The notes beneath the pieces were generated by a model. That model did no database searches. It was not told the origin of the DNA and saw only the letters and a list, made by a program, of their open reading frames with translations. A program made the translations under genes and the position numbers. Below are positions 1 through 64,000 of a stretch of 64,000 bases of DNA, piece after piece. Every line of letters begins with the position of its first letter. Within the stretch, counting starts at the first letter, position 1. This DNA is from an uncultured Pseudomonadota bacterium (GTDB lineage Bacteria > Pseudomonadota > Gammaproteobacteria > Steroidobacterales > Steroidobacteraceae), in assembly GCA_903838705.1 (NCBI GenBank), contig CAILZL010000011.1:124001-188000 (forward strand). The letters are read 5' to 3'.

Positions 1-1
1 G

Positions 2-112
2 ATCCGTGCGATTCTGGATCAGCCTCGTTCGCCGACTGCGGGTGAGGGCGTAATGAAAGGACAGATGCTCGACAAGACGGTGAAGATACTGACGGTAAGG
101 CGAACCGGGTAG
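2..112 (+). CDS. C-terminal fragment of an unidentified protein (5' end outside window)
   Basis: An open frame enters from the left edge and runs 36 codons to TAG at 110-112, ending in VRRTG. The tail contains GEGVMKGQMLDKTVKI. This faintly recalls the extreme C-terminus of HpcH/CitE-type lyases (G-x-GV...DG-x-M-I/L-D), but the fragment is too short to assign. It ends 4 bp before the stop codon of the convergent rarD-like gene. It is reported as a coding fragment only because the frame is open and its end fits the gene spacing; it could be chance. Confidence 0.3.
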   Translation: MRAILDQPRSPTAGEGVMKGQMLDKTVKILTVRRTG

Positions 113-116
113 TTTA

Positions 117-1046
117 TTACCCGGAAGAGTTCATCCGGTTCCGCCAGATTCCATCTGCGGCATAGATTGCCAGCGCCAGCCAGATCAGTCCGAAGCAGGC
201 GAGGCGTGCAGGCGTCAGGGTTTCCTTGTAGATGAACACACCGATCAGAAATTGCAGTGTCGGTCCGATGTATTGCAGCATGCCCACGGTTGCGTAGTTG
301 ATGTGTCTTGCGCCGTAGTTGAACAGAGTCAGAGGTACAACAGTCACGATGCCTGAGAAGGCCAGCAACACCAGCATCAGGGTTGAGTGATTAAGCGCAT
401 CTCCCGGCTGTTGCTGGCTGAGTAACAGATAGCCGCAGGCCAGCGGCGCAACCAGCAGCGTCTCAACAGCCAGACCGGTCAATGGTGCAACAGGGCTGAC
501 TTTTCGCAATAGACCATAAAGACTGAAAGTGCCTGCCAGCGCCAGTGCAATCCACGGTAGCTGACCTGCTTGAACAGTCAGTAACAGCACGCCGCTGGTG
601 GCAATGGCAACGGCAATCCATTGCGCCCGGTTCAGTCGCTCCGACAGTACGATGACGCCCAGCAGCACATTCACTAATGGGTTGATGAAGTAGCCGAGGC
701 TGCTGAGCAGCACCTGTCCGTGCGCGATGCCCCACGCATACAGTGTCCAGTTGATAGCCAGCAGACTCGCCGTCAGAGCCAGGCGTCTGAGCAGTACAGG
801 TGTGACCAGAGTGCGCCATACCTGATTCAGCTCACCACGCCAGGCAATCCAGCCCATGACTACAACGCAGCCCATCAGGTAGCGCCAGGCTGCAATTTGC
901 AGCGCAGGCAGGCTGTTCAACGGTTTCAGATACAGCGGTAGCAAGCCCCAGATGAGGAAGGCGCTGAATACGGCCATCAGGCCGCTGAGCGTCTGTGTCT
1001 CAGCCGGTTCGGGCTTACGGATTGAACTGGTCATCGGTACTGACAT
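117..1046 (-). CDS. rarD: EamA/DMT-family permease, RarD type
   Basis: A protein of about 309 residues with ten predicted hydrophobic segments. It contains FLIWGLLPLYLK near the N-terminus, typical of the RarD branch (chloramphenicol-sensitivity protein family) of drug/metabolite transporters. The middle repeat contains LLSSLGYFINPLVNVLLG and the end contains LQYIGPTLQFLIGVF, the duplicated EamA hallmark positions. RarD proteins are inner-membrane permeases whose natural substrate is not established. The open frame extends 23 codons upstream to 1115, but the ATG at 1046 gives the usual RarD length (about 300). That start leaves room for a divergent promoter toward the NUDIX gene at 1128. Confidence 0.85.
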   Translation of the reverse strand: MSVPMTSSIRKPEPAETQTLSGLMAVFSAFLIWGLLPLYLKPLNSLPALQIAAWRYLMGCVVVMGWIAWRGELNQVWRTLVTPVLLRRLALTASLLAINWTLYAWGIAHGQVLLSSLGYFINPLVNVLLGVIVLSERLNRAQWIAVAIATSGVLLLTVQAGQLPWIALALAGTFSLYGLLRKVSPVAPLTGLAVETLLVAPLACGYLLLSQQQPGDALNHSTLMLVLLAFSGIVTVVPLTLFNYGARHINYATVGMLQYIGPTLQFLIGVFIYKETLTPARLACFGLIWLALAIYAADGIWRNRMNSSG

Positions 1047-1127
1047 CTCATATGGGTAGTGAAGTGTAGTGGTATCTGTGGTTTGCTTGTGTCTGAATGT
1101 GCTGATTGCACTCAACAGGAAAAGCTG

Positions 1128-1742
1128 ATGTCAAACTTGCTGGATCAGGCACGTCGCCTGCTTGCGGTGGCGCAAACCGGTTTGCATTACACCCGTAATA
1201 AATTTGAACGTGAACGTTACGAAGAAGTGGCGCAGATCGCTGCCGGGCTGATTGGTAATGCTGCACTGTATGACAGTCAGCAGATTCGCACGGCATGGTT
1301 GCTGGAAGATGGCTATACCACGCCCAAGATAGATGTGCGCGGTGCCATGTTCCGTGACAATGAAGTCCTGCTGGTGCGTGAGCGCAGTGATGGCAAATGG
1401 ACAGTTCCGGGCGGGTTTGCGGATGTGAATGAATCGCCCTCAGTGTCCATACTCAAGGAAATAGAACAGGAGTCCGGTTACACCGCGCGGGTACTCAAGC
1501 TGGCCGCAGTGCATGATCGCAATCTGCACAACTACCCGCCTTTCATGTTCCATCTCTGGAAGCTGCTGTTCGTGTGCGAAATCACGGGTGGGACGCCACG
1601 GCTCAGTAACGAAACAGATGGCGTCGATTTTTTTCCGCTGGAGAAATTGCCGGAGCTGTCAACCGGCCGCATCACTGCGGCACAGTTACAGTTGTTGCAC
1701 CGGCATTACCTTGAGCCGGGTCTGGCGACCGAATTTGACTGA
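1128..1742 (+). CDS. NUDIX hydrolase with N-terminal Nudix_N-type domain
   Basis: A 204-residue protein. The Nudix box lies at about residues 96-119: G-G-FADVN-E, seven residues, then KEIEQESGY. This matches GX5EX7REUXEEXGU with Lys in place of the Arg and keeps the metal-binding Glu cluster. The first about 60 residues (ending in TAWLLEDGYTTPKIDVRGA) look like the N-terminal domain of ADP-ribose and nucleoside-diphosphate-linked NUDIX enzymes. The likely role is hydrolysis of ADP-ribose-like or related nucleotides; the exact substrate cannot be read. The ATG at 1128 is chosen because AGGAAAAG precedes it. The open frame begins at 1059 but has no good ribosome binding site there. The gene is divergent from rarD. 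Confidence 0.85.
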   Translation: MSNLLDQARRLLAVAQTGLHYTRNKFERERYEEVAQIAAGLIGNAALYDSQQIRTAWLLEDGYTTPKIDVRGAMFRDNEVLLVRERSDGKWTVPGGFADVNESPSVSILKEIEQESGYTARVLKLAAVHDRNLHNYPPFMFHLWKLLFVCEITGGTPRLSNETDGVDFFPLEKLPELSTGRITAAQLQLLHRHYLEPGLATEFD

Positions 1743-1893
1743 TGTACTGTGCGCTTAGTGTTCACGATGTGAAGCAAAGGCCATTTTGTCCATCATGCCC
1801 ATGAACACACTTAATCGTAATCAGCCTGTTCGACAATCGCAGCTAAACGGGTGGTGGATTCTTAACAAGTAAAAGAAGCATATGAGTTGCGGT

Positions 1894-2352
1894 TTATTTC
1901 AAGCTGGGTATCTCAATCGAACTGACTTTTCCGTCTGTCAATGTCACCCGGCCGGACAGAAATCCGGAGCGACCGATTTCCATCGCGTATAGCAACGTGC
2001 GGCTCTTGCTGTCATCACCCATGCGCTGTTGAGTTGGCGCACCGAGAATTTCGATAACCTGCAATTCCTCCATGCCGGGCTTGATTCGAGCCCAGTTACT
2101 GCTGCTTACCCAGCGTGAATCATTGCTGACAGCAGATTGCGTTGAGACCGGCAGCGCAGTAAGCCCGGACTGTCGTTGCAGTTCGGCAATCTGTCGTGCC
2201 TGATCTTTTACTGTGGTCTCCAGTGTACGGAGGCTTTGTTCAATATCACTCAGGCGAAACTCATCTATAGGTGCAGCCTGGACAGGTTGCCATATAAACG
2301 TATGGATAATGAGCAAGCCGAGAAGGCTTGACGTATGCCGTTGGGTTTTCAT
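1894..2352 (-). CDS. Exported protein with coiled coil and BamE/SmpA-like C-terminus
   Basis: A 152-residue protein beginning with a cleavable signal peptide (MKTQRHTSS, a hydrophobic stretch, then VQA-AP at about residue 27). Residues about 30-62 form a short coiled coil (LSDIEQSLRTLETTVKDQAR...IAELQRQ). The C-terminal half has WARIKPGMEELQVIEILGAPTQQ followed by two strands. This matches the small alpha-beta fold of the BamE/SmpA-OmlA superfamily (G-M-s-x-x-x-V-x-x-x-L-G-x-P). It is probably periplasmic; there is no lipobox, so it is not BamE itself. It stands alone, with the next gene divergent. Function is unknown. Confidence 0.6.
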   Translation of the reverse strand: MKTQRHTSSLLGLLIIHTFIWQPVQAAPIDEFRLSDIEQSLRTLETTVKDQARQIAELQRQSGLTALPVSTQSAVSNDSRWVSSSNWARIKPGMEELQVIEILGAPTQQRMGDDSKSRTLLYAMEIGRSGFLSGRVTLTDGKVSSIEIPSLK

Positions 2353-2635
2353 GATTGCTCCGGCAGGTAGCAGAAGATGCCGTTACTATAAAACTAAATC
2401 GTCACCCGGGTAATCTTGGATAGAAATATGGAGCAAAGAATTGTCCAGCGAATACCAGCTTGTCTGAATGCGACAGGTAGAATGGGCGTTGCCCGGGTGC
2501 AGGATTCGGCGACAGTGGAGTTTGGGGTTGGCTTGATTGGATTGCCAGCAATAACAATAACGAACCTGCGTATACCAACGCGAATGATACGAATACAATT
2601 GCGCAGCACTTACGTCATTGAGCTAGGAGTATTCA

Positions 2636-3334
2636 ATGAATAATTGGGGTTTCCTTGGTAGATACTGGGAAAGGTTACCGTATCGAAAAAGGTGCACCTG
2701 TCATGCTTTATTGGCGGTTACTTCTACACCTTATGTAGTGCTTGAAGGTCGTTTGGTATTCCATTCCATGGTTACGCATGCATGGTATACAGGCATGCTT
2801 GCCTTGATGGGGTTGTGGGCTATCTATTACATGGTTGCACGTGCTTGGATTGATCTTCTGACAGATATCATCGATGTTTCACGAGGCACCTATTCGTTGC
2901 TAGGGGAAGTCAATGAGTTAAGTGGTTGCCGTACCAACAATTATCCTTATGATCTGTATTCGTCAGCAGATGTAAAACGAGACTGGACGAATTGGCAGTA
3001 TCTGCTGGCGTGTTGGTCGCTTATTGAAGCAACCCTGATCCCTATGGTGGCGTCTATTGCACTTCTGTACACAGTTTTTAATTCCCCCTATATGCAGGAA
3101 TTGCTTGACAAAGGTGACCCGCATTCGATTTTAGATAGAGTGAAATCTTTTATGATTTTCTGTGACTATATGGTGGGTCTATTCGGAGTTTTTTCAATGA
3201 CAGGTCGTGATCAGGGCGGAATAACCCCTCTCCATTTACGATTGCTTGGCTTGCCAAATGTATATCCAGATCAGAATAACTTGCCACGCTGGCTGAATGA
3301 ATTAATGATTAGATTGACCGGACGTCCGTTGTAA
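2636..3334 (+). CDS. Uncharacterised four-helix membrane protein
   Basis: A 232-residue protein that I do not recognise. Hydrophobic segments lie at about 22-45, 52-72, 120-145 and 170-190, so four membrane helices are likely. No catalytic or binding motif is visible. The ATG at 2636 has a strong site (AGGAG about seven bases upstream). Codon use is more AT-rich than that of the genes around it (many tta, att and aat codons), and the gene is followed by repeat remnants at 3362-3460, so it may have been acquired recently. An upstream frame ending over this start (2416-2643) lacks a ribosome binding site and is not taken as a gene. Confidence 0.55.
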   Translation: MNNWGFLGRYWERLPYRKRCTCHALLAVTSTPYVVLEGRLVFHSMVTHAWYTGMLALMGLWAIYYMVARAWIDLLTDIIDVSRGTYSLLGEVNELSGCRTNNYPYDLYSSADVKRDWTNWQYLLACWSLIEATLIPMVASIALLYTVFNSPYMQELLDKGDPHSILDRVKSFMIFCDYMVGLFGVFSMTGRDQGGITPLHLRLLGLPNVYPDQNNLPRWLNELMIRLTGRPL

Positions 3335-3361
3335 TGCCTTGCTGTTGCGGACCGTCCAAAT

Positions 3362-3396
3362 TGACCCTAAGAGGTACGGGGTCAGGTCTTTATTCT
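3362..3396 (+). repeat. Hairpin TGACCC/GGGTCA with T-rich tail
   Basis: TGACCC at 3362-3367 pairs with GGGTCA at 3379-3384 across an 11-base loop, followed by GGTCTTTATTCTT. It lies 28 bp after the stop of the membrane-protein gene and could act as a weak terminator. Motifs of the form ...GGGGTCAGGTCTT... are also common in the flanks of REP-associated IS200-like elements in gammaproteobacteria, so this may instead be a remnant of such an element. No transposase is present here. Confidence 0.4.
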
Positions 3397-3423
3397 TGCC
3401 CAACAATTTGATCGCACAGCCCG

Positions 3424-3460
3424 GTAGGTTGGGATTACGCTTCATTGCACCTCAGCCTAC
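3424..3460. repeat. REP-like imperfect palindrome
   Basis: GTAGGTTGGG at 3424-3433 is roughly complementary to CCTCAGCCTAC at 3450-3460, giving an imperfect inverted repeat around ATTACGCTTCATT. Palindromes with GTAGGTTGGG arms are a common extragenic repeat type in proteobacterial genomes. Only one copy is seen in this window, so its repeat status genome-wide is inferred. Confidence 0.35.
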
Positions 3461-3532
3461 ATACTTCGATACTTGTGGCGGCTGGTAGCAATGATGATGC
3501 TGATTTCACTCGGTGGGTTTGAGCAATAGAGC

Positions 3533-4219
3533 ATGCGATATACACAACAGGAAACTTCAACTGCGGTACGGCTGCAACCTTCTACCACTGATGCCGTATC
3601 GGCCAGCGTCATCTGGCTGCATGGGCTGGGTGCGGATGGGCACGACTTTGTACCCATCGTTCCAGAGCTGCATCTGCCGGATACATTGCCCGTCCGGTTT
3701 ATATTTCCTCATGCGCCGCACCGTCCCGTCACGCTGAACAACGGCTATGTCATGCGTGCATGGTATGACATCAAGGCACTGGCGCTACGGGCTGAAGAAG
3801 ATGCTGCAGGTATCCGTGCTTCTGAAATGCTGGTGTGTGATTTGATTCAGGCCGAAGTGGCAGCGGGCATAAAGGCCAGTCGCATCGTGATAGCCGGATT
3901 CTCTCAGGGCGGAGCGATTGCCCTGCAGACCGCGTTGCGTTATCCGCAGCGGCTGGCGGGTGTGCTGCCCTTGTCTACTTACCTGCCATTACGTGATTCA
4001 CTTGCAGCTGAGGCCAGTGCGGCGAATGCTGATATTCCCGTCCTGATGTGTCATGGCCGTCAGGATACGGTGGTGCCGGTACAGCTGGGTGAGCGTTCGC
4101 GTGATGCCTTGCTGACGCAGGGATATGCAGTGGATTTTCGTTACTACGATATGCCGCATTCCGTGTGTGCAGAAGAAATACGGGATATCGGTTTGTGGTT
4201 AACGAGTCTGCTCACCTGA
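3533..4219 (+). CDS. Phospholipase/carboxylesterase (alpha/beta hydrolase)
   Basis: A 228-residue cytosolic alpha/beta hydrolase of the Abhydrolase_2 (carboxylesterase/acyl-protein thioesterase-like) family. The nucleophile motif GFSQGG gives Ser124. The acid is Asp178 in HGRQDTVVP and the histidine is His209 in DMPHSVC. The oxyanion region WLHGLGADGHDF at about 28-39 is typical of the family, and length is normal. The enzyme should cleave short-chain carboxyl esters; the natural substrate is unknown. The ribosome binding site is weak. The gene stands alone and converges on the SPOR-protein gene. Confidence 0.88.
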   Translation: MRYTQQETSTAVRLQPSTTDAVSASVIWLHGLGADGHDFVPIVPELHLPDTLPVRFIFPHAPHRPVTLNNGYVMRAWYDIKALALRAEEDAAGIRASEMLVCDLIQAEVAAGIKASRIVIAGFSQGGAIALQTALRYPQRLAGVLPLSTYLPLRDSLAAEASAANADIPVLMCHGRQDTVVPVQLGERSRDALLTQGYAVDFRYYDMPHSVCAEEIRDIGLWLTSLLT

Positions 4220-4255
4220 GTTGTCCATGCCATGCGGGATTTCAGGCCGATCTAT

Positions 4256-4834
4256 TCAGTTGGCCTGTCTGGCTGATTCCAGTTTGACAACCATCGCATC
4301 AATCTGAACTTCACGCAGTTTGCGGCGTGTGTCTTCCAGTTTGTTCAGATTGTTGATCGGGCCAATGCGAACGCGGTGCCATGTGTCATTATCAATGCTG
4401 ACTTTCTGAATGGTGGATTCAATGCCCTGCAGGGCAAGGCGGGCACGCACGCGATCTGCATCGGCAAAATTGTGATAAGAACCGACTTGCAGGATATAAG
4501 AGCCCGGTGCGTCTATCGCGCCTGATGCAGATGAGTTGCTGGCTGTCTGGGTTTTGTCATTTTTTATTTCAACTTCCTGCTTCGGAAGTACATCATAAAA
4601 ATCGTACTGGGTGTCAGTTTGCGCAGATTCAGGTGCTGGCGCTTCCTTGGTGCTTCCCGGTTGTTCATTGGTGAGCGGTGCGTTGTGGGCACTGACCTGT
4701 GCGCCGGGCCGGCGATCGAACAGATAGACTGCTGTGGCCACTGTTAATCCGATCAGCAGGCCGATTGCAAAGCCACCCCATGCGGAAATCCCGCCACTGG
4801 TCCGGGTATGAGTGTTTTTGTAATCACGCGCCAT
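4256..4834 (-). CDS. SPOR-domain membrane protein (FtsN-like)
   Basis: A 192-residue protein with a cytoplasmic tail, one transmembrane segment (about residues 15-38, [20 protein letters not shown]) and a variable periplasmic linker. A C-terminal SPOR domain spans about 110-185 ([19 protein letters not shown]... and WHRVRIGPI). SPOR domains bind denuded septal peptidoglycan, so a role at the division site is likely. The start ATGGCGCGTGATTAC at 4834 overlaps the end of argS by 11 bp; the longer upstream frame would extend further into argS. The order priA-argS-SPOR protein is conserved in gammaproteobacteria, where hslVU often follows; here hslVU is absent. Confidence 0.85.
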
Positions 4835-6545
4835 GATTGACAGCTTTCTCGGTAGACCACATGGATTCCGGTGCACTTACTCCCAGCAGGTGCAAGCCAT
4901 TGGCAATGACCTGCTTTGCAGCGGCCACCAGATTCAGACGTGCATTGCGCAGCGCGGCATCTTCGACCAGAAATACATGCGCGTTGTAATAGGTATGAAA
5001 GTCACCCGCCAGTTCGCGCAGATAGTGAGCAATCTGATGCGGCTCAAGTGCCGCCGCCGCTGTGCTCAACAGTTCTGGATACTGAGTAACGCGACGCATC
5101 AATGCACTTTCATGAGATGTATCGAGCAGATGCAGGTGGGCTGCACCCAAAGTGCGATCATGAATGTATCCTTTCTCGCCCAACTGACGGAACACGCTGC
5201 AAACGCGTGCATGGGCATACTGCACGTAGAACACGGGGTTTTCTTCACCCTGTGCCAGTGCCAGATCAATGTCGAATACAAACTCGGTGTCGGCACGGCG
5301 TGATGCCAGGAAGAAACGCACTGCATCGCGACCCACCCATTCGATCAGGTCGCGCACCGTCACATAGGAACCGGCCCGCTTGGAGATTTTCACTTCTTCG
5401 CCGGCGCGCATTACCTTGACCATCTTGTGCAGCACGTAATCCGGATATCCGGCAGGAATGCCGAGGCTCAATGCCTGCAATCCAGCCCGTACGCGAGTGA
5501 TGGTGCTGTGATGATCGGAGCCCTGAATATTGATGGCGCGATGAAAGCCACGTTGCCACTTGCCTACGTGATAGGCCACATCCGGTACGAAGTACGTGTA
5601 GCTGCCATCTGATTTGCGCATGACGCGATCCTTGTCGTCACCATATTCAGTAGTGCGCAGCCACAAAGCGCCGTCCTGTTCATAGGTTTTGCCGCTGGCA
5701 ATGAGGCCAGCAACGGTGTTGTCCACTTTGCCGTCCGAATACAGGCTGGACTCAAGGTAATACTGATCAAATTTCACGCCGAAAGTTTGCAGATCAATAT
5801 CCTGTTCATTGCGCAGGTAGGTGACTGCGAACTGACGGATTGATTCCAGATCTTCACGATCTCCGCTGGCAGTGACTGCGATACCATCCATCGCACGAAC
5901 CGTTTTCCCGGCCAGAAAGTCAGCAGCGATATCGGCGATGTAATCACCGTTGTAGGCGGCTTCGGGCCATGCTGCGTCGCCCGGTTTGAAACCTCTGGCA
6001 CGTGCCTGAACGGATAAAGCCAGATTCTGGATCTGCACACCGGCATCGTTGTAGTAGAACTCACGGGTGACAGCGTAGCCCTGCGTGGCCAGCAGCGCGC
6101 CCAGTGCATCGCCCAATGCCGCCTGCCGCCCATGACCCACATGCAGCGGACCGGTTGGATTCGCTGAAACAAATTCCAGCAACACCTGCTGGCCGTTACC
6201 GGTTGTGGAATGACCGTAGTTTGCAGCCTGCTGCTGTACCGAATCGAGTTCCTGCGCATAGGCATTCGGTGACAGATGGAAATTGATGAAGCCCGGTCCG
6301 GCTACCTCAACCTTGCTCAGCAGGGCGCTGGCAGGCAGCGCAGCGATCAGTGCCTGTGCCAGTTCACGCGGATTGCGTCTGGCTGCTTTCGACAGGCGCA
6401 TGGCGAGATTGCAGGCGAAGTCACCATGGCTGGCATCGCGAGTGCGTTCCAGCTCAATGGCGGGTATATCCAGTTCAGCAGGGAGCGTGCCTGCTGGCAG
6501 ATTACTGAGTGCTGATTCGAGCAGGGTCTGTATTAGGTGTTTCAA
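4824..6545 (-). CDS. argS: Arginyl-tRNA synthetase
   Basis: A 573-residue class I aminoacyl-tRNA synthetase. The HIGH-type motif appears as HVGHGR in [18 protein letters not shown]. The KMSKS-type loop appears as [12 protein letters not shown]. The N-terminal Add-1 tRNA-recognition domain (about residues 1-90) and the C-terminal DALR anticodon-binding domain (ending in [14 protein letters not shown]) are both present, and length is normal for bacterial ArgRS. It charges tRNA-Arg with arginine in the cytosol. It lies 81 bp downstream of priA and overlaps the SPOR gene, so the three are probably cotranscribed. Confidence 0.97.
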
Positions 6546-6626
6546 TTTTGATCAACTGCGGGTGCGTGCATATCCCGCCCATTCTACGTGTGGCAGCCAG
6601 CTATCGGCCAGCACAGAACCATGCAC

Positions 6627-8822
6627 TCAGAATAATTCAACAGGGTCGACATCCACTGACCAGCGCACCCGCCTGGCTTCAGGCAGGGATTCCAGCTGTG
6701 GCAGAAGTGCAGCCAGCAGGTTTTGCAGCGGCCCGACGCTGCTGGCATGCAGTAATAGCTGTGCACGGTGCATTCCGGCGCGGCGTGTCATGGGTGCCGG
6801 CGCAGGTCCTAGCACCTTTACCTTCCTGTTCTGTTGCAATGCCAGTTGCTGTGTGGCTTGCAGAAAGCGCAGTGCCGTACTGAGTTCGGCAGCTTCGGCG
6901 CGCAACAGGACAATGCGCGCGAAGGGTGGCCAGTGTGCCTGTTCACGCTCCTGCAAGGCGGCTTCGGCAAAGCCCGTATAGCCATCGTGCAACAGCCGTT
7001 GCATCAACGGGTGATCGGGATATTCGGTCTGAATCAGCACTTCGCCCGGTCGATCACCCCGGCCAGCGCGTCCGGCCACTTGCAGGATGCTCTGCGCCAG
7101 CCGTTCGCTGGCACGAAAATCCGTACTGAACAGACCTTGATCTGCATCCAGAATGACGACCAGAGTGACGTCGGGAAAGTGATGTCCTTTGGACAGCATC
7201 TGGGTACCGACCAGTATTTTCGCAGCGCCGGAATGCACTCGCGCCAGTGTTGCATCAAGCTCACCTTTGCGGCTGACGCTGTCGCGATCGATCCGTGCCA
7301 GAGGTGCATCGGGATAAATCTGCCGTAGCGTATCTTCGATCCGTTCCGTGCCATGCCCAACGGGTTTGACTAATGCATGACAGACAGGACATTCGCTGTT
7401 CAGTGCCTGCTCGTGAGCACAGTGATGACAAATCAGCTTGTGACGACGTTGATGCACGGTAAGTCGGGCGTCACAGCGCGGGCAGGGAGCAGACCAGCCG
7501 CAACCGGGACAGAACAACACCGGTGCAAAGCCCCGGCGGTTCAGATACAGCAGCACCTGTCCCTGTGCATCAAGATGTTTGCGGATCTGCATCATCACGG
7601 GCGTGGATAAACCCTGATTGGCGGCATGCTGGCGCAGGTCAACCAGTTTCAGGGTGGGAGGCAGTGCGCCGCCAGCCCGGTCGGGCAGGCGCATCAGGTC
7701 ATCAGGCTTGCGCGCAACGCGTAACAGGCTTTCCAGTGAAGGAGTTGCAGAGCCCAGCACGACCGGAATGCCATGCCGTTGTGCGCGGGCAATAGCCAGA
7801 TCGCGTGCCGAATAGCGAAATCCTTCCTGCTGTTTGTAGGAAGCATCGTGTTCTTCATCAACAATAATCAGACCCGGGCGACTGAGTGGCGTGAAGATGG
7901 CAGAGCGCGTACCAATCACGATACCGGCCTCACCATTGCGCGCGGCTCGCCATGAAGCAAGACGCTCGCTATCGCTCAACCCCGAATGCAGCACAGCAAC
8001 GGGTGTCTGGAAACGATCACGAAATCGAGCAACCAACTGAGGGGTCAGCGCAATTTCAGGTGCCAGCACCAGGGCCTGTTGCTTGCGATCGAGGACTTCA
8101 GCAATGGCCTGCAGGTATACCTCGGTCTTGCCGCTGCCGGTCACGCCATGCAGCAGCAAGGTGGCAAAGCTGCTCAGACTGGCGACGATACGTTGCAATG
8201 CCTGCTTCTGGTCAGTGCCGAGCCGCAGTGGGCAAGCGCCAGTTGCAGGTCGGAGTTCAGCAGGCGGGGTGTCGAACAGCTGGCTGCGAACATAGCCGCG
8301 CTGCTCCAGCGTTCGCAGACCTGCACGCCAGTCTGCATGCAGAGCCGACAGTTCAGTTGCATCGTGCCATGCGCCATCACTCATACCTTCAATCAATGCG
8401 TGCAGTCGGGTTGCCCGTTTTGGTATGCGATCACTCGCTTCCATCAGGCGAGAGGTGTCCAGTTGCCAGCATTCCCGAGTGGATGTGAGCGCAGCGCCGG
8501 CGCTCAATGTTCCGGGCAATGCGGCAGCCAGCACCTCACCCAGCGGGTGACGGTAATATTCAGCCGACCACAGCAGCAACTGAAACAGATCCCTGTCGAA
8601 TACTGGAGTGGAGTCAATCAGTTCATAGGCGCGCCGCAGCTTCGCATGCGGGACATCGCTGTGTTCAGTAATTGCAACCAGCACCCCCATCACCCGTCTG
8701 CGTCCGAAGGGAACCCATATGCGGACACCGGGCTCTAAAGCGGACACAAGGCCGGCAGGGGGCAAGTAATCGAACAGACGCCGAAGGGGAGTGTCGATTG
8801 CAATGCGCAGAATCACGCTCAT
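6627..8822 (-). CDS. priA: Primosomal replication-restart helicase PriA
   Basis: A 731-residue superfamily 2 helicase. It has the N-terminal 3'-DNA-binding domain, Walker A GVTGSGKT, the DEEH box (IIVDEEHD), and helicase motifs in GSATPSLESL and QVAGRAGRGDRPG. The zinc-binding cysteine pairs lie between (CPGCGWSAPCPRCDA and CHHC...CPVC). PriA recognises stalled or repaired forks and reloads DnaB. Length and domain order are normal. The gene begins a leftward cluster with argS and the SPOR gene. A set of DnaA-box-like sequences lies 49-83 bp upstream of its start. Confidence 0.96.
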   Translation of the reverse strand: MSVILRIAIDTPLRRLFDYLPPAGLVSALEPGVRIWVPFGRRRVMGVLVAITEHSDVPHAKLRRAYELIDSTPVFDRDLFQLLLWSAEYYRHPLGEVLAAALPGTLSAGAALTSTRECWQLDTSRLMEASDRIPKRATRLHALIEGMSDGAWHDATELSALHADWRAGLRTLEQRGYVRSQLFDTPPAELRPATGACPLRLGTDQKQALQRIVASLSSFATLLLHGVTGSGKTEVYLQAIAEVLDRKQQALVLAPEIALTPQLVARFRDRFQTPVAVLHSGLSDSERLASWRAARNGEAGIVIGTRSAIFTPLSRPGLIIVDEEHDASYKQQEGFRYSARDLAIARAQRHGIPVVLGSATPSLESLLRVARKPDDLMRLPDRAGGALPPTLKLVDLRQHAANQGLSTPVMMQIRKHLDAQGQVLLYLNRRGFAPVLFCPGCGWSAPCPRCDARLTVHQRRHKLICHHCAHEQALNSECPVCHALVKPVGHGTERIEDTLRQIYPDAPLARIDRDSVSRKGELDATLARVHSGAAKILVGTQMLSKGHHFPDVTLVVILDADQGLFSTDFRASERLAQSILQVAGRAGRGDRPGEVLIQTEYPDHPLMQRLLHDGYTGFAEAALQEREQAHWPPFARIVLLRAEAAELSTALRFLQATQQLALQQNRKVKVLGPAPAPMTRRAGMHRAQLLLHASSVGPLQNLLAALLPQLESLPEARRVRWSVDVDPVELF

Positions 8823-8870
8823 GATTTATCAAGGCATGCTTGACTTGTGTGACCCGATGTTTGCCGGGAA

Positions 8871-8905
8871 CTATCCACAGAAGGTGTGGATAAACCTGTG
8901 GATGT
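8871..8905. promoter_or_regulatory. Cluster of three DnaA-box-like sequences upstream of priA
   Basis: CTATCCACA at 8871-8879 has one mismatch to the DnaA consensus TTATCCACA. TGTGGATAA at 8885-8893 is a perfect consensus box in the opposite orientation. TGTGGATGT at 8897-8905 is a weaker box with two mismatches. All three fall within 35 bp of the 286-bp gap between priA and the divergent sigma-factor gene. The sequence is direct evidence; a role in DnaA control of priA or in DnaA titration is inference. Confidence 0.5.
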
Positions 8906-9108
8906 TCCTGTGAGCGGCGAGCCTCTATAAGACCCAAGTCGGTGATTCATGGATGAATTTGGTATTGCGAATCCGGATTGGACATATTTTGACCGATGTT
9001 CTGCTGCCCGCGCGAGGAGATCAGATAAGCGCGTCAACCAAACCCCAGCCGATGCGTTAGCAACAATCATGATGAGTTGTGATATCTCCTGATTCGATCT
9101 GAAACATT

Positions 9109-9744
9109 ATGCGTCTTGCTAACATGTACGCCAGTATCAGTCCTGTGTCTGCGCCGGTGCAGATGGTGGAGTACCGAAGCGCGTCTCTGACGGAGGAGTC
9201 GACTCTGGACCATATTCATGACCTGGAACAGTTTCTGGCCAGCGTTGAGCGCCGTGCGTTCCAGATCGCGCGCATGGCGTTGCGCGACGAGGATGAAGCC
9301 ATGGACATCGTACAGGATGCCATGCTGAAACTGGCACGCAATTACTCAGCGCGACCCTGTGCGGAATGGCGACCGCTGTTCTATCGCATTCTGAATAATC
9401 GTATTAATGACCACCGGCGCAGACGGGTGGTACGCAACAGGCTGTTTGGCTGGTTGCCGGGTTATCAGCAGGAGGATGGTGAGGTCGGTGATCCATATGA
9501 GCAGGTGCCTGATACGCGTCAGGAGCCCTGTGAGCAGGTCATGGTCGGGCACGCCATGCTGGTGCTGGAACAGGCGCTGGCCGAGTTGCCCCAGCGGCAG
9601 CGAGAGGCTTTTACTCTGCGGAATTTTGAAGGCATGGATGTGGCCGAAACCGCCATGGCCATGGGATGTACCCAGGGCAGTGTCAAAACTCATTACTCAC
9701 GCGCAGTGCATACGTTGCGCGATCGTCTGGGAGAAGTCTGGTGA
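9109..9744 (+). CDS. ECF-type RNA polymerase sigma factor
   Basis: A 211-residue sigma-70 family protein with region 2 at about 45-105 (AFQIARMALRDEDEAMDIVQDAMLKLAR, the DEDEAxDxVQD core-binding motif) and region 4 at about 148-205 (LAELPQRQREAF...VAETAMAMGCTQGSVKTHYSRA, a helix-turn-helix). Regions 1 and 3 are missing, as in ECF factors. It heads a tight operon with a membrane-anchored protein, a small exported protein and a DUF3106 protein. This arrangement is seen in several gammaproteobacteria and suggests an envelope-linked stimulus. The start could also lie at 9124 or later, because the first about 35 residues are not conserved-looking. Confidence 0.88.
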   Translation: MRLANMYASISPVSAPVQMVEYRSASLTEESTLDHIHDLEQFLASVERRAFQIARMALRDEDEAMDIVQDAMLKLARNYSARPCAEWRPLFYRILNNRINDHRRRRVVRNRLFGWLPGYQQEDGEVGDPYEQVPDTRQEPCEQVMVGHAMLVLEQALAELPQRQREAFTLRNFEGMDVAETAMAMGCTQGSVKTHYSRAVHTLRDRLGEVW

Positions 9745-9749
9745 ACAGG

Positions 9750-10163
9750 ATGGATCAAAATCAGGGTGATGACGTGATGGAAGCGCGCAGTCGCGAGTTG
9801 TTCAACGAGCAGGTGGCTAATCTTGACGGACATACCCGTTCACGCCTGAACCGGGTGCGGCAGGCCGCACTGGATGCGGCACGGCATGAAATGCAGGAAC
9901 CGATCATGCGCTGGCTGATGCCAGCGGGCGGCGTTGCTGCATTGGCGCTGATGGCCCTCTTTGGCTGGCAGGTGCTGCAACAGACGCCGGAGCCGGGTAA
10001 AGAAGTGGTTGTGGCGGAATCTGCCGGCGTGATCACGGGTGCTGTGGATGATCTGGAACTTATTACTGATAGCGCTGAGCTTGAGCTGCTGCAGAACATG
10101 GACTTCTATGCGTGGCTGGGCAGTCAGACCGATAGCGCTCTGCCAGCCGCTGAGGATGGTTAA
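9750..10163 (+). CDS. Putative anti-sigma factor, single-pass membrane protein (DUF3619-like)
   Basis: A 137-residue protein. The N-terminal about 55 residues are soluble and contain DGHTRSRLNRVRQAALDAAR. One transmembrane helix follows at about 65-85 (MPAGGVAALALMALFGWQ), then an acidic periplasmic tail ending in FYAWLGSQTD. This pattern (short N-terminus, one helix, acidic tail, directly behind an ECF sigma gene) matches the DUF3619-type proteins seen in this context. The anti-sigma role is inferred from position and topology. A GTG at 9741 overlaps the sigma-factor stop and is an alternative start; ATG 9777 is a third. Confidence 0.65.
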   Translation: MDQNQGDDVMEARSRELFNEQVANLDGHTRSRLNRVRQAALDAARHEMQEPIMRWLMPAGGVAALALMALFGWQVLQQTPEPGKEVVVAESAGVITGAVDDLELITDSAELELLQNMDFYAWLGSQTDSALPAAEDG

Positions 10164-10492
10164 TGCGGTACGTTATTTCGTGGCAGCTAATGATGGTGTT
10201 GTTACTGTTGATGCAGGCCGGTCTGGTCTATGCCGACAAGCTGAGTGAAGTCAGTGAAGACTTTCTGGAGTATCTGGGCAATCTGGAAGGAACTGATGAC
10301 AACTGGACTGACTTTGCAACTAAAGCGGCAGCGCCTGTTGTTCGAGCCAGCAACAGCGGTGCCAGCAGCAGTAAAAGTAGCGTCAGCAGCAAGGCGGCTG
10401 CCCCGGTTCAGGTCAGTAAGAGCGTTTCCAGCAGCACTGCCAGTTTGACGAATCATGCTGCGACCCAACCCGCCAGCAAGGTGCAACGATGA
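10163..10492 (+). CDS. Small exported protein of the sigma-factor operon
   Basis: A 109-residue protein with a signal peptide (hydrophobic MMVLLLLMQAGLVYA, cleavage near residue 24). A short conserved-looking acidic motif follows (EDFLEYLGNLEGTDDNWTDF), then a Ser/Ala/Lys-rich low-complexity tail. The start codon shares one base with the upstream stop (TAATG) and its end overlaps the DUF3106 gene by 4 bp, so translation is probably coupled. It is likely periplasmic. The function is not known; the gene is consistent with the small third gene found in comparable sigma-DUF3106 clusters. Confidence 0.65.
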   Translation: MRYVISWQLMMVLLLLMQAGLVYADKLSEVSEDFLEYLGNLEGTDDNWTDFATKAAAPVVRASNSGASSSKSSVSSKAAAPVQVSKSVSSSTASLTNHAATQPASKVQR

Positions 10493-10989
10493 AATTGATA
10501 AAACTATGCAAGTGCCTGCTGGTTGCTGGGACTCTGCTTCTCGCGGTTCCGGTTTGTATGGCAGCGACACCGGAAGGTTTGACGGCACCGGCTGGTGTCG
10601 CGTGGCAATCACTGTCCAGTGCCCAGCAACAGTTGCTGAACAAGCATCAGGATGATTGGAGCGGATTACCTCCAGTTCGACAGCTGGCGCTGGCCCGAGG
10701 CGCACAGCGCTGGCTGATTATGAATGCGAATGAACGTGCCGCCGCTGCCAGCAGGTTTAATAACTGGCGCGCAATGCCTGATGCCGAGCGTGCAGTGATA
10801 CGTCAGCGATATCTGGAATTTCAGGCTTTACCCAGTGCTGAACAGGCGCGTATCCGTCTGGCTTTTGCCAGATTCAACCAGCTTGATGTGGCCAGACGGG
10901 CCGCTCTGTTACGTCAGTGGAATCAGATGTCAGTGGCAGAGCGCGCGCAACGCCTGCAACAGATGCGGGATCAACGGTTGCAGCGATAA
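10489..10989 (+). CDS. DUF3106 family exported protein
   Basis: A 166-residue protein with a signal peptide (about 1-25, ending VCMA-A). The rest is a run of short helical repeats of the type W-x-x-L/M-s-x-x-(E/Q)-R/Q...R...W (AWQSLSSAQQQLL, NWRAMPDAERAVI, QWNQMSVAERAQR), the hallmark of DUF3106. It is basic and helical, and probably acts in the periplasm. It is last in the sigma-factor operon and overlaps the preceding gene by 4 bp. The biochemical role is unknown; the repeat resembles metal- or stress-sensing helical proteins only in general shape. Confidence 0.75.
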   Translation: MKLIKLCKCLLVAGTLLLAVPVCMAATPEGLTAPAGVAWQSLSSAQQQLLNKHQDDWSGLPPVRQLALARGAQRWLIMNANERAAAASRFNNWRAMPDAERAVIRQRYLEFQALPSAEQARIRLAFARFNQLDVARRAALLRQWNQMSVAERAQRLQQMRDQRLQR

Positions 10990-11028
10990 CATTGCCGTGT
11001 TCATGTAAGTCACTGCAATGCAGCAGGC

Positions 11029-11062
11029 AAAAAAAATCCCCCGACAGTTGCCTGCGGGGGAT
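11029..11062 (-). terminator. Rho-independent terminator of the pnt operon
   Basis: Read on the minus strand, ATCCCCC (11056-11062) pairs with GGGGGAT (11036-11042) around a 13-base loop and is followed directly by a run of eight T (11029-11036). It sits 16 bp past the pntB stop codon. The opposite strand has no T run, so it serves the leftward pnt operon. Confidence 0.85.
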
Positions 11063-11077
11063 AGGCATTGTTGAAAA

Positions 11078-12475
11078 TTATCCCAGCGCCTTGACTGAAT
11101 GAATCAGCTGCGCGACCGCCGCCTGACCATCGCCATACAGCATGCGGGTGTTGTCCAGATAGAACAGGGCATTTTCGATACCGGAGAAGCCTGCGCCCTG
11201 ACCACGTTTGATCACAATTACATTACGCGCCTTGTCAGCATTGAGAATGGGCATGCCGTAGATGGGGCTCGACTTGTCTGTGCGTGCAACTGGATTTACC
11301 ACATCGTTGGCACCGATGATCAATGCCACATCCGCAGTTTCAAACTCGGCGTTGACTTCATCAATGTCAGCGATGATGTCGTAGGGGACGCCGGCTTCAG
11401 CAAGCAGCACGTTCATATGTCCGGGCATGCGGCCAGCCACCGGGTGAATGGCGAACTTCACAGTGACGCCTTTGTCCTGCAGCAACTGGGTGAGTTCCCA
11501 TACCTTGTGCTGGGCCTGCGCCACTGCCATGCCGTAACCCGGCACGACTATCACTTTCTGTGCGAACGCCATCATCACGCCCACGTCATTGGCTTCAATC
11601 GCTTTCATGCTGCCGGTTACAGCTTCGGCGGAAGATGAGCCGCCGCCACTGTCACCGAACCCGCTGAACAGCACGTTACCCAGCGAGCGGTTCATGGCCT
11701 TGGCCATCAGCTGCGTGAGCAAGGTACCGGCAGAACCCACCACCGTACCGGCGATGATCATGGCTGCGTTATTCAGCACGAAACCCTCAAAAGCCACTGC
11801 CAGACCGGTCAGAGCGTTATAAAGGGAGATCACGACAGGCATATCTGCGCCGCCGATCGGCAGAGTCATGGTCAAGCCAAGCAGCAGTGCCAGACCAAAC
11901 AGCGTGGCTGTTACTGCGGTTGAGGCACCGCCCATGGCAACCATCACGCCGCTTGCTGCAATGCCCAGCACCAGCAGTACATTGAAGAACTGCTGACCAC
12001 TGAAGCGGTATGACTTCTTGATCAGGCCTTGCAGCTTGCCGAAGGCAATCAGACTGCCGGAGAAGGACACGCAACCGATTACGCTGCCCACGACGGCCAG
12101 CGTTAAAGCCACGGAGTCATGTACTTCACCGGAGAAGAGTTCCACTGCACCAATGGCTGCGGCGGCACCACCGCCCATGCCGTTGTACAGTGCAATCATC
12201 TGCGGCATATCAGTCATGGCAACACGCTTGCCTGTGACCCAGGCAATGGCGCTGCCCACACCGATTGCCGCGAGGATCAGTACATAGTTACTCATGCCGG
12301 GGTAGGCGAAGCTGACCACCGTGGCGATGACCATGCCTGCTCCCGCCCACAGAATGCCGCGCTTGGCAGTCACGGGCGAGCTCATCTGTTTCAGGCCCAT
12401 GATGAACAGGAATGCTACCAGCAGGTAGCTCGCATCAATCAGCAGACGCGCACTGCTTTCAGAAGTGATATCCAT
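11078..12475 (-). CDS. pntB: NAD(P) transhydrogenase subunit beta
   Basis: A 465-residue protein. The first about 260 residues carry the membrane domain II helices. The C-terminal about 180 residues form the NADP(H)-binding domain III with the fingerprint VPGYGMAVAQAQ and the downstream GANDVVNP and NADKARNVIVIKRG segments. With PntA it couples hydride transfer from NADH to NADP+ to proton entry across the inner membrane, supplying NADPH. It is the last gene of the pntAA-pntAB-pntB operon and is followed by a strong terminator. Confidence 0.96.
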   Translation of the reverse strand: MDITSESSARLLIDASYLLVAFLFIMGLKQMSSPVTAKRGILWAGAGMVIATVVSFAYPGMSNYVLILAAIGVGSAIAWVTGKRVAMTDMPQMIALYNGMGGGAAAAIGAVELFSGEVHDSVALTLAVVGSVIGCVSFSGSLIAFGKLQGLIKKSYRFSGQQFFNVLLVLGIAASGVMVAMGGASTAVTATLFGLALLLGLTMTLPIGGADMPVVISLYNALTGLAVAFEGFVLNNAAMIIAGTVVGSAGTLLTQLMAKAMNRSLGNVLFSGFGDSGGGSSSAEAVTGSMKAIEANDVGVMMAFAQKVIVVPGYGMAVAQAQHKVWELTQLLQDKGVTVKFAIHPVAGRMPGHMNVLLAEAGVPYDIIADIDEVNAEFETADVALIIGANDVVNPVARTDKSSPIYGMPILNADKARNVIVIKRGQGAGFSGIENALFYLDNTRMLYGDGQAAVAQLIHSVKALG

Positions 12476-12777
12476 CAGTGAGCTCCCTTGTTCTTGTTCT
12501 GACCGCTGGACTTGAACATTTCCAGCATGCGTTCTGTCACCACGTAACCACCTACAGCATTACCGGCGCCGAGTACCACGCCGATGAAACCAATCGTCAA
12601 TTCCAGAGGGCCCTGTGCGTGACCCAGCGCCACCATGGCACCCACCAGCACGATGCCGTGTACAAAGTTGGAGCCGGACATCAGTGGCGTGTGCAGAATT
12701 ACCGGCACGCGTGAGATCACCTCGTAGCCGGTAAAGGCGGCGAGCATGAAAATATATAGAGCTAACATTCCAGTCAT
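12475..12777 (-). CDS. pntAB: NAD(P) transhydrogenase subunit alpha, membrane part (PntAB)
   Basis: A 100-residue membrane protein with three predicted helices (MLALYIFMLAAFTGYEVIS, GSNFVHGIVLVGAMVALG, LTIGFIGVVLGAGNAVGGYVV). In organisms with a split alpha subunit this piece carries the first membrane helices of the transhydrogenase. The motif HTPLMSGSNFVHGI is diagnostic of PntA domain II. It lies between the NAD-binding alpha part and pntB, and its stop overlaps the pntB start. Confidence 0.93.
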   Translation of the reverse strand: MTGMLALYIFMLAAFTGYEVISRVPVILHTPLMSGSNFVHGIVLVGAMVALGHAQGPLELTIGFIGVVLGAGNAVGGYVVTERMLEMFKSSGQNKNKGAH

Positions 12778-12787
12778 GATGAATACC

Positions 12788-13912
12788 TCAACCTTCGATC
12801 AGCTTGCGGGTAGGTTCATGACGAACGGCGCCTGCATGCGTCAAGGCCGCACCGGCAAACACTTCGTCATTCCAGTCGATGTTGAACACACCCTTGTCGA
12901 GGGCGGGCTTGATCAGGTTATATAAGTTGCGTGAATACATTTCACTGGCGTGATACGACAGCGAGCTGGCCAGATTCAACGGACCGACCACCTTCACACC
13001 ATTGATAACCGTGGTTTCACCGGGAACGGTGAGTTCGCAGTTACCACCGGTTTCGGCAGCAATATCGACAATGACCGCACCGGGTTTCATGCCGTACACG
13101 GCTTCTTTACGAATCAGCTTCGGTGCAGGACGACCCGGGATGGCCGCAGTGGTGATTACTGCATCAGCAGCAGCAATGCGCTTTTCCAGTACCGCCTGCT
13201 GCTGGTCTTTTTCTTCCTGGGTCAGTTCGCGTGCATAGCCGCCCTGACCATCGGCTGACACACCGGTTTCGACAAATTTTGCACCCAGAGATTTGACCTG
13301 TTCTTTGGTGGCACTGCGTACATCGTAGGCTTCGACAATGGCACCCAGACGCTTGGCGGTGGCAATGGCCTGCAGACCGGCTACGCCTGCACCAATGATC
13401 AATACCTGTGCCGGACGGATTGTGCCGGCGGCAGTGGTGAGCATGGGCAGAAATTTGTCCATGGTGTTGGCGGCAATCAGCACGGCTTTGTAACCCGCAG
13501 CGGCGGCCTGTGAAGACAGGGCATCCATGGATTGCGCACGGGAAATGCGTGGTACCAGCTCCGTTGCCAGCGTGGTGATCTGCCTGTCACGCAGGGCTTT
13601 GACCACATCCAGTCGCAGGTGGCCGTACATGAAGCAGACCAGCGTTGCACCGGACTTCATCTGGCTTACTTCGTCCAGCGTGGGCGGCTGAACTTTCAGA
13701 ACGATATCTGCCCGGCCAAGCACATCGGCGGCGCTATCGGCAAACTCGATATCCTTGAAGCTGGCATCCGGAAACTGCGCCAGCACACCGGCGCCTCGTT
13801 GCAGAAGAATGCGAGCACCTGCACTGGCAAATTTGTTGGCGACTTCCGGAACCAGAGCAACGCGGCATTCGCCTTGCGCGGTTTCCTTCAGCACGCCCAG
13901 AGTAAGGGTCAT
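12788..13912 (-). CDS. pntAA: NAD(P) transhydrogenase subunit alpha, NAD-binding part (PntAA)
   Basis: A 374-residue protein of the alanine dehydrogenase/PNT family. The N-terminal AlaDh/PNT domain begins TLGVLKETAQGECRVALVPE. The NAD(H)-binding Rossmann domain contains VLIIGAGVAGLQAIATAKRLGAIVEAYDVR split over about 170-200. It binds NADH in the cytosolic domain I of the transhydrogenase. The start at 13912 is chosen because GGAGGATCC lies directly upstream; the open frame begins 30 bp earlier without a ribosome binding site. It is the first gene of the pnt operon. Confidence 0.95.
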   Translation of the reverse strand: MTLTLGVLKETAQGECRVALVPEVANKFASAGARILLQRGAGVLAQFPDASFKDIEFADSAADVLGRADIVLKVQPPTLDEVSQMKSGATLVCFMYGHLRLDVVKALRDRQITTLATELVPRISRAQSMDALSSQAAAAGYKAVLIAANTMDKFLPMLTTAAGTIRPAQVLIIGAGVAGLQAIATAKRLGAIVEAYDVRSATKEQVKSLGAKFVETGVSADGQGGYARELTQEEKDQQQAVLEKRIAAADAVITTAAIPGRPAPKLIRKEAVYGMKPGAVIVDIAAETGGNCELTVPGETTVINGVKVVGPLNLASSLSYHASEMYSRNLYNLIKPALDKGVFNIDWNDEVFAGAALTHAGAVRHEPTRKLIEG

Positions 13913-14064
13913 GGATCCTCCAAAAGGACTGATAATGGGCAAATCTCAAAGTCTAGGCTGGACACGCAGCTTAATACTTTTTATTGTCCAAGTTATGCGC
14001 GTGGAGTTATAAGGGTGTGCAAATTTTACAGGTAATTCATTGTCCTGGTCAAAACAGGATTCTG

Positions 14065-14099
14065 GATGCTGAGCAGCAAGCCGGGAGGCTGTCAGCATC
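14065..14099. repeat. Inverted repeat in the leader of the HNH gene
   Basis: GATGCTGA (14065-14072) is perfectly complementary to TCAGCATC (14092-14099). Inside, CAGC pairs with GCTG with a one-base bulge, leaving a 10-base loop. The hairpin lies 45 bp before the GTG start of the HNH endonuclease gene and has no T run after it. It could be a leader stem, an operator or an element end; I cannot tell which. Confidence 0.5.
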
Positions 14100-14143
14100 T
14101 GTCACGACATAAGCAGATGAACTCGGCATGAAGCGAGGGGACT

Positions 14144-14758
14144 GTGCATTTTTTGAATCAGCAACTGAATCAGGAAATATTGCGCACCGATGTGTCGGGA
14201 ATGCCGCTGGAATGGATTGATTACCGCGATGCGGTTCGCCTTTATCACACCGGGCAGGTGGCGTATGCATGCGGCTCGTCGCTGTACCGGCTATTCGGCG
14301 GAACCAATGCCATTACGGGTCAACAGAGCGTGCTGGAAATTCCGACCATCCTGTCCACAATCGGGCACACTCACAACCCCGGCAACCTGCGTCACGACTA
14401 TGTTCCACCTTTGAATAATCAGACCCTGTTCAGGCGTGATGCCCACCTTTGTCTCTACTGCGGTGAGCGTTTCCCCGCTAATCAATTGTCGCGTGACCAT
14501 GTCCGGCCGCTCAGCAAGGGTGGCCGGGATACCTGGACCAATGTGGTCACCGCCTGTCGTCGCTGCAACAACATCAAGGCCTGGCGTACTCCTGAGCAGG
14601 CGCGCATGCAATTGCTGGCCGTGCCCTTTGCTCCGACATACGCTGAATATATTTACCTGAAAGGCCGGCGTGTACTGGCTGACCAGATGGAATACCTGCT
14701 GGCGCACTTTCCCCGCAGCAGTCCGTTGCATGCAAGATTGAAAGCGGGCATGGCATAG
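14144..14758 (+). CDS. HNH endonuclease
   Basis: A 204-residue protein with a C-terminal HNH nuclease domain. Cys103 and Cys106 (CLYC) pair with Cys138 and Cys141 (CRRCNN) to bind structural zinc. Asp118-His119 in SRDHVRPLSKGG carries the catalytic histidine, and Asn133/Asn142 complete the H-N-H set. The first about 95 residues are uncharacterised and contain LYHTGQVAY and a conserved-looking HNPGNLRHDYVPPLNNQ. The start is GTG at 14144 with GAGGGG upstream. The next gene, a 5'-3' exonuclease, begins 28 bp later, so the two nucleases are probably coexpressed. There is no methylase nearby, so this is unlikely to be a classic restriction enzyme. Confidence 0.82.
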   Translation: MHFLNQQLNQEILRTDVSGMPLEWIDYRDAVRLYHTGQVAYACGSSLYRLFGGTNAITGQQSVLEIPTILSTIGHTHNPGNLRHDYVPPLNNQTLFRRDAHLCLYCGERFPANQLSRDHVRPLSKGGRDTWTNVVTACRRCNNIKAWRTPEQARMQLLAVPFAPTYAEYIYLKGRRVLADQMEYLLAHFPRSSPLHARLKAGMA

Positions 14759-14786
14759 GGCGGGTGCCTGTGTTCTGAATTTAATC

Positions 14787-15683
14787 GTGAATGATCCCGT
14801 CTATCTGATTGATGCCTCCATCTTTGTGTTTCGTGCCTGGCATGCCGTGCCTGATACGCTGGTGGATGGAGAAGGTTATCCGGTGAATGCGCTGCATGGT
14901 TTTGCACGATTTATCGGCGATGTGCTGGAGCAGGTCAGACCAAAGCATCTGGGTGTGGCGTTCGATGCCAGCTTGCGTAACTCGTTCCGCAACCAGTTAT
15001 ATCCTCCCTACAAGGCTAATCGTGATCCCGCGCCGCAAGAGCTGAAACGGCAGTTCTCGCTCTGTCGTCAGACCTGCGAAGCCTTGGGAGTGGCGTGTTT
15101 CAGCAGTCTTGAGTATGAAGCCGATGACATCATCGGTACGCTGGCGACGCGCATGCGCGCCCGGGGCAGACAGATTGTATTGCTGTCGCGTGACAAGGAT
15201 CTGACTCAGTTGATCCGTCCCGGTGATGTGTACTGGGATTATCTGGGTGAAAAGCGTTACCAATATGAAGACATCCCTGAAAAATTCGGTGTATTGCCGG
15301 AGCGCATGGCCTGTTATCTGGCGGTAATGGGAGATGCGGTGGACAACATTCCCGGTGTGCCGGGTGTGGGCACCAAGTCAGCTTCGACGTTGTTCAGGCA
15401 CTTTGAATCCCTTGCTCATCTTTATGACAACCTGGATGAAGTATTGAAACTCAAGCTGCGCAACCCGGGGTTCGTAGTGAATCAGTTGCGTGAGCACAAG
15501 GAATCAGCATTGCTTGCGCGACAGTTGACGGGCATTGCCTGTGACATGCCGTTGCAGGCAGAGCTGGCGACACTGGCCCGCAAGAAACCGGATATACAGC
15601 GACTGCATGGTCTGTATGAAGCCGCTAACTTCGGTCCGTTGCTGCGCAATCAGGCCGAGCGGATCGCGCTAAGCATGGCTTGA
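14787..15683 (+). CDS. Stand-alone 5'-3' exonuclease (FEN/PolA N-terminal type)
   Basis: A 298-residue protein matching the 5'-3' exonuclease domain of DNA polymerase I (flap endonuclease family). The acidic metal ligands sit in YLIDAS near the N-terminus, VAFDAS, EYEADDIIGTLA and LLSRDKDLTQL. The helix-hairpin-helix is AVDNIPGVPGVGTKSA, and the bridge region YPPYKANRDPAP is conserved. Such stand-alone FENs (Xni-like or short PolA-N proteins) trim flaps and RNA primers. The polymerase domain is absent by normal design, not truncation. Translation starts at GTG 14787. It follows the HNH gene by 28 bp. Confidence 0.9.
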   Translation: MNDPVYLIDASIFVFRAWHAVPDTLVDGEGYPVNALHGFARFIGDVLEQVRPKHLGVAFDASLRNSFRNQLYPPYKANRDPAPQELKRQFSLCRQTCEALGVACFSSLEYEADDIIGTLATRMRARGRQIVLLSRDKDLTQLIRPGDVYWDYLGEKRYQYEDIPEKFGVLPERMACYLAVMGDAVDNIPGVPGVGTKSASTLFRHFESLAHLYDNLDEVLKLKLRNPGFVVNQLREHKESALLARQLTGIACDMPLQAELATLARKKPDIQRLHGLYEAANFGPLLRNQAERIALSMA

Positions 15684-15710
15684 TGCCGAGCTGGTATCAG
15701 GAGTGACAGC

Positions 15711-16439
15711 ATGAGAACACTTCGCCTTGTCTGGTTGGGTCTGTGCGGGCTGATGCTGATCAGCTGCATCTCCTCCGACCGGTATGCTGTTCCGGGCTCT
15801 GCCGCATCATCTGTCTCTGCTATACCCGATGAAGCCACGCATCCCTCAGATCTGCGAGGCGCACATCTGTTTCGCATAGCACCGGAGAAATCCATGTTGC
15901 ACATTCTGGTGTACCGTGCCGGCAGCATGGCGCAGCTGGGTCATAACCATGTCATGAGCGCCGATACTCTTTCCGGCTACATCTGGATGCATGATTCATT
16001 ATTGCAGCGCTCCGGCTTTGATATCCGTTTGCCAGTTAATGACCTGATTGTTGATGATCCCGATGCCCGTTCGGCCGAAGGGCCGGACTTTCCATTAAAT
16101 GTGACTGATGAAGGCCGGGCCGGCACCAAGGTGAACATGCTCAAACCGGATGTGCTGGATGGTGAGCACTATCCACAGGTGCGGCTGCGCTCGGTCAGTA
16201 TCAGTGGTAACTCTTCAACTCCGGAAGTAACGGTCGCTATCACTATCAAGGATCAGACCCGGCAGCAGACAGTTCCGGTGCGCATTACAGTTGATCAACA
16301 ATCGCTGCGCGTCGCAGGTGAGTTCACTATCAGGCAGACGGATTTCGGCATCACGCCTCATAGTGCGATGCTCGGAGCGTTGCTGGTGCAGGATCTGCTG
16401 ACTATCAAGTTTGATCTGGAAGCCGTGCCGGTCAATTAA
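15711..16439 (+). CDS. YceI-family lipoprotein
   Basis: A 242-residue protein with a lipoprotein signal (hydrophobic stretch ending LISC at residues 17-20). A YceI-type lipocalin-like beta barrel follows from about 55 to the end. The opening HILVYRAGSMAQLGHNHVMS and closing ITPHSAMLGALLVQDLLTIKFDLEA are typical. YceI proteins bind isoprenoid or other amphiphilic ligands in the periplasm; the ligand here is unknown. The gene overlaps the convergent VOC gene by 4 bp at the stop codons. It follows the exonuclease gene by 27 bp. Confidence 0.82.
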   Translation: MRTLRLVWLGLCGLMLISCISSDRYAVPGSAASSVSAIPDEATHPSDLRGAHLFRIAPEKSMLHILVYRAGSMAQLGHNHVMSADTLSGYIWMHDSLLQRSGFDIRLPVNDLIVDDPDARSAEGPDFPLNVTDEGRAGTKVNMLKPDVLDGEHYPQVRLRSVSISGNSSTPEVTVAITIKDQTRQQTVPVRITVDQQSLRVAGEFTIRQTDFGITPHSAMLGALLVQDLLTIKFDLEAVPVN

Positions 16440-17158
16440 TTCATTTCTGCCTGCATGAGTAACAACCGTGTCCCTTCCGGCGCCAGCACGATGGCATTAC
16501 TGTGTTCATCAAGCGAGTCCGGCATTTCGTCGCTCAGTGTAATGCCGCGCTCTTTCAGATGCGCCAGCCTTTCCCGCATATCAACATCTTCAAATACCAG
16601 CATTGGATGACGTATTGCACGACTGCGATGTAAGCCGAGATTCAGATAGTCACTGGTCAATGAAATGCGACTGAAGGGATGACTGATTTCCTCCATCGCT
16701 ATGAATCCAAGATGCTCCCAGAATGTCCGGGCTGCTCCGGATTCACGCACTGGCATGCCATATTCAACAAAGTAGCCGCAGCTGGAACTGAAGGTGGCGT
16801 CAATATCCGGAGGTGAAAAAGTACGCGCTTCCAGCAATCTGATGTGTTGTCCGTTCGGATCATGAAAGCTCAGTTCATTGAAGCTGTCACTGTTCAGATG
16901 TTCGCGATCCGGAACAATGCCGAGGGCATGCAGTTTCGTAACATGACTGGCCAGATTGGCCTGCACGAATGTGAGGGTGGGTGAAGCGATGGATTGCTGA
17001 TGTAATCCCAGAAATATCCGGCCATCTGTCACTACGGCGTAAGGATATGGCCAGACATCATTAGTCGATACTTGCAGGAAGCCTAGTGATTCATAGAAAG
17101 ACAGTGACTCCAGAATATCAGGAGCATTCACACTGATTTCAAGAAAACGTCCCGGCAT
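16436..17158 (-). CDS. Double VOC-superfamily protein (glyoxalase/dioxygenase-like)
   Basis: A 240-residue protein made of two tandem vicinal-oxygen-chelate modules. The first spans about 1-112 (FLEISVNAPDILESLSFYESLGFLQV...FHDPNGQHIRLLEA) and the second about 125-238 (YFVEYGMPVRESGAARTFWEHLGFIAM...APEGTRLLLMQA). Metal-ligand positions look weakened: some expected His/Glu positions are not obvious, so it may bind rather than convert a ligand. It is 2 bp downstream of hemH on the same strand and is likely cotranscribed with it. Confidence 0.75.
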   Translation of the reverse strand: MPGRFLEISVNAPDILESLSFYESLGFLQVSTNDVWPYPYAVVTDGRIFLGLHQQSIASPTLTFVQANLASHVTKLHALGIVPDREHLNSDSFNELSFHDPNGQHIRLLEARTFSPPDIDATFSSSCGYFVEYGMPVRESGAARTFWEHLGFIAMEEISHPFSRISLTSDYLNLGLHRSRAIRHPMLVFEDVDMRERLAHLKERGITLSDEMPDSLDEHSNAIVLAPEGTRLLLMQAEMN

Positions 17159-17160
17159 GG

Positions 17161-18240
17161 TTATTGTGCTGCACCCAGCTGCTTTGCCCGGGCTGCACTG
17201 CCTTCATGATCTGCCAGTGGCAGCCAGTTCCGCGCGTGACGAGTAATCAGCTGTTGCAGAACTTGCACGTGATTATTTCCCGCATTGAGTGCGGGAATAT
17301 AGTCAAAGGATTCACCGCCCGCTTTTAAAAAATCCTCGCGGTTGCGCAGTGCAATTTCTTCAAGAGTTTCCAGACAGTCAGCGGCAAAACCCGGGCAGAG
17401 TACGGATAATTTTCTGGGTCCGTTCACAGCATATTGAAGCAACAACTCGTCGGTGTAGGGGCGCAGCCATTCCTCACGTCCGACCCGGGACTGAAAGCTC
17501 ATGCTCCATTCATCTCTGCCAAGTTGTAATTGTTCAGCCAGCAACCGTCCTGTCTTGTGGCACTGGCAAAAATAAGGGTCGCCTCGCAACAGATACTGTT
17601 TGGGCAGGCCGTGAAAGGACAGCAGCAAGTGTTGTTTGCCATGTGTTTGCCAGTGCTGGCGTACCGAGTCAGCCAGTGCGGCGATATAAGCCGGTTCATC
17701 ATGGTAGTGGTTGATGAACTGCAAATCAGGTACCCAGCGCCAGCGTTGAAGCTGTCTGGTCACGGCATCAAACACCGAACCGGTTGTGCTGCCTGAATAC
17801 TGGGGATACAGGGGAAGTACAATCAGCTTTCTTACCTGTGCTGTACGTAATTGCTCCAGCGCGCGGCTGAGCGATGGCTCGCCGTAGCTCATGCCGAGCA
17901 CTACCCGGATATCAGGGTGCAGATGACTGCTCAGTGCTCGCTGGAGCTCTTCTGTCAGTTGCCGCGAATGCACCAGAAGAGGGGAACCTTCTGAGGTCCA
18001 GACTTGTTGATATGCGTGCGCGCTTCGGGATGGACGAATACGCAGGATCACGCCGTGAAGAATCAGCCACCAGAGCCAGCGTGGATATTCGATTACGCGC
18101 GGGTCGGATAGAAACTCATTCAGATAACGGCGTACCGAAGCGGTATCAGGTGCATCAGGTGTGCCGAGATTGACTAGCAGCACGCCGATGCGTTCTGGTG
18201 TGCGGTGATCGTAATCAGTGGAGCCGAGATATTGGGGCAT
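17161..18240 (-). CDS. hemH: Ferrochelatase
   Basis: A 359-residue protein of the HemH family. It inserts Fe2+ into protoporphyrin IX as the last step of protoheme synthesis. Diagnostic segments are GVLLVNLGTPDAPDT at the start, LPLYPQYSGSTTGSV, the catalytic-His region LLSFHGLPKQYL, and SVLCPGFAADCLETLEEI near the end. Length is normal. No other heme gene is nearby; the partner gene is the VOC protein directly downstream. Confidence 0.95.
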   Translation of the reverse strand: MPQYLGSTDYDHRTPERIGVLLVNLGTPDAPDTASVRRYLNEFLSDPRVIEYPRWLWWLILHGVILRIRPSRSAHAYQQVWTSEGSPLLVHSRQLTEELQRALSSHLHPDIRVVLGMSYGEPSLSRALEQLRTAQVRKLIVLPLYPQYSGSTTGSVFDAVTRQLQRWRWVPDLQFINHYHDEPAYIAALADSVRQHWQTHGKQHLLLSFHGLPKQYLLRGDPYFCQCHKTGRLLAEQLQLGRDEWSMSFQSRVGREEWLRPYTDELLLQYAVNGPRKLSVLCPGFAADCLETLEEIALRNREDFLKAGGESFDYIPALNAGNNHVQVLQQLITRHARNWLPLADHEGSAARAKQLGAAQ

Positions 18241-18388
18241 GATGACAGTTGAGCGGACAGACCGTGCAACAATACCTAGAGAGGGCTGCCATTGCCATCA
18301 CTGCTTCAATATGAATATCAGATATCGATGCTGCCGGATCTGAATCATGCCTGCCGTATACAGGTCAGTGATTAAGCCGGAAGAGTTA

Positions 18389-19615
18389 CTACTGGCTGGC
18401 GGCACGCGCCAGTTTCATGGCCTGCTCCGCAGTGGCGGCTTCCTGTCCATGCATCATCTGCAGATAAAGGCTGAGATATTTCTGTACAGCACTCTGTGTC
18501 GAATGGTGGTTGATGATGTGCTGGCGGGCGCTCTCTGTCAGGTACGCACGTTTGTCAGCGGGCATCTCCATAATCCGCGTGATGCCACGTGCCAGGCCCG
18601 TCACACTGCCGGATTCGACCGTGATGCCATGATTGAACAGCACTTCACCCTGCAAGCCCCTGCCGGTGCCCACACAGGGAGTGCCGCACAACATCGCACT
18701 GGCGAGCATGGCGGCGCCACTGTCATCAAGTGCGCTGGAGCACACCACGTCACAGGCATTGAATAATGCACCCAGATCCGACCAGTCGCCGAGCAGGCTG
18801 GTGCGGGTTGCCAGCGTGCCGCCACCGAGCATGGCCATGATGCCGGAGTTGCCGCGTTGTACGCCGCGGCCGGCGACGATCACATGAATCTCTGGCTGAT
18901 ACTTGATGAGTTCCGCTGCGGCGCGAATGAATGTGGCGTAGTCGCTTTTGTCCGTGAATGGCGCGTACATGCCGATAACATACGCACTGGCATCCAGTTT
19001 GAGCTGTGCGCGCAGTCGCTGTCCCTGCCGCGCATCCGGCTTGAAACGATCTGCATCTGCACCGATATTGATAACGCATCCGGCGCTTTCCGGAAAGCCA
19101 AGCCGTGCGTATTGCGCTGCGCCGGCAGAGGCACCATATACCAGATGCGCGGGACGATGCGCCTGTCTGGTCAGCAGCTTGAGTTTGTAGTGATCCAGCC
19201 AGTGTTGCTGTTCAGTATGTGCGCTGGGGGATGTTGCGGGCATGCTCCATATCATGGGTGTGGTTTGTCCTGCACCGCGTAGTATTCGGGTTGCCAGCTG
19301 AGCAGAGTGACCCCATGCATGAATCAAATCCGGCTTGAAGCTGGCGACTCGCTGCCGGAGTTCACTAACTGCGCCAAGAGCAAAGCGTCGGCGCGACAGT
19401 TCAATATCAAACACAGGCACGCCCGATTTTCGTAATAACGCGCCATGCTGGTCACCGGCTGCAAAGTTGATTACCTGCATCTTGAAATGACTCTGGTCCA
19501 TTTTGCTCAGCAATGGCAACAAGTGGGCACGCAGACCGGAATTAGCCGATTGTCCCTGTGAACTATGAACGGCGCTGAGCAGATGCAGAATCTTGAATTG
19601 TCGGTCAGCAATCAT
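18389..19615 (-). CDS. Glycosyltransferase family 4 (group 1)
   Basis: A 408-residue GT-B glycosyltransferase. The N-terminal half has FKILHLLSAVHSSQG and LIHAWGHSAQLA. The C-terminal nucleotide-sugar half has INIGADADRFKPDA, YVIGMYAPFTDKSDYATFIRAAAEL and a late SALDDSGAAMLASAMLCGTPCVGT. The last of these corresponds to the E-x7-E region but with Asp in place of the first Glu. The enzyme likely builds a cell-surface glycan; donor and acceptor are unknown. It stands alone between hemH and the DUF502 gene, without other polysaccharide genes, so context gives no pathway. Confidence 0.82.
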   Translation of the reverse strand: MIADRQFKILHLLSAVHSSQGQSANSGLRAHLLPLLSKMDQSHFKMQVINFAAGDQHGALLRKSGVPVFDIELSRRRFALGAVSELRQRVASFKPDLIHAWGHSAQLATRILRGAGQTTPMIWSMPATSPSAHTEQQHWLDHYKLKLLTRQAHRPAHLVYGASAGAAQYARLGFPESAGCVINIGADADRFKPDARQGQRLRAQLKLDASAYVIGMYAPFTDKSDYATFIRAAAELIKYQPEIHVIVAGRGVQRGNSGIMAMLGGGTLATRTSLLGDWSDLGALFNACDVVCSSALDDSGAAMLASAMLCGTPCVGTGRGLQGEVLFNHGITVESGSVTGLARGITRIMEMPADKRAYLTESARQHIINHHSTQSAVQKYLSLYLQMMHGQEAATAEQAMKLARAASQ

Positions 19616-19797
19616 TGCAGATAGGTCAATTAAATGAGAATGCGAACATCCTAACGTCCAGCATGCTCAGTGCGCATATTAAAGCAGCCGAAGTGTTAAC
19701 CGGGGCACAGAGAAAATGTGCGGCGTTTCAATATTGTGGGGCGATATCCAATGGCGGGTTTATTCTCTGCTTGAGAAAACCGATTTATGACGGATTG

Positions 19798-20415
19798 CTA
19801 GCGCTGAGCATTACTACGCATCAGATCATCGCCCTGATCCGCATTTACGCCGCCGATCAATACCAGACGCATCGCTTCCTCGGCTGACATGCTGGTTTCA
19901 ATCAGTTCGGACTTCAGCACATAAAGCGTATAGCCACCGATCTGATAGCTTTTCGGAAAATAGACCGGCAGCCGGTCTGCGAGCAGAGCCTGTGGCAGTT
20001 TGGGGCTGGCATGATCGGCGGTAACAAAGCCAACCATGTAAGCGTTATCGTTCATCCACAGCACTACGCGACGAGTGTCGCGGCGGCCGCCCTGACCCGG
20101 CAGGAATTTGGTGATGTCCTTGACGGAGCCGTAAATGGTCTTGATCAGCGGCAAACCCTCCAGCCAGGTTTCACCTTTACGGATGAACCAGCGCACCACG
20201 TAGGCATTGATCAGCGCACCAACGAACAGGACTACGACAAAGCCCGCCAGCAGGCCCATGCCCGGGCGATAATGTTGTTGGTCAAGCACCAGCTTCAGAG
20301 CTTCACCCAGTACTGCTTCAGCGGTCGAGCCCAGCCAGTAAATCAGGTACAGGGTAATCGTGACCGGCAGGACGGTGGCAAGACCGGATATGAAGGTAGT
20401 CCAGATTCGTCGCAT
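19798..20415 (-). CDS. DUF502 family membrane protein
   Basis: A 205-residue protein with two N-terminal transmembrane segments (about 8-28, FISGLATVLPVTITLYLIYWL; about 52-72, GLLAGFVVVLFVGALINAYVV). They are followed by the conserved block GLPLIKTIYGSVKDITKFL and a soluble domain with VLWMNDNAYMVGFVTAD and YFPKSYQIGGYTLYV. These are the DUF502 hallmarks. The family is widespread and its function is unknown. It is monocistronic here. Confidence 0.88.
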   Translation of the reverse strand: MRRIWTTFISGLATVLPVTITLYLIYWLGSTAEAVLGEALKLVLDQQHYRPGMGLLAGFVVVLFVGALINAYVVRWFIRKGETWLEGLPLIKTIYGSVKDITKFLPGQGGRRDTRRVVLWMNDNAYMVGFVTADHASPKLPQALLADRLPVYFPKSYQIGGYTLYVLKSELIETSMSAEEAMRLVLIGGVNADQGDDLMRSNAQR

Positions 20416-20599
20416 GGTGTCTCCGCAGGCCCTCGTGAGGGCTTTGCTTCATGATGTTCAGTATGCAGTTATGTTAGCAGGTTGTTGTCAGGGCAATTTC
20501 CAGTCCCTGCCTGCGCTGATTGGGTTATTTTATGCAGACTGAGCCCGGTCTATTGGCGGCTCCACAATAGCAATGCCCAATTATCTCTGATCCAGTCAC

Positions 20600-21307
20600 G
20601 TGCATACCCCTGCTGAAAAATTGCAGCTACGCGTCCTGCTTGTCGAGGATGAGCAGAAGATCGCTGATTTCGTCTGTTCCGGGCTGGCGTCGCGTGGCTT
20701 TGATGTCGAGCATTGCCGTACCGGGCATCAGGGGCTGGAGCGGGCACAACAGAACATTCATGACTTCATTGTGCTCGATATCATGTTACCCGGGCGTGAT
20801 GGATTGTCGGTGCTTAAGGAGTTGCGAGCCAGCAGCATCAATACCCCGGTGATTCTGCTGACGGCACGCAATGAGCTGGGTGATCGCCTTGCCGGTCTGG
20901 AGCTGGGTGCAGATGACTATATGGCCAAACCTTTTTTTGTTGAGGAGCTGGTAGCCCGCCTGCACGCTCTGAAGCGCCGCATGCTGGGTGCTCCGCATGA
21001 GTCGATCCAGTTTGGCAATCTGCGTATGGATATTGTCAGTCGCAAGCTGAGTTATCACAGTGAGGAAGTTGAACTCACGGCGCGCGAATTCAAAATGCTT
21101 GAATACCTGATGCGTGCTCCCGGTCAGCTGTTTACGCGAAGTCAGATACTGGAATACGTATGGGGGTATGACTTTGACCCGACTACCAATGTGGTGGATG
21201 TATGTGTGAAACGTATCCGTAGCAAGTTGATGCAGCTGGATGATAAAAATGATCTGTCAGTGCACATCGATTCAGTACGCGGAGTGGGCTACCGGTTTCA
21301 GCCATGA
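20600..21307 (+). CDS. OmpR-family response regulator
   Basis: A 235-residue two-component regulator. In the receiver domain (about 10-122) the acidic pair is Glu16-Asp17, the phosphoacceptor is Asp60 in IVLDIMLPGRDG, and the lysine lies in YMAKPFFVEEL. The winged-helix domain (about 138-234) contains ELTAREFKMLEYLMRAPGQLFTR split around the recognition helix, and WGYDFDPTTNVVDVCVKRIRSK. The start is GTG at 20600. Its last codons overlap the first histidine kinase (ATGA), so regulator and kinase are translationally coupled. The stimulus is unknown. Confidence 0.93.
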   Translation: MHTPAEKLQLRVLLVEDEQKIADFVCSGLASRGFDVEHCRTGHQGLERAQQNIHDFIVLDIMLPGRDGLSVLKELRASSINTPVILLTARNELGDRLAGLELGADDYMAKPFFVEELVARLHALKRRMLGAPHESIQFGNLRMDIVSRKLSYHSEEVELTAREFKMLEYLMRAPGQLFTRSQILEYVWGYDFDPTTNVVDVCVKRIRSKLMQLDDKNDLSVHIDSVRGVGYRFQP

Positions 21308-22734
21308 AGATAAATCTATCCTTCCGTCTGCGTGTTGCCATCATGGCGATTCTGTCGACATGTACACTTCTGTCGGCGGTGCTCTGGGTTACTCAGCATC
21401 AAGTTGTAAGTATAGCGCGTGAAGAAATGCGTACCGAGACCTGTATTCAGGCGCGCCGAATGGCAGCGATCGTCAGACCTATATCGCCTCTCGAAAATCT
21501 TGAGCAAGGCCTTCTATCCAGAATGAAGCTTGCGTCAAAAGATCAACTGATGTTGATCTGGAAGTCGAACTCTTCTTCGGCGGCCTGGAAGTCGGAGATC
21601 TGGCCAAAGAATTTTGATCCTGAAAAGCTGGACTGGAAGGAGTTACCAGCCCGTCCACAGGACAGGATCGTGACTACCAAGGGAGAGATTTCCAATATTC
21701 CCTGTTATCAAGTTGAATTCCATATTGAGGATCCAGTGCAAGGCGGTAATTGGCTGGCCGCCCGGGCTAACGCAGATGGCTATGGCTTTGTCGCTGCCAA
21801 TCTCCGTGGTGTCAGGGAGGCCACATGGAGTGGATTGTTGTATCCCGTCATTTTTTACGCGGCGCCGGCGGCATTGGTGCTCACCTTGCTGAGTGCGTGG
21901 CTGCTGTCTGCATACACCATGCGGCCAGTAAATCTGCTGCGTGCTGCCATGAAAAAAATTGATCAGAAAGCACTGGGGCAACCCCTGCAGATACGCAGAC
22001 TGGCGCCTGAATTTCAGGATCTGATCTCTGCCTATAATGAAATGTTGAAGCGTCTTGAGCTCAGCTTTCAGCAGGCCAATCGATTTTCTGCTGATGCAGC
22101 TCATGAGCTGAAAACGCCTCTTACTATTCTGCAAGGTCAGATAGAGCAGGCGCTTATCAGCACCGTTGAACCAAGGCAACAGCAGCTTCTTTCCGGGTTG
22201 CAGGAAGAAGTCGCGCATTTGTCTGCCATTACCCGCAAGTTGCTGGTACTGTCGCAAGCTGATGCGGGGCACCTTGTTCTGGACAGGAAGACGGTGAATT
22301 GGTCTGAGCTGCTTGAATCTATCCTGTCCGATGCCGTGCTGTTTGTTGATGGTAGAAAGTTCACCATTACCATTGAGCCAAAGTTGCAGGTTATGGGTGA
22401 CGCAATATTGCTGCACCAGCTTTGCAACAACCTGATCATCAATGCGGTTCATCATGGACGGGAAGCAAGCTGGATTCTAGTCAGCGCGCAAGCCAGTGCC
22501 GGTGGAGTGGAAACTGTATTCGGCAATTCCTGTGAGCCTATTTCGGAAGAAGACCGGTTACGATTTTTTGATCGGTTTTATCGTGGTGATATGGTCAGGG
22601 ATAAGGGCACAAATGGCAGCGGTCTCGGGTTGAGTCTGGCACGCGAGATAGCCAGGGCGCATGGCGGTGATTTGATGTTGCTGTCCAGTGCCGAAGATGT
22701 TGTCACGTTGCGCTTATGGTTGCCGGGTGAGTAA
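21304..22734 (+). CDS. Sensor histidine kinase (first of a tandem pair)
   Basis: A 476-residue inner-membrane kinase with an N-terminal transmembrane segment at about 8-32 and a periplasmic sensor of about 150 residues with no recognised domain. A second membrane segment at about 180-203 leads to a HAMP linker. The phosphorylated histidine is His267 in FSADAAHELKTPLT. The ATPase boxes are LCNNLIINAVHHG (N), and GTNGSGLGLSLAREIARAHGG (G2) split over the glycine loop. It overlaps the response regulator gene by 4 bp. It is similar in layout and motifs to the next gene, so the pair arose by duplication. Confidence 0.92.
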   Translation: MKINLSFRLRVAIMAILSTCTLLSAVLWVTQHQVVSIAREEMRTETCIQARRMAAIVRPISPLENLEQGLLSRMKLASKDQLMLIWKSNSSSAAWKSEIWPKNFDPEKLDWKELPARPQDRIVTTKGEISNIPCYQVEFHIEDPVQGGNWLAARANADGYGFVAANLRGVREATWSGLLYPVIFYAAPAALVLTLLSAWLLSAYTMRPVNLLRAAMKKIDQKALGQPLQIRRLAPEFQDLISAYNEMLKRLELSFQQANRFSADAAHELKTPLTILQGQIEQALISTVEPRQQQLLSGLQEEVAHLSAITRKLLVLSQADAGHLVLDRKTVNWSELLESILSDAVLFVDGRKFTITIEPKLQVMGDAILLHQLCNNLIINAVHHGREASWILVSAQASAGGVETVFGNSCEPISEEDRLRFFDRFYRGDMVRDKGTNGSGLGLSLAREIARAHGGDLMLLSSAEDVVTLRLWLPGE

Positions 22735-22749
22735 CGATAGCGAATACCC

Positions 22750-24168
22750 ATGATGCGCATAACAATAAAATTTCGATATCGAATTATTCTATTTTCGCTT
22801 GTTCTGATGTCGTTGCTGTTTTTAGCCATCGTGGTTTTCTTTAACCATCTGGCGCACGAGACGGATCGTCAGGGCTTGAGATCAGCGATGTGCATGGAAG
22901 TGCGAAAGTTTGCTTTATATGGAGGCCAAAGTATGGAAGGCATGGTGACCCCGGCTTATGCCAGGGCTATGGATATCGTTACCCCTGACAGTATTGCCCT
23001 GTTATGGATTCCAGCTAATGGAGTTGGTCGTACTAAGACTGCCAACTGGTTGAGTCAGTTTAATATTCAAAGCTTGCGATGGACTGTCAGGACGATTACA
23101 CCCAAGTACCCATCGGATAAAGCGGCATTAGCCACGCCCTGTGATGAATCGAGGGTTTCTATTGGTCCGGATTTGTGGCTCCTGGCTAAAGCCAAGGCCA
23201 ATAATGGCGAGGCTGTTATTGCTGTAAATTCGAATTCATTGATCTACAGGGTAGCCGATTTATTCGCGGAATGGATTGCCAATTTTTATGTTCCATTTGC
23301 AATTATATTGGGACTTATCGCAGCGTGGGCCTTGGCCTGGTTTGCGTTTTTACCAATCCAGTATATCGCTAGTGCCATCAAAAAAACCTCCAAAAGCGGG
23401 GTTACTGAACCCATTTCAGTGATGGTTTCTGTGCCCGAATTTAAGGAGCTTATTGAAAATTACAACGGCATGATGCAGGCGTTGAATACAAGCTATGAGC
23501 AGGCGATCAGATTTTCCGCAGATGCTGCCCATGAATTAAGAACACCATTAACGGTGCTGAAGGGCCGAATTGAGCAGGCATTGTTGGGTGCCCGTGATCT
23601 GAGTCAGCAGCAGTTCCTGATTGGACTGCAGACCGAGGTGCAGCATCTGACTGCCATTACGTCCAAGTTGTTGCTTTTGTCGCAGGCGGATGCGGGTCAT
23701 ATGGTGCTGGAAAGAGAATTAATAGATTGGACTGTTTTCATCGAAAACTTGCTGGTGGACGCAGGTATGATGACAAATAAAAGCACGGTAAGAGGTTCAG
23801 TCGCCCCGCACTTGAATGTGTATGGAGATAGAGCATTGTTGGTGCGGCTCTGTCTCAACTTGATAATTAATGCTGTTGCTTATAGTCAAAGCACCGATTC
23901 GATCTATGTGAGCTCCAGCGAATTAGATGGCATGACGGTAACGCGTTTCCGAAATGACTGCGCGCCGATTTCAGCATTGCAGCGGCAACGGCTGTTTGAC
24001 CGGTTTTATCGTGTTGAGTCGGTTCGACATCAGGGGACTGGTGGAAGTGGATTGGGGCTGAGTCTGGCGCGTGAAATTGCCCTGGCTCATAATGGGAATT
24101 TGTATCTGGAACAAACAGCGGATGACATTTTCGAAGTTTGTCTGGTATTGCCAAGTCGCAAAAATTAA
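22750..24168 (+). CDS. Sensor histidine kinase (second of a tandem pair)
   Basis: A 472-residue kinase with the same plan as its neighbour: a membrane segment at about 12-32, a periplasmic region of about 140 residues, a second segment at about 178-202, and a HAMP linker. The phosphorylation site is His261 in FSADAAHELRTPLTVLKG, with N box CLNLIINAVAYS and G box GTGGSGLGLSLARE. The kinase core is close to that of the first kinase while the sensor parts differ. Codon use is clearly more AT-rich than in the first copy. It follows 15 bp later with no second response regulator in sight. Confidence 0.9.
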   Translation: MMRITIKFRYRIILFSLVLMSLLFLAIVVFFNHLAHETDRQGLRSAMCMEVRKFALYGGQSMEGMVTPAYARAMDIVTPDSIALLWIPANGVGRTKTANWLSQFNIQSLRWTVRTITPKYPSDKAALATPCDESRVSIGPDLWLLAKAKANNGEAVIAVNSNSLIYRVADLFAEWIANFYVPFAIILGLIAAWALAWFAFLPIQYIASAIKKTSKSGVTEPISVMVSVPEFKELIENYNGMMQALNTSYEQAIRFSADAAHELRTPLTVLKGRIEQALLGARDLSQQQFLIGLQTEVQHLTAITSKLLLLSQADAGHMVLERELIDWTVFIENLLVDAGMMTNKSTVRGSVAPHLNVYGDRALLVRLCLNLIINAVAYSQSTDSIYVSSSELDGMTVTRFRNDCAPISALQRQRLFDRFYRVESVRHQGTGGSGLGLSLAREIALAHNGNLYLEQTADDIFEVCLVLPSRKN

Positions 24169-24284
24169 TCTGTTGGGTGGCTTCTGGCTGGTTGTTGAGG
24201 GGCGTTGCGCTTGACCGGATTGTATAAATTATATTGCCGTTGAGCGATGATAGGCACTAAGGCTGAATTGTTCGGAGACATCAC

Positions 24285-25877
24285 GTGAGAAACAAGTTAA
24301 AAACATCGGCGTCTTCCCAATCATACGTTTTGGCGATGTGGTGGATGGTTGTTGTACCGTTAATGCTGTTGACAGTTGGCTTCGTTCTTAGCTCAAGCAC
24401 TGCATTTGGTCAGGCTGCGAAGCAGGCGACCAGACAGCCGAATATTATTTTCATACTGAATGATGATCTTGGCTGGGGCGATGTTGGTTATCACGGTGCT
24501 GAAATCAGAACGCCGACACTTGATCAGCTTGCCAAACGCGGTGTGGAGCTGAATCGCTACTATACATTTGCAGTCTGCAGCCCGACGCGTGCGGCATTGA
24601 TGACAGGTCGTTCTTCGCTGGAGACAGGCGTCGATGCGCCGATCAGTTCTCAGGAGGCATTGCCAATGGATGCCACGCTGTTGCCGCAGCACCTGAAACA
24701 GCTGGGCTATCAGACTGCGATGATTGGCAAGTGGCATCTGGGTGAGAGCAGGGCAGAGTACTCACCTTACAAGCGCGGCTTTGATTACTACTATGGGTTT
24801 CTCGGTGGCTTCATCGATCATTACACCCACCTTACGAGCAGCGGGCGCCTTGACTGGCAAAGGAACGGAGTCTCGGTGCGTGAAACAGGGTATACAACGG
24901 ATTTAATGACTGAAGATGCAATCAAGCAGATCAAGTCACGTAATAAAAACAAACCGTTATTCCTTTATCTCGCCTACGACGCGCCGCATGCACCGGTGCA
25001 GGCTCCTGAAGAGGATGTTAAACGTTATGCGCAGATTACCAATCCGGTCAGGCGCACCTTTGCGGCAATGGTCGATCACAATGATGCGCAGATTGCTCGT
25101 GTACTTGCGACTGTCGAATCTGAAGGGATGGCCAACGACACACTCATTATCTGGGCCAGTGACAACGGTCCGCCGCTTCAGGGCGGAGCGACTTCAGGTG
25201 GCCTGCGTGGTGATAAAGGCTCCGCATTCGAAGGCGGACAGCGTGTACCTGCCATTGCTTACTGGCCGGGCCATCTGACAGGAGGTAAAAAGCTGGAATC
25301 CGTTATTACCGTGCTCGACTGGTTCCCAACGCTGATCAAAGCAGCCGGTGGCGTTGTTCCGAGTGACAAGCGGATTGTAGGACATGACGTCATGGCGACC
25401 TTGGGCGGTGCTGCGCAAAAGCCCGGCATCAGCATGGTGCTGGGCAACCATGTAGTAAATGGTGACGGTTATTATGAGTCTGCGTATCAATGGCCCTGGA
25501 AACTGCTGCGAGCACCGACTTCTCTGATCGGTGCACCGCTGAGCCCTGCGTTGGGAGCCGATGGCAAGACCATCATGCTGTTCGATGTCGTAGCTGATCA
25601 GAATGAGACGACGGATATGGCAGTGAAAAAGCCGGATCTCGTCAGGAATCTCTTGTCAGATCTGGATGCAGCACCACGTGCACCGCGCAGTCTTGCAGAG
25701 GTGGGCATGGCCGCCGGGGGGATGGCAGCTGAACCTGCTGCCGGTATGGCCGCGGCGGCGCCAGCAGGTATGCTGGCCAGCGATGTGCTGGCCGGTGCAG
25801 GTGCGTTACAAGGCTATACAGTTGAGAAGGGGGAACCGCTGGCCGAATCGGCTGCCCGTGCATCCGCAGCCAAATGA
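24285..25877 (+). CDS. Exported type I sulfatase (formylglycine-dependent)
   Basis: A 530-residue protein with a long signal sequence or anchor (about 16-43) followed by an alkaline-phosphatase-fold sulfatase domain. Metal ligands Asp60-Asp61 lie in FILNDDLGWGDVGYHG. The sulfatase signature CSPTRAALMTGR has Cys98, to be converted to formylglycine. Further conserved parts are GKWHLG, AYDAPHAPVQAP and ASDNGPP. It probably removes sulfate from an extracytoplasmic sulfate ester. The last about 60 residues are an unusual Met-Ala-Gly-rich tail (GMAAGGMAAEPAAGM). The start is GTG at 24285. No formylglycine-generating enzyme is in the window. Confidence 0.9.
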   Translation: MRNKLKTSASSQSYVLAMWWMVVVPLMLLTVGFVLSSSTAFGQAAKQATRQPNIIFILNDDLGWGDVGYHGAEIRTPTLDQLAKRGVELNRYYTFAVCSPTRAALMTGRSSLETGVDAPISSQEALPMDATLLPQHLKQLGYQTAMIGKWHLGESRAEYSPYKRGFDYYYGFLGGFIDHYTHLTSSGRLDWQRNGVSVRETGYTTDLMTEDAIKQIKSRNKNKPLFLYLAYDAPHAPVQAPEEDVKRYAQITNPVRRTFAAMVDHNDAQIARVLATVESEGMANDTLIIWASDNGPPLQGGATSGGLRGDKGSAFEGGQRVPAIAYWPGHLTGGKKLESVITVLDWFPTLIKAAGGVVPSDKRIVGHDVMATLGGAAQKPGISMVLGNHVVNGDGYYESAYQWPWKLLRAPTSLIGAPLSPALGADGKTIMLFDVVADQNETTDMAVKKPDLVRNLLSDLDAAPRAPRSLAEVGMAAGGMAAEPAAGMAAAAPAGMLASDVLAGAGALQGYTVEKGEPLAESAARASAAK

Positions 25878-25895
25878 TTGAAGTCTGACTGATAT

Positions 25896-25931
25896 AAAAG
25901 AACGCAGCGGTGATTACTCCTGCGTTCTTTT
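25896..25931. terminator. Bidirectional terminator between convergent genes
   Basis: AAAAGAACGCAG (25896-25907) pairs perfectly with CTGCGTTCTTTT (25920-25931) around a 12-base loop. The T run at each end serves transcription from both sides: the rightward sulfatase gene and the leftward gene that ends at 25966. Confidence 0.85.
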
Positions 25932-25965
25932 CGGCAGCGATAAGTTGAAAAGAAGAAAGGGTGTG

Positions 25966-26673
25966 CTATTTCGCGCCCGGTGCCGGGATAGTAAAGCGAC
26001 ACAATACTGTGTTGTCTACTACCAGATCAGAAGACCAGATAAATTTTGCAGCAGACTGCCAGGAATAACTGCTGTATTCGCCATGTGGTTGCACTTCACG
26101 AATTGAATGAACCACAGCATTCGGCCAGCTGCTGCTATCAAAGTTGGGACTCTTCCAGTTATTGGGTTCCGGATCAATCTTTGATTTGCAGACCTGTTGC
26201 GGGTTCGATGACCGCTCACATTCATTGAGGTTCAGCGGTGCCCTGTGAATGGCAGTGCAACGCCAGTTTTCGTTTGAGACAGCCAGTACTTCATTGGTGT
26301 CAGCATCGACAAATTGTGCAATGAATCCGCCATCCCCCGCCTGCTGGCGACGCGAGCCGATGTATTCCAGCCCGGTATCATTCTCAATGTAATCTTTCAT
26401 GATGACACTGAGCTGGGCCGGCAAAGCCGTCGTGAAAGTAAAGGCTTCAGTGTTGAAAGACATTTCAGTTTTGTAGGGTACGGAGTCTTCCTTGATCAAG
26501 GTGTTCCCTGAGTACAACGCGAACCAGTTGTCCGCCCAGACTTGGGCCTTGATGGTACGGGTTACCGGTGCAGAGGAGGACTTTGCAGCCGTTTCCGCGG
26601 CTATCACACAGCCTGTGGTCAATAATGAGCCTGCTGCCAGAACACTCAATAACATCGAATCATTTATACGCAT
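25966..26673 (-). CDS. Exported protein of unknown function, galactose-binding-like fold suspected
   Basis: About 235 residues. It starts with a signal sequence (MRINDSMLLSVLAAGSLL, then TTGC at about 20, which is a poor lipobox). The body is beta-rich and tryptophan-rich: KAQVWADNWFALYSGNTLI, PNFDSSSWPNAVVHS and SAKFIWSSDLVVDNTVLCRF. That spacing resembles jelly-roll carbohydrate-binding domains, but I do not recognise a named family. Six cysteines in the mature part (for example WRCTA, NECERS, QQVCKS) could form disulfides, consistent with export. The start could be ATG 26694. It converges on the sulfatase gene. Confidence 0.6.
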   Translation of the reverse strand: MRINDSMLLSVLAAGSLLTTGCVIAAETAAKSSSAPVTRTIKAQVWADNWFALYSGNTLIKEDSVPYKTEMSFNTEAFTFTTALPAQLSVIMKDYIENDTGLEYIGSRRQQAGDGGFIAQFVDADTNEVLAVSNENWRCTAIHRAPLNLNECERSSNPQQVCKSKIDPEPNNWKSPNFDSSSWPNAVVHSIREVQPHGEYSSYSWQSAAKFIWSSDLVVDNTVLCRFTIPAPGAK

Positions 26674-26878
26674 TTGAATAACCTGATTAACCATCAACGC
26701 TTTGAAAAATCGAATCCGAGCAGACCTTTGACGATCCCTTCATACAAATCATAACGGATGAACCTGATTTCCAGCTTGTTAAAAGCTTAAACTAAATTCA
26801 CTCTGGCAGTGTATCTGACAAGTCTACTGATCGCTGTACATTCAAATATTCCGTTTCCCAAAGAGGATGCTGCGCCGA

Positions 26879-28051
26879 TCAGTTTTTATCAGGCCGCATG
26901 TTGTTTTTTCCTGATAGCTCAACACAGTTATAGGGTGTGTATGGTTTGGCAGAAAGCGACTGCACATCCTTGCCCGTGTAAGCGGCTTGAAGGTAGAGCG
27001 GGTCCTCACCTCGATATTCACGAGTCAGTGTGCCGGCGCTGTTGTCTACTGAGAAGCGCTCGACAACATGAAGCTGGTCACTGTGCATCAGGCCTGATAG
27101 AGGAATAAGTACACCCGGCAGGAAGCCGATGGTGTCCACTACCAGTACATCACCTTCCCATTTGCCGATGGAATGACCGCCGGTACTGGGCGTGATCTTT
27201 TTGGGGTGCTCGGTCATGTTCATATGGATGGTGCGTACAAAGTCCATGTAACCATAGGTCAGCACGATTTCATCCTTGCCCTGTGTGATCTTGTTGACGT
27301 TCTGGTCGTGGGTCCAGCCGAAGATGATATTGGCTGGATTGCACTTGATGGCAGGATCATCAAAGCGTTGATCGTACAGTTTTGCAGCAGCGGTACCGGC
27401 GGTGGTCTGTGCCGGGCCGGGACTCATCCCCGCGCCGGGTCCAACCGGTGGTCCACCCATTGCGCCTGCAAAGTTGACGCCCGGAGGGCCGAAGCCCATA
27501 CCGCCGGGACCAGAAGGACCACTTGCTTCACCAAGCCCACCCGGAGGGCCGCCGGGGCCACCCTGTGAAACCCAGAAGCCCTCAAGATTGGGGTGGCCAT
27601 CGGCCAGACGCGCAGTTCTGGTGGCTTTCTGACTAGTCGGGGCAGAAGTGGTAATTGTAGTTGCAGTCGTTGTGACTCTCTGGTCGCGACCTAAAGTGCG
27701 ACCATCTGCCATAGTGATGTTAGTTGTATAGCAAACATTGTCTTCGCGCCGTGCCGGTGAGCCGGTTACCTTGATCTTTTCACCGGGTTTGAACATGTTT
27801 GCTGTCCAGCCCTGCCTTTCCAGAGCGGCACGGGCAGAAAGTTCGCAGCGCCATTCGGTGGGCTTCCCGGACGCATTTGCCACTTCAAAATAAATGTAGG
27901 CATGCGGATTCACAAACATGAATTTTGTGACAGCACCCTGAATTTCTATGGTTTTTGTCAGATCAAAATGCGGCGCTGCTGAATGATGCGCATTGGCGCT
28001 GCTGACCAGTAAACCACACAAAAAAAGGACGGGGCTGATGGCGGTTTTCAT
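26879..28051 (-). CDS. Exported DUF6152-type protein fused to a second domain
   Basis: A 390-residue protein with a signal peptide (about 1-21, ending ANA-HH). A DUF6152-like domain at about 22-110 has AHHSAAPHFDLTKTIEIQG, FVNPHAYIYFEV and WRCELSARAALERQGW. A Gly/Pro-rich linker at about 165-215 follows, then a second domain at about 225-390 with TYGYMDFVRTIHMNMTEH and GHSIGKWEGDVLVVDTIGF. The same two parts occur as separate genes just upstream (28186 and 28632). All three are exported and probably periplasmic. Function is unknown; histidines after the signal site hint at metal binding, which is inference. Confidence 0.65.
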   Translation of the reverse strand: MKTAISPVLFLCGLLVSSANAHHSAAPHFDLTKTIEIQGAVTKFMFVNPHAYIYFEVANASGKPTEWRCELSARAALERQGWTANMFKPGEKIKVTGSPARREDNVCYTTNITMADGRTLGRDQRVTTTATTITTSAPTSQKATRTARLADGHPNLEGFWVSQGGPGGPPGGLGEASGPSGPGGMGFGPPGVNFAGAMGGPPVGPGAGMSPGPAQTTAGTAAAKLYDQRFDDPAIKCNPANIIFGWTHDQNVNKITQGKDEIVLTYGYMDFVRTIHMNMTEHPKKITPSTGGHSIGKWEGDVLVVDTIGFLPGVLIPLSGLMHSDQLHVVERFSVDNSAGTLTREYRGEDPLYLQAAYTGKDVQSLSAKPYTPYNCVELSGKNNMRPDKN

Positions 28052-28185
28052 TACATGCTCCAGCTGTCAATGATCAGGGATGCATAGTGCATGGGCATTT
28101 TGCAAAAAATAAGACCCTGGAGCAGCGATCGCAATAACTGCTGTGCTGAATCACCACGTTTGTAGTAAAAGTATGAGTACTTAAA

Positions 28186-28578
28186 TTACTGAGTTGCAGG
28201 CGGGGTGTAAGGTAGGATGGTGCCATCTGCGAGAGTGACTCTGGCAATCAGGCCGGTTTTGCTACCGTCCTTGGCTGGGCTGTAATGGATGGTGAGAACA
28301 TCGCCTTTCTTGAACATCTTGGCTGACCAGCCGGTACGCGATAGCAAGCCGGGTGATCGACCTTCAAAGGCCCACTCTGTTTTGCCGCCTTTACCATCAT
28401 CTACGGACAGATAGAGCCAAGTGTGAGGATTGATCCATTTCCATTCAGTTACCGTACCTTTCACTTCAGAAATTTTCTGCGTTTCGAAAGCAACATTACT
28501 GTGGTGGGAGTATGCAGGCGTAGCGCAGATGAGGGCGAAACCCAGCAGCAGCGACAGAGTGATTGAGCGCAGACTCAT
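28186..28578 (-). CDS. DUF6152 family exported protein
   Basis: A 130-residue protein with a signal peptide (about 1-24, ending AYS-HHS). The domain contains HHSNVAFETQKISEVKGTV, WINPHTWLYLSV, WAFEGRSPGLLSRTGW and FKKGDVLTIHYSPAKDG, the pattern of the DUF6152 family. It aligns by eye with the N-terminal domain of the protein encoded at 26879-28051. The mature protein begins with two histidines, a recurring trait of the family. It is likely periplasmic with no known function. It lies between the fused gene and the gene for the isolated second domain, all leftward. Confidence 0.75.
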   Translation of the reverse strand: MSLRSITLSLLLGFALICATPAYSHHSNVAFETQKISEVKGTVTEWKWINPHTWLYLSVDDGKGGKTEWAFEGRSPGLLSRTGWSAKMFKKGDVLTIHYSPAKDGSKTGLIARVTLADGTILPYTPPATQ

Positions 28579-28631
28579 ATTGGTTCTCGAATGTTCAGTC
28601 AGAAGAAGATGAAGGACTCGTTACGCCCGTG

Positions 28632-29450
28632 TCAATGTGACCCGGGAGCCAGTACCAGCCCTTCGGCGCAGGCAAATTCCCTGAGTTCATCATTGGGTGA
28701 CGATGCCTTGCGGTAGGTGCGCGAAGTTTCCCATGGCTTGGTGAAGGCTTTTGGATCCTTCGCAGTGATGCGATCTTCCAGCAGTCCGGGGCCGACAAAT
28801 CTGATGCGCTCAGTCACTGTTAACTCGTCACTGTGAGGTGAGCCGCCGCCGTCAAGCTGACTGTCTCCGCGCAGAGCAACTGTTTCCACTACCAGCGTAT
28901 CCCCTTCCCAGTGTCCGGTTGAATAGCCGGCGAAAGTTGGATCATCCAGATGATTCTGAGTGGGCTTGCGGCCATCAAGATAGATGCGGCGCAGTGCATC
29001 CATCCACTCACTGTAAATGGTGATCTTGTCTTTGGTCTGCATGATCTCCATGCCATACACCATGCTCATCATGAAGGGCATGCCGGGCGGCAGGCACTTT
29101 GCCGAACTGTCGTATTCGGATAATCCCGCTGTGCGTGACTTGGCGATGATGTCCCACTGCGCCAGGTATTCGGCATTCAGGGGTGGCAGGTTGGCAGGAC
29201 GACCCAGCGAGCCGTCATTCACCGGCGCGGATGATTTTGGAGGCGGAGGTGGTGGTGCGCCGGGATCAGGCTTACCGGGCTTTGCCGGATCAGAGCCGCC
29301 GCCGAGATTCTGTACATTGAAATAGACACCGGAAAAGTCAGGTGTGGCAGAGGTCTGAGCCAGAACCATTGAGGGCATGGACGTAATCAGGCCGGCCACC
29401 ATTCCTGAATGTGTCAGAGCGATGACGAAACGTCGCATCACGGCTGTCAT
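28632..29450 (-). CDS. Exported protein related to the second domain of the fused gene
   Basis: About 272 residues with a signal peptide (about 1-32, ending VLA-QT). A proline-rich stretch (GKPDPGAPPPPPPKSSAP) follows at about 55-75, then a domain with CLPPGMPFMMSMVYGMEIMQT, EWMDALRRIYLDGRKP and STGHWEGDTLVVETVAL. The GHWEGDTLVV motif and the preceding R-x-I-(Y/H) strand match the C-terminal domain of the 26879-28051 protein. ATG 29450 is chosen because AGAGG lies eight bases upstream; the frame opens at GTG 29456. Function is unknown. Confidence 0.65.
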   Translation of the reverse strand: MTAVMRRFVIALTHSGMVAGLITSMPSMVLAQTSATPDFSGVYFNVQNLGGGSDPAKPGKPDPGAPPPPPPKSSAPVNDGSLGRPANLPPLNAEYLAQWDIIAKSRTAGLSEYDSSAKCLPPGMPFMMSMVYGMEIMQTKDKITIYSEWMDALRRIYLDGRKPTQNHLDDPTFAGYSTGHWEGDTLVVETVALRGDSQLDGGGSPHSDELTVTERIRFVGPGLLEDRITAKDPKAFTKPWETSRTYRKASSPNDELREFACAEGLVLAPGSH

Positions 29451-29644
29451 GATCACAACCTCTAAATATAAATATCAAGAAATCAAAAGATCGAATCGTG
29501 GGAATACGACTACGGGATGAAACGTAGAGTATCAACAATCAAGGCAGTGATGCTGAGCCTGACAAAGCATGACATTAAAATTTATGTTGAATGGTCAGCA
29601 TCGCCTGAGTCAATGCAGCAAGCGCTTTCCTGACAGGAGCAGAA

Positions 29645-30706
29645 TCAGTAAAAACTGAAGGCTTCAATACCTGCACCTGCCGGTAGCCAGCGTGTAGGTG
29701 TGGCAGATGCAACATCAATCAGAGTCATGATGCCGCAATCATGATTGGCCACATACAGGGTCTTGCTGTCATCTGAAAACGCAAGACCCTGAGGGCCTTT
29801 GGCTACCGGGATCAGCACATGTTCAGCAGGATTGTTACCGTCATGAATATGGGCAGTGCCGCCGGCATAATTGCAGGTGGCCATATAGCGACCATCCGGT
29901 GAATAGCGTGCATGCACAAACCGGCTGGCTTTGGAGCTGCTCAGTATCGCGCCCCGGAATGGATGGCGTTCAATGATGCGATCTTCGTTCATGTCGATAA
30001 TCAGCAGATCCTGATTTGCCTTGTCGAAGGTGATGAGCCGGTAACCATCGGGTGTGGCCGTGAGACTGGTCGCGCCGCCAGGTAATGCAATACGACTGCG
30101 TACCTGATGCGACATGCAATCAAACACGATGATGTCGTCACCCTTGCCGGTGCAATACAGCTTGGCGCCATCGTCGCTGATTTCCAGCGTGCGCGGCGGT
30201 TGCTGTGGCTCGCCCAGATTCCAGACACCCAGTAATTTTTTCTGGTCAGCATCAACAAGTCCCAGTGCGTTGCTTTCGAAAGTCACCCAAAGCTGACCCT
30301 CATTATCGAACTTCATGCCATGCGGGCCGACATGCGGATAGGTATCAATGCGACCGAGGACACTGCGGCTGGTCAGATCAATAACCCAGATCAGATAGGC
30401 CGGTTCCAGCAGCGCACCCACCCCGGCGGCATTGCGTCCCCATTTACCGAATTGAGCGACATAGCCTGTGCGTCGATCCGGTGAGATGGCCATCTCATGC
30501 GCACCCGGAATTGCAATTGAGCTTTGTATGGCTAATGTTTCTGGATCAAGGAACAGCGCCGCGCCGCCCACCTTGTCCACGGCCATCATTCCCGATATGC
30601 CACTGGGATTGTTGATGTGCCACAGCTTGCCCGGCTTGTATGCCGGTGCCTGCCCGCTTGAAAATTGGGCGGGCGTTTTCTGCAGGTCGGTTGATCGGGA
30701 CATCAT
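29645..30706 (-). CDS. YncE-like beta-propeller protein
   Basis: A 353-residue protein built of repeated blades of the YVTN/cytochrome-d1-like type (DRRTGYVAQFGKWG, SDDGAKLYCTGKGDDIIVFD, TPDGYRLITFDKANQDLLIID, SPDGRYMATCNYAGGTAHIHD, SDDSKTLYVANHDCGIMTLID). About seven blades fit the length. It has no signal peptide, so it is cytosolic as read, although relatives are often periplasmic. Propellers of this type bind partners or small ligands; no catalytic residues are evident. It lies near the DUF6152 group but is separated by 195 bp. Confidence 0.78.
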   Translation of the reverse strand: MMSRSTDLQKTPAQFSSGQAPAYKPGKLWHINNPSGISGMMAVDKVGGAALFLDPETLAIQSSIAIPGAHEMAISPDRRTGYVAQFGKWGRNAAGVGALLEPAYLIWVIDLTSRSVLGRIDTYPHVGPHGMKFDNEGQLWVTFESNALGLVDADQKKLLGVWNLGEPQQPPRTLEISDDGAKLYCTGKGDDIIVFDCMSHQVRSRIALPGGATSLTATPDGYRLITFDKANQDLLIIDMNEDRIIERHPFRGAILSSSKASRFVHARYSPDGRYMATCNYAGGTAHIHDGNNPAEHVLIPVAKGPQGLAFSDDSKTLYVANHDCGIMTLIDVASATPTRWLPAGAGIEAFSFY

Positions 30707-30897
30707 CTGCCTCGTACAGAGTCGAGCTTGACTGTCGGAATGGTGAGCATATCTGACCGGTTAGACAACAGGAATCTTATCCCTGCACACTAATTGCCAG
30801 ATGATAATATCCAGTCGAGGTTTCACTTGTTTCGCTATAGCTGCAAAGTCAGACCGATCGATACAGCAAGAACACCAACAAGATTACAGATGGGGAC

Positions 30898-31377
30898 ATG
30901 ATGAAATTAGGCAAGATATTTCTGGTGCTGGGTATGGGGATGTTTCTTACCCTCGCTGCATTCAACAACACCATGACCCTTCAAGGTACGTTTGGCGCTG
31001 TGAAATCCGCTGTGGATATGCAGGGTACTTTCAAGGTGCCGGTATTGATGTGGCGTGCAATCGAAAATCCAACTCTGATCTGGTTGTGCGTGGCGGGGAT
31101 TATCCTAACTGAGGCCATCGCAGGATTGCTGTGCCTCTGGGGTGCCTGGCGTTTATGGTCAGCCAGATCATCCGGTGCTGTGTTCAATGCAGCAAAGACA
31201 GCCGCAATTGTCGGGTTGTCGCTGGCAGCAGTGCTCTATTCACTTGGTTTTCAGGCCATTGCCGGAGAATGGTTCATGCTGTGGCAGAACCGTAGCGCAC
31301 AGACACTGGACGAAGCCTTCCGCAACTTTGCCTCTGCTACCTTGATCATGCTCTGGCTGAATACGCCGGACACATGA
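30898..31377 (+). CDS. DUF2165 family membrane protein
   Basis: A 159-residue protein with four transmembrane helices (about 5-24, 60-82, 98-120, 136-155). Conserved-looking parts are AAFNNTMTLQGTFGAVKSAVDMQGTF split around the first loop, and WRAIENPTLIWLCVAGIILTEAIAG, typical of DUF2165. The family is known as small integral membrane proteins of unknown function. Two ATG codons in a row (30898, 30901) follow a GGGG site, and either may start. It is monocistronic. Confidence 0.8.
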   Translation: MMKLGKIFLVLGMGMFLTLAAFNNTMTLQGTFGAVKSAVDMQGTFKVPVLMWRAIENPTLIWLCVAGIILTEAIAGLLCLWGAWRLWSARSSGAVFNAAKTAAIVGLSLAAVLYSLGFQAIAGEWFMLWQNRSAQTLDEAFRNFASATLIMLWLNTPDT

Positions 31378-31424
31378 CTCGATGCTGATAGCATGTGTTA
31401 TGTGCTAAAGATCAAGACCGGATC

Positions 31425-32003
31425 TTAATACGCATACCCTGGCTCATTACCCGGTACCCACTTGATGCTGCAACCAATACTTGGTCGCTGATCAGCTGGA
31501 GCAGGTTTGCCGCTCAGTAATGCGTCTGCGGCACTGCGTAAATCCGCGCCGCTCACTGGAATGGCGTTACGCGGACGGCTGGCATCAAACTGGCCGCGAT
31601 AGAACAGCTTCTGTGCGCCATCAAATAAATAGATGTCCGGCGTACAGGCGGCCTGATAGGCCTTCGCCACGGATTGCGTAGCATCCAGCAGATAAGGAAA
31701 GCTGTAACCCAGCATGAGGGCTTCTTGTTTCATGCCGGCGGGACCGTCCTGCGGATAGGCTTGCAGATCATTCGGTGCAATGGCAATCACCGCCATACCT
31801 TTGGCCTGATACTCACGGGCGAAGCGTGCGAATTCATGACGGATATGTTGTACAAAAGGGCAGTGACAGCAAATGAATGCCACTACCAGTCCCTTTGCAT
31901 GTTTGAAGTCATTCAGCGAGTGGAGCGTGCCATTGAAGTCAGACAGGCTGAAATCGGGAGCAGATGTACCCAGTGCCAGCATGGTGGATTCTTTTGCAGC
32001 CAT
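31425..32003 (-). CDS. Thioredoxin-fold redoxin (AhpC/TSA-like)
   Basis: A 192-residue protein starting with the redoxin core (LGTSAPDFSLSDFNGTLHSLND). The active-site region is VVAFICCHCPFVQH, where the usual C-N-H-C-P-Y motif reads C-C-H-C-P-F, so three cysteines lie within four positions. Later conserved parts are VIAIAPNDLQAYPQDG and TPDIYLFDGAQKLFYRGQFD. It is probably a cytosolic thiol oxidoreductase or peroxiredoxin-like protein. ATG 31982 is a possible alternative start. It is divergent from the dioxygenase gene. Confidence 0.82.
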   Translation of the reverse strand: MAAKESTMLALGTSAPDFSLSDFNGTLHSLNDFKHAKGLVVAFICCHCPFVQHIRHEFARFAREYQAKGMAVIAIAPNDLQAYPQDGPAGMKQEALMLGYSFPYLLDATQSVAKAYQAACTPDIYLFDGAQKLFYRGQFDASRPRNAIPVSGADLRSAADALLSGKPAPADQRPSIGCSIKWVPGNEPGYAY

Positions 32004-32334
32004 GATTATTTAGTGCTTGTTGAACAGACTGCGAGTTTAATGGACAGGTGGCTGGTCATGTCCACTTGGTTACTTTGTGGAAGTGTTGACCACACAATCG
32101 AGTGATGGTTTTGGATGGGAATATCTCATGCTATTTCCCTTTGCCGGCTACCGTGTTGTTTACCGGAACATCAAAAATGTTTCCGCAGAGGCAATTGTAG
32201 GAATCAATTGCTGCCTCGTGGAAAGCGGTGGGCGAGGCTGGGTCTCAAGGCAGGACAGGATATCTCTGGCTTTAGGTGATAAAGAAAGTTTATTCTTTCT
32301 ATCCGTTCTTAGCTTGATAGCAAGGAGATATCCG
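32004..32334. other. 331-bp gap between redoxin and dioxygenase genes
   Basis: This divergent intergenic stretch holds two inverted repeats. TGGACA at 32041-32046 pairs with TGTCCA at 32059-32064, and the stronger one is annotated at 32191-32211. An open frame continues upstream of the dioxygenase start to 32077 but has no ribosome binding site. A small hairpin (GAAAG...CTTTC) lies about 40 bp before the dioxygenase start. No other gene is seen. Confidence 0.5.
32191..32211. promoter_or_regulatory. Perfect inverted repeat, possible operator
   Basis: GCAATTG (32191-32197) and CAATTGC (32205-32211) are exact inverted copies separated by seven bases (TAGGAAT). Size and spacing fit the binding site of a dimeric regulator about 125 bp upstream of the dioxygenase gene. 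No cognate regulator gene is adjacent, so the role is inferred from symmetry only. Confidence 0.4.
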
Positions 32335-33288
32335 ATGAGCTTCCCTCGCAGTCTGGGTTCCGACCCAAATCAATTTAAGAATAATCACCCGGCCACCACC
32401 GACTTAGATCAGCACGGTTATCATGTGTTTGAGAATGGGGTGGATGCTGATGCCGCCGCCGCCCTTCTAAATGCGATCCGCCATACCCGTGCCTTCGATT
32501 CCAGCCTTTTCCAAAGCGAAGCGGAGTTCGACACCGAACCACTCTATGTCGGGGTCAATCCCCGCCCTGGACGCAACCTGCTCGACACCTTCGAGAACTA
32601 CTTGGATTTTGTCGAAAAGGATCCCTGCATCGTAGACGGCCTGACCGCCGTGCTTGGCGAGGGTTACGAACTGCTGAACCGTAAAATTGTGTGCGGTGTC
32701 CCGGCCAGCGCCGTGCCCGGTTGGCTCAAGGCACGCATAACCGACAATCCGGTCAACAACTTGGGCGCTTATATGAAGCCGTGTTTCCGCGACGTGACCT
32801 ATTTCTACGGAATCGATTTCCATCAGGATCTGATTGACTACAAGGATCGCGACGCCGACTTTGTCACGCTCTACGTTTACCTACACGATGTTACTTTCCA
32901 TGATGCGCCGCTGTTCTTGCTTGAAGATACTCATCGATTTGGGGGCACGCTGTTTCCGCATGACCTCACCAAGACCGATTCCGGTGACTGGATCTACGGC
33001 GACCGCAAGGGCCAATCCATGCAGACTCGCCAGACCATGCTGACCGGTCAGGCGGGCTACGCCGCCATGTGGCACAGTTGTACCCTGCATGGAACCCAGC
33101 CCGACGCGGCGGATAATGAGCGGCTCTCTCTTCGCTACTTGTTTTCAAAAGCGTCGGGCGCAAACGGCGCAGGCATAGACACGATAAACGCTAACCTGTC
33201 CGGCCCATTGCGACTGAACACCACGCGAACCGACCTAGACGGCACCGGAGCGGCGGTCATCAAGGCCAATTCGGTAAACAGCGCCTGA
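32335..33288 (+). CDS. Phytanoyl-CoA dioxygenase-like 2OG-Fe(II) oxygenase
   Basis: About 317 residues. The iron-binding facial triad is suggested by His and Asp in GIDFHQDLIDY and a distal His in MWHSCTLHGTQPD, with the 2-oxoglutarate-binding Arg in ERLSLRYLF. The start ATGAGCTTCCCTCGC at 32335 is chosen because AAGGAGATATCC is directly upstream; the open frame runs 86 codons further but lacks a site. Codon use (many ccg, gcc and gac; few purine-ending codons) differs from flanking genes, suggesting transfer. No biosynthetic partner genes are adjacent, so the substrate is unknown. Confidence 0.78.
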   Translation: MSFPRSLGSDPNQFKNNHPATTDLDQHGYHVFENGVDADAAAALLNAIRHTRAFDSSLFQSEAEFDTEPLYVGVNPRPGRNLLDTFENYLDFVEKDPCIVDGLTAVLGEGYELLNRKIVCGVPASAVPGWLKARITDNPVNNLGAYMKPCFRDVTYFYGIDFHQDLIDYKDRDADFVTLYVYLHDVTFHDAPLFLLEDTHRFGGTLFPHDLTKTDSGDWIYGDRKGQSMQTRQTMLTGQAGYAAMWHSCTLHGTQPDAADNERLSLRYLFSKASGANGAGIDTINANLSGPLRLNTTRTDLDGTGAAVIKANSVNSA

Positions 33289-33665
33289 AGTCATTGGGGT
33301 CTTAGAAATCGGGTGGCTTCTTATGTGCTCCTCCGCTGCATGCAAGCGTGGCGTTAGGCAAGGGGCGGCGAATGCATACCCGGACTGTATATAAGCATCG
33401 GCTCTCGCCATGTTGAATTAGTTGCACTTAAGTTTCTAAATCGGCTGGCGAGCTTGACAGTGACCGACCCCTACTCAGGGTTTGCTAACGTTGGCCTCAC
33501 AGGTTTACTTTCAGTGCTGCTTGGCATTGTGATGGGGATGGGGATGAAACCTCGTGTGGAGTTTGTTGAGCGGATATTGCTGAACTGTCGATGTGCCGGA
33601 TTTTTGTAATCAGCTTTTGAATGTAACGAAGCTGGGTATTTGTCAGTCCCGCTAACAAGTTCCAT
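33289..33665. other. 377-bp gene-free stretch after the dioxygenase gene
   Basis: I see no convincing gene here. A leftward frame at 33471-33665 has no ribosome binding site or recognisable content. The stretch includes TGATGGGGATGGGGATGAAAC at about 33525 (short GGGGAT tandem copies) and a lone GTTAGGC heptamer at 33353-33359. The lack of genes beside a compositionally distinct gene would fit the edge of an inserted segment. Confidence 0.4.
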
Positions 33666-34184
33666 TCAGGAGCGGGGATACAAGCGGCCCGAGCTGGTCA
33701 GCCGCGGACCATAGTAACTGTCATCCAGTGTGCGCAATTCGATCAGCTTTCCTGACTGTGGTGCGTGCACAAATCGGTTTTCGCCCACATACACACCCAC
33801 ATGCGAAATCTGTCTGGTGGTCGTGGTCTTGAAGAACAGCAGGTCGCCCGGTTGCAGGGCTGATCGGTCAACACTAATGGCCGCACGCTGCTGATCGGCG
33901 GCGGTGCGTGGCACGATCATTCCCAGCGTATCATGAATGTAGAAAACCAGACCGCTGCAATCAAATCCCTGCAGGTCAGCTCCGCCGTAGCGGTATGGCT
34001 TGCCTACCAGTGCCAGTGCTCGTAACGCAATTTCCTCACCTACATTGCCATTCGTGACGTCAGCTGCCGGGGAGGCAGCTGAGAAGAGGTCATCGCCTGC
34101 CTGCGTATAGGCGAGGCTGGTGCATGCTGTCAGGACGCTCATTATCAGCACCAGGACAAATCGATTCAGATAAGGGGTCGGCAT
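33666..34184 (-). CDS. NlpC/P60 family lipoprotein (peptidoglycan endopeptidase)
   Basis: About 172 residues. The lipoprotein signal ends in LTAC at about residue 21. The NlpC/P60 papain-like domain has the catalytic Cys in GFDCSGLVFYI, His in ISHVGVYVG, and the third polar residue in FVHAPQSGKL (His). PRTAADQ and LQPGDLLFF are further family marks. It should cleave the stem peptides of peptidoglycan (D-Glu to diamino acid bond) from a lipid anchor in the envelope. The ATG at 34184 gives a proper lipoprotein signal; the frame opens 54 bp earlier. It is divergent from the M28-like gene. Confidence 0.9.
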   Translation of the reverse strand: MPTPYLNRFVLVLIMSVLTACTSLAYTQAGDDLFSAASPAADVTNGNVGEEIALRALALVGKPYRYGGADLQGFDCSGLVFYIHDTLGMIVPRTAADQQRAAISVDRSALQPGDLLFFKTTTTRQISHVGVYVGENRFVHAPQSGKLIELRTLDDSYYGPRLTSSGRLYPRS

Positions 34185-34278
34185 CAATCCATCTCTGTTA
34201 TTAATAATTTGCGGGAAAGCTACCCTGAGTTCGTACACTGGTCTAGCATTGCTGATTATTTATGAGCTCGGGTATTCA

Positions 34279-35994
34279 ATGATTTCTGACTTGCGCCCTC
34301 AGATTATTGCACGTTTGCCCCGGATGGCCCTGTGTGTGGCGGTATCTGCTTTCTGTCTGTCTGGTGCATCAGCACAGACATCACCGCAGGGTCCGGCCGA
34401 GGCGCCGGCTCGTGCGCCGGTGGCTGCCGCCATGCCTTCACTGGCCGCGCACGCCATCCGCGCTCATGCCGAGTTTCTCAGCAGCGATTTGCTAGAGGGC
34501 CGGTCAACCGGTTCCCGAGGCTATGAGCTCGCAGCTGCCTATGTGGCGGCACAATTCCGGCAATATGGGTTGACCCCGGCGGGGTCGGAGGGTGGCTTTT
34601 TACGTTCAGTGCCGCTGATTGAAGCTACCGCTGTGCTGCCCGGTTCATCGGCGGTATTGCGCAGTGATGGCAATGTTACGGACTTTGATTTCAGCAAGGA
34701 CTATCTGCCCTCGGTAAATTTTTTCAGTCCCACCAGCAGTATCACCGCGCCGATAGTGTTCGCCGGTTATGGCATTGAAGCGCCGGAGTACAAATACAAC
34801 GATCTGGCTGATCTGGACTTGCAGGGCAAGATTGCAGTGATTCTGGAGGGCGCGCCTGAGCGTCTGGATGAAGAGGTGCGCAATTACTATGGCTGGCCGG
34901 AAACCAAGTACGCAAGTCTGGACAAAGCCGGTGCTGTGGGCGTGGTCGAGATTCATCCCGCAGCAGAAAAAGGTACGCAGGCGAATAGCTGGGAACGCAT
35001 TGCCGCAATGAGCTGGGTATCTCAGCTGCGGCGCCAGAATGTCGACAATCAGCCTGATGAACGTTTTCCGGATCTCAAGCTCAGGTTCCGCTTCAATGCG
35101 ACGGCTGCCGCTCAGCTGTTCAGCAACAGCAGTCATTCATTCGAGCAGGTGTTGCAGGCGGCAAAAGCGGGCGAGGCTCAGGGATTCGCTTTGCCGGGCA
35201 CGCTCAGTCTGAGTGCTACCACAGGTTTACGGCGTATCGAAAGTAACAATGTGCTGGGGTTGGTACGGGGCAGCGATCCGCGTTTGCAGCAGGAATATAT
35301 TCTTGTGACAGCCAACCTGGACGGTCTTGGCCGGGGCACAGCGGTCAACGGCGACAATATCTATAACGGCTTGCAGCGAAATGCTGTCGGTGTGGCCATG
35401 CTGCTGGAGATGGCGCGCACGGTGGCCGCAATGCCGGTCAAACCCAAGCGCTCTATTCTGTTTGCAGCGCTGACAGCCGGTGAGAAGGATGCGCAGGGAC
35501 TGAAGGCATTGCTCGCGGATGGTTCTGTGCCAGTAAGGAACATTGTTGCGGGCATCACTTTCGATACACCGCTGCCGCTGGTGCGTACCAGTGATGTCAT
35601 GGCGATCGGTGCAGATCAATCCAGTATTGGCAACCGGCTGGTGACAGCTGCGCAGCAAATGAACATGAGGGTGCTGCTAAGCGACGATTTGGACAATTCA
35701 GTGCTGATGACTTCCATGGCACCGCTGGTGCGGGCAGGTATTCCGGCGCTGGCTTTGCGCAGCGGTAATCATGCACGTGACGGTCGCACGAATGTGATCA
35801 ATACAAAACGCAGCTGGTTGCAGCAGCACCTCACTCATCCTTCAGACGATCTGAGTAATGCACCTCTTGATGCAGGTGCCGCGCGTGAGCTGGCTGGTTT
35901 GAATATGGCCACCTTGCTCGAGCTGGCCAATGATGCAGAGCGGCCGGTCTGGTATCGCAGCAGTCTGGCTTATCGCAAGTTGAGTCGTGACTAG
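34279..35994 (+). CDS. M28-like exported protein, probably catalytically inactive
   Basis: About 571 residues. Signal peptide at about 1-32 (ending ASA-QT), a PA domain at about 130-230 (PIVFAGYGIEAPEYKYNDLADL), then an M28 aminopeptidase-like domain from about 320. Compared with the usual M28 pattern (H-x-D, D-N-A-S-G, T-A-E-E), this protein reads TANLDG with Asn346 for the metal His, LQRNAVG with Arg367 for the bridging Asp, and TAGEKD with Gly401 for the catalytic Glu. Hydrolysis by the standard zinc mechanism is therefore unlikely. The fold and export signal are intact, suggesting a binding or regulatory role. ATG 34279 is preferred over 34249. Confidence 0.8.
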   Translation: MISDLRPQIIARLPRMALCVAVSAFCLSGASAQTSPQGPAEAPARAPVAAAMPSLAAHAIRAHAEFLSSDLLEGRSTGSRGYELAAAYVAAQFRQYGLTPAGSEGGFLRSVPLIEATAVLPGSSAVLRSDGNVTDFDFSKDYLPSVNFFSPTSSITAPIVFAGYGIEAPEYKYNDLADLDLQGKIAVILEGAPERLDEEVRNYYGWPETKYASLDKAGAVGVVEIHPAAEKGTQANSWERIAAMSWVSQLRRQNVDNQPDERFPDLKLRFRFNATAAAQLFSNSSHSFEQVLQAAKAGEAQGFALPGTLSLSATTGLRRIESNNVLGLVRGSDPRLQQEYILVTANLDGLGRGTAVNGDNIYNGLQRNAVGVAMLLEMARTVAAMPVKPKRSILFAALTAGEKDAQGLKALLADGSVPVRNIVAGITFDTPLPLVRTSDVMAIGADQSSIGNRLVTAAQQMNMRVLLSDDLDNSVLMTSMAPLVRAGIPALALRSGNHARDGRTNVINTKRSWLQQHLTHPSDDLSNAPLDAGAARELAGLNMATLLELANDAERPVWYRSSLAYRKLSRD

Positions 35995-35995
35995 C

Positions 35996-36021
35996 GATCG
36001 CTCACCCGGGAGTGAGTGATC
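35996..36021. terminator. Stem-loop between convergent genes
   Basis: GATCGCTCAC (35996-36005) pairs with GTGAGTGATC (36012-36021), ten pairs including one G-T, around CCGGGA. It lies between the stop of the M28-like gene and the stop of dsbC. There is no T run, so it may slow or stabilise ends rather than act as a full intrinsic terminator. Confidence 0.5.
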
Positions 36022-36039
36022 ATTGATCGGGCGATCGGA

Positions 36040-36786
36040 TTACTTGACCGCTTTCAGCTCTGCTTCCAGTTGATCCTTGTCCAGCGCTGCTGAAATCCGG
36101 TGTCCATCCGCAAAAAAAATAGTGGGTGTGCCATTCACTTTCAGCTTTTCACCCAGCTTGACCATGGTGGTAACTTCATCAGCCTTGCAGCTGATGGCGG
36201 GGGGTTTCTTCTTGTTGACCATCCACGCTGTCCACGTGGCAGCTCGATCAGGAGCGCACCAGATATTTTTTGCTGTATCTGTCGCGCCGGGATGCAGGCT
36301 TTCCAGAGGATAGAGGAAGGTATACACGGTGATATTGGTCACTTCCTGCAAGGTGTTTTCAAAACGCACACAGAACGGACAATGCGGATCTGAAAAAACA
36401 GCAATCTTGCGACTGCCGTCACCTTTGACATGCTTGATTGCCAGGCTGAGTGGCAGATCGTTGAATTCAACTCTGGATAATTCATTCCATCGTTTGGCAG
36501 TCAGGTCTGTGCGTGTCTTGGTATCCATCACCCGGCCATAGAACAGATAGTCACCAGTGCTGTCGACATAGAACATTTCGCTGTCAGTGATGACTTCATA
36601 CAGCCAGGGCCATTGAGATGGTTGTACTTTCTCGATCACCATTTTGGGCGGCAGGCGCGATTGCAGGGTTTTCAGGATGCGGTTCATATCATCACTATTG
36701 GCAGGCGTGGTCACCTGCGCACCAGCAGAAGAAGTCAATGCGATTGCAATGAATGCACTGAGGAAGCTGCTTATGACCTTATTCAC
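36040..36786 (-). CDS. dsbC: Thiol:disulfide interchange protein DsbC
   Basis: A 248-residue periplasmic disulfide isomerase with a signal peptide at about 1-23 (ending AGA-QV). An N-terminal dimerisation region at about 30-100 precedes a thioredoxin-fold catalytic domain with Cys136-Pro-Phe-Cys139 in FSDPHCPFCVRFE. The cis-Pro loop reads NGTPTIFFADG. The E. coli enzyme has CGYC; the CPFC variant is seen in other proteobacteria. It corrects mispaired disulfides and is kept reduced by DsbD, which is not in the window. The start is GTG at 36786 with AAGGCGG upstream. Confidence 0.9.
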   Translation of the reverse strand: MNKVISSFLSAFIAIALTSSAGAQVTTPANSDDMNRILKTLQSRLPPKMVIEKVQPSQWPWLYEVITDSEMFYVDSTGDYLFYGRVMDTKTRTDLTAKRWNELSRVEFNDLPLSLAIKHVKGDGSRKIAVFSDPHCPFCVRFENTLQEVTNITVYTFLYPLESLHPGATDTAKNIWCAPDRAATWTAWMVNKKKPPAISCKADEVTTMVKLGEKLKVNGTPTIFFADGHRISAALDKDQLEAELKAVK

Positions 36787-37235
36787 TGGATACCGCCTTG
36801 CATATCAAATTGATTCGCGTCGTTCGATTCAGAAGTTTGTAAAAAGTTAGTCGAATAGTCTGTCTGGCATCGTGACGAGCAAGATGTGAATCAGGTATTG
36901 CGCTGAACTTCCGATGAATCATAACCATAAACATGGGGTAAGCACTGGACTTCCGTCTAACTCTGAATATCTCACGCCGGCTATCAGGGCACGCCGTGCT
37001 TTTCACATCACAGCAAAATTTTTTTCAGTGATAGATTCAAGCTGTAAAGCATTCACTGATCTTGCAGATAGGTTATTGGCTCTTCAGAAAATCATTAGAA
37101 CCTTTTCACTTGTTCAGCATGATCCTGCTCATGTAGCAGGGCAATGAGTTGAGAGAGCGATTCATTCGCTGGTAAATGACTGTAATTGCAGCTATTTTCA
37201 GTTGGATACACGAGTACAAAATTGTTTACAAATCT
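36787..37235. other. AT-rich gene-free stretch upstream of a candidate RNA
   Basis: About 450 bp without a supported gene. A rightward frame at 36914-37147 (77 codons) has no ribosome binding site and no recognisable content. The base composition is more AT-rich than the surroundings. A possible promoter for the downstream candidate RNA ends the stretch: TTGGAT at 37202-37207 and TTTACA or TACAAA at about 37225-37232. Confidence 0.45.
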
Positions 37236-37237
37236 CA

Positions 37238-37473
37238 ACAATGCACGTAGTCTCGCGCACCTGACAGAGCAGAGATGCGGGGATAGCTGCAGTACAAAGC
37301 TGCAACAAAGGGGGATGGGGCCGAAAGGCTCCGACGATGACCGAGGGAAAGGCGCGTAGAGTAGTTGGGGGAGGAATAACCTAGGGCTTGTAGAAGAAAA
37401 TCACGCCTGGCCCATTCGAGCAATTAAAAACAAAAATTGAATTAAAGAAGCCCCTTCAAAGGGGCTTTTTTTT
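37238..37473 (+). ncRNA. Candidate structured non-coding RNA with intrinsic terminator
   Basis: About 235 nt between a possible promoter (TTGGAT, 17 bp, TTTACA) and a strong terminator. No coding frame fits. Local helices include TGCAG/CTGCA at 37288-37304 and GGGGCC-GAAA-GGCTCC at 37317-37332 (six pairs closed by a GNRA loop). A possible long-range helix joins CGCGC near 37254 with GCGCG near 37353. Several GGA motifs lie in purine-rich stretches, as in CsrA/RsmA-binding RNAs, but the sequence does not match 6S RNA, RNase P RNA, tmRNA, SRP RNA or a riboswitch class I know. The exact 5' end is a guess. Confidence 0.45.
37448..37473 (+). terminator. Strong rho-independent terminator
   Basis: AAGCCCC (37448-37454) pairs with GGGGCTT (37461-37467) around TTCAAA and is followed by a run of eight T (37466-37473). 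No protein gene precedes it on this strand within more than 1.4 kb, which is the main reason to suspect an RNA gene ending here. It could alternatively act as a leader terminator for the OsmC gene 60 bp downstream. Confidence 0.88.
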
Positions 37474-37532
37474 CGCCTGCCGGATACGCAGCTGGTAACC
37501 TCACAGATTCCGGACATATTCAGGTTGGGGCT

Positions 37533-37964
37533 ATGAAAACGCGCATCAAGTGGGTAGAGGACATGATGTTTGTGGGGCAGACTAGCTCAGGGCATGCCGT
37601 TGTCATGGATGGATCGCCGGACATCGGTGGTCACAACCTCGGCCCCCGCCCGATGGAAATGCTGCTGCTGGGCCTCGGCGGTTGCAGTGCGATTGATGTG
37701 GTGTTGATTCTCAAACGTGGCCGGGAAGCCATTACCGACTGCGAAGTGGAAATCGAAGCCGAGCGTGCTGCTACCGATCCGAAGATATTCACCCGGATCA
37801 ATATGCATTACATCGTGACTGGCAGCCAGCTCGACAGGAATAAGGTGGATCGTGCCATCAAGCTGTCTGCGGAAAAATACTGCTCAGCTTCAGCAATGCT
37901 GGGTGCAGTGGCATCCATCACTCATGACTTCGAATTGCGGGATGTAGCCGCAGGCAATGCATGA
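37533..37964 (+). CDS. OsmC family protein
   Basis: A 143-residue protein of the OsmC/Ohr fold, YhfA-like branch. The first conserved cysteine lies in GLGGCSAIDVVLILKRGR and the second in EKYCSASAMLG. The family reduces organic hydroperoxides with a Cys pair. The YhfA-like members are less well characterised but keep both cysteines, as here. The gene is 60 bp downstream of a strong terminator and overlaps the MFS gene by 4 bp (ATGA), which implies translational coupling. Confidence 0.88.
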   Translation: MKTRIKWVEDMMFVGQTSSGHAVVMDGSPDIGGHNLGPRPMEMLLLGLGGCSAIDVVLILKRGREAITDCEVEIEAERAATDPKIFTRINMHYIVTGSQLDRNKVDRAIKLSAEKYCSASAMLGAVASITHDFELRDVAAGNA

Positions 37965-39142
37965 GCAGGCAGGTGACCGTCCGCAGTGATGCCAGCATAT
38001 TGTGTGCGGTGTTCATGGTGGCCTTGAATCTGCGGCCCGCATTGGCATCGCTGGGGCCGGTACTGGAAACGCTGCGCACTGATCTGAATCTGTCGCATGG
38101 TTCAGCAGGGCTGCTGACGACCCTGCCTGTGCTGTGCATGGGTGTATTTGCTCCCCTTGCCATGTCCATGAGTGCGCGGTACGGGTTAAGAAAGGCCATC
38201 TTGTGCAGTACATTGTTGATTGGTTGTGCAACCCTGCTGCGCAGCTTGGGCAATTTCACCGGCCTCCTGATAAGTTCCGTATGCGCAGGCGCAGGCATCT
38301 CAATCCTGAGTCCGCTGCTGAGTATTTTCGTGAAACGCCGATTCCCTGCTCGAAGCGCAAGAGTGAGCAGCTGGACAACCAGCGCCTTATGTATGGGTGC
38401 GGGTCTGTCGGCAGGTACCAGCGCATTCCTGAGCACTTGGCTGGGCTGGCCAACGGGGCTGGCGTGCTGGAGTGTGCTGGCATTTGCTGCTGCCTTGTTA
38501 TGGTGGTGGATCATGCCGCCGGTTACCGATACGACGCTCGCAATCAGGTATTCTTTGCCCTGGCGTCAGCCGTGTGCCTGGTTGCTGATGCTGATCTTCG
38601 GTGTGCACAGCGTGATTTTTTATGTGCTGCTGGCCTGGGTGGCGCCTGCTTATATCGAATACGGCAAGAGTGCGGTGGATGCCGGACATTTGCTGGGACT
38701 GTTCGCCATCATGCAGGTTGTGGGTACCATGCTGGTCAGTGCTTTGCCAACCAGACAGCGTGAACGGCGTCCAGCTATCTTGTTGAATAGCGGCTGCATG
38801 CTGGCGGGTCTGGCCGGCATCTGGCTGGCACCGACTTTCATGCCGGAGCTGATGATGTGTCTGCTGGGTGCGGGTACGGCGGGATTTTTTTCGCTGATGC
38901 TGATTCTGCCGCTGGATTACAGCGAGTCACCTGAAGCGGCAGGCGCATGGACCGCCATGATGTGCGGGGGCGGTTACGTCATCGCATCTACAGGACCCGT
39001 GCTTGCGGGCTGGGTACGTGATTACAGTGCCAGTTATCACAGTGTATTCATGCTGTTGACCCTGATGAGCAGTCTGGTATTCATGGCCTGTTTCCTGCTG
39101 GCGCCAGTGTCTCCGCGCGCCGGGGCCGCACATGCACTTTGA
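37961..39142 (+). CDS. MFS transporter, CynX/NimT type
   Basis: A 393-residue protein with twelve predicted membrane helices. The opening block ALNLRPALASLGPVLETLR is typical of the cyanate/nitroimidazole (CynX/NimT) branch of the major facilitator superfamily. The central loop holds KRRFPARSARVSSWTTSALCMGAG. The substrate cannot be read from sequence. It overlaps osmC-like by 4 bp and the LysR gene by 11 bp, so all three are probably one transcript, and the LysR protein may regulate the transporter. Confidence 0.87.
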   Translation: MSRQVTVRSDASILCAVFMVALNLRPALASLGPVLETLRTDLNLSHGSAGLLTTLPVLCMGVFAPLAMSMSARYGLRKAILCSTLLIGCATLLRSLGNFTGLLISSVCAGAGISILSPLLSIFVKRRFPARSARVSSWTTSALCMGAGLSAGTSAFLSTWLGWPTGLACWSVLAFAAALLWWWIMPPVTDTTLAIRYSLPWRQPCAWLLMLIFGVHSVIFYVLLAWVAPAYIEYGKSAVDAGHLLGLFAIMQVVGTMLVSALPTRQRERRPAILLNSGCMLAGLAGIWLAPTFMPELMMCLLGAGTAGFFSLMLILPLDYSESPEAAGAWTAMMCGGGYVIASTGPVLAGWVRDYSASYHSVFMLLTLMSSLVFMACFLLAPVSPRAGAAHAL

Positions 39143-40019
39143 CTTTCGCGATCTGGAACTGTTTGTAGCAGTCGCTGAGGTTGGCAGCATCGCCAGAGCT
39201 GCTGAGCGCGCACATACCGTAGCCTCCGCAGTCAGCAAGCGCCTGTCGGAACTTGAAGCCCAGTTTGGTACCGCCTTGCTGGTACGCGGCGCGAAGGGTG
39301 TCGAGTTGACCAGTGCTGGACATGCATTACTGGTTAAAGCCCGCACCTTGCTGTATCAGGCCGACAAGCTGGAAGAAGAGATGCGACAACATGCCTCCGG
39401 CGTTCGCGGTCAGGTACGAGTATTCGCCAATATTTCGGCAATAGTTGAGTTCCTGCCGGATGCGCTGGCCAGCTTCATGAAGCTACATCCTGATGTGAAC
39501 GTGCAACTGGAAGAGCAGGTGAGCAGCACGATTGCCCAAGCGGTGGCGGACAACCGGGCTGACCTGGGTATTCTCAGTGAACAGCCGGTGCTGGAGGGGC
39601 TGGTGACAGTGCCTTTCCGCGCCGATGAACTGGTGCTGGTGACACGCCCGGATCATCCTCTTGGCCAGCATGCAAAAGTGTCATTTGAACAGGTGCTGGA
39701 TCAGCCGTTTGTCGGCCTGCATGCGGACAGTTCCCTGCATCTGCTGCTGACACGTGCTGCTGCGGATGCCGGCAGGCAAATCAATCTGCGTATTCAGGTT
39801 ACCAGCTTTGATGCGGTCTGCGCCATGGTGGCGGCAGGGCTTGGTATCAGTATCGTGCCGCGTGCTGCGACAACACCCTATGTCCAGTCACTTAAACTGG
39901 TCAGCATTCCCCTGAGCAATCATTGGGCCCTGCGTCAGTTATGGCTGTGTACCGTGAAGGGCAATTTGCACGCTGCGGCCAGATTGTTGCTCGAACATCT
40001 TATGCAGCAGCCTGATTAG
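39132..40019 (+). CDS. LysR family transcriptional regulator
   Basis: A 295-residue regulator with an N-terminal winged helix-turn-helix at about 1-60 (FRDLELFVAVAEVGSIARAAERAHTVASAVSKRLSELE split across the recognition helix). A PBP2-type effector domain spans about 88-290 (VNVQLEEQVSSTIAQAV, VAAGLGISIVPRAATTPYV). The start overlaps the MFS gene by 11 bp. LysR genes are usually divergent from their targets; here the same-strand overlap suggests autoregulation with the transporter. The effector is unknown. Confidence 0.92.
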   Translation: MHFDFRDLELFVAVAEVGSIARAAERAHTVASAVSKRLSELEAQFGTALLVRGAKGVELTSAGHALLVKARTLLYQADKLEEEMRQHASGVRGQVRVFANISAIVEFLPDALASFMKLHPDVNVQLEEQVSSTIAQAVADNRADLGILSEQPVLEGLVTVPFRADELVLVTRPDHPLGQHAKVSFEQVLDQPFVGLHADSSLHLLLTRAAADAGRQINLRIQVTSFDAVCAMVAAGLGISIVPRAATTPYVQSLKLVSIPLSNHWALRQLWLCTVKGNLHAAARLLLEHLMQQPD

Positions 40020-40081
40020 CGTTGATGTGATTCGACAAGTATCTGTTCACTAACTGTTTGTGTTTCCAGTGAGAAAGGGTG

Positions 40082-41089
40082 ATGAAAGCCAGATCTTTAA
40101 TCCGTTGTCTTTTCATGTTTTCCATTCTTTTATTGGTGGCGTGCACAACACCGCTTCGCGAAAGCAGCCCGGGCGGCGTTGCAATGAAGCCAGCCGGTTC
40201 ACTGGTGCTGGTGACGGGTATTACCGGTACACAGGGCAATGGAGTGGCAACTGCACTGCTGGAAAAAGGTTACCGGATACGTGGTCTGACCCGCGACCCC
40301 GCTTCAGATAAATCGAGAGCATGGAGCGCACGTGGCGCTGAGATGGTCAAAGGTGATTTCAACGACTATGAAAGTATTAATGCTGCGGTCAAAGGCGTTG
40401 ACTATCTGTTTCTCAATATCCTGGCCATGCCGGATTACATTGCTGCTGCAAAGCATGTCATTGATGCGGCTGCCGCAGCGGGTGTAAAGCACATTGTCTT
40501 TACCAGCGCACGATTGAATGACCCGGAGTCCGGTTTTGATGAGAATGCCGAAAACAGTAAGCGCATGATTGAACTGTATCTGCGTAATAGCGGTTATCCA
40601 TACACCACATTGCGTATCCCGAAGATGATGGAGAACTTCACCAGACCGGCTGACAAGCAACGCTTGCTAACCGAAGGTATCGTTGACTACGGGACAGACA
40701 ACAGTAAGTCCTATTACATCTCAACCTACGATATGGGCGTGATTACTGCGGCGGCATTTGCCAACAGCAAGGCCTGGCAGGGTCGCGAGGTGAACCTCGC
40801 AGCAGATGCGCTGACGGAACGTCAGCTTGCAGAGCTGCTACGCAAAATCACCGGACTGGATATTGCGTTTAAAAATCCATCCTGGGCTGAATATCGTGGT
40901 GATCCGAATTTTCTGGCGTCCGGAAAATATTATGATCAGCACGAAGTCGGTTACGATCTGGTCAAGCTGCGAAAGGAGTTTCCCGGCATGATGACCCTGG
41001 AGCAGTTCTTGCGCCAGAATGGTTACGAGACACTGGGCGAGAACAGAACAAGCCCTGCGGGATTAGCCGCGCCGACAAGACGTGATTGA
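40082..41089 (+). CDS. NmrA-like NAD(P)-binding protein with lipoprotein signal
   Basis: About 335 residues. An N-terminal signal ends in LLLVACTT, a lipobox with Cys at about residue 22. A Rossmann domain of the NmrA/SDR-atypical type follows from about 42 (LVLVTGITGTQGNGVATALLEKGYRIRGLTRD split at the glycine loop), then HIVFTSARLNDPESGF and YPYTTLRIPKMMENF. The catalytic YxxxK of classical SDRs is absent, as usual in NmrA-like proteins. A dinucleotide-binding NmrA protein outside the cytosol would be unusual. ATG 40082 follows GAGAAAGGG; GTG 40079 is the alternative. Confidence 0.75.
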   Translation: MKARSLIRCLFMFSILLLVACTTPLRESSPGGVAMKPAGSLVLVTGITGTQGNGVATALLEKGYRIRGLTRDPASDKSRAWSARGAEMVKGDFNDYESINAAVKGVDYLFLNILAMPDYIAAAKHVIDAAAAAGVKHIVFTSARLNDPESGFDENAENSKRMIELYLRNSGYPYTTLRIPKMMENFTRPADKQRLLTEGIVDYGTDNSKSYYISTYDMGVITAAAFANSKAWQGREVNLAADALTERQLAELLRKITGLDIAFKNPSWAEYRGDPNFLASGKYYDQHEVGYDLVKLRKEFPGMMTLEQFLRQNGYETLGENRTSPAGLAAPTRRD

Positions 41090-41118
41090 GCCGGTAATTG
41101 TCTCAATCACAATGTTGC

Positions 41119-41829
41119 TTATGGCGGCGGTTGTGTGAAAAGCAGATGCCGCTCTGTTTCATTAAGCATCCGCCATTCCGCCACCATCAGATCGCTCAGC
41201 ATAAGGCCGCCAATCTGTGAACGATGCAGGGTTTCAACATGATTGCCTACAGCGGCAAACATACGTCGAACCTGGTGGTAGCGACCCTCGGTGACGGTGA
41301 TACGTACCTGCCGGTTGCTGATTACGGTCATGTGTGCCGGTGCAAGCGGTTCCTTTTCTGATTCCAGCATGAGTTTGCCGCTGGCAAAGATGGCTTCTTC
41401 ATTTCCTTTCAGATCACGTGCAAGCGTGACTTCGTAAAATTTCGGCAGCTTGTGTCTGGGCGAACTGATGCGATGCAGCAGTGCCCCGTCGTCGGTCAGC
41501 AGTAACAAGCCGCTGGTATCGCGATCAAGCCTGCCGACATTGGCGACGATCGGCGAACGTAAGCGGAATCGCGGCGGTAGTAACTCGTATATCAGTTCGC
41601 CATGATCCTTGGTCGAACAGGTGTAACCAACCGGTTTGTGCAGCATCAGCAACACACCAGCCGGTGGATCCAGTGGTTCGTCATCAATTCTGATCTGATC
41701 ATGTTCAATCTGATCATCCGCATACAGCACTTCACCATTAGCGTCAGTGATGCGACCCGAGCGGAACATGGCGGTCACTTCCTTGCGGCTGCCATAACCC
41801 AGATTGGCAATCAATTTGACTAATTTCAT
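41119..41829 (-). CDS. RsuA-family ribosomal pseudouridine synthase
   Basis: A 236-residue enzyme with an N-terminal S4 RNA-binding domain (about 1-45, KLVKLIANLGYGSRKEVTAMF) and a catalytic domain. The nucleophilic Asp lies in VGRLDRDTSGLLLLTDDG. YHQVRRMFAAVGNHVETLHR completes the RsuA/RluB/E/F signature. The short form resembles RsuA, which makes pseudouridine 516 of 16S rRNA. The exact target is inferred. It overlaps the upstream RsmC-like gene by 4 bp, forming an rRNA-modification pair. Confidence 0.9.
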   Translation of the reverse strand: MKLVKLIANLGYGSRKEVTAMFRSGRITDANGEVLYADDQIEHDQIRIDDEPLDPPAGVLLMLHKPVGYTCSTKDHGELIYELLPPRFRLRSPIVANVGRLDRDTSGLLLLTDDGALLHRISSPRHKLPKFYEVTLARDLKGNEEAIFASGKLMLESEKEPLAPAHMTVISNRQVRITVTEGRYHQVRRMFAAVGNHVETLHRSQIGGLMLSDLMVAEWRMLNETERHLLFTQPPP

Positions 41830-42908
41830 CGGCGTCTTCTGCTGCGTACCGGTTTATCCGTTTCAGTGCTGCCGGATTTGGTGGCGGCAATGATCTTGAA
41901 GCCATCCTGTTGGGCAACGATCCTGATTTGACCAAAGCTGCTGGTCAGTATCTCTTCATAGGGCAGATGTCGATTGGCGACCAGCCATAGCTGTCCTCCC
42001 GGTAACAAGGCTGCGGCTGCGGCGGCAATAAAACGTTTGCCGATGTCCGGACGGTCTGCGCGGCCCTGAGTATGGAAGGGCGGGTTGCTGATGATGACTT
42101 GATAGCGTTGTGATAACCCTTGAGTTACGTCATGCCAGTAAAAGCCCAGCTGTGCGCGCGACTGGTAATCATGCAAATTTTGCCTGGCGAGTGCCAATGC
42201 CCGCGCTTCGGCTTCGTACAGGTCAATGGCGCTGATACCGGGACAGCGATTGAACAGGGCTACCGACAGATAGCCGAAGCCTGCCCCGAGGTCTGCCGCA
42301 TGGCCGCTCAGGTCTGTCGGTAGTGCGTGCGCCAGTAATGCCGAGGCCGGGTCAATCCGGTTCCAGGCGAACAGACCGGGTCGACTGATAAAGCGTGCAT
42401 CACTGATCGGTCTTGGCGTATCCAGTTGCAGCCATTCATTCACTAACTTCTGATTTACCTGTGAGCCTAGCGGGGTACTCCAGAATACGCGGCACTTGTG
42501 CTTGCTGAGGCTGGACACAGTACCAGTCAGGCTCGCCAGATCGGCTTCACCGGATCGTGCGCCTTCGCTGTTGCTAAGACATCCAACCACCTGCCCACCG
42601 GGCTGAGTCAATGTGATAGCACGTGCCAGCAACGCCCGCGCTTCATCACGCTGGCGCGGCAGCAGTACCAGCACCATCGCATACTTGCCGGTGTCATCCG
42701 TGTTTAGCAGAGAGAAACCTGCTGAGGTCAATGCGTCGGCATCAGGCTTGAAGCTTTGTTCGCAGAGCAGATTGCTGAAATCCGGATCGCGCATGGGCGC
42801 ACCTAATCGAGCGCGCAGGAACAATACATTGCTGCGTGGCCAGGGCAGCAGCTTTGTCTGAAAGGGCAGGAACAGGGTATCCAGAACCGGATCGGTGCTT
42901 GTTGACAT
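41826..42908 (-). CDS. rsmC: RsmC/RlmG-type rRNA guanine-N2 methyltransferase
   Basis: A 360-residue protein with a degenerate N-terminal methyltransferase-like domain and an active C-terminal Rossmann MTase. The SAM-binding motif reads AADLGAGFGYLSVAL, and the catalytic motif IISNPPFHTQGRADRP is diagnostic of RsmC/RlmG enzymes that make m2G in 16S or 23S rRNA. I prefer RsmC by length and the FHTQG motif, but RlmG is not excluded. The last bases overlap the RsuA-like gene. Confidence 0.82.
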   Translation of the reverse strand: MSTSTDPVLDTLFLPFQTKLLPWPRSNVLFLRARLGAPMRDPDFSNLLCEQSFKPDADALTSAGFSLLNTDDTGKYAMVLVLLPRQRDEARALLARAITLTQPGGQVVGCLSNSEGARSGEADLASLTGTVSSLSKHKCRVFWSTPLGSQVNQKLVNEWLQLDTPRPISDARFISRPGLFAWNRIDPASALLAHALPTDLSGHAADLGAGFGYLSVALFNRCPGISAIDLYEAEARALALARQNLHDYQSRAQLGFYWHDVTQGLSQRYQVIISNPPFHTQGRADRPDIGKRFIAAAAAALLPGGQLWLVANRHLPYEEILTSSFGQIRIVAQQDGFKIIAATKSGSTETDKPVRSRRRR

Positions 42909-42969
42909 GAGCGTGATTAAATCCGGGTATCAGGGCTGGCACAAGTGCGTTGCCAGCCCTGAGGCAAGA

Positions 42970-45447
42970 CTACAGTACAGGTTTGATGTTCCAGATGCGT
43001 TCAGCGTAATCGCGGATGCTGCGGTCGCTGGAGAACATGCCCATGCTGAGCGTATTGATCATGGCTTTGCGACTCCATGCATCCTGATCCGAATACAGTG
43101 CATCAACTCGCGCCTGTGCTTCCAGATAGGACCTGAAGTCGGCCAGCACGAGAAAATGTTCGCCATCGGTGAGCAGTCGATCTACAACTGATTTGGCGTC
43201 GGAAATACAGTTGGGTGTGAATTCACCTGACTCCAGCATATTCAGGATGCGCTTCAGTTCAGGGAAATCCTGTGCCACAGCCATCGGTGAATAGCCTTGC
43301 GCCCGGCGCGCAGCCGCTTCGGCAGCAGTCATGCCGAAGATGAAGATGTTTTCATCTCCCACGGCATCCTTGATCTCGATATTGGCACCATCAAGTGTAC
43401 CGATGGTTAGTGCGCCATTGAGCGACAGCTTCATGTTGCCGGTACCGGAAGCTTCCATGCCGGCAGTGGAGATCTGCTCTGACAGATCGGCGGCCGGCAT
43501 GATTTCCTGAGCCAGTGACACATCATAATCAGGCAGGAAACACAGCTTCAGCTTGTTACCGATACGTGCATCATTGTTGATGGTCTGCGCCACATTGTTG
43601 ATCAGCTTGATGATCGACTTGGCCATCACATAGCCCGGAGCAGCCTTGCCTGCCAGTATTACTGTGCGTGGCACAACGGGCAGATCAGGGTTGTCGATGA
43701 TACGCTGATAACGCGCCAGTACATGCAGCAGCGTCAGCAGTTGCCGCTTGTATTCATGTATGCGCTTGACCTGCACATCAAACATCGAATTGACATCAAC
43801 TTCGACTCCGATCAGGTTACGGATGGTGTTGGCCAGACGCTGCTTGTTGGCAAGTTTGATATTGCGGAAGCGATGCCGGATGCCCGCATCGTCAATAGCC
43901 CATTTGAGGCGTTCGAGTTCCTCCAGATCATTTTCCCATGCACTGCCCAGATGTTCAGTGATGAGTTGTGACAGGCCGGGATTCGCCTGCTTCAGCCAGC
44001 GGCGCACAGTAATGCCGTTGGTGACATTGGTAAAACGGTCCGGCCACAGCGCAGCAAAATCCCGGAAAATTGTTTCGCGCATCAGCTGCGAATGCAGCTT
44101 GGCTACGCCATTGATTTTGTGGCTGCCGACCACTGAAAGGTGCGCCATGCGAACCCGTCGATCGCCATTCTCTTCAATGAGGGAAAGGCGGCGGCGCATG
44201 TCCAGATCCGTTGGATGCTGCTGGCTTACCTGTTCCAGAAAATCACGATTGATCTGATACAGAATTTGCAGGTGACGTGGTATCAGCCGTTCAAACAGGG
44301 CCACGGACCAGGTTTCCAGCGCCTCAGGCAACAGCGTGTGATTGGTGTATGCACAGGTACGTTGCGTGATGGACCAGGCTTCTTCCCATGACAGACCGTG
44401 AATATCAACCAGCTGATGCATCAGCTCCAGAATACTCAGTGCCGGGTGCGTGTCGTTCAGCTGGATGGCGATCGCATCGGATAACTCGTGCAGGCTGCGG
44501 CCATTGTCCAGATGCTGCTGCAGCAAATCCTGAATAGAGGCGCTGACAAAAAAGTATTGCTGCTTGAAGCGCAGTTCCTTGCCCTGCGGGGTTGTGTCAT
44601 CCGGATACAGAATACGCGACAGGTTCTTGGCATCAATCTGGTCAGTGACGGCAGAGGCATAGTTGCCGGCGTTGAAGTATTCAATCTTGAAAGGAATGAT
44701 GGCGCGACCCGACCAAAGGCGCAGATGATTGACAGTGGGGCTGTTGTTGCCCGGGATGAGCATGTCATAGCCCACTGCCCACACATCCTGAGTATCCACC
44801 CAGTGATGACGGATGGTGCCTTGCGCGTCACGATCGGCCTGACAGCGGCCACCAAACCGGACTCTGTATCGCACACCGCCACGGCCGCTTTCCCAGAAGT
44901 TCTGGTACTTGAGCCAGGAACTTGCAAGTTCACGTTGCGCACCATCCTTGCCAATCTGCTGTTCAAAAATTCCGTAGTCATAACGGATGCCGTAGCCCGT
45001 GGCTGCGTATCCGAGCGTGGCAAGTGAGTCGAGGAAGCAGGCTGCCAGACGTCCCAGACCTCCGTTGCCAAGCCCCGGATCTTCTTCCTCTTCTGCAATT
45101 GCATCCAGATCATGTCCCATATCACGCAGGGCCTCGCGTACCTCCTGAAGTACCATCGGCGGCATGGTGGATAGCGCATTGATCAGGCTGCGACCCAGCA
45201 GGAATTCCACCGACAGGTAGCACACACGCTTGATCTGCGCGGCATTGGCACGACGCCAGGTGGCCAGCCAGTGGTCAGTCAGCTCTTCGCGTACTGCCAG
45301 CACCAATGCATCGTAAATATCACGACGCGTTGCCGAGGCCGGATCATGACCGAGGCGGCGTTGCAGACGATCAACGATGGCTTCGCGCACATGGCCACTG
45401 TAGAGACGCACACCGGTGGCTATGGCGTTAACGGGTAACTCGCTCAT
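42970..45447 (-). CDS. glgP: Glycogen/maltodextrin phosphorylase
   Basis: An 825-residue GT35 phosphorylase. It has LGNGGLGRLAACFLDSLATL near residue 130, typical of the family, and IQLNDTHPALSILELM. The pyridoxal-phosphate site MEASGTGNMKLSLNGALTIG carries the Schiff-base lysine. It releases glucose 1-phosphate from alpha-1,4-glucans in the cytosol. Length is normal. No other glycogen gene is in the window, so the gene is isolated from a glg operon here. It lies 61 bp upstream of the RsmC-like gene and 24 bp from the lipoprotein gene that precedes it on the same strand. Confidence 0.96.
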   Translation of the reverse strand: MSELPVNAIATGVRLYSGHVREAIVDRLQRRLGHDPASATRRDIYDALVLAVREELTDHWLATWRRANAAQIKRVCYLSVEFLLGRSLINALSTMPPMVLQEVREALRDMGHDLDAIAEEEEDPGLGNGGLGRLAACFLDSLATLGYAATGYGIRYDYGIFEQQIGKDGAQRELASSWLKYQNFWESGRGGVRYRVRFGGRCQADRDAQGTIRHHWVDTQDVWAVGYDMLIPGNNSPTVNHLRLWSGRAIIPFKIEYFNAGNYASAVTDQIDAKNLSRILYPDDTTPQGKELRFKQQYFFVSASIQDLLQQHLDNGRSLHELSDAIAIQLNDTHPALSILELMHQLVDIHGLSWEEAWSITQRTCAYTNHTLLPEALETWSVALFERLIPRHLQILYQINRDFLEQVSQQHPTDLDMRRRLSLIEENGDRRVRMAHLSVVGSHKINGVAKLHSQLMRETIFRDFAALWPDRFTNVTNGITVRRWLKQANPGLSQLITEHLGSAWENDLEELERLKWAIDDAGIRHRFRNIKLANKQRLANTIRNLIGVEVDVNSMFDVQVKRIHEYKRQLLTLLHVLARYQRIIDNPDLPVVPRTVILAGKAAPGYVMAKSIIKLINNVAQTINNDARIGNKLKLCFLPDYDVSLAQEIMPAADLSEQISTAGMEASGTGNMKLSLNGALTIGTLDGANIEIKDAVGDENIFIFGMTAAEAAARRAQGYSPMAVAQDFPELKRILNMLESGEFTPNCISDAKSVVDRLLTDGEHFLVLADFRSYLEAQARVDALYSDQDAWSRKAMINTLSMGMFSSDRSIRDYAERIWNIKPVL

Positions 45448-45471
45448 GTTTTCTTGATTGACTCAGGTATG

Positions 45472-46116
45472 TTATTTCGAAGTGACAATGCGCTCGCTGG
45501 CGATCTTCCACAGACCGGCTTCCCGGATCAGGTGGAGTTCCTTGCGAACCGTGGTCTTGCCAAACTGTTGTGTGAAGGTAGCAGTACGTTCATCGTCACC
45601 GGTCTGCACTACCTTGAGATTAGCCACGCGCGAGGCGGGCAGAGGTGCAGCCTGAATCTCACTACGGCGATGTTCCAGCCAGGCCGCACTGCCTTCCGGT
45701 GCATCAATTGTGAAGCCGGTGGCGTACATGCTCATCACGATATCTGTGTTGCGGTCTGCCCACGCCTGAGCCCAGTCAGCCACCATTTCTTCAGGTGAGG
45801 CGGCGATACGGGCGGCGGCACCAAAGTAATTAGGCGCCATCTGCAGACAGCGTTTTGGATCAATCGCTTTGCCGGTATCGGCTGGTATCTTCAGCGCGTT
45901 GCGTCTGTCCGGGGTTTCCAGACCCTCGGGAATTTTCAGTGAGCCATTGTCCTGCGCCAGCAGATATTCTTCATGGGTGTCAGTGCATTGCGCCGGTTTC
46001 GGCGTGGAGCTGCACGCGCCGAGGAACAGCAAAATACCCGACAGCGCCACCATTACCGTGTGGCGAATGTCAGCTCTGGTTCTGATTGGCAAGCAGGTAT
46101 CTGCGGTCATGTTCAT
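45472..46116 (-). CDS. Lipoprotein with Cds6-like C-terminal domain
   Basis: About 214 residues. The signal contains TVMVALSGILLFLGAC, giving a lipobox (LGAC). A linker with KIPEGLETPDRRNALKIP follows. The C-terminal domain at about 120-214 has VADWAQAWADRNTDIVMSMY, AWLEHRRSEI, RTATFTQQF and HLIREAGLWKIASER, the pattern of the SnoaL/NTF2-like Cds6 domain attached to some L,D-transpeptidases. No transpeptidase domain is present. The start is uncertain (46185, 46116, 46110 and 46053 are in frame). It is probably an outer-membrane lipoprotein of unknown role. Confidence 0.6.
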   Translation of the reverse strand: MNMTADTCLPIRTRADIRHTVMVALSGILLFLGACSSTPKPAQCTDTHEEYLLAQDNGSLKIPEGLETPDRRNALKIPADTGKAIDPKRCLQMAPNYFGAAARIAASPEEMVADWAQAWADRNTDIVMSMYATGFTIDAPEGSAAWLEHRRSEIQAAPLPASRVANLKVVQTGDDERTATFTQQFGKTTVRKELHLIREAGLWKIASERIVTSK

Positions 46117-46398
46117 GGGGTGGTCATTCAAAGCGTGTGGCATGGTAATTACAGAAAGCGCTGAGATCGCGGCACTGGTTCGCAATGCCTGAAAATGGTG
46201 AATCCGTTAAGCTACCCATGGTAGCTGTTTCTGTCCAGAACCGGGTGGGCGAACATGATATAGCCACCAGTGGCTGGCTGAAGTGTCAGGAGTATGGCAT
46301 TGCTTGAAAAACGCTGGATCCATTCTCGATGCCAGTCCAATGTAAATTGGTATTCGACCTCTCTGGCTGTAAGCCTTCCTTACATGCGTTGAACAAGA

Positions 46399-47595
46399 AT
46401 GCAGCAATATTTCACTTTATTTGAGACGGCCATCGGTACCTGTGGTCTGGTCTGGCAGAGTAAATGCGTCATCGGCATGCAATTGCCTGAGGCAAATGAG
46501 GTTGCTGCTCGCAAGCGTTTGATTGCCCGGTTTCCACTGGCCAAAGAGCACGCGCCAACCCCATTCGTGCGATCTGTCATCCGCAAGGTGGTTGCGTTAA
46601 TGAAGGGCAGGAAAGTGGATCTGTGTGAAGTGCCACTGGACATGACGCAGGTTCCGCCGTTTCATCAGAAGGTGTATGCCATCGTAAGAAAGATACCGGC
46701 AGGCAGTACGCTGTCTTATGGAGAAGTCGCCGCACAGGTGGGATCGCCGGGTGCATCCCGTGCCGTGGGTCAGGCAATGGGGCGCAATCCCTTTCCCATC
46801 ATCATGCCCTGTCATCGGGTGCTGGCAGCCAATGGCAAGCTGGGCGGTTTCACTGCCAGCGGCGGAACAGACACCAAACAACGCATGTTGATGATTGAAG
46901 GCGTCAACGATTTATTGACTCGATCCAATCAAAAGAAATTATCCGTCAAAACTGGCTCCTTCCCGTACAGTGTACGCAAGGCCGTAACGCATTTGCGAAC
47001 AGCCGATGCAGTGCTCGCCCGTTTGATCAGGCAAGTCGGTCCTTTCCGGATGACAATCAATCAGACTCAGGATGTGTTTCTGGCGCTGGCTGAATCCATT
47101 GTCTACCAGCAACTGCATGGCAAGGCGGCGGCCACCATCTTCAAGCGGGTGTGCGACCTGTTTCCACGCTCTGGCGGACATTTTACAGCCAGGGATATTT
47201 GTCGGTGTTCAGATGAGAGACTGCGCGGTGCAGGGTTATCACTGAACAAGATGCTGGCCTTGCGTGATCTGGCAGCAAAAACGCTGGATGGCACGCTGCC
47301 TGCCATGAGCGAATTGGCGCTGCTTGATGATGAGGCCATCATCGAACGACTGACTGCCGTGCGCGGCATCGGTCGCTGGACTGTGGAAATGTTACTGATG
47401 TTTCGTCTTGCACGCCCCGATGTTTTACCAGTGGATGACTATGGTGTGCGCAAGGGGTTCATGCTTGCCTACAACAAACCCGCAATGCCTTCACCCAGGG
47501 AATTGAAGAGCTATGGCCAGAGGTGGGTGCCGTATCGAAGTGTCGCCAGCTGGTATTTGTGGCGTGCGGCAGATCAGGCCAAGTCAGGAAAGTGA
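46399..47595 (+). CDS. Fusion of O6-alkylguanine-DNA alkyltransferase and AlkA-like 3-methyladenine glycosylase
   Basis: A 398-residue single chain of two DNA-repair enzymes. Residues about 1-170 form a methyltransferase of the Ogt/Ada-C type, with the acceptor Cys138 in IIMPCHRVLAANGKLGGF and the helix-turn-helix region YGEVAAQVGSPGASRAVG. Residues about 195-390 form an HhH-GPD glycosylase, with hairpin LTAVRGIGRWTVEMLLMF and the likely catalytic Asp347 in VLPVDDYGVRKG. Together they would repair O6-alkylguanine and alkylated purines. The frame is continuous across the join, with linker NQKKLSVKTGSF. No Ada regulatory domain is present. Confidence 0.9.
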   Translation: MQQYFTLFETAIGTCGLVWQSKCVIGMQLPEANEVAARKRLIARFPLAKEHAPTPFVRSVIRKVVALMKGRKVDLCEVPLDMTQVPPFHQKVYAIVRKIPAGSTLSYGEVAAQVGSPGASRAVGQAMGRNPFPIIMPCHRVLAANGKLGGFTASGGTDTKQRMLMIEGVNDLLTRSNQKKLSVKTGSFPYSVRKAVTHLRTADAVLARLIRQVGPFRMTINQTQDVFLALAESIVYQQLHGKAAATIFKRVCDLFPRSGGHFTARDICRCSDERLRGAGLSLNKMLALRDLAAKTLDGTLPAMSELALLDDEAIIERLTAVRGIGRWTVEMLLMFRLARPDVLPVDDYGVRKGFMLAYNKPAMPSPRELKSYGQRWVPYRSVASWYLWRAADQAKSGK

Positions 47596-47604
47596 AAGCC
47601 TGAT

Positions 47605-47958
47605 TCAGATTGCCAGCAATACCAGAGCAATGAAGGCTGGCATCGTCTGTATCCAGAATATTCTGGGGTTCACGGTCATTGCACCGAAGACGCCCGCGAC
47701 AATTACGCAGCCGAGAAAAAACATGCTGATGTGATTTCCGCTGCTGCCCATGCTCATTCCCCACAGCAAACCTGCTGCAAGAAAGCCGTTGTACAGACCC
47801 TGATTGGCAGCCAGAGATCGTGAAGCGGCAGCAAACTCAGGAGTGAGCCGGAATATTCTGTGTCCTGTCGGCTTGTTCCACAAAAACATCTCCAGTATCA
47901 GAAACCAGAAATGCAGCAGCGCTACCATCATGATCACAATTTGAGCAGCAGGGTTCAT
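47605..47958 (-). CDS. DUF1304 family membrane protein
   Basis: A 117-residue protein with four membrane helices. Family marks are HFWFLILEMFLWNKPTGHRIF (one break), ANQGLYNGFLAAGLLWG and NPRIFWIQTMPAFIALVLL. DUF1304 proteins are small inner-membrane proteins without a defined role. The gene converges on the alkyltransferase-AlkA fusion with a 9-bp gap and is otherwise alone. Confidence 0.88.
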   Translation of the reverse strand: MNPAAQIVIMMVALLHFWFLILEMFLWNKPTGHRIFRLTPEFAAASRSLAANQGLYNGFLAAGLLWGMSMGSSGNHISMFFLGCVIVAGVFGAMTVNPRIFWIQTMPAFIALVLLAI

Positions 47959-48148
47959 GATGTGATTTTTATGTTCAGCTGGATATTGAGCCGACCATTC
48001 CCATCTGATTCAAGTCGGGAAAGCTGTGGCGAAGTCTACTGCAAAACAGAATGGCGGGGCAGGTTGCCGGCTTGTCAGGGATCAAGGCAGCTTCTAACAT
48101 CTGCTCTTCAATTAATTACAGCAAAATTTTCCGGTCAGGCAGGGGTTC

Positions 48149-49573
48149 ATGGCTACAGATAATAACGACACGACACTACTGACACGTATTGCCCAGCGCA
48201 GTTGTGCATGGTCTGAACGCTGGTTTCCGGACGCCTTTGCATTTGCCATTCTCGCCGTGGGCATCATTGCGATTGCAGCCATCCTGAATGGTGCTGCACC
48301 GGTGGAGGTTGCCAAGGCATTCGGTGATGGTTTCTGGAACCTGAGTCCGTTCGCCATGCAGATGTGCTTCATCATTATCGGTGGCTATGTAGCTGCTGAC
48401 TCTCCACCCGTAGCGCGGCTGATTTTTGCATTGGCAAGGGTGCCGGATACCGGGCGGCGCGCTATCTTGCTGATTGCCATTTTCAGCATGATGCTGTCGC
48501 TGCTGCATTGGGGCTTGAGTCTGGTGTTGTCCAGCTTGCTGGTTCGGGCACTGGCGCAGCGCACCGATCTGCGTATGGATTATCACGCAGCGGGTGCCAC
48601 CGCGTATCTGGGTGTGGGTTCGGTATGGGCCATGGGATTGTCCTCTTCTGCGGCCCAGCTACAAGCGAATCCAGCCAGCATGCCGGCGAACATGCTGGCC
48701 ATCACCGGTGTCATTCCATTTGAAGAAACAATCTTTCTGTGGCAATCGATTGTGCTGACACTCATTCTCACGGTGGTGAGTGCTCTGATTGCGTGGTACT
48801 CCGCACCGGTTGACGCGCAGGCACGCACTGCAGCACAGCTGGGTATCGAACTTGATATATCTCAACATGAGTTACCACCCCGCACTCGACCGGGCGAATG
48901 GCTGGAATATAGCCCATTACTCAATCTTGGCATTGTGGCCATTGGCGTCATCTGGCTGTTCAGTGAGTTCGCTGCCAAGGGTGCGAGCAGTGCTATTTCC
49001 AGTTTCAATACCTACAATTTCCTGTTCCTGATGCTGGGCCTGCTGCTGCAATGGCGCCCGCGAAATTTTCTGGAGGCGGTGGCGCGCAGTGTACCCAGCG
49101 TGGCGGGTGTGCTGATTCAGTTTCCTTTTTATGCCGGCGTGGCAGCGATTCTCAGCAAGGCAACCAATGCAGAGGGAACTTCACTGGCGATGGGCCTGAG
49201 TCACTTCTTCACACAGATCAGTACACACGACACGTTTGCGTGGATTACCGGCAGTTATTCTGCGGTGCTGGGGCTGTTCTTTCCCTCAGCCGGAGGCAAA
49301 TGGATAATTGAAGCTCCGTATGTGATGCAGACAGCCAATAACCTTCACTACCACCTTGGCTGGACGGTGCAAATCTACAATGCTTCAGAAGCACTGCCAA
49401 ACCTGATCAATCCGATCTGGATGTTGCCCGTACTTGGAATTCTGAAACTCAACGCGCGCGACCTGATCGGTTACACCTTCGTGCAGTTCATTGTTCATGT
49501 GCCGCTGGTGCTGTTCCTGTTGTGGCTGCTCGGCAATACATTGACGTATCACCCGCCCACCATGCCGGGTTGA
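48149..49573 (+). CDS. atoE: Short-chain fatty acid transporter, AtoE type
   Basis: A 474-residue inner-membrane protein with about twelve helices. Diagnostic segments are AWSERWFPDAFAFAILAVG, LLHWGLSLVLSSLLVRALA, GSVWAMGLSSSAAQL and FPSAGGKWIIEAPYVMQTA. AtoE-family carriers import short-chain fatty acids such as acetoacetate or butyrate. The ato catabolic genes are not adjacent, so the exact substrate is uncertain. The start follows GGCAGGGG. It converges on the Npt-like gene. Confidence 0.9.
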   Translation: MATDNNDTTLLTRIAQRSCAWSERWFPDAFAFAILAVGIIAIAAILNGAAPVEVAKAFGDGFWNLSPFAMQMCFIIIGGYVAADSPPVARLIFALARVPDTGRRAILLIAIFSMMLSLLHWGLSLVLSSLLVRALAQRTDLRMDYHAAGATAYLGVGSVWAMGLSSSAAQLQANPASMPANMLAITGVIPFEETIFLWQSIVLTLILTVVSALIAWYSAPVDAQARTAAQLGIELDISQHELPPRTRPGEWLEYSPLLNLGIVAIGVIWLFSEFAAKGASSAISSFNTYNFLFLMLGLLLQWRPRNFLEAVARSVPSVAGVLIQFPFYAGVAAILSKATNAEGTSLAMGLSHFFTQISTHDTFAWITGSYSAVLGLFFPSAGGKWIIEAPYVMQTANNLHYHLGWTVQIYNASEALPNLINPIWMLPVLGILKLNARDLIGYTFVQFIVHVPLVLFLLWLLGNTLTYHPPTMPG

Positions 49574-49590
49574 TTCACGGGCATGGACAA

Positions 49591-50889
49591 CTAACCGTCT
49601 GTGCTTTTGTCCTTGTTGTATGCACGGCCGAGTACCACGCCCATCAATGCCCAGATACCTGCGACCACGGCACCTACAAAAGCAACCGGACCCATACCAA
49701 GATGGAGCCCTTCGGTCAGGGCCGCAAATGACCACCCGTTGAGTACATCACCTCCCCGGTATACGACGGTGTCGATCACGGGTTTGGTCTTGAAGCGTGC
49801 TTCGCGATCCACAAGCGTGAACAGCATTTCACGACCGGGTCGGGTGATGGCGTAGTTCCCCGCCTTGAGTACGACTTGCAGACCAACTACCAGCCAGACG
49901 CTGGCGAGAATACCGACAGTGACAAAGCCACCCGTCATCAGTGCAGGAATCAGGGCAAGGGTCACGCTCAGGCCATAGCGCGAAGCGATGCGGCCTGTAG
50001 CAAACATCGCGGTGATAATGGTGAGCGCGTTAATGGCCAGAGTGATGCCGGCCTGAATCTGGGTACGGGTTGCACTATCGTAAGTGGCAAGCAGGTTTTT
50101 CAATTCGAAGTAAGTGAATGAACCGAGGGATGTATAGAAGAAGAGGAATACGCTGATCCCGATCAGAAACGGACTCTTGAGCAGGAGCGTGAATCCGGCA
50201 AATGGGTTGCCACCGATGGTCTGCTTCTGAACGACGGAATCACTCGTGTCGGCATTTTGGAGTTCAGTGCTCTTCAGTCGCTCCAGAAGCGCGATCAGCA
50301 GAATCACCGGGATCAGCATCAGTGCGGCAATCACCATCAACATGTCATTGCTGACAAATGCGGCCAGTACGGTTGGAATCAGTGGGCCTACCAGACCGCC
50401 GACGCTGGCGCCGGTGGCGATGAAGCCGAATAATCGCTTGGCCTGTTCTTTATTGAACAAATCTGCCATGAAGCTCCAGAACACCGAGATGTGGAACAGT
50501 GCGAACAGGCTGACCCAGATGTAGTAGGCCTTGTTGATTACGACCGGATCCGAAAAAGCCTGATGACCGAAGGCGAACACCACAAAGCTTAATGCGAAGA
50601 AGCCATACACACTTGGCACAACGACTTTCAGACGCGCTATGGACAGAGCCGCGCTGTAAATGAAATTCACGCCCAGAGTGAGAAAAAAATTGATGGTCCA
50701 CAACCAGCTGACTTCCGAATCACTCCAGTCGCTGGCCATTGAATCGCGGATAGGCTTGAGGATGTTGTAGGAGGTCATCAGCAGGAACACGAAGATGAAA
50801 GAGGCAAACGTCGCTTTCATTTCGCAGGGTTCGATTCTGGACAGCGTCTGCATCAGACTGGCAAACGGGCTGCGCTTTTCATTAGTCAT
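49591..50889 (-). CDS. Npt-like (ADP/ATP translocase-like) membrane carrier, copy 1
   Basis: About 432 residues with eleven to twelve helices. The N-terminal FLLMTSYNILKPIRDSMASD and C-terminal RPGREMLFTLVDREARFKTK and IDTVVYRGGDVLNGW are shared with the Npt1/Npt2 family, related to ATP/ADP translocases of intracellular bacteria and plastids. In free-living bacteria these carriers have unknown substrates, and nucleotide transport is not assured. It lies just downstream of a second copy. ATG 50889 is preferred over the longer frame to 50976. Confidence 0.8.
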   Translation of the reverse strand: MTNEKRSPFASLMQTLSRIEPCEMKATFASFIFVFLLMTSYNILKPIRDSMASDWSDSEVSWLWTINFFLTLGVNFIYSAALSIARLKVVVPSVYGFFALSFVVFAFGHQAFSDPVVINKAYYIWVSLFALFHISVFWSFMADLFNKEQAKRLFGFIATGASVGGLVGPLIPTVLAAFVSNDMLMVIAALMLIPVILLIALLERLKSTELQNADTSDSVVQKQTIGGNPFAGFTLLLKSPFLIGISVFLFFYTSLGSFTYFELKNLLATYDSATRTQIQAGITLAINALTIITAMFATGRIASRYGLSVTLALIPALMTGGFVTVGILASVWLVVGLQVVLKAGNYAITRPGREMLFTLVDREARFKTKPVIDTVVYRGGDVLNGWSFAALTEGLHLGMGPVAFVGAVVAGIWALMGVVLGRAYNKDKSTDG

Positions 50890-51006
50890 GGTCGCTGAAT
50901 TCCGGGATGCGATAGAGTGATTGTTGTAATGGCAGTGTACCGGCAATGTGACTGCACGGGCAGCAGCGCACAACAAGTCTTGACAGTTTACACGCCGGTG
51001 CAGGTA

Positions 51007-52323
51007 TCAGAGTGGATTGTTACCTGATTCACGGGCGCGCAATGTTTCGTATCGTCTGCCTAATGCAAGCGCAACTGTGCCCCACACGCCTGAAGCCAGC
51101 AGTCCGAGACTGATTGAACCGGCCATGCCGAATCCGGCTGCTTTGAGTCCGGTCTGCATCCACGCCGCAGTAACATCGCCAAATCGGTATACCACCGTAT
51201 CAATGACATTCTTTGCCTTGTACCGGTTTTCCTGTGACACCACAGTAAAGCAGATTTCGCGACTTGGACGAGCAATGGCATATTGCGAAACACGACGCAC
51301 CACCTGTACTGCCTGAATCATCAACAATGATGGAGACAATGCGACACCCAGAAAGGCAATGACCATCAGTACAGGATTGAGCAGCAAACCCCAGGTGACA
51401 CCGCAGCGTTGTACAAACCGGCTCAGGCCGAATGTAAGTATCAATGCCGAGCAGATGTTCACCACCAGATCAATGTCAGCAATGGCCTGAGTGCGTCCGG
51501 CAAGGTCGGTGAATGCTTTGGCGATCAGATCAGTTTGCAGGAAGTAGGCTATGGTGGCGATCCAGGTCATGAGCAGCATGAAGGCGGCCTGATTCATCAT
51601 GAAGGCGGACTTTAGTACAGTGCTGAAGCCATCAAAGGGGTCGCCGCCCAGACCATGATCCAGCGTAGATTGCTGTACAGGATCCCCTTCCCTGCGCAGC
51701 CATGCTTTCTCACGCATCAGCAGATGAATCAACAGGATTACAACCAGTAATCCTCCCGCTGCGATGAGTAACAGGCCGCTCAGTCCGACTGCACTGACAA
51801 GCAGTCTTGTGATGACTGGCCCGGCAATGGCGCCGATGCTGCCACCTGCGGCGATGACGGCAAAAAGACGGGTTGCCTGTTGCGAAGAAAAGATGTCTAC
51901 CATCAAGCTCCAGAACACCGAAATCATGAACAGATTGGTGACGCTGAACCAGACATAGTAACTGCCCGCTACCCAGCGGCTTTGTGGTGCGGTGCTGAAC
52001 AGGAAGTAGAACCCCACTACATTAAAGAACCAGAACCAGAATACGCCGGGCAGAAAACGTGTCAGCTTTACGCGTGAGGCAAGGCCCGAAAAGATCGGGG
52101 CACATACCAGCGTGGCAGCGAAGGTAAGGGTAAACAGATTCTGCAATTGTCCTGCCCCAAACAGCGTGGCCATGGTGTCGCGGAGTGGCCGGAGAATGTA
52201 GTAACAGCCCAGCAGCACAAAATTACACAGGAAGGCCAGTGCCACCGCCTTGAGTTCATGTTTTTCAATCTGTGCCACGCCATGGGCCAATCTGGCGAAG
52301 CGTGAAGTGTCTGCGTCAGTCAT
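51007..52323 (-). CDS. Npt-like (ADP/ATP translocase-like) membrane carrier, copy 2
   Basis: About 438 residues, with the same plan as the downstream gene: LLGCYYILRPLRDTMATLFG near the N-terminus, ISVFWSLMVDIFSSQQATRLF, ARPSREICFTVVSQENRYKAK and VIDTVVYRFGDVTAAWMQ. Matching motifs lie at the same positions as in copy 1, so the two are tandem paralogues separated by 117 bp. The substrate is unknown. ATG 52323 is preferred; the frame opens at 52437 and would overlap the region upstream of trmL. Confidence 0.8.
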   Translation of the reverse strand: MTDADTSRFARLAHGVAQIEKHELKAVALAFLCNFVLLGCYYILRPLRDTMATLFGAGQLQNLFTLTFAATLVCAPIFSGLASRVKLTRFLPGVFWFWFFNVVGFYFLFSTAPQSRWVAGSYYVWFSVTNLFMISVFWSLMVDIFSSQQATRLFAVIAAGGSIGAIAGPVITRLLVSAVGLSGLLLIAAGGLLVVILLIHLLMREKAWLRREGDPVQQSTLDHGLGGDPFDGFSTVLKSAFMMNQAAFMLLMTWIATIAYFLQTDLIAKAFTDLAGRTQAIADIDLVVNICSALILTFGLSRFVQRCGVTWGLLLNPVLMVIAFLGVALSPSLLMIQAVQVVRRVSQYAIARPSREICFTVVSQENRYKAKNVIDTVVYRFGDVTAAWMQTGLKAAGFGMAGSISLGLLASGVWGTVALALGRRYETLRARESGNNPL

Positions 52324-52466
52324 GGTGTCAGGATACTGCCCATTGATTCTTTGAGGCCGCATGATTGCTGTTTGCGTTACGGTTGGGAAGGGCGGCAAGT
52401 GGATTAAACTGTAGAAGCTGGTGCAGGTTAAGTACACTGGTTGTATCTGTATTGAATGGTCGCATC

Positions 52467-52931
52467 GTGTTTCATATTGTTCTGTTCGAGCCTGAAATTC
52501 CGCCCAACACGGGCAACATCATCCGTCTGAGCGCCAATTCGGGTGCGCATCTGCATCTTGTAGAACCACTGGGATTTGATGTCAGCGAGAAGAGCCTGCG
52601 TCGGGCAGGACTCGACTATCGTCAATTGACGCACATGCAGGTGTGGCCAAGTTTGCAGGCCTGTTTTGACAGTATTTCACCGCAGCGCTGGTTTGCCTTG
52701 TCCACACGAGGCACCCGGCGCTATGACTCGGTCCAGTATCAGCCGGGTGATACGTTTGTGTTTGGTCCGGAAACGCGTGGCCTGCCTGCGACCGTGCTTG
52801 ACCAGTGTCCGTCAGAACAGCGGCTGAGAATCCCCATGCTGGCTGGTAACCGCAGCCTGAATCTATCCAATTCGGTGGCTGTGCTGATCTATGAAGCCTG
52901 GCGCCAGCAGGGATTTCTGAATGGCAATTGA
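52467..52931 (+). CDS. trmL: tRNA (cytidine/uridine-2'-O-)-methyltransferase TrmL
   Basis: About 154 residues of the SPOUT methyltransferase superfamily. It starts IVLFEPEIPPNTGNIIRL, contains EPLGFDVSEKSLRRAGLDY, and ends with the knotted SAM site FGPETRGLP and IPMLAGNRSLNLSNSVAV. TrmL methylates the wobble base 34 of tRNA-Leu isoacceptors. The start is GTG at 52467 because homologues begin exactly here (x-x-IVLxEPEIPPNTGN). The open frame extends 34 codons upstream without support. Confidence 0.93.
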   Translation: MFHIVLFEPEIPPNTGNIIRLSANSGAHLHLVEPLGFDVSEKSLRRAGLDYRQLTHMQVWPSLQACFDSISPQRWFALSTRGTRRYDSVQYQPGDTFVFGPETRGLPATVLDQCPSEQRLRIPMLAGNRSLNLSNSVAVLIYEAWRQQGFLNGN

Positions 52932-52949
52932 ATATTGCGCGTCGTAGAT

Positions 52950-53636
52950 TCATGCATGAATACCGAGACCTGACAGTTCCTCGCGACTCAAGTTACGCCA
53001 TTGACCTCGTTTGAGGGTGCCCAGTCTGATATGCATGATGCGTATGCGTTGCAGGCGCCGAACCCGGTAATCAAAGGTGGCACACATGCGGCGGATCTGG
53101 CGGTTCAGGCCCTGCGTCAGGATGATACTGAAACAGTTTGGATGCAGCCGTTTGACAGCGCAGGGTCTGGTCATCACGCCCATGATACGTACGCCACTGG
53201 CCATCCTGTTCAGGAATTCATCTGTCACCGGACGATCGACAGTGACGAGATATTCTTTTTCGTGTGCGTTTTCGACCCGCAGAATTTCATTAACGATATC
53301 TCCATCATTGGTGAGCAGAATGAGACCTTCCGACTCTTTATCGAGCCGGCCAATGGGAAATATCCGCTCGGGGTGACCGATGAATCCGACAATGTTGTCC
53401 TTGATGTGAGGTTCGCTGGTACAGGTGATACCGACCGGTTTGTTAAACGCAATATAGATACCCGGTTTCTTTTCACCGAGCGGCTGGCCGTCCACACACA
53501 CCGCATCGCCCTCATTGACTTTGCTACCCAGAGTGGCAGTTTCTCCATTGATGGTGATGCGGCCTGCTTCAATCCATTGATCAGCTTCACGGCGTGAACA
53601 CACACCTGTTTCGCTGATGTATTTGTTGATTCTCAT
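52950..53636 (-). CDS. rluF: 23S rRNA pseudouridine synthase RluF
   Basis: About 228 residues. S4 domain at about 1-48 (MRINKYISETGVCSRREADQ), catalytic Asp in FPIGRLDKESEGLILLTNDGD, and the RluF-specific segment AFNKPVGITCTSEPHIKDNIVGF (with one break in the middle). RluF makes pseudouridine 2604 in 23S rRNA in E. coli. Start 53636 is set by the conserved MRINKYISE; the frame extends 27 bp upstream. It is 19 bp downstream of the YciH gene on the same strand and converges on trmL. Confidence 0.9.
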   Translation of the reverse strand: MRINKYISETGVCSRREADQWIEAGRITINGETATLGSKVNEGDAVCVDGQPLGEKKPGIYIAFNKPVGITCTSEPHIKDNIVGFIGHPERIFPIGRLDKESEGLILLTNDGDIVNEILRVENAHEKEYLVTVDRPVTDEFLNRMASGVRIMGVMTRPCAVKRLHPNCFSIILTQGLNRQIRRMCATFDYRVRRLQRIRIMHIRLGTLKRGQWRNLSREELSGLGIHA

Positions 53637-53655
53637 TGTGGGTATGCAGGCTCGA

Positions 53656-54024
53656 TCAGCCACCGGCTTTTTTGACCGTGTAGCCGAGTTTGCTCAGTTC
53701 GCTTACCAGCGTATCGCGATGCTCACCCTGGATTTCAATGGTCCCGTCCTTGCAGGTGCCGCCTGTGCCGCAGCGCTTTTTCAGCTGGGTACAAAGCTTG
53801 TCGAGTTCTGCGGGAGCAAGCGATAACCCGGTGATGACGTTTACACTTTTCCCGCCCCGGCCCTTGGTTTCGCGACTGATACGCACAATGCCATCGCCTC
53901 TGGCAGCGGGCTTTTGTTGCTTGCAGATACAGTTGATAATCGGTTTGTTGCAGTTCGGACAGAGACGTCCGCTATCGGTGGAATACACCAGATTGTCACT
54001 GCCCTTGGACTTTGCTTTATGCAT
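53656..54024 (-). CDS. yciH: YciH/SUI1 family translation factor-like protein
   Basis: About 122 residues. An N-terminal zinc-knuckle-like part has [13 protein letters not shown]. The SUI1/eIF1 domain follows with [39 protein letters not shown] and [20 protein letters not shown]. Bacterial YciH is related to eIF1 and can influence start-site fidelity. The start at 54024 (MHKAKSKG) is preferred; the frame opens at 54096 and would overlap the divergent OPT gene. Confidence 0.88.
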
Positions 54025-54088
54025 GGCAGATAGTGTGGCAATAACTGCGCTCAAGAACAAATCCGGATAACGGGCTGAAGGTCTGATC

Positions 54089-56341
54089 ATGAACAAACCG
54101 CGTTTTGCTCCTTATATCGCCGCTGAAACCCGCTTGCCCGAATTCACGCTGCGGGCAGTACTGGTGGGTACGGTACTGGGCATGATCTTCGGTGCCTCTT
54201 CGTTGTATCTCGTGTTGAAAGTGGGGCTGACAGTCAGCGCGTCCATTCCGGTTGCTGTGATCTCACTGACACTGTTCCGTCTGCTGTCACGGGCTGGTGG
54301 TCGGGATGCCAGCATTCTGGAGAACAACATAGCTCAAACGGCGGGGTCAGCCGGCGAGTCAATCGCTTTTGGTATTGGTGTAACCATGCCGGCCATCCTG
54401 ATACTGGGCTTTGAGCTGGAGTTGATGCGGGTGCTGCTGGTTGCGGCCACCGGTGCTTTGCTGGGCATCCTGATGATGATTCCATTACGGCGCACGTTGA
54501 TTGTGCGCGAGCATGACAATCTGAAATACCCCGAAGGTACAGCCTGTGCAGAGGTGTTGAAGGCGGGTGCTTCAGCTGAATCTCGTGATGCAGCATCGCC
54601 CGAAGCCAAAGCGGAGGAGGCCCGTGGCCAGTTACAGGGCTTGAGCGCGAGCACTATTTTCACGGGGTTCGGCATCGGACTGATCTACAAGACTTTGATG
54701 GCGGCCTTCAAGCTCTGGAAGGATGTGCCTGAGAAAGTGTTCGGAGCGCCGCTTGCGGGTGGTTCGATTGGCTGCGAGGCGTCGCCGGAATTACTGGGAG
54801 TGGGATACATCATCGGGCCGCGAATTGCCGGAGTGATGTGTGCCGGTGGTGTACTGGCCTATCTGGTAATGATTCCGATGATCAAGCTGCTGGGCGGCAC
54901 GTTTCCCGGTGTGATTGCGCCCGGCACGATGCCCATCAGTGAAATGAGTGCCAATGACATCCGCAGTGCTTACATTCTGTATATAGGCGCAGGTGCAGTG
55001 GCTGCAGCGGGGTTGATCAGTCTGTTGCGGTCTTTGCCATTGATCATCGGCAGTCTGCGGCGTGGTATGGCCGGCAGGTCTCAACGTGAGCTGTCAATCG
55101 CCGGTGCAGTGCCTCGTACCGAGCAGGATATTTCCATGAAGTATGTACTGATCGGGTCCTTGATATTGCTGATATGGATCGTCGCGGCGCCATCGCTCAA
55201 CATGAATATCTTGGGTGCCATCCTGCTGCTGGTATTCGGATTCCTGTTTGTTACCGTGTCCTCACGACTGACAGGTGAAATCGGTTCCACCTCCAATCCC
55301 ATTTCAGGCATGACGATCGCAACCTTGTTGCTGACGTGCCTGGTATTTCTGGCGCTGGGCTGGACCGGTGCCGAACACTATGTTGCTGCACTTTCGGTAG
55401 GGGGCATTGTCTGTGTGGCCGCATCCAATGGCGGCACCACTTCACAGGATCTGAAAACGGGTTTTCTGCTGGGGGCGACGCCGCGCCTGCAGCAGTACGC
55501 CATCATCATTGGCAGTCTGATGTCAGTGCTGATACTGGGACCGATCCTGCTGAAACTGAATGATACGGCCACGGTGTACGTTCCAGTTGCGCAGGTTGCA
55601 CCTGCCGGGCTACAGGTGCCGGTGCATGAGCTGGGAGATCAACTGGAAAAACTGCGTGGTCCGCAGGCGCGTTCTGATCAGGCCAGTTATCACATCTGGC
55701 ATAAACGCGATGCTCAGGGTGCACCTGCCGGCAAGTATCTCGTCAATGATCAGGGTCAGGCGGTGTGGCTGGTTGATCCCGGAATCAATGGCCGGTTCAA
55801 TACTCGACCGGATGGCACGCAAGTCCGTAAATTTGATGCGCCCAAGGCCACGTTAATGTCCTACATCATCCGTGGCGTACTCGACCGCGAATTGCCATGG
55901 GGGCTGATGTTGCTGGGTGTGATGCTGGCGGTGGCGGTGGAAATGTGCGGCATCAATTCGCTGAATTTCGCTGTCGGTGTCTATCTGCCGCTGGCCACTA
56001 CTGTGCCTATGCTGCTGGGTGGTGTCCTGCGCTGGTGGACAGACCGGGGGCGGAAATCGGCTGCTGAGCAAAGAGGTGAGGATGCGGCAACCATTGGAGC
56101 AAATGCAGACAGGAGCTCAGGCGTGTTGATGGCGTCCGGTTATATCGCGGGGGGCGCAATCGCCGGGATTTTCATAGCGTTGATGGCAGGCGTATTTGAT
56201 GCCACCGATGCCAGGCTGGCTGCGTGGGCGCAAGCAAACAATCCCTTTTATTCAGGTGAAAGTGCTGATGCACTGTCACTGATTCCCTTTATGATCCTGA
56301 CGCTGATCCTGCTGCTGGCAGGGCGTGAGCGTAGGCGATGA
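54089..56341 (+). CDS. OPT family oligopeptide transporter
   Basis: A 750-residue transporter with about fourteen to sixteen helices. Family segments are [86 protein letters not shown] and [18 protein letters not shown]. It imports small peptides or peptide-like metal chelates. A soluble insert at about 495-590 ([19 protein letters not shown]...[13 protein letters not shown]) carries no named domain. It is divergent from yciH by 64 bp and is the last large gene before a 591-bp gap. Confidence 0.9.
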
Positions 56342-56444
56342 TCATTGTGCACTGGACTCCGGCGATTTCGCCTGATTCAGTGCGCTAACCAGTCCGGACT
56401 TGTTGCAGGTCTCCTTCCGGGGACCGAACAGGCTCCGGGTCGAA

Positions 56445-56519
56445 TTAGCCTTCGCCGTTAGCCTGCAGAGAAAGGAACAGGGCAACACTGACCAGGAAAA
56501 CAATGGCTACGATGATCAT
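56445..56519 (-). CDS. 24-residue membrane microprotein
   Basis: Reading leftward, GGAGGT lies seven bases before ATG at 56519, and the frame codes for MIIVAIVFLVSVALFLSLQ followed by ANGEG and TAA. The product is one short hydrophobic helix with a small polar C-terminus. Size and shape recall KdpF, CydX and other small membrane subunits, but the sequence is none of those. The only other features nearby are the convergent end of the OPT gene and an empty upstream stretch. The strong Shine-Dalgarno sequence and perfect single helix are direct evidence; expression is not shown. Confidence 0.6.
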   Translation of the reverse strand: MIIVAIVFLVSVALFLSLQANGEG

Positions 56520-56932
56520 GATATTTACCTCCAACGAATAACCGAATCTGACTGTCTCGGCAGTGATATTTGCTGCTCAACAAATAACTGCTTGGGCTGC
56601 AATATATTACTGCCTAAGCTGTTATGCAAGCCGATTTTGAGAAATTTGCGTTGCTGAGGTGAGTATTTCAGCACTTACAAGGGTCATGGAGTGATCGCAA
56701 GTAATTGTTTTAAAAGAGTAATATCGGTTTTGGTCGAGAATGGACAAGATCTGTGGGGTTTTATCGGAATTGTGAGTTGCCACACAGTTGTGCGCGGTGC
56801 TTTCCTTCCGGAGGGAGATGAAAACGGGCTGATTCCGCGCCGTTTGCGCACTTTAAGTCAGCGTGTTTTGAGGCTTGTCCCGGCAGGTATCCGTTTGTAA
56901 GGTTCGGCATTCGCAGTGATCGACGAGGAAAC
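56520..56932. other. About 410-bp gene-free stretch between microprotein and M13 peptidase
   Basis: AT-rich in its left half, with no supported gene. Rightward frames at 56400-56657 and 56691-56900 lack ribosome binding sites and recognisable content. It must hold the promoters of the leftward microprotein and of the rightward M13 peptidase gene. I did not find promoter boxes good enough to annotate. Confidence 0.5.
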
Positions 56933-59005
56933 ATGAAAATCAAGTTGCTGAGTTTCACCCTTTTCTGTGTCTTGTTCGGCGCCTGCAGCAAGCAAGTTGC
57001 GCCGCCGGCTACCACGTCTGACAAAGCCAAAGTAAGTGCTGCGCGTGTCAGCGGACTGAATGCCAGTTACATGGATAACCTCATCCGGCCACAGGACAAT
57101 CTGTACCGGTACGTAAATGGCAAATGGCTCGATACCGTAGAGATACCTGCAGACAAGGCTCGCTACGGCGCCTTCCACGAGCTGGATGATCATGCTGAAG
57201 CCCAGTTGCGCGACATCGTTGAATCCTTGCAAAAGAAAGGCGAGTCATTAAAAGAAGCGGATGCCATCAAGGTGAGTGACATGTATGCCAGCTTCATGGA
57301 TGAGGCGCGTCTTGAAACCCTCGGTCTTCAGCCGCTGCAAACGGATCTGCAGGCCATCGACAAGCTGGATTCAGTCACTGCTGTCATTTCTTACATGGGG
57401 CAGATGTCACAAAGTGGTGTTGATGTGCCATTGGTTCCACACGTGCATCAAGATAATCGCGATTCCACGCGGTATGCAGTGGACCTGTCGCAGTCCGGAC
57501 TGGGGCTGCCTGATCGTGACTACTATCTGAAAGATGGCGAAGGTGCGACCTATAAAAAGATTCGTGAAGCCTACCGAAGGCACATCGCCAGCATGCTGGC
57601 ATTTGCGCAGATTGAAAAGAGCGAACAGGCGGCGGATCAGATCCTCAAGCTGGAAACCAGTCTGGCGAAAGCGCAATGGGACAAAGTGACCAATCGTGAT
57701 CCGATCAAAACCTACAACAAGTTTCCGGTTAATCAATTAGCGAAGCTGGCTCCTGGTTTCGACTGGCCGTCTTTCATGCAGTCGGCGGGGGTTGCTGACA
57801 AAGTGGACTATCTGCTGATCAGTCAGCCCAGCTATGTCACGGCATATGCACGGTTGCTGACCAGGGAGCCATTGCCAGCATGGAAGAATTATCTTAAATG
57901 GCGGTTGATTTCCGAGTATGCGCCCTATCTTTCCAGACAATTCGCCGACGCCGATTTTGCATTTACAGGGACGGTGTTGCGCGACATCCCGCAGGATCGT
58001 CCCCGCTGGAAGCGCGGACTGGATGTAGTGGAATCATCATTGGGTGAAGCAATGGGCAAGTTGTACGTGGCCAGATATTTTCCTGCTGAAAGCAAGCAGC
58101 GTATGGAAGCACTGGTTGACAACTTGCTGACAGCCTATCGTCAGTCAATTGATACGCTCGATTGGATGAGTGATACCACCAGAGATGCTGCCAGAGAAAA
58201 GCTTGGCAAGATGACCGTCAAGATCGGCTATCCAAAACAATGGCGTGACTATTCAAGTCTGCAAGTCAGGGCAGATGATCTGGTAGGTAATGTGATGCGT
58301 GCAGAACAATTTGAATACCAGCGCAACATCAACAAACTGGGTAAACCGATTGATCGCGATGAGTGGGCCATGACGCCGCAGACCGTTAACGCTTATTACA
58401 ATCCCGAGTTGAATGAGATTGTCTTCCCTGCTGCTATCCTGCAGGCGCCTTTTTTCAATGCGCAGGCGGATGATGCTGTTAACTATGGTGGCATTGGTGC
58501 CGTTATTGGCCATGAAATCAGTCATGGCTTTGATGATCAGGGCAGTCAGTACGATGGCGACGGCAACCTGCGAGACTGGTGGACCAAGGAAGATCACGCC
58601 AAATTTGCCAGCAAGACCAGGGCGCTCATTAAGCAGTACGCAGCTTACGAACCAGTGAAGGGTTACCATATCAATGGAGAACTGACGCTGGGTGAAAATA
58701 TTGCTGATAATTCCGGTCTGGCCATTGCCTACAAGGCCTATCAACTGTCGTTGAATGGTAAGCCGGCGCCGATACTGGATAACATGAATGGCGATCAGCG
58801 TTTTTATGCAGGCTGGGCACAGGTATGGCGCAACAAGTCACGCGAGAAGGAAGCAATCCGTCTGTTGACTATTGATCCTCATTCACCGGCGCCTGAACGC
58901 GCCTGGGGTGCAACTGTGAATCAGAATTCATTCTATGCTGCATTTGATGTGCAATCAGGCGACAAGATGTATCTACCGCCGGAGCAACGTGTGAGCATCT
59001 GGTAA
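56933..59005 (+). CDS. M13 family zinc metallopeptidase, lipoprotein
   Basis: A 690-residue protein of the neprilysin (PepO) family. The signal ends in LFGACSK, a lipobox, so it is probably anchored in the envelope. The zinc site is His527-Glu528-x-x-His531 in IGHEISHGFDDQG, with the third ligand Glu588 in GENIADNSG. The substrate-binding NAYYNPELNEIVFPAAIL and the C-terminal FYAAFDVQSGDKMYLPPEQR are typical. It should cut short exported peptides on the amino side of hydrophobic residues. The nitronate monooxygenase gene follows after 3 bp. Confidence 0.94.
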   Translation: MKIKLLSFTLFCVLFGACSKQVAPPATTSDKAKVSAARVSGLNASYMDNLIRPQDNLYRYVNGKWLDTVEIPADKARYGAFHELDDHAEAQLRDIVESLQKKGESLKEADAIKVSDMYASFMDEARLETLGLQPLQTDLQAIDKLDSVTAVISYMGQMSQSGVDVPLVPHVHQDNRDSTRYAVDLSQSGLGLPDRDYYLKDGEGATYKKIREAYRRHIASMLAFAQIEKSEQAADQILKLETSLAKAQWDKVTNRDPIKTYNKFPVNQLAKLAPGFDWPSFMQSAGVADKVDYLLISQPSYVTAYARLLTREPLPAWKNYLKWRLISEYAPYLSRQFADADFAFTGTVLRDIPQDRPRWKRGLDVVESSLGEAMGKLYVARYFPAESKQRMEALVDNLLTAYRQSIDTLDWMSDTTRDAAREKLGKMTVKIGYPKQWRDYSSLQVRADDLVGNVMRAEQFEYQRNINKLGKPIDRDEWAMTPQTVNAYYNPELNEIVFPAAILQAPFFNAQADDAVNYGGIGAVIGHEISHGFDDQGSQYDGDGNLRDWWTKEDHAKFASKTRALIKQYAAYEPVKGYHINGELTLGENIADNSGLAIAYKAYQLSLNGKPAPILDNMNGDQRFYAGWAQVWRNKSREKEAIRLLTIDPHSPAPERAWGATVNQNSFYAAFDVQSGDKMYLPPEQRVSIW

Positions 59006-59008
59006 GTC

Positions 59009-59977
59009 ATGCCTATTCCGGCGCAGTTGCAGGCGGGATTGAAGCTGCCAGTCATCGCTGCGCCAATGTTTCTGGTGTCCGGGCCGGAACTGGTCATTGC
59101 CTGCTGTCAGCAAGGCATCATCGGAACCTTTCCAGCCTTGAATCAGCGTAGTACGCAGGGCTTTGCAGAGTGGCTGCAAATCATAAGGGAAGCTCTGGAT
59201 CAAACGAAAGTGAAAAAACCGCCTGCAGCTTATGGCGTGAATCTGATTGTTCACAAGTCCAACCCGCGTCTGGCAGCTGATCTGGATGTCTCTATCGAGC
59301 AGCGTGTGCCATTGATCATTACTTCGCTGGGGCTGGTCGATTCATTGATAGACCGGGTGCATGCCAGTGGTGGTCTGGTGTTTCATGATGTGACCACAGT
59401 ACGTCATGCCGAGAAGGCTGCTGCTGCGGGAGTGGATGGACTGATTCTTGTGTGCGCGGGTGCAGGTGGACATGCGGGTCTGCTCAATCCGTTCGCATTC
59501 ACTGCTGCCGTACGCCGGTTTTTCAAGGGCACGGTGATACTGGCGGGCTGTCTCAACAATGGTCATGAAGTGGCCGCAGCCAGAATGCTAGGCGCCGATT
59601 TCGCCTACATGGGTACACGCTTCATTGCCACACATGAATCACGCGCCAGTGATGAATACAAACAGATGATCCTGCGTGCCAACACTGGCGATATAACTTA
59701 CACATCTGCCGTATCGGGTGTGCCCGGAAATTTTCTTGCTGAAAGTTTGCAGCTGACAGGAGTGGATATCAACAAACCCGGTTCAACAGCGAATATCGGT
59801 GCTGAGCTGGCGGGTCATGCAGACGACCATCAAGGCAGCAAAGCCTGGCGCGATGTGTGGTCAGCAGGGCAGGGAGTGGCTGGCATTGAAGATGTGCCCA
59901 CAGTGGCAGAACTGGTGTCGCGTCTGCAGAATGAATTTGGTCTTAGTAGCAGCAGGCTGGCTAATCAGGCTGATTGA
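59009..59977 (+). CDS. Nitronate monooxygenase
   Basis: A 322-residue flavoprotein of the 2-nitropropane dioxygenase family, TIM-barrel fold. FMN-binding parts are LPVIAAPMFLVSGPELVIA, VSIEQRVPLIITSLG, ADFAYMGTRFIATHES and ASDEYKQMI. GVDGLILVCAGAGGHAGLLNPFAF (one break) contains the conserved His that removes the substrate proton. It oxidises alkyl nitronates such as propionate 3-nitronate. It is 3 bp after the M13 gene, so it is in the same transcript. Its end overlaps the convergent small membrane protein gene by 17 bp. Confidence 0.9.
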   Translation: MPIPAQLQAGLKLPVIAAPMFLVSGPELVIACCQQGIIGTFPALNQRSTQGFAEWLQIIREALDQTKVKKPPAAYGVNLIVHKSNPRLAADLDVSIEQRVPLIITSLGLVDSLIDRVHASGGLVFHDVTTVRHAEKAAAAGVDGLILVCAGAGGHAGLLNPFAFTAAVRRFFKGTVILAGCLNNGHEVAAARMLGADFAYMGTRFIATHESRASDEYKQMILRANTGDITYTSAVSGVPGNFLAESLQLTGVDINKPGSTANIGAELAGHADDHQGSKAWRDVWSAGQGVAGIEDVPTVAELVSRLQNEFGLSSSRLANQAD

Positions 59978-60197
59978 CCGATGCAGAATGTGACTGTTCA
60001 CGCCGAATGACTTTCACAGTATGCAGAATGAATGCAGAAATCACGCTGAGCAGTAGTACCATCAATAGCGCCAGCCAGGGATGGAAGCGATACGCTTCAA
60101 CGACACCCCAGACCACACCAACCGGCGTAGTGCTAAGCAACAGGGGTTTGGCAATTCGCAAAGGCGCTCCCGCTTGAGTATGTATGGCGGGTGCCAT
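59961..60197 (-). CDS. Small two-helix membrane protein
   Basis: About 78 residues with two hydrophobic segments (PLLLSTTPVGVVWGVVEAY and HPWLALLMVLLLSVISAFIL) and a basic tail (HTVKVIRREQ). I do not recognise a family. ATG 60197 is used; TTG 60230 opens the frame further. It lies downstream of the cytochrome b561 gene on the same strand and overlaps the nitronate monooxygenase gene tail to tail by 17 bp. Coding status is likely but not certain. Confidence 0.5.
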   Translation of the reverse strand: MAPAIHTQAGAPLRIAKPLLLSTTPVGVVWGVVEAYRFHPWLALLMVLLLSVISAFILHTVKVIRREQSHSASVNQPD

Positions 60198-60309
60198 GCA
60201 ACCACTGAAGTTGTATGCAGGCACCTGCAATCTCGATTTTGTTTCAGTCTGTAGTGTTGCTATGACTGTACTTGCTCGTAATCAGGGGCTGAACAGTCCG
60301 GATCGGTGG

Positions 60310-60894
60310 CTACTGCTTTTCAGGCAGCATCCGCTTCAGGACATCATCTTTTTCAATGTAGTGATGATACAACCCTGCGAATGCATGCACGGCTATGACC
60401 ACCCAGAAAATGTAGGGGCCCACCACGCGATAGTGGAATGCATCAAACCCTACTTCAAACTGTTCGTAAGTTACATTGAACAGACTCATGATCCAGATGC
60501 CAATGCCCGTATCTTTGAACGGGGTGACCTTGAACAGTACATAGTCCACACCGTGACTGTTGCCAATATATCCGGACAGCGGCATGGTAATCAGGAAGAA
60601 GTACAGCAGGAAGTGGCTGACATGTGATGCGGTCACTTGCCATGCCGGCATGCTTGCCGGCAGTTCCGGACTGGGGTTGATGAAGCGCCAGTAAAGACGC
60701 AGTACCACAAAGATCAGCACACTGAATCCGATACCTTTGTGATATTGGAGAAAAATGCCTCGCATCGGGCCTTTCCCATCATAGACCCAGTCCAGATAGA
60801 CGATGCTGAAGTACGCAGCCAGAATCCAGAATGCAGTCAGCCAGTGCAACCACTTGGCGACGCTGCCATAACTGTTTTGTGTGTTTTTGATCAT
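60310..60894 (-). CDS. Cytochrome b561
   Basis: A 194-residue diheme membrane cytochrome with four helices. Histidine ligands are suggested by SVAKWLHWLTAFW, LQYHKGIGFSVLIF, ASHVSHFLLYFFLI and VIAVHAFAGLYHHYIEKDD. These proteins pass electrons in the inner membrane, often from quinol. Start 60894 (MIKNTQNSYGSVAKW) is chosen by homology. It is probably in one transcript with the small membrane protein downstream. Confidence 0.92.
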   Translation of the reverse strand: MIKNTQNSYGSVAKWLHWLTAFWILAAYFSIVYLDWVYDGKGPMRGIFLQYHKGIGFSVLIFVVLRLYWRFINPSPELPASMPAWQVTASHVSHFLLYFFLITMPLSGYIGNSHGVDYVLFKVTPFKDTGIGIWIMSLFNVTYEQFEVGFDAFHYRVVGPYIFWVVIAVHAFAGLYHHYIEKDDVLKRMLPEKQ

Positions 60895-61092
60895 GGTCCG
60901 TCCGGATGGTGTGCTGTTGAAACGGTGCGGCGCAATAGTACTGAGCCATGGCTGCATCAGGCAAGCTTACAGGAAAAGGCAGGGCGGCCTTCGCGGCTGC
61001 GCAGTCTCTGGTGCTGTAGTTATCTGGGGGAAAAGCCTATGTGGAACAGGAAAGGAATTCGTCCGGAAACCACATGGCCCAATTAAATGCAA

Positions 61093-61704
61093 TCAAGCCC
61101 TCTTTTCTTTGCCGGCAATCAGCCTGCGTCGACGTTGAGAAGCGCTGAGCGTTGAGACATAGGCTGAGCTGGAATCATAGTAACGCCAAGGTTTTCCGGC
61201 CCACTTGCCTGCATAGCCCACACCAATGCGAGTGGCAGAGTGGATGCGCACCGGTTGTGCGGACTCAGGCTGCTCTATCCACAAACGATCACCCAGCAGA
61301 TCAGCGCCATTCAGGGTCCGGTCGATGTGATAGGCGCGACACAGCAGGCCGGGGCCATATGTGTTGCCAGAAAGATCGGATACCGGTTCCACGGCACGAA
61401 TCAATACCGCATGAGGAAGACCGGCTGCGCGAGTGACCACATTGACGCAATGCCACATGCCATAAATCAGATAAACATAGGCATAACCGGGCGGTCCGAA
61501 CATCACTGCATTGCGGGGAGTCATGCCGCGTGCTGAATGTGCGGCTTGATCCTGCGGGCCCTGGTAGGCCTCGGTTTCGACGATGCGGCCGATACGTATG
61601 ATGTCCTGATCAAGATGAACCAGATGCATTCCCAGCAGTCTGCGTGCCACTTGCAGTGTGGGTTGAGAATAAAACTCACGGCTGAGTTTGCGTGAGGTGC
61701 TCAT
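61093..61704 (-). CDS. 3-methyladenine DNA glycosylase, AAG/MPG type
   Basis: About 203 residues of the alkyladenine glycosylase family. The catalytic Glu lies in RIVETEAYQGPQDQAAHS; other signature parts are RNAVMFGPPGYAYVYLIYGM, CVNVVT and VLIRAVEP. It excises alkylated purines and hypoxanthine in double-stranded DNA. Start 61704 (MSTSRKLSREF) is chosen by family length; the frame opens 75 bp earlier. It is unrelated in fold to the AlkA domain in the fusion at 46399-47595, so the window carries two kinds of alkylpurine glycosylase. Confidence 0.92.
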   Translation of the reverse strand: MSTSRKLSREFYSQPTLQVARRLLGMHLVHLDQDIIRIGRIVETEAYQGPQDQAAHSARGMTPRNAVMFGPPGYAYVYLIYGMWHCVNVVTRAAGLPHAVLIRAVEPVSDLSGNTYGPGLLCRAYHIDRTLNGADLLGDRLWIEQPESAQPVRIHSATRIGVGYAGKWAGKPWRYYDSSSAYVSTLSASQRRRRLIAGKEKRA

Positions 61705-61813
61705 GGTTGTAGCAGCTCCGGCGTGCATGCCGGTATTTGAAAAGCAGCTCGTGCTTGACGGGCTGATGAACTGGAACACGATGAATCAACACCGTGCTCC
61801 AGAATGTGCAAGG

Positions 61814-63718
61814 TCAGTCTTCAATCAGGAAGCTGCGCAGTTGTTCACTGCGTGATGGATGACGCAGCTTGCGCAGCGCCTTGGCTTCGATCTGACGGAT
61901 ACGCTCACGCGTTACATCAAACTGCTTGCCCACTTCTTCTAGTGTGTGATCGGTATTCATGTCGATACCGAAACGCATGCGTAGCACCTTCGCTTCGCGA
62001 GGAGTGAGGCCTGCCAGTACGGAATGCGTAGTTTCGCGCAGTGATTCCATGGTGGCGGAATCGATCGGTGAATCCACGGCCGTGTCTTCGATGAAGTCTC
62101 CCAAGTGTGAATCTTCATCATCACCAATCGGGGTTTCCATCGAGATCGGTTCCTTGGCGATCTTGAGTACCTTGCGTACCTTGTCTTCCGGCATTTCCAT
62201 GCGCACGGCCAGTTCATCCGGTGTCGGTTCGCGACCCATTTCCTGCAACATCTGGCGCGAAATGCGATTGAGCTTGTTGATAGTCTCGATCATGTGCACT
62301 GGAATACGGATGGTGCGTGCCTGATCTGCAATCGAACGTGTGATCGCCTGACGAATCCACCATGTGGCATACGTTGAGAACTTGTAACCACGACGGTATT
62401 CGAATTTGTCCACCGCCTTCATCAGGCCGATGTTGCCTTCCTGAATAAGGTCAAGGAACTGCAAGCCGCGGTTGGTGTACTTCTTTGCGATTGAAATCAC
62501 CAGACGCAGGTTGGCTTCGACCATTTCCTTCTTGGCGCGACGCGCCTTGGCTTCGCCGACAGCGATTTCGCGATTGATTTCCTTGGTCATCGCAATGCTG
62601 AGTGAAGTCGTACCTTCCAGCTCGATAAGTTTCTTCTGCTGGGTCTCGATTTCTTCGCGGTGTTTGGCCAGCGCAGCAGAATGCTTGCGCTTGGCGCGAA
62701 TATGCTTGTCCAGCCAGGTCAGATTGGTTTCGTTGCTGGGGAAGGTAGAGATAAAGTCCTTGCGGGGCATGCCGGCATCGCGCACACACAGCAGCATGAC
62801 TTTCTTTTCAATGTTGCGGATATTGGTCAGCGAATCACGAATCTGCTCGATCAGCATGTCGAACATTTTCGGTGCCAGCTTCAATTCCATGAAGGCATCC
62901 GACAGCTTCTGACGCTGCTTGAGCACCTTGGGATCGCTGGCGCCTTTTTCAGCAATGGCTTTCTGTACCTGAGCATACAGCTTGCCGATCGCGACAAAGC
63001 GGCGTGCCGCTTCTTCAGGATCGGGACCGGTATCTACGGCTTCTTCCTCTTCTTCAGCCGGCGCTTCATCATCCAGTTCCGGTTCCTCTTCCTGCGCCTT
63101 GGCGGCTTCAATCAGTTTTGGATTGATGGGTGAAGCGATTTCATCGGGTGCATTCGGGTCAATAAAGCCGACGATGATGTCAACCAGTCGGGTGGTCTGT
63201 GTGGCTACGCCGGCATACTGATTCAGAATCATCGAGTAAGTGGGCGGATACATGGACAGCGCGGTCTTGACGGCGGTCAGGCCTTCTTCAATACGCTTGG
63301 CGATACGGATTTCGCCTTCGCGGGTGAGCAGTTCGACGGTGCCCATTTCACGCATGTACATGCGCACGGGGTCTGTAGTGCGACCGAATTCAGCATCCAC
63401 GGTGGCCAGCGCAGCAGCAGCTTCTTCCGCAGCTTCTTCATCGGCTACTACAGGTTCGCTCAGCAGCATCGACTCGGCATCCGGCGCCTTTTCATGCACC
63501 GCAATACCCATGTCGTTAATCATGTTGACGATGTCTTCGATCTGTTCAGGATCGACGATTTCGCTGGGCAGGTGATCGTTGACTTCAGCATAGGTCAGGA
63601 AGCCCTGTTCCTTGCCGCGTGCGATCAGCAGCTTCAGCAGGGATTGACGTTCATCGACCACTGCGGGTGCCGGCTGGATTGTCTCTTTCTTTTCTTTCTT
63701 GGCTGGGGGCTTGCTCAA
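61814..63718 (-). CDS. rpoD: Primary sigma factor RpoD (sigma-70)
   Basis: About 634 residues. Region 1.1 begins [23 protein letters not shown]. Region 1.2 has [21 protein letters not shown]. An acidic non-conserved region follows, then region 2 [20 protein letters not shown] and [19 protein letters not shown], region 3 [20 protein letters not shown], and region 4 [20 protein letters not shown]. It directs most housekeeping transcription. I favour a TTG start at 63718 ([11 protein letters not shown]) because GAGGA lies just upstream. GTG 63745 also opens the frame but has no site. It is downstream of dnaG as in the usual rpsU-dnaG-rpoD order. Confidence 0.97.
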
Positions 63719-63914
63719 GGTTGAATCCTCACGGCTCAGGCGCACGGCTACGCGGGGCTAAAATGACCGCGCATTCTACTGAGAGAGTCCGCCGATAGCT
63801 AGGTTCAATGTGGGTCAAACCGGGGTCATTTTTCGTGGCCGGTACGCGAGAAAGCCGCACCTGATTCAGTCGGGCAGGGCATGTCCAAGTTATGTGAAGC
63901 AGTTGGTTCCCGGC

Positions 63915-64000
63915 TCAGCGTGAACCTTGACGGCGGATCAGTTCACGCAGTTCCTGTTTTTCCTCGGCGGACAGCGTGCCGAGATGAAATCGGTGCATCA
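63915..64000 (-). CDS. dnaG: DNA primase, C-terminal end (rest outside window)
   Basis: The leftward frame entering from the right edge codes for FHLGTLSAEEKQELRELIRR and ends with TGA at 63915-63917. Only about 28 codons are visible. The ending resembles the short helical tail of bacterial primases, and the position directly upstream of rpoD matches the conserved rpsU-dnaG-rpoD operon. The identification rests mainly on context. Confidence 0.6.
   Translation of the reverse strand, partial: MHRFHLGTLSAEEKQELRELIRRQGSR

Follow-up and report, generated by a model that had tools for sequence, protein, structure and literature searches.

A conserved, structured RNA between dsbC-like and osmC-like genes: a candidate small RNA gene in one genus of the Steroidobacteraceae

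The dsbC-osmC Intergenic Region

The window analyzed here, the whole 64,000-nucleotide stretch of contig CAILZL010000011.1 from an uncultured member of the Steroidobacteraceae, contains a dsbC-like gene on the minus strand and, divergent from it, an osmC-like gene on the plus strand. The 746-bp gap between the start of the dsbC-like gene and the osmC ATG at 37533 (36787-37532) holds no supported gene, just as a first-pass annotation of this DNA had described, and the observation in that annotation that no protein gene reads into the terminator of this gap is borne out, the dsbC-like gene being divergent. Within the gap, a promoter (TTTACA, 17 bases, TAGTCT) is followed by a folded RNA predicted to be ~213 nt long and by an eight-T terminator, which together form a conserved unit. 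The osmC-like gene further downstream overlaps a gene for a CynX/NimT-like transporter (Table 1). The order of divergent dsbC, RNA, osmC, and CynX-like MFS gene is the same in 3/3 RNA-carrying genomes, which are the window's own (G000) and two others of the same genus (G001 and G003).

Several observations concern the wider neighborhood. Nothing in the syntenic 12-kb stretches of G001 and G003 matches the NmrA-like gene at window positions 40079-41089. LysR is found in the corresponding neighborhood of G000, G001, and a fourth genus genome, G002, while in G003 the interval from the CynX-like gene to that for pseudouridine synthase (G003:C30:6000-18000, about 3471-5316) gives no LysR match. A second dsbC-like gene, with 46% identity, is present elsewhere in the window's genome (G000:C34:69130-69816), and G001 likewise carries two dsbC-like genes.

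Table 1. Features of the dsbC-osmC gap and the genes downstream (window coordinates)
Feature	Position	Strand	Remarks
Imperfect palindrome-like box	37178-37201	+	window ...CTGTAATTGCAGCTATTTTCA; 15/24 columns invariant in three species, vs 59/426 in 36787-37176
-35 box TTTACA	37225-37230	+	identical in three species, 17-base spacing kept; 5/6 to TTGACA
-10 box TAGTCT	37248-37253	+	identical in three species; 3/6 to TATAAT
Predicted RNA, ~213 nt	37260-37472	+	start assumed 7 nt after -10; end in T run
Helix H1	37288-37304	+	variable sequence, pairing kept: 6 pairs, 100% of cells paired, one double-change pair
Multibranch domain	37313-37417	+	closed by GGAU (37313-37316) with AUUC (37414-37417); closing helix invariant
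GNRA (GAAA) hairpin H2	37317-37332	+	G-U to A-U in G003; loop-closing C-C mismatch in G001; no double changes
Helix H3, two bulged A	37334-37357	+	one pair C-G / U-A / U-G across three species; outermost pair lost in G001
GGGGAGGAAUAACCU segment	37368-37382	+	near invariant in three species; possible 3-pair helix, which never varies
Hairpin H4, loop with AGAAGAA..CACGC	37384-37413	+	two double-change pairs (A-U/G-C, G-C/A-U); one pair lost in window
A-rich linker	37423-37445	+	variable length; 5/23 columns invariant
Intrinsic terminator with eight T	37448-37473	+	scan lists inner stem 37452-37464 on + strand; eight T in 3/3 species
TGnTAACCT	37493-37501	+	common to three species; possible extended -10 of a separate osmC promoter (putative assignment; conserved -35 not identified)
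osmC-like gene	37533-37964	+	NCBIfam PRK10738, OsmC family protein
MFS transporter gene, CynX/NimT-like	37961-39142	+	4-base overlap with osmC; TIGR00896 256 bits, below cut-off 406

Promoter and Predicted Transcript

The first-pass annotation had placed promoter boxes at 37202 and 37225. A promoter is indeed part of the conserved unit; the 37225 box is better read as its -35 element, paired with a -10 at 37248-37253, and the 37202 box falls in a poorly conserved stretch, in which 9/22 columns are invariant (37202-37223). As a -10 element TAGTCT is weak, which counts against an autonomous RNA gene, and a simple promoter scan listed no promoter here because this box agrees with TATAAT at only 3/6 positions: TTTACA-17-TAGTCT scores 8 against a threshold of 9/12. 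Given a promoter at 37225-37253, the RNA is predicted to start near 37260 and to be ~213 nt long, which corrects the transcript length of 230-240 nt proposed previously; the conserved promoter and RNA start lie ~23 bases downstream of the arrangement given by the earlier boxes. The counterparts of the predicted RNA measure 204 nt in G001 and 209 nt in G003.

The palindrome-like box upstream of the -35 element is a possible site for an activator or other regulator. It presumably resembles a GacA-type palindrome in outline; the spacing differs and identity is not claimed. On the other side of the RNA, the distance from the terminator to the osmC ATG is constant at 59-60 nt in the three species, and the conserved TGnTAACCT within this stretch could be osmC's own promoter. 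No common hairpin fold at the ribosome site precedes osmC, the folds differing among the three species.

Sequence Conservation

The corresponding DNA is 78% identical to the window in G001 and 73% identical in G003. Across the three species, 85/118 columns of the RNA core are invariant, compared with 44/143 osmC third codon positions (P = 2.6e-11) and with 59/426 columns of the poorly alignable upstream gap, 36787-37176 (P = 2e-33), columns being treated as independent in both comparisons. Invariant columns number 24/30 in the promoter, 21/29 in the terminator, and 23/61 between the terminator and osmC; within the RNA, they number 14/31 in the first 31 bases and 8/22 in H1. Purifying selection on the RNA sequence is, on this three-species comparison, clear. 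Conservation in related genomes had been put forward in the first-pass annotation as a check on the proposed RNA, and the sister species do conserve it, at the same dsbC/osmC gap.

Predicted Secondary Structure

RNAalifold, applied to the three cores, predicts H1 followed by a GGAU/AUUC-closed multibranch domain that contains the GNRA hairpin, the bulged-A helix, a small helix, and H4. Two of these elements, a second stem at 37288-37304 and the hairpin GGGGCC-GAAA-GGCUCC at 37317-37332, had already been recognized from the single sequence and are present where they were described. By contrast with these, a suggested long-range CGCGC/GCGCG helix was rejected: its 5' half (37254-37258) precedes the predicted start and is not conserved. 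The terminator AAGCCCC-TTCAAA-GGGGCTT has its stem at 37448-37467 as proposed, with the T count amended to eight in all (37466-37473), two of them within the stem. In total, four terminator-like sites occur in 36400-38200, where 1.3 are expected.

The fold is more stable than that of shuffled sequences. The window stretch 37236-37474 has a fold z of -3.05, with 1/200 shuffles as good. For the three-species consensus without linker and terminator, z is -3.5 on the plus strand (0/1000 column shuffles as good) and -1.05 on the minus strand (136/1000). When sets of 500 column shuffles were applied to the full RNA and to its parts, z was -6.7 for the full RNA (0/500 as good), -3.6 without linker and terminator (0/500), -3.2 for the 5' part (6/500), and -2.35 for the junction alone (9/500).

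Standard pairs fill 97% of the cells of the consensus fold. Four double-change pairs are found in three helices (one each in H1 and H3 and two in H4), a number reached by 16/500 shuffles; the covariation score and the percentage paired are each likewise reached by 16/500. There is no excess of further pair types (9 vs 8.3 in shuffles; 336/500 reach 9). Covariation, the other comparative check suggested at the outset, is seen among these three sequences in the double-change pairs, and the further pair types stay at shuffle level. Sliding the structure by 1-3 columns leaves at most one double-change pair, a control that is tilted toward the proposed fold because the structure was derived from the same sequences. 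The closing pairs and the small helix are invariant in all three sequences. Indeed, the GGAU/AUUC closing helix is neither supported nor refuted by covariation, because it never varies, and it is the least certain part of the fold, since longer alignments give a different closing helix. Overall, the consensus fold predicted from three sequences is supported, not proven.

Comparison with Catalogued RNAs

Conservation, the plus strand-specific fold, and the lack of any Rfam match at gathering score support the description of this locus as an unclassified structured RNA that has a promoter and a terminator of its own. Rfam 15, the search that the first-pass annotation had called for, returned no family at that score here, with 0 matches in the whole window and none in loci L002 and L003. 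A permissive search of 36780-37540 gave 21 matches, every one below its cut-off; the highest score was that of Phe_leader, over the terminator (24.5 bits vs cut-off 55), and the lowest E-value, 0.011, that of Cyano-2 at 37140-37297 (20.3 bits vs 40). No tRNA or tmRNA was found in the window. 6S RNA is similar in length, at about 200 nt, but differs in that no end-to-end rod is predicted here. It was rejected as a candidate, and the sole RF00013 match of the genome lies elsewhere (C15:9905-10092, 62.7 bits).

Hfq-associated trans-acting sRNAs such as sraL and STnc40 resemble this RNA in size range, in having their own promoter, and in the A-rich sequence that precedes an intrinsic terminator ending in a long U tail. 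Matches to their Rfam models are either weak or located over the terminator (sraL, 15.5 bits vs cut-off 39; STnc40, 22 bits vs cut-off 45), and long target complementarity in common was not found here. A structured RNA before an osmC gene has a precedent in Pelagibacter, where osmC is preceded by a SAM-V riboswitch that conceals the ribosome site (PMC5069961). Unlike SAM-V, the RNA described here is separated from osmC by an intrinsic terminator and has no Rfam match. Elsewhere in the literature, osmC is listed among the flanking genes of ranked intergenic regions (PMC2704228), and an OsmC/Ohr gene is named within a gene list (PMC3521395). The passages on osmC in these three papers contain no description of this RNA, a weak test given that the search was made without a species name.

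Distribution Within and Beyond the Genus

A DNA search covered 98 genomes, the window's own and relatives, and found the RNA in the same dsbC/osmC gap in 3/4 genus genomes examined, G000, G001, and G003. Two further matches, both in G071 (L004 and L005), are terminators only. The fourth genus genome, G002 (84% complete), gave no match in this search, and an unfiltered covariance-model search of its contig reached at best 8.3 bits. A single contig of G002 carries both dsbC and osmC, with about 6.6 kb between them; LysR comes after osmC, and the CynX-like gene is absent there. Judged by eye, the stretch between dsbC and osmC (G002:C313 873-7491) appears to hold an operon of the MarR-EmrAB type (MarR, outer-membrane efflux, EmrA, and EmrB) along with a gene for an ankyrin protein. 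DsbC is 81% identical to that of the window in G001, 71% in G003, and 59% in G002, values that point to G002 as an outgroup to the three carriers; the RNA may thus have been gained or lost in one event within this genus.

To look beyond the genus, we built a covariance model, R1, on the core 37285-37422. Among 217 family genomes (best 15 candidates per genome), R1 gave three matches at E <= 0.001, all of the genus. For the order, it was run on 396 genomes sampled from a larger group, family members among them (best 8 candidates per genome); of the 24 that matched at E <= 1, three were those already found and 21 were weak. These 21, with E from 0.012 to 0.99 and at most 21.2 bits vs 149-157 for the three carriers, appear to be no more than chance would produce. 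R1 therefore found nothing significant outside the genus among the 217 family and 396 order genomes, at a setting (strict filters, only the best 15 or 8 candidates per genome scored) that may miss diverged relatives. Three other genera of the family contribute 14 further genomes with an osmC homologue (E <= 1e-20). The upstream DNA of 12 of these 14 (all but L064 and L069), inspected by eye, contains no similar RNA, in line with the R1 family search; 8/12 of these upstream regions carry the end of an aldehyde-dehydrogenase-like frame. Searches for a mobile element were negative: blastn at E 1e-5 matched no phage or plasmid, and an exact conserved 22-base pattern had no match in viral contigs. 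An exact 18-base pattern matched 17 loci in a genome contig collection, which were treated as chance.

Possible Functions of the RNA

The leading explanation, to which we give evenly balanced confidence, is a small RNA gene that is autonomous and non-coding and is so far restricted to a single clade. We infer from the sequence that the gene is transcribed. A vegetative-type promoter (37225-37253) would start the RNA near 37260, and a regulator at 37178-37201 would probably tune that promoter. The predicted fold combines a variable hairpin with a multibranch domain that has the GNRA hairpin and conserved purine-rich open segments, and the RNA would end in the A-rich linker followed by the eight-U terminator. 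It would most likely act in trans, with a 3' end (A-rich linker, U tail) that could suit binding by Hfq and a conserved core that may contact a protein or short mRNA sites.

Hfq is encoded in the genome (PF17209, 103.6 bits), and the long U tail of the intrinsic terminator, an Hfq-sRNA trait, is present as eight T in 3/3 species. ARN triplets in the A-rich linker, in runs of 4, 3, and 4 in the three species, show no excess over shuffles, which reach their sum in 30%; not every Hfq-dependent sRNA needs an ARN-rich Hfq site. As to targets, the complement of the H4 loop, with one mismatch allowed, occurs besides the locus at three places in G000, three in G003, and none in G001, and the places in G000 and G003 have no coding neighbor in common (tblastn). 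The complement of the GGGGAGGAA..CCUAGG segment, with three mismatches allowed, occurs besides the locus at one place in G000 and at none in G001 or G003. Apart from the locus itself, G000, G001, and G003 have no place in common that is complementary to either of these two long conserved segments, which makes long antisense pairing by these segments unlikely. A trans-acting sRNA, as guessed earlier, is possible, with this lack of a common site counting against it.

The RNA could instead belong to the osmC-CynX-like operon as its 5' leader, acting as an attenuator or riboswitch specific to the clade. Its folded domain would then govern formation of the terminator at 37448-37473, and production of OsmC and the transporter would depend on the binding, or the absence, of a metabolite or protein. 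The layout fits such a leader, placing leader and terminator directly before a two-gene operon with a transporter, and the Pelagibacter SAM-V switch before osmC is a precedent (PMC5069961). Moreover, RNA and CynX-like gene occur together in three genus genomes, and the osmC of G002 lacks both, the RNA in front and the transporter behind. This counts against an autonomous sRNA and lends circumstantial support to the osmC leader also guessed at first, although the association among four genomes may reflect one evolutionary event. An antiterminator is possible: when the 3' arm of the terminator is left out of the folding, its 5' arm, CCCCU, takes G runs further upstream as partner in each of the three species. 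However, the alternative partner varies (AGGGG in the window, RNA positions 50-54, and in G001, positions 49-53; AGGGGC in G003, positions 90-95), the RNA is so G-rich that any C4 arm would find a partner, and the linker between core and terminator is not conserved. The strong terminator 59-60 nt before the osmC ATG and the conserved TGnTAACCT that follows it were counted for an autonomous RNA. Because the alternative pairing partner is a different one in G003 and TGnTAACCT is possibly osmC's promoter, we place the autonomous sRNA first and the operon leader, which we regard as doubtful, second. We consider unlikely the more specific proposal of an orphan attenuator of riboswitch type that is peculiar to this clade, has a multibranch domain like that of no catalogued class, and controls the OsmC/CynX-type transporter operon via transcription termination. 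A riboswitch restricted to one clade would be unusual.

Two further readings carry much less weight. Titration of CsrA/RsmA by an RNA of the CsrB/RsmZ type, raised in the first-pass annotation, is improbable. The genome has two CsrA genes, and four GGA motifs lie at corresponding places in all three species, but the several GGA motifs that had been noted, although present (five in the window RNA), are not in excess: the counts of 5, 5, and 6 compare with 6.7, 5.3, and 5.5 expected from base composition. The CsrB/RsmZ class consists of repeated short hairpins, and unlike it this RNA has a single, highly conserved core. PrrB_RsmZ has no match in the genome, a weak test in that the model reached its cut-off in 0/14 control genomes. 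Most improbable of all is a conserved DNA element or a short coding gene in place of an RNA, against which the strand-specific fold and the compensatory changes count. Two ATGs (window 37315 and 37337) are common to the three species and open short frames of 14 and 15 codons in the window, and AAGG lies about 8 bases upstream of ATG 37337; at ATG 37315, by contrast, GGGGG abuts the start codon. Per species pair, the 37315 frame has 4-5 nonsynonymous vs 1 synonymous change in 14 codons and the 37337 frame 5 nonsynonymous vs 0-1 synonymous in its first 9 codons, and the stop positions of both frames differ among species.

Significance

The locus holds an uncatalogued, predicted structured RNA, with a clearly selected sequence and a supported fold, that was spotted by eye from one sequence. 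The RNA gene has seemingly been gained or lost within one genus, in which three members carry it and the fourth (84% complete) has the flanking genes without the RNA. Were the RNA the leader of the operon, it would represent a new RNA switch, one for a transporter of the CynX/NimT type.
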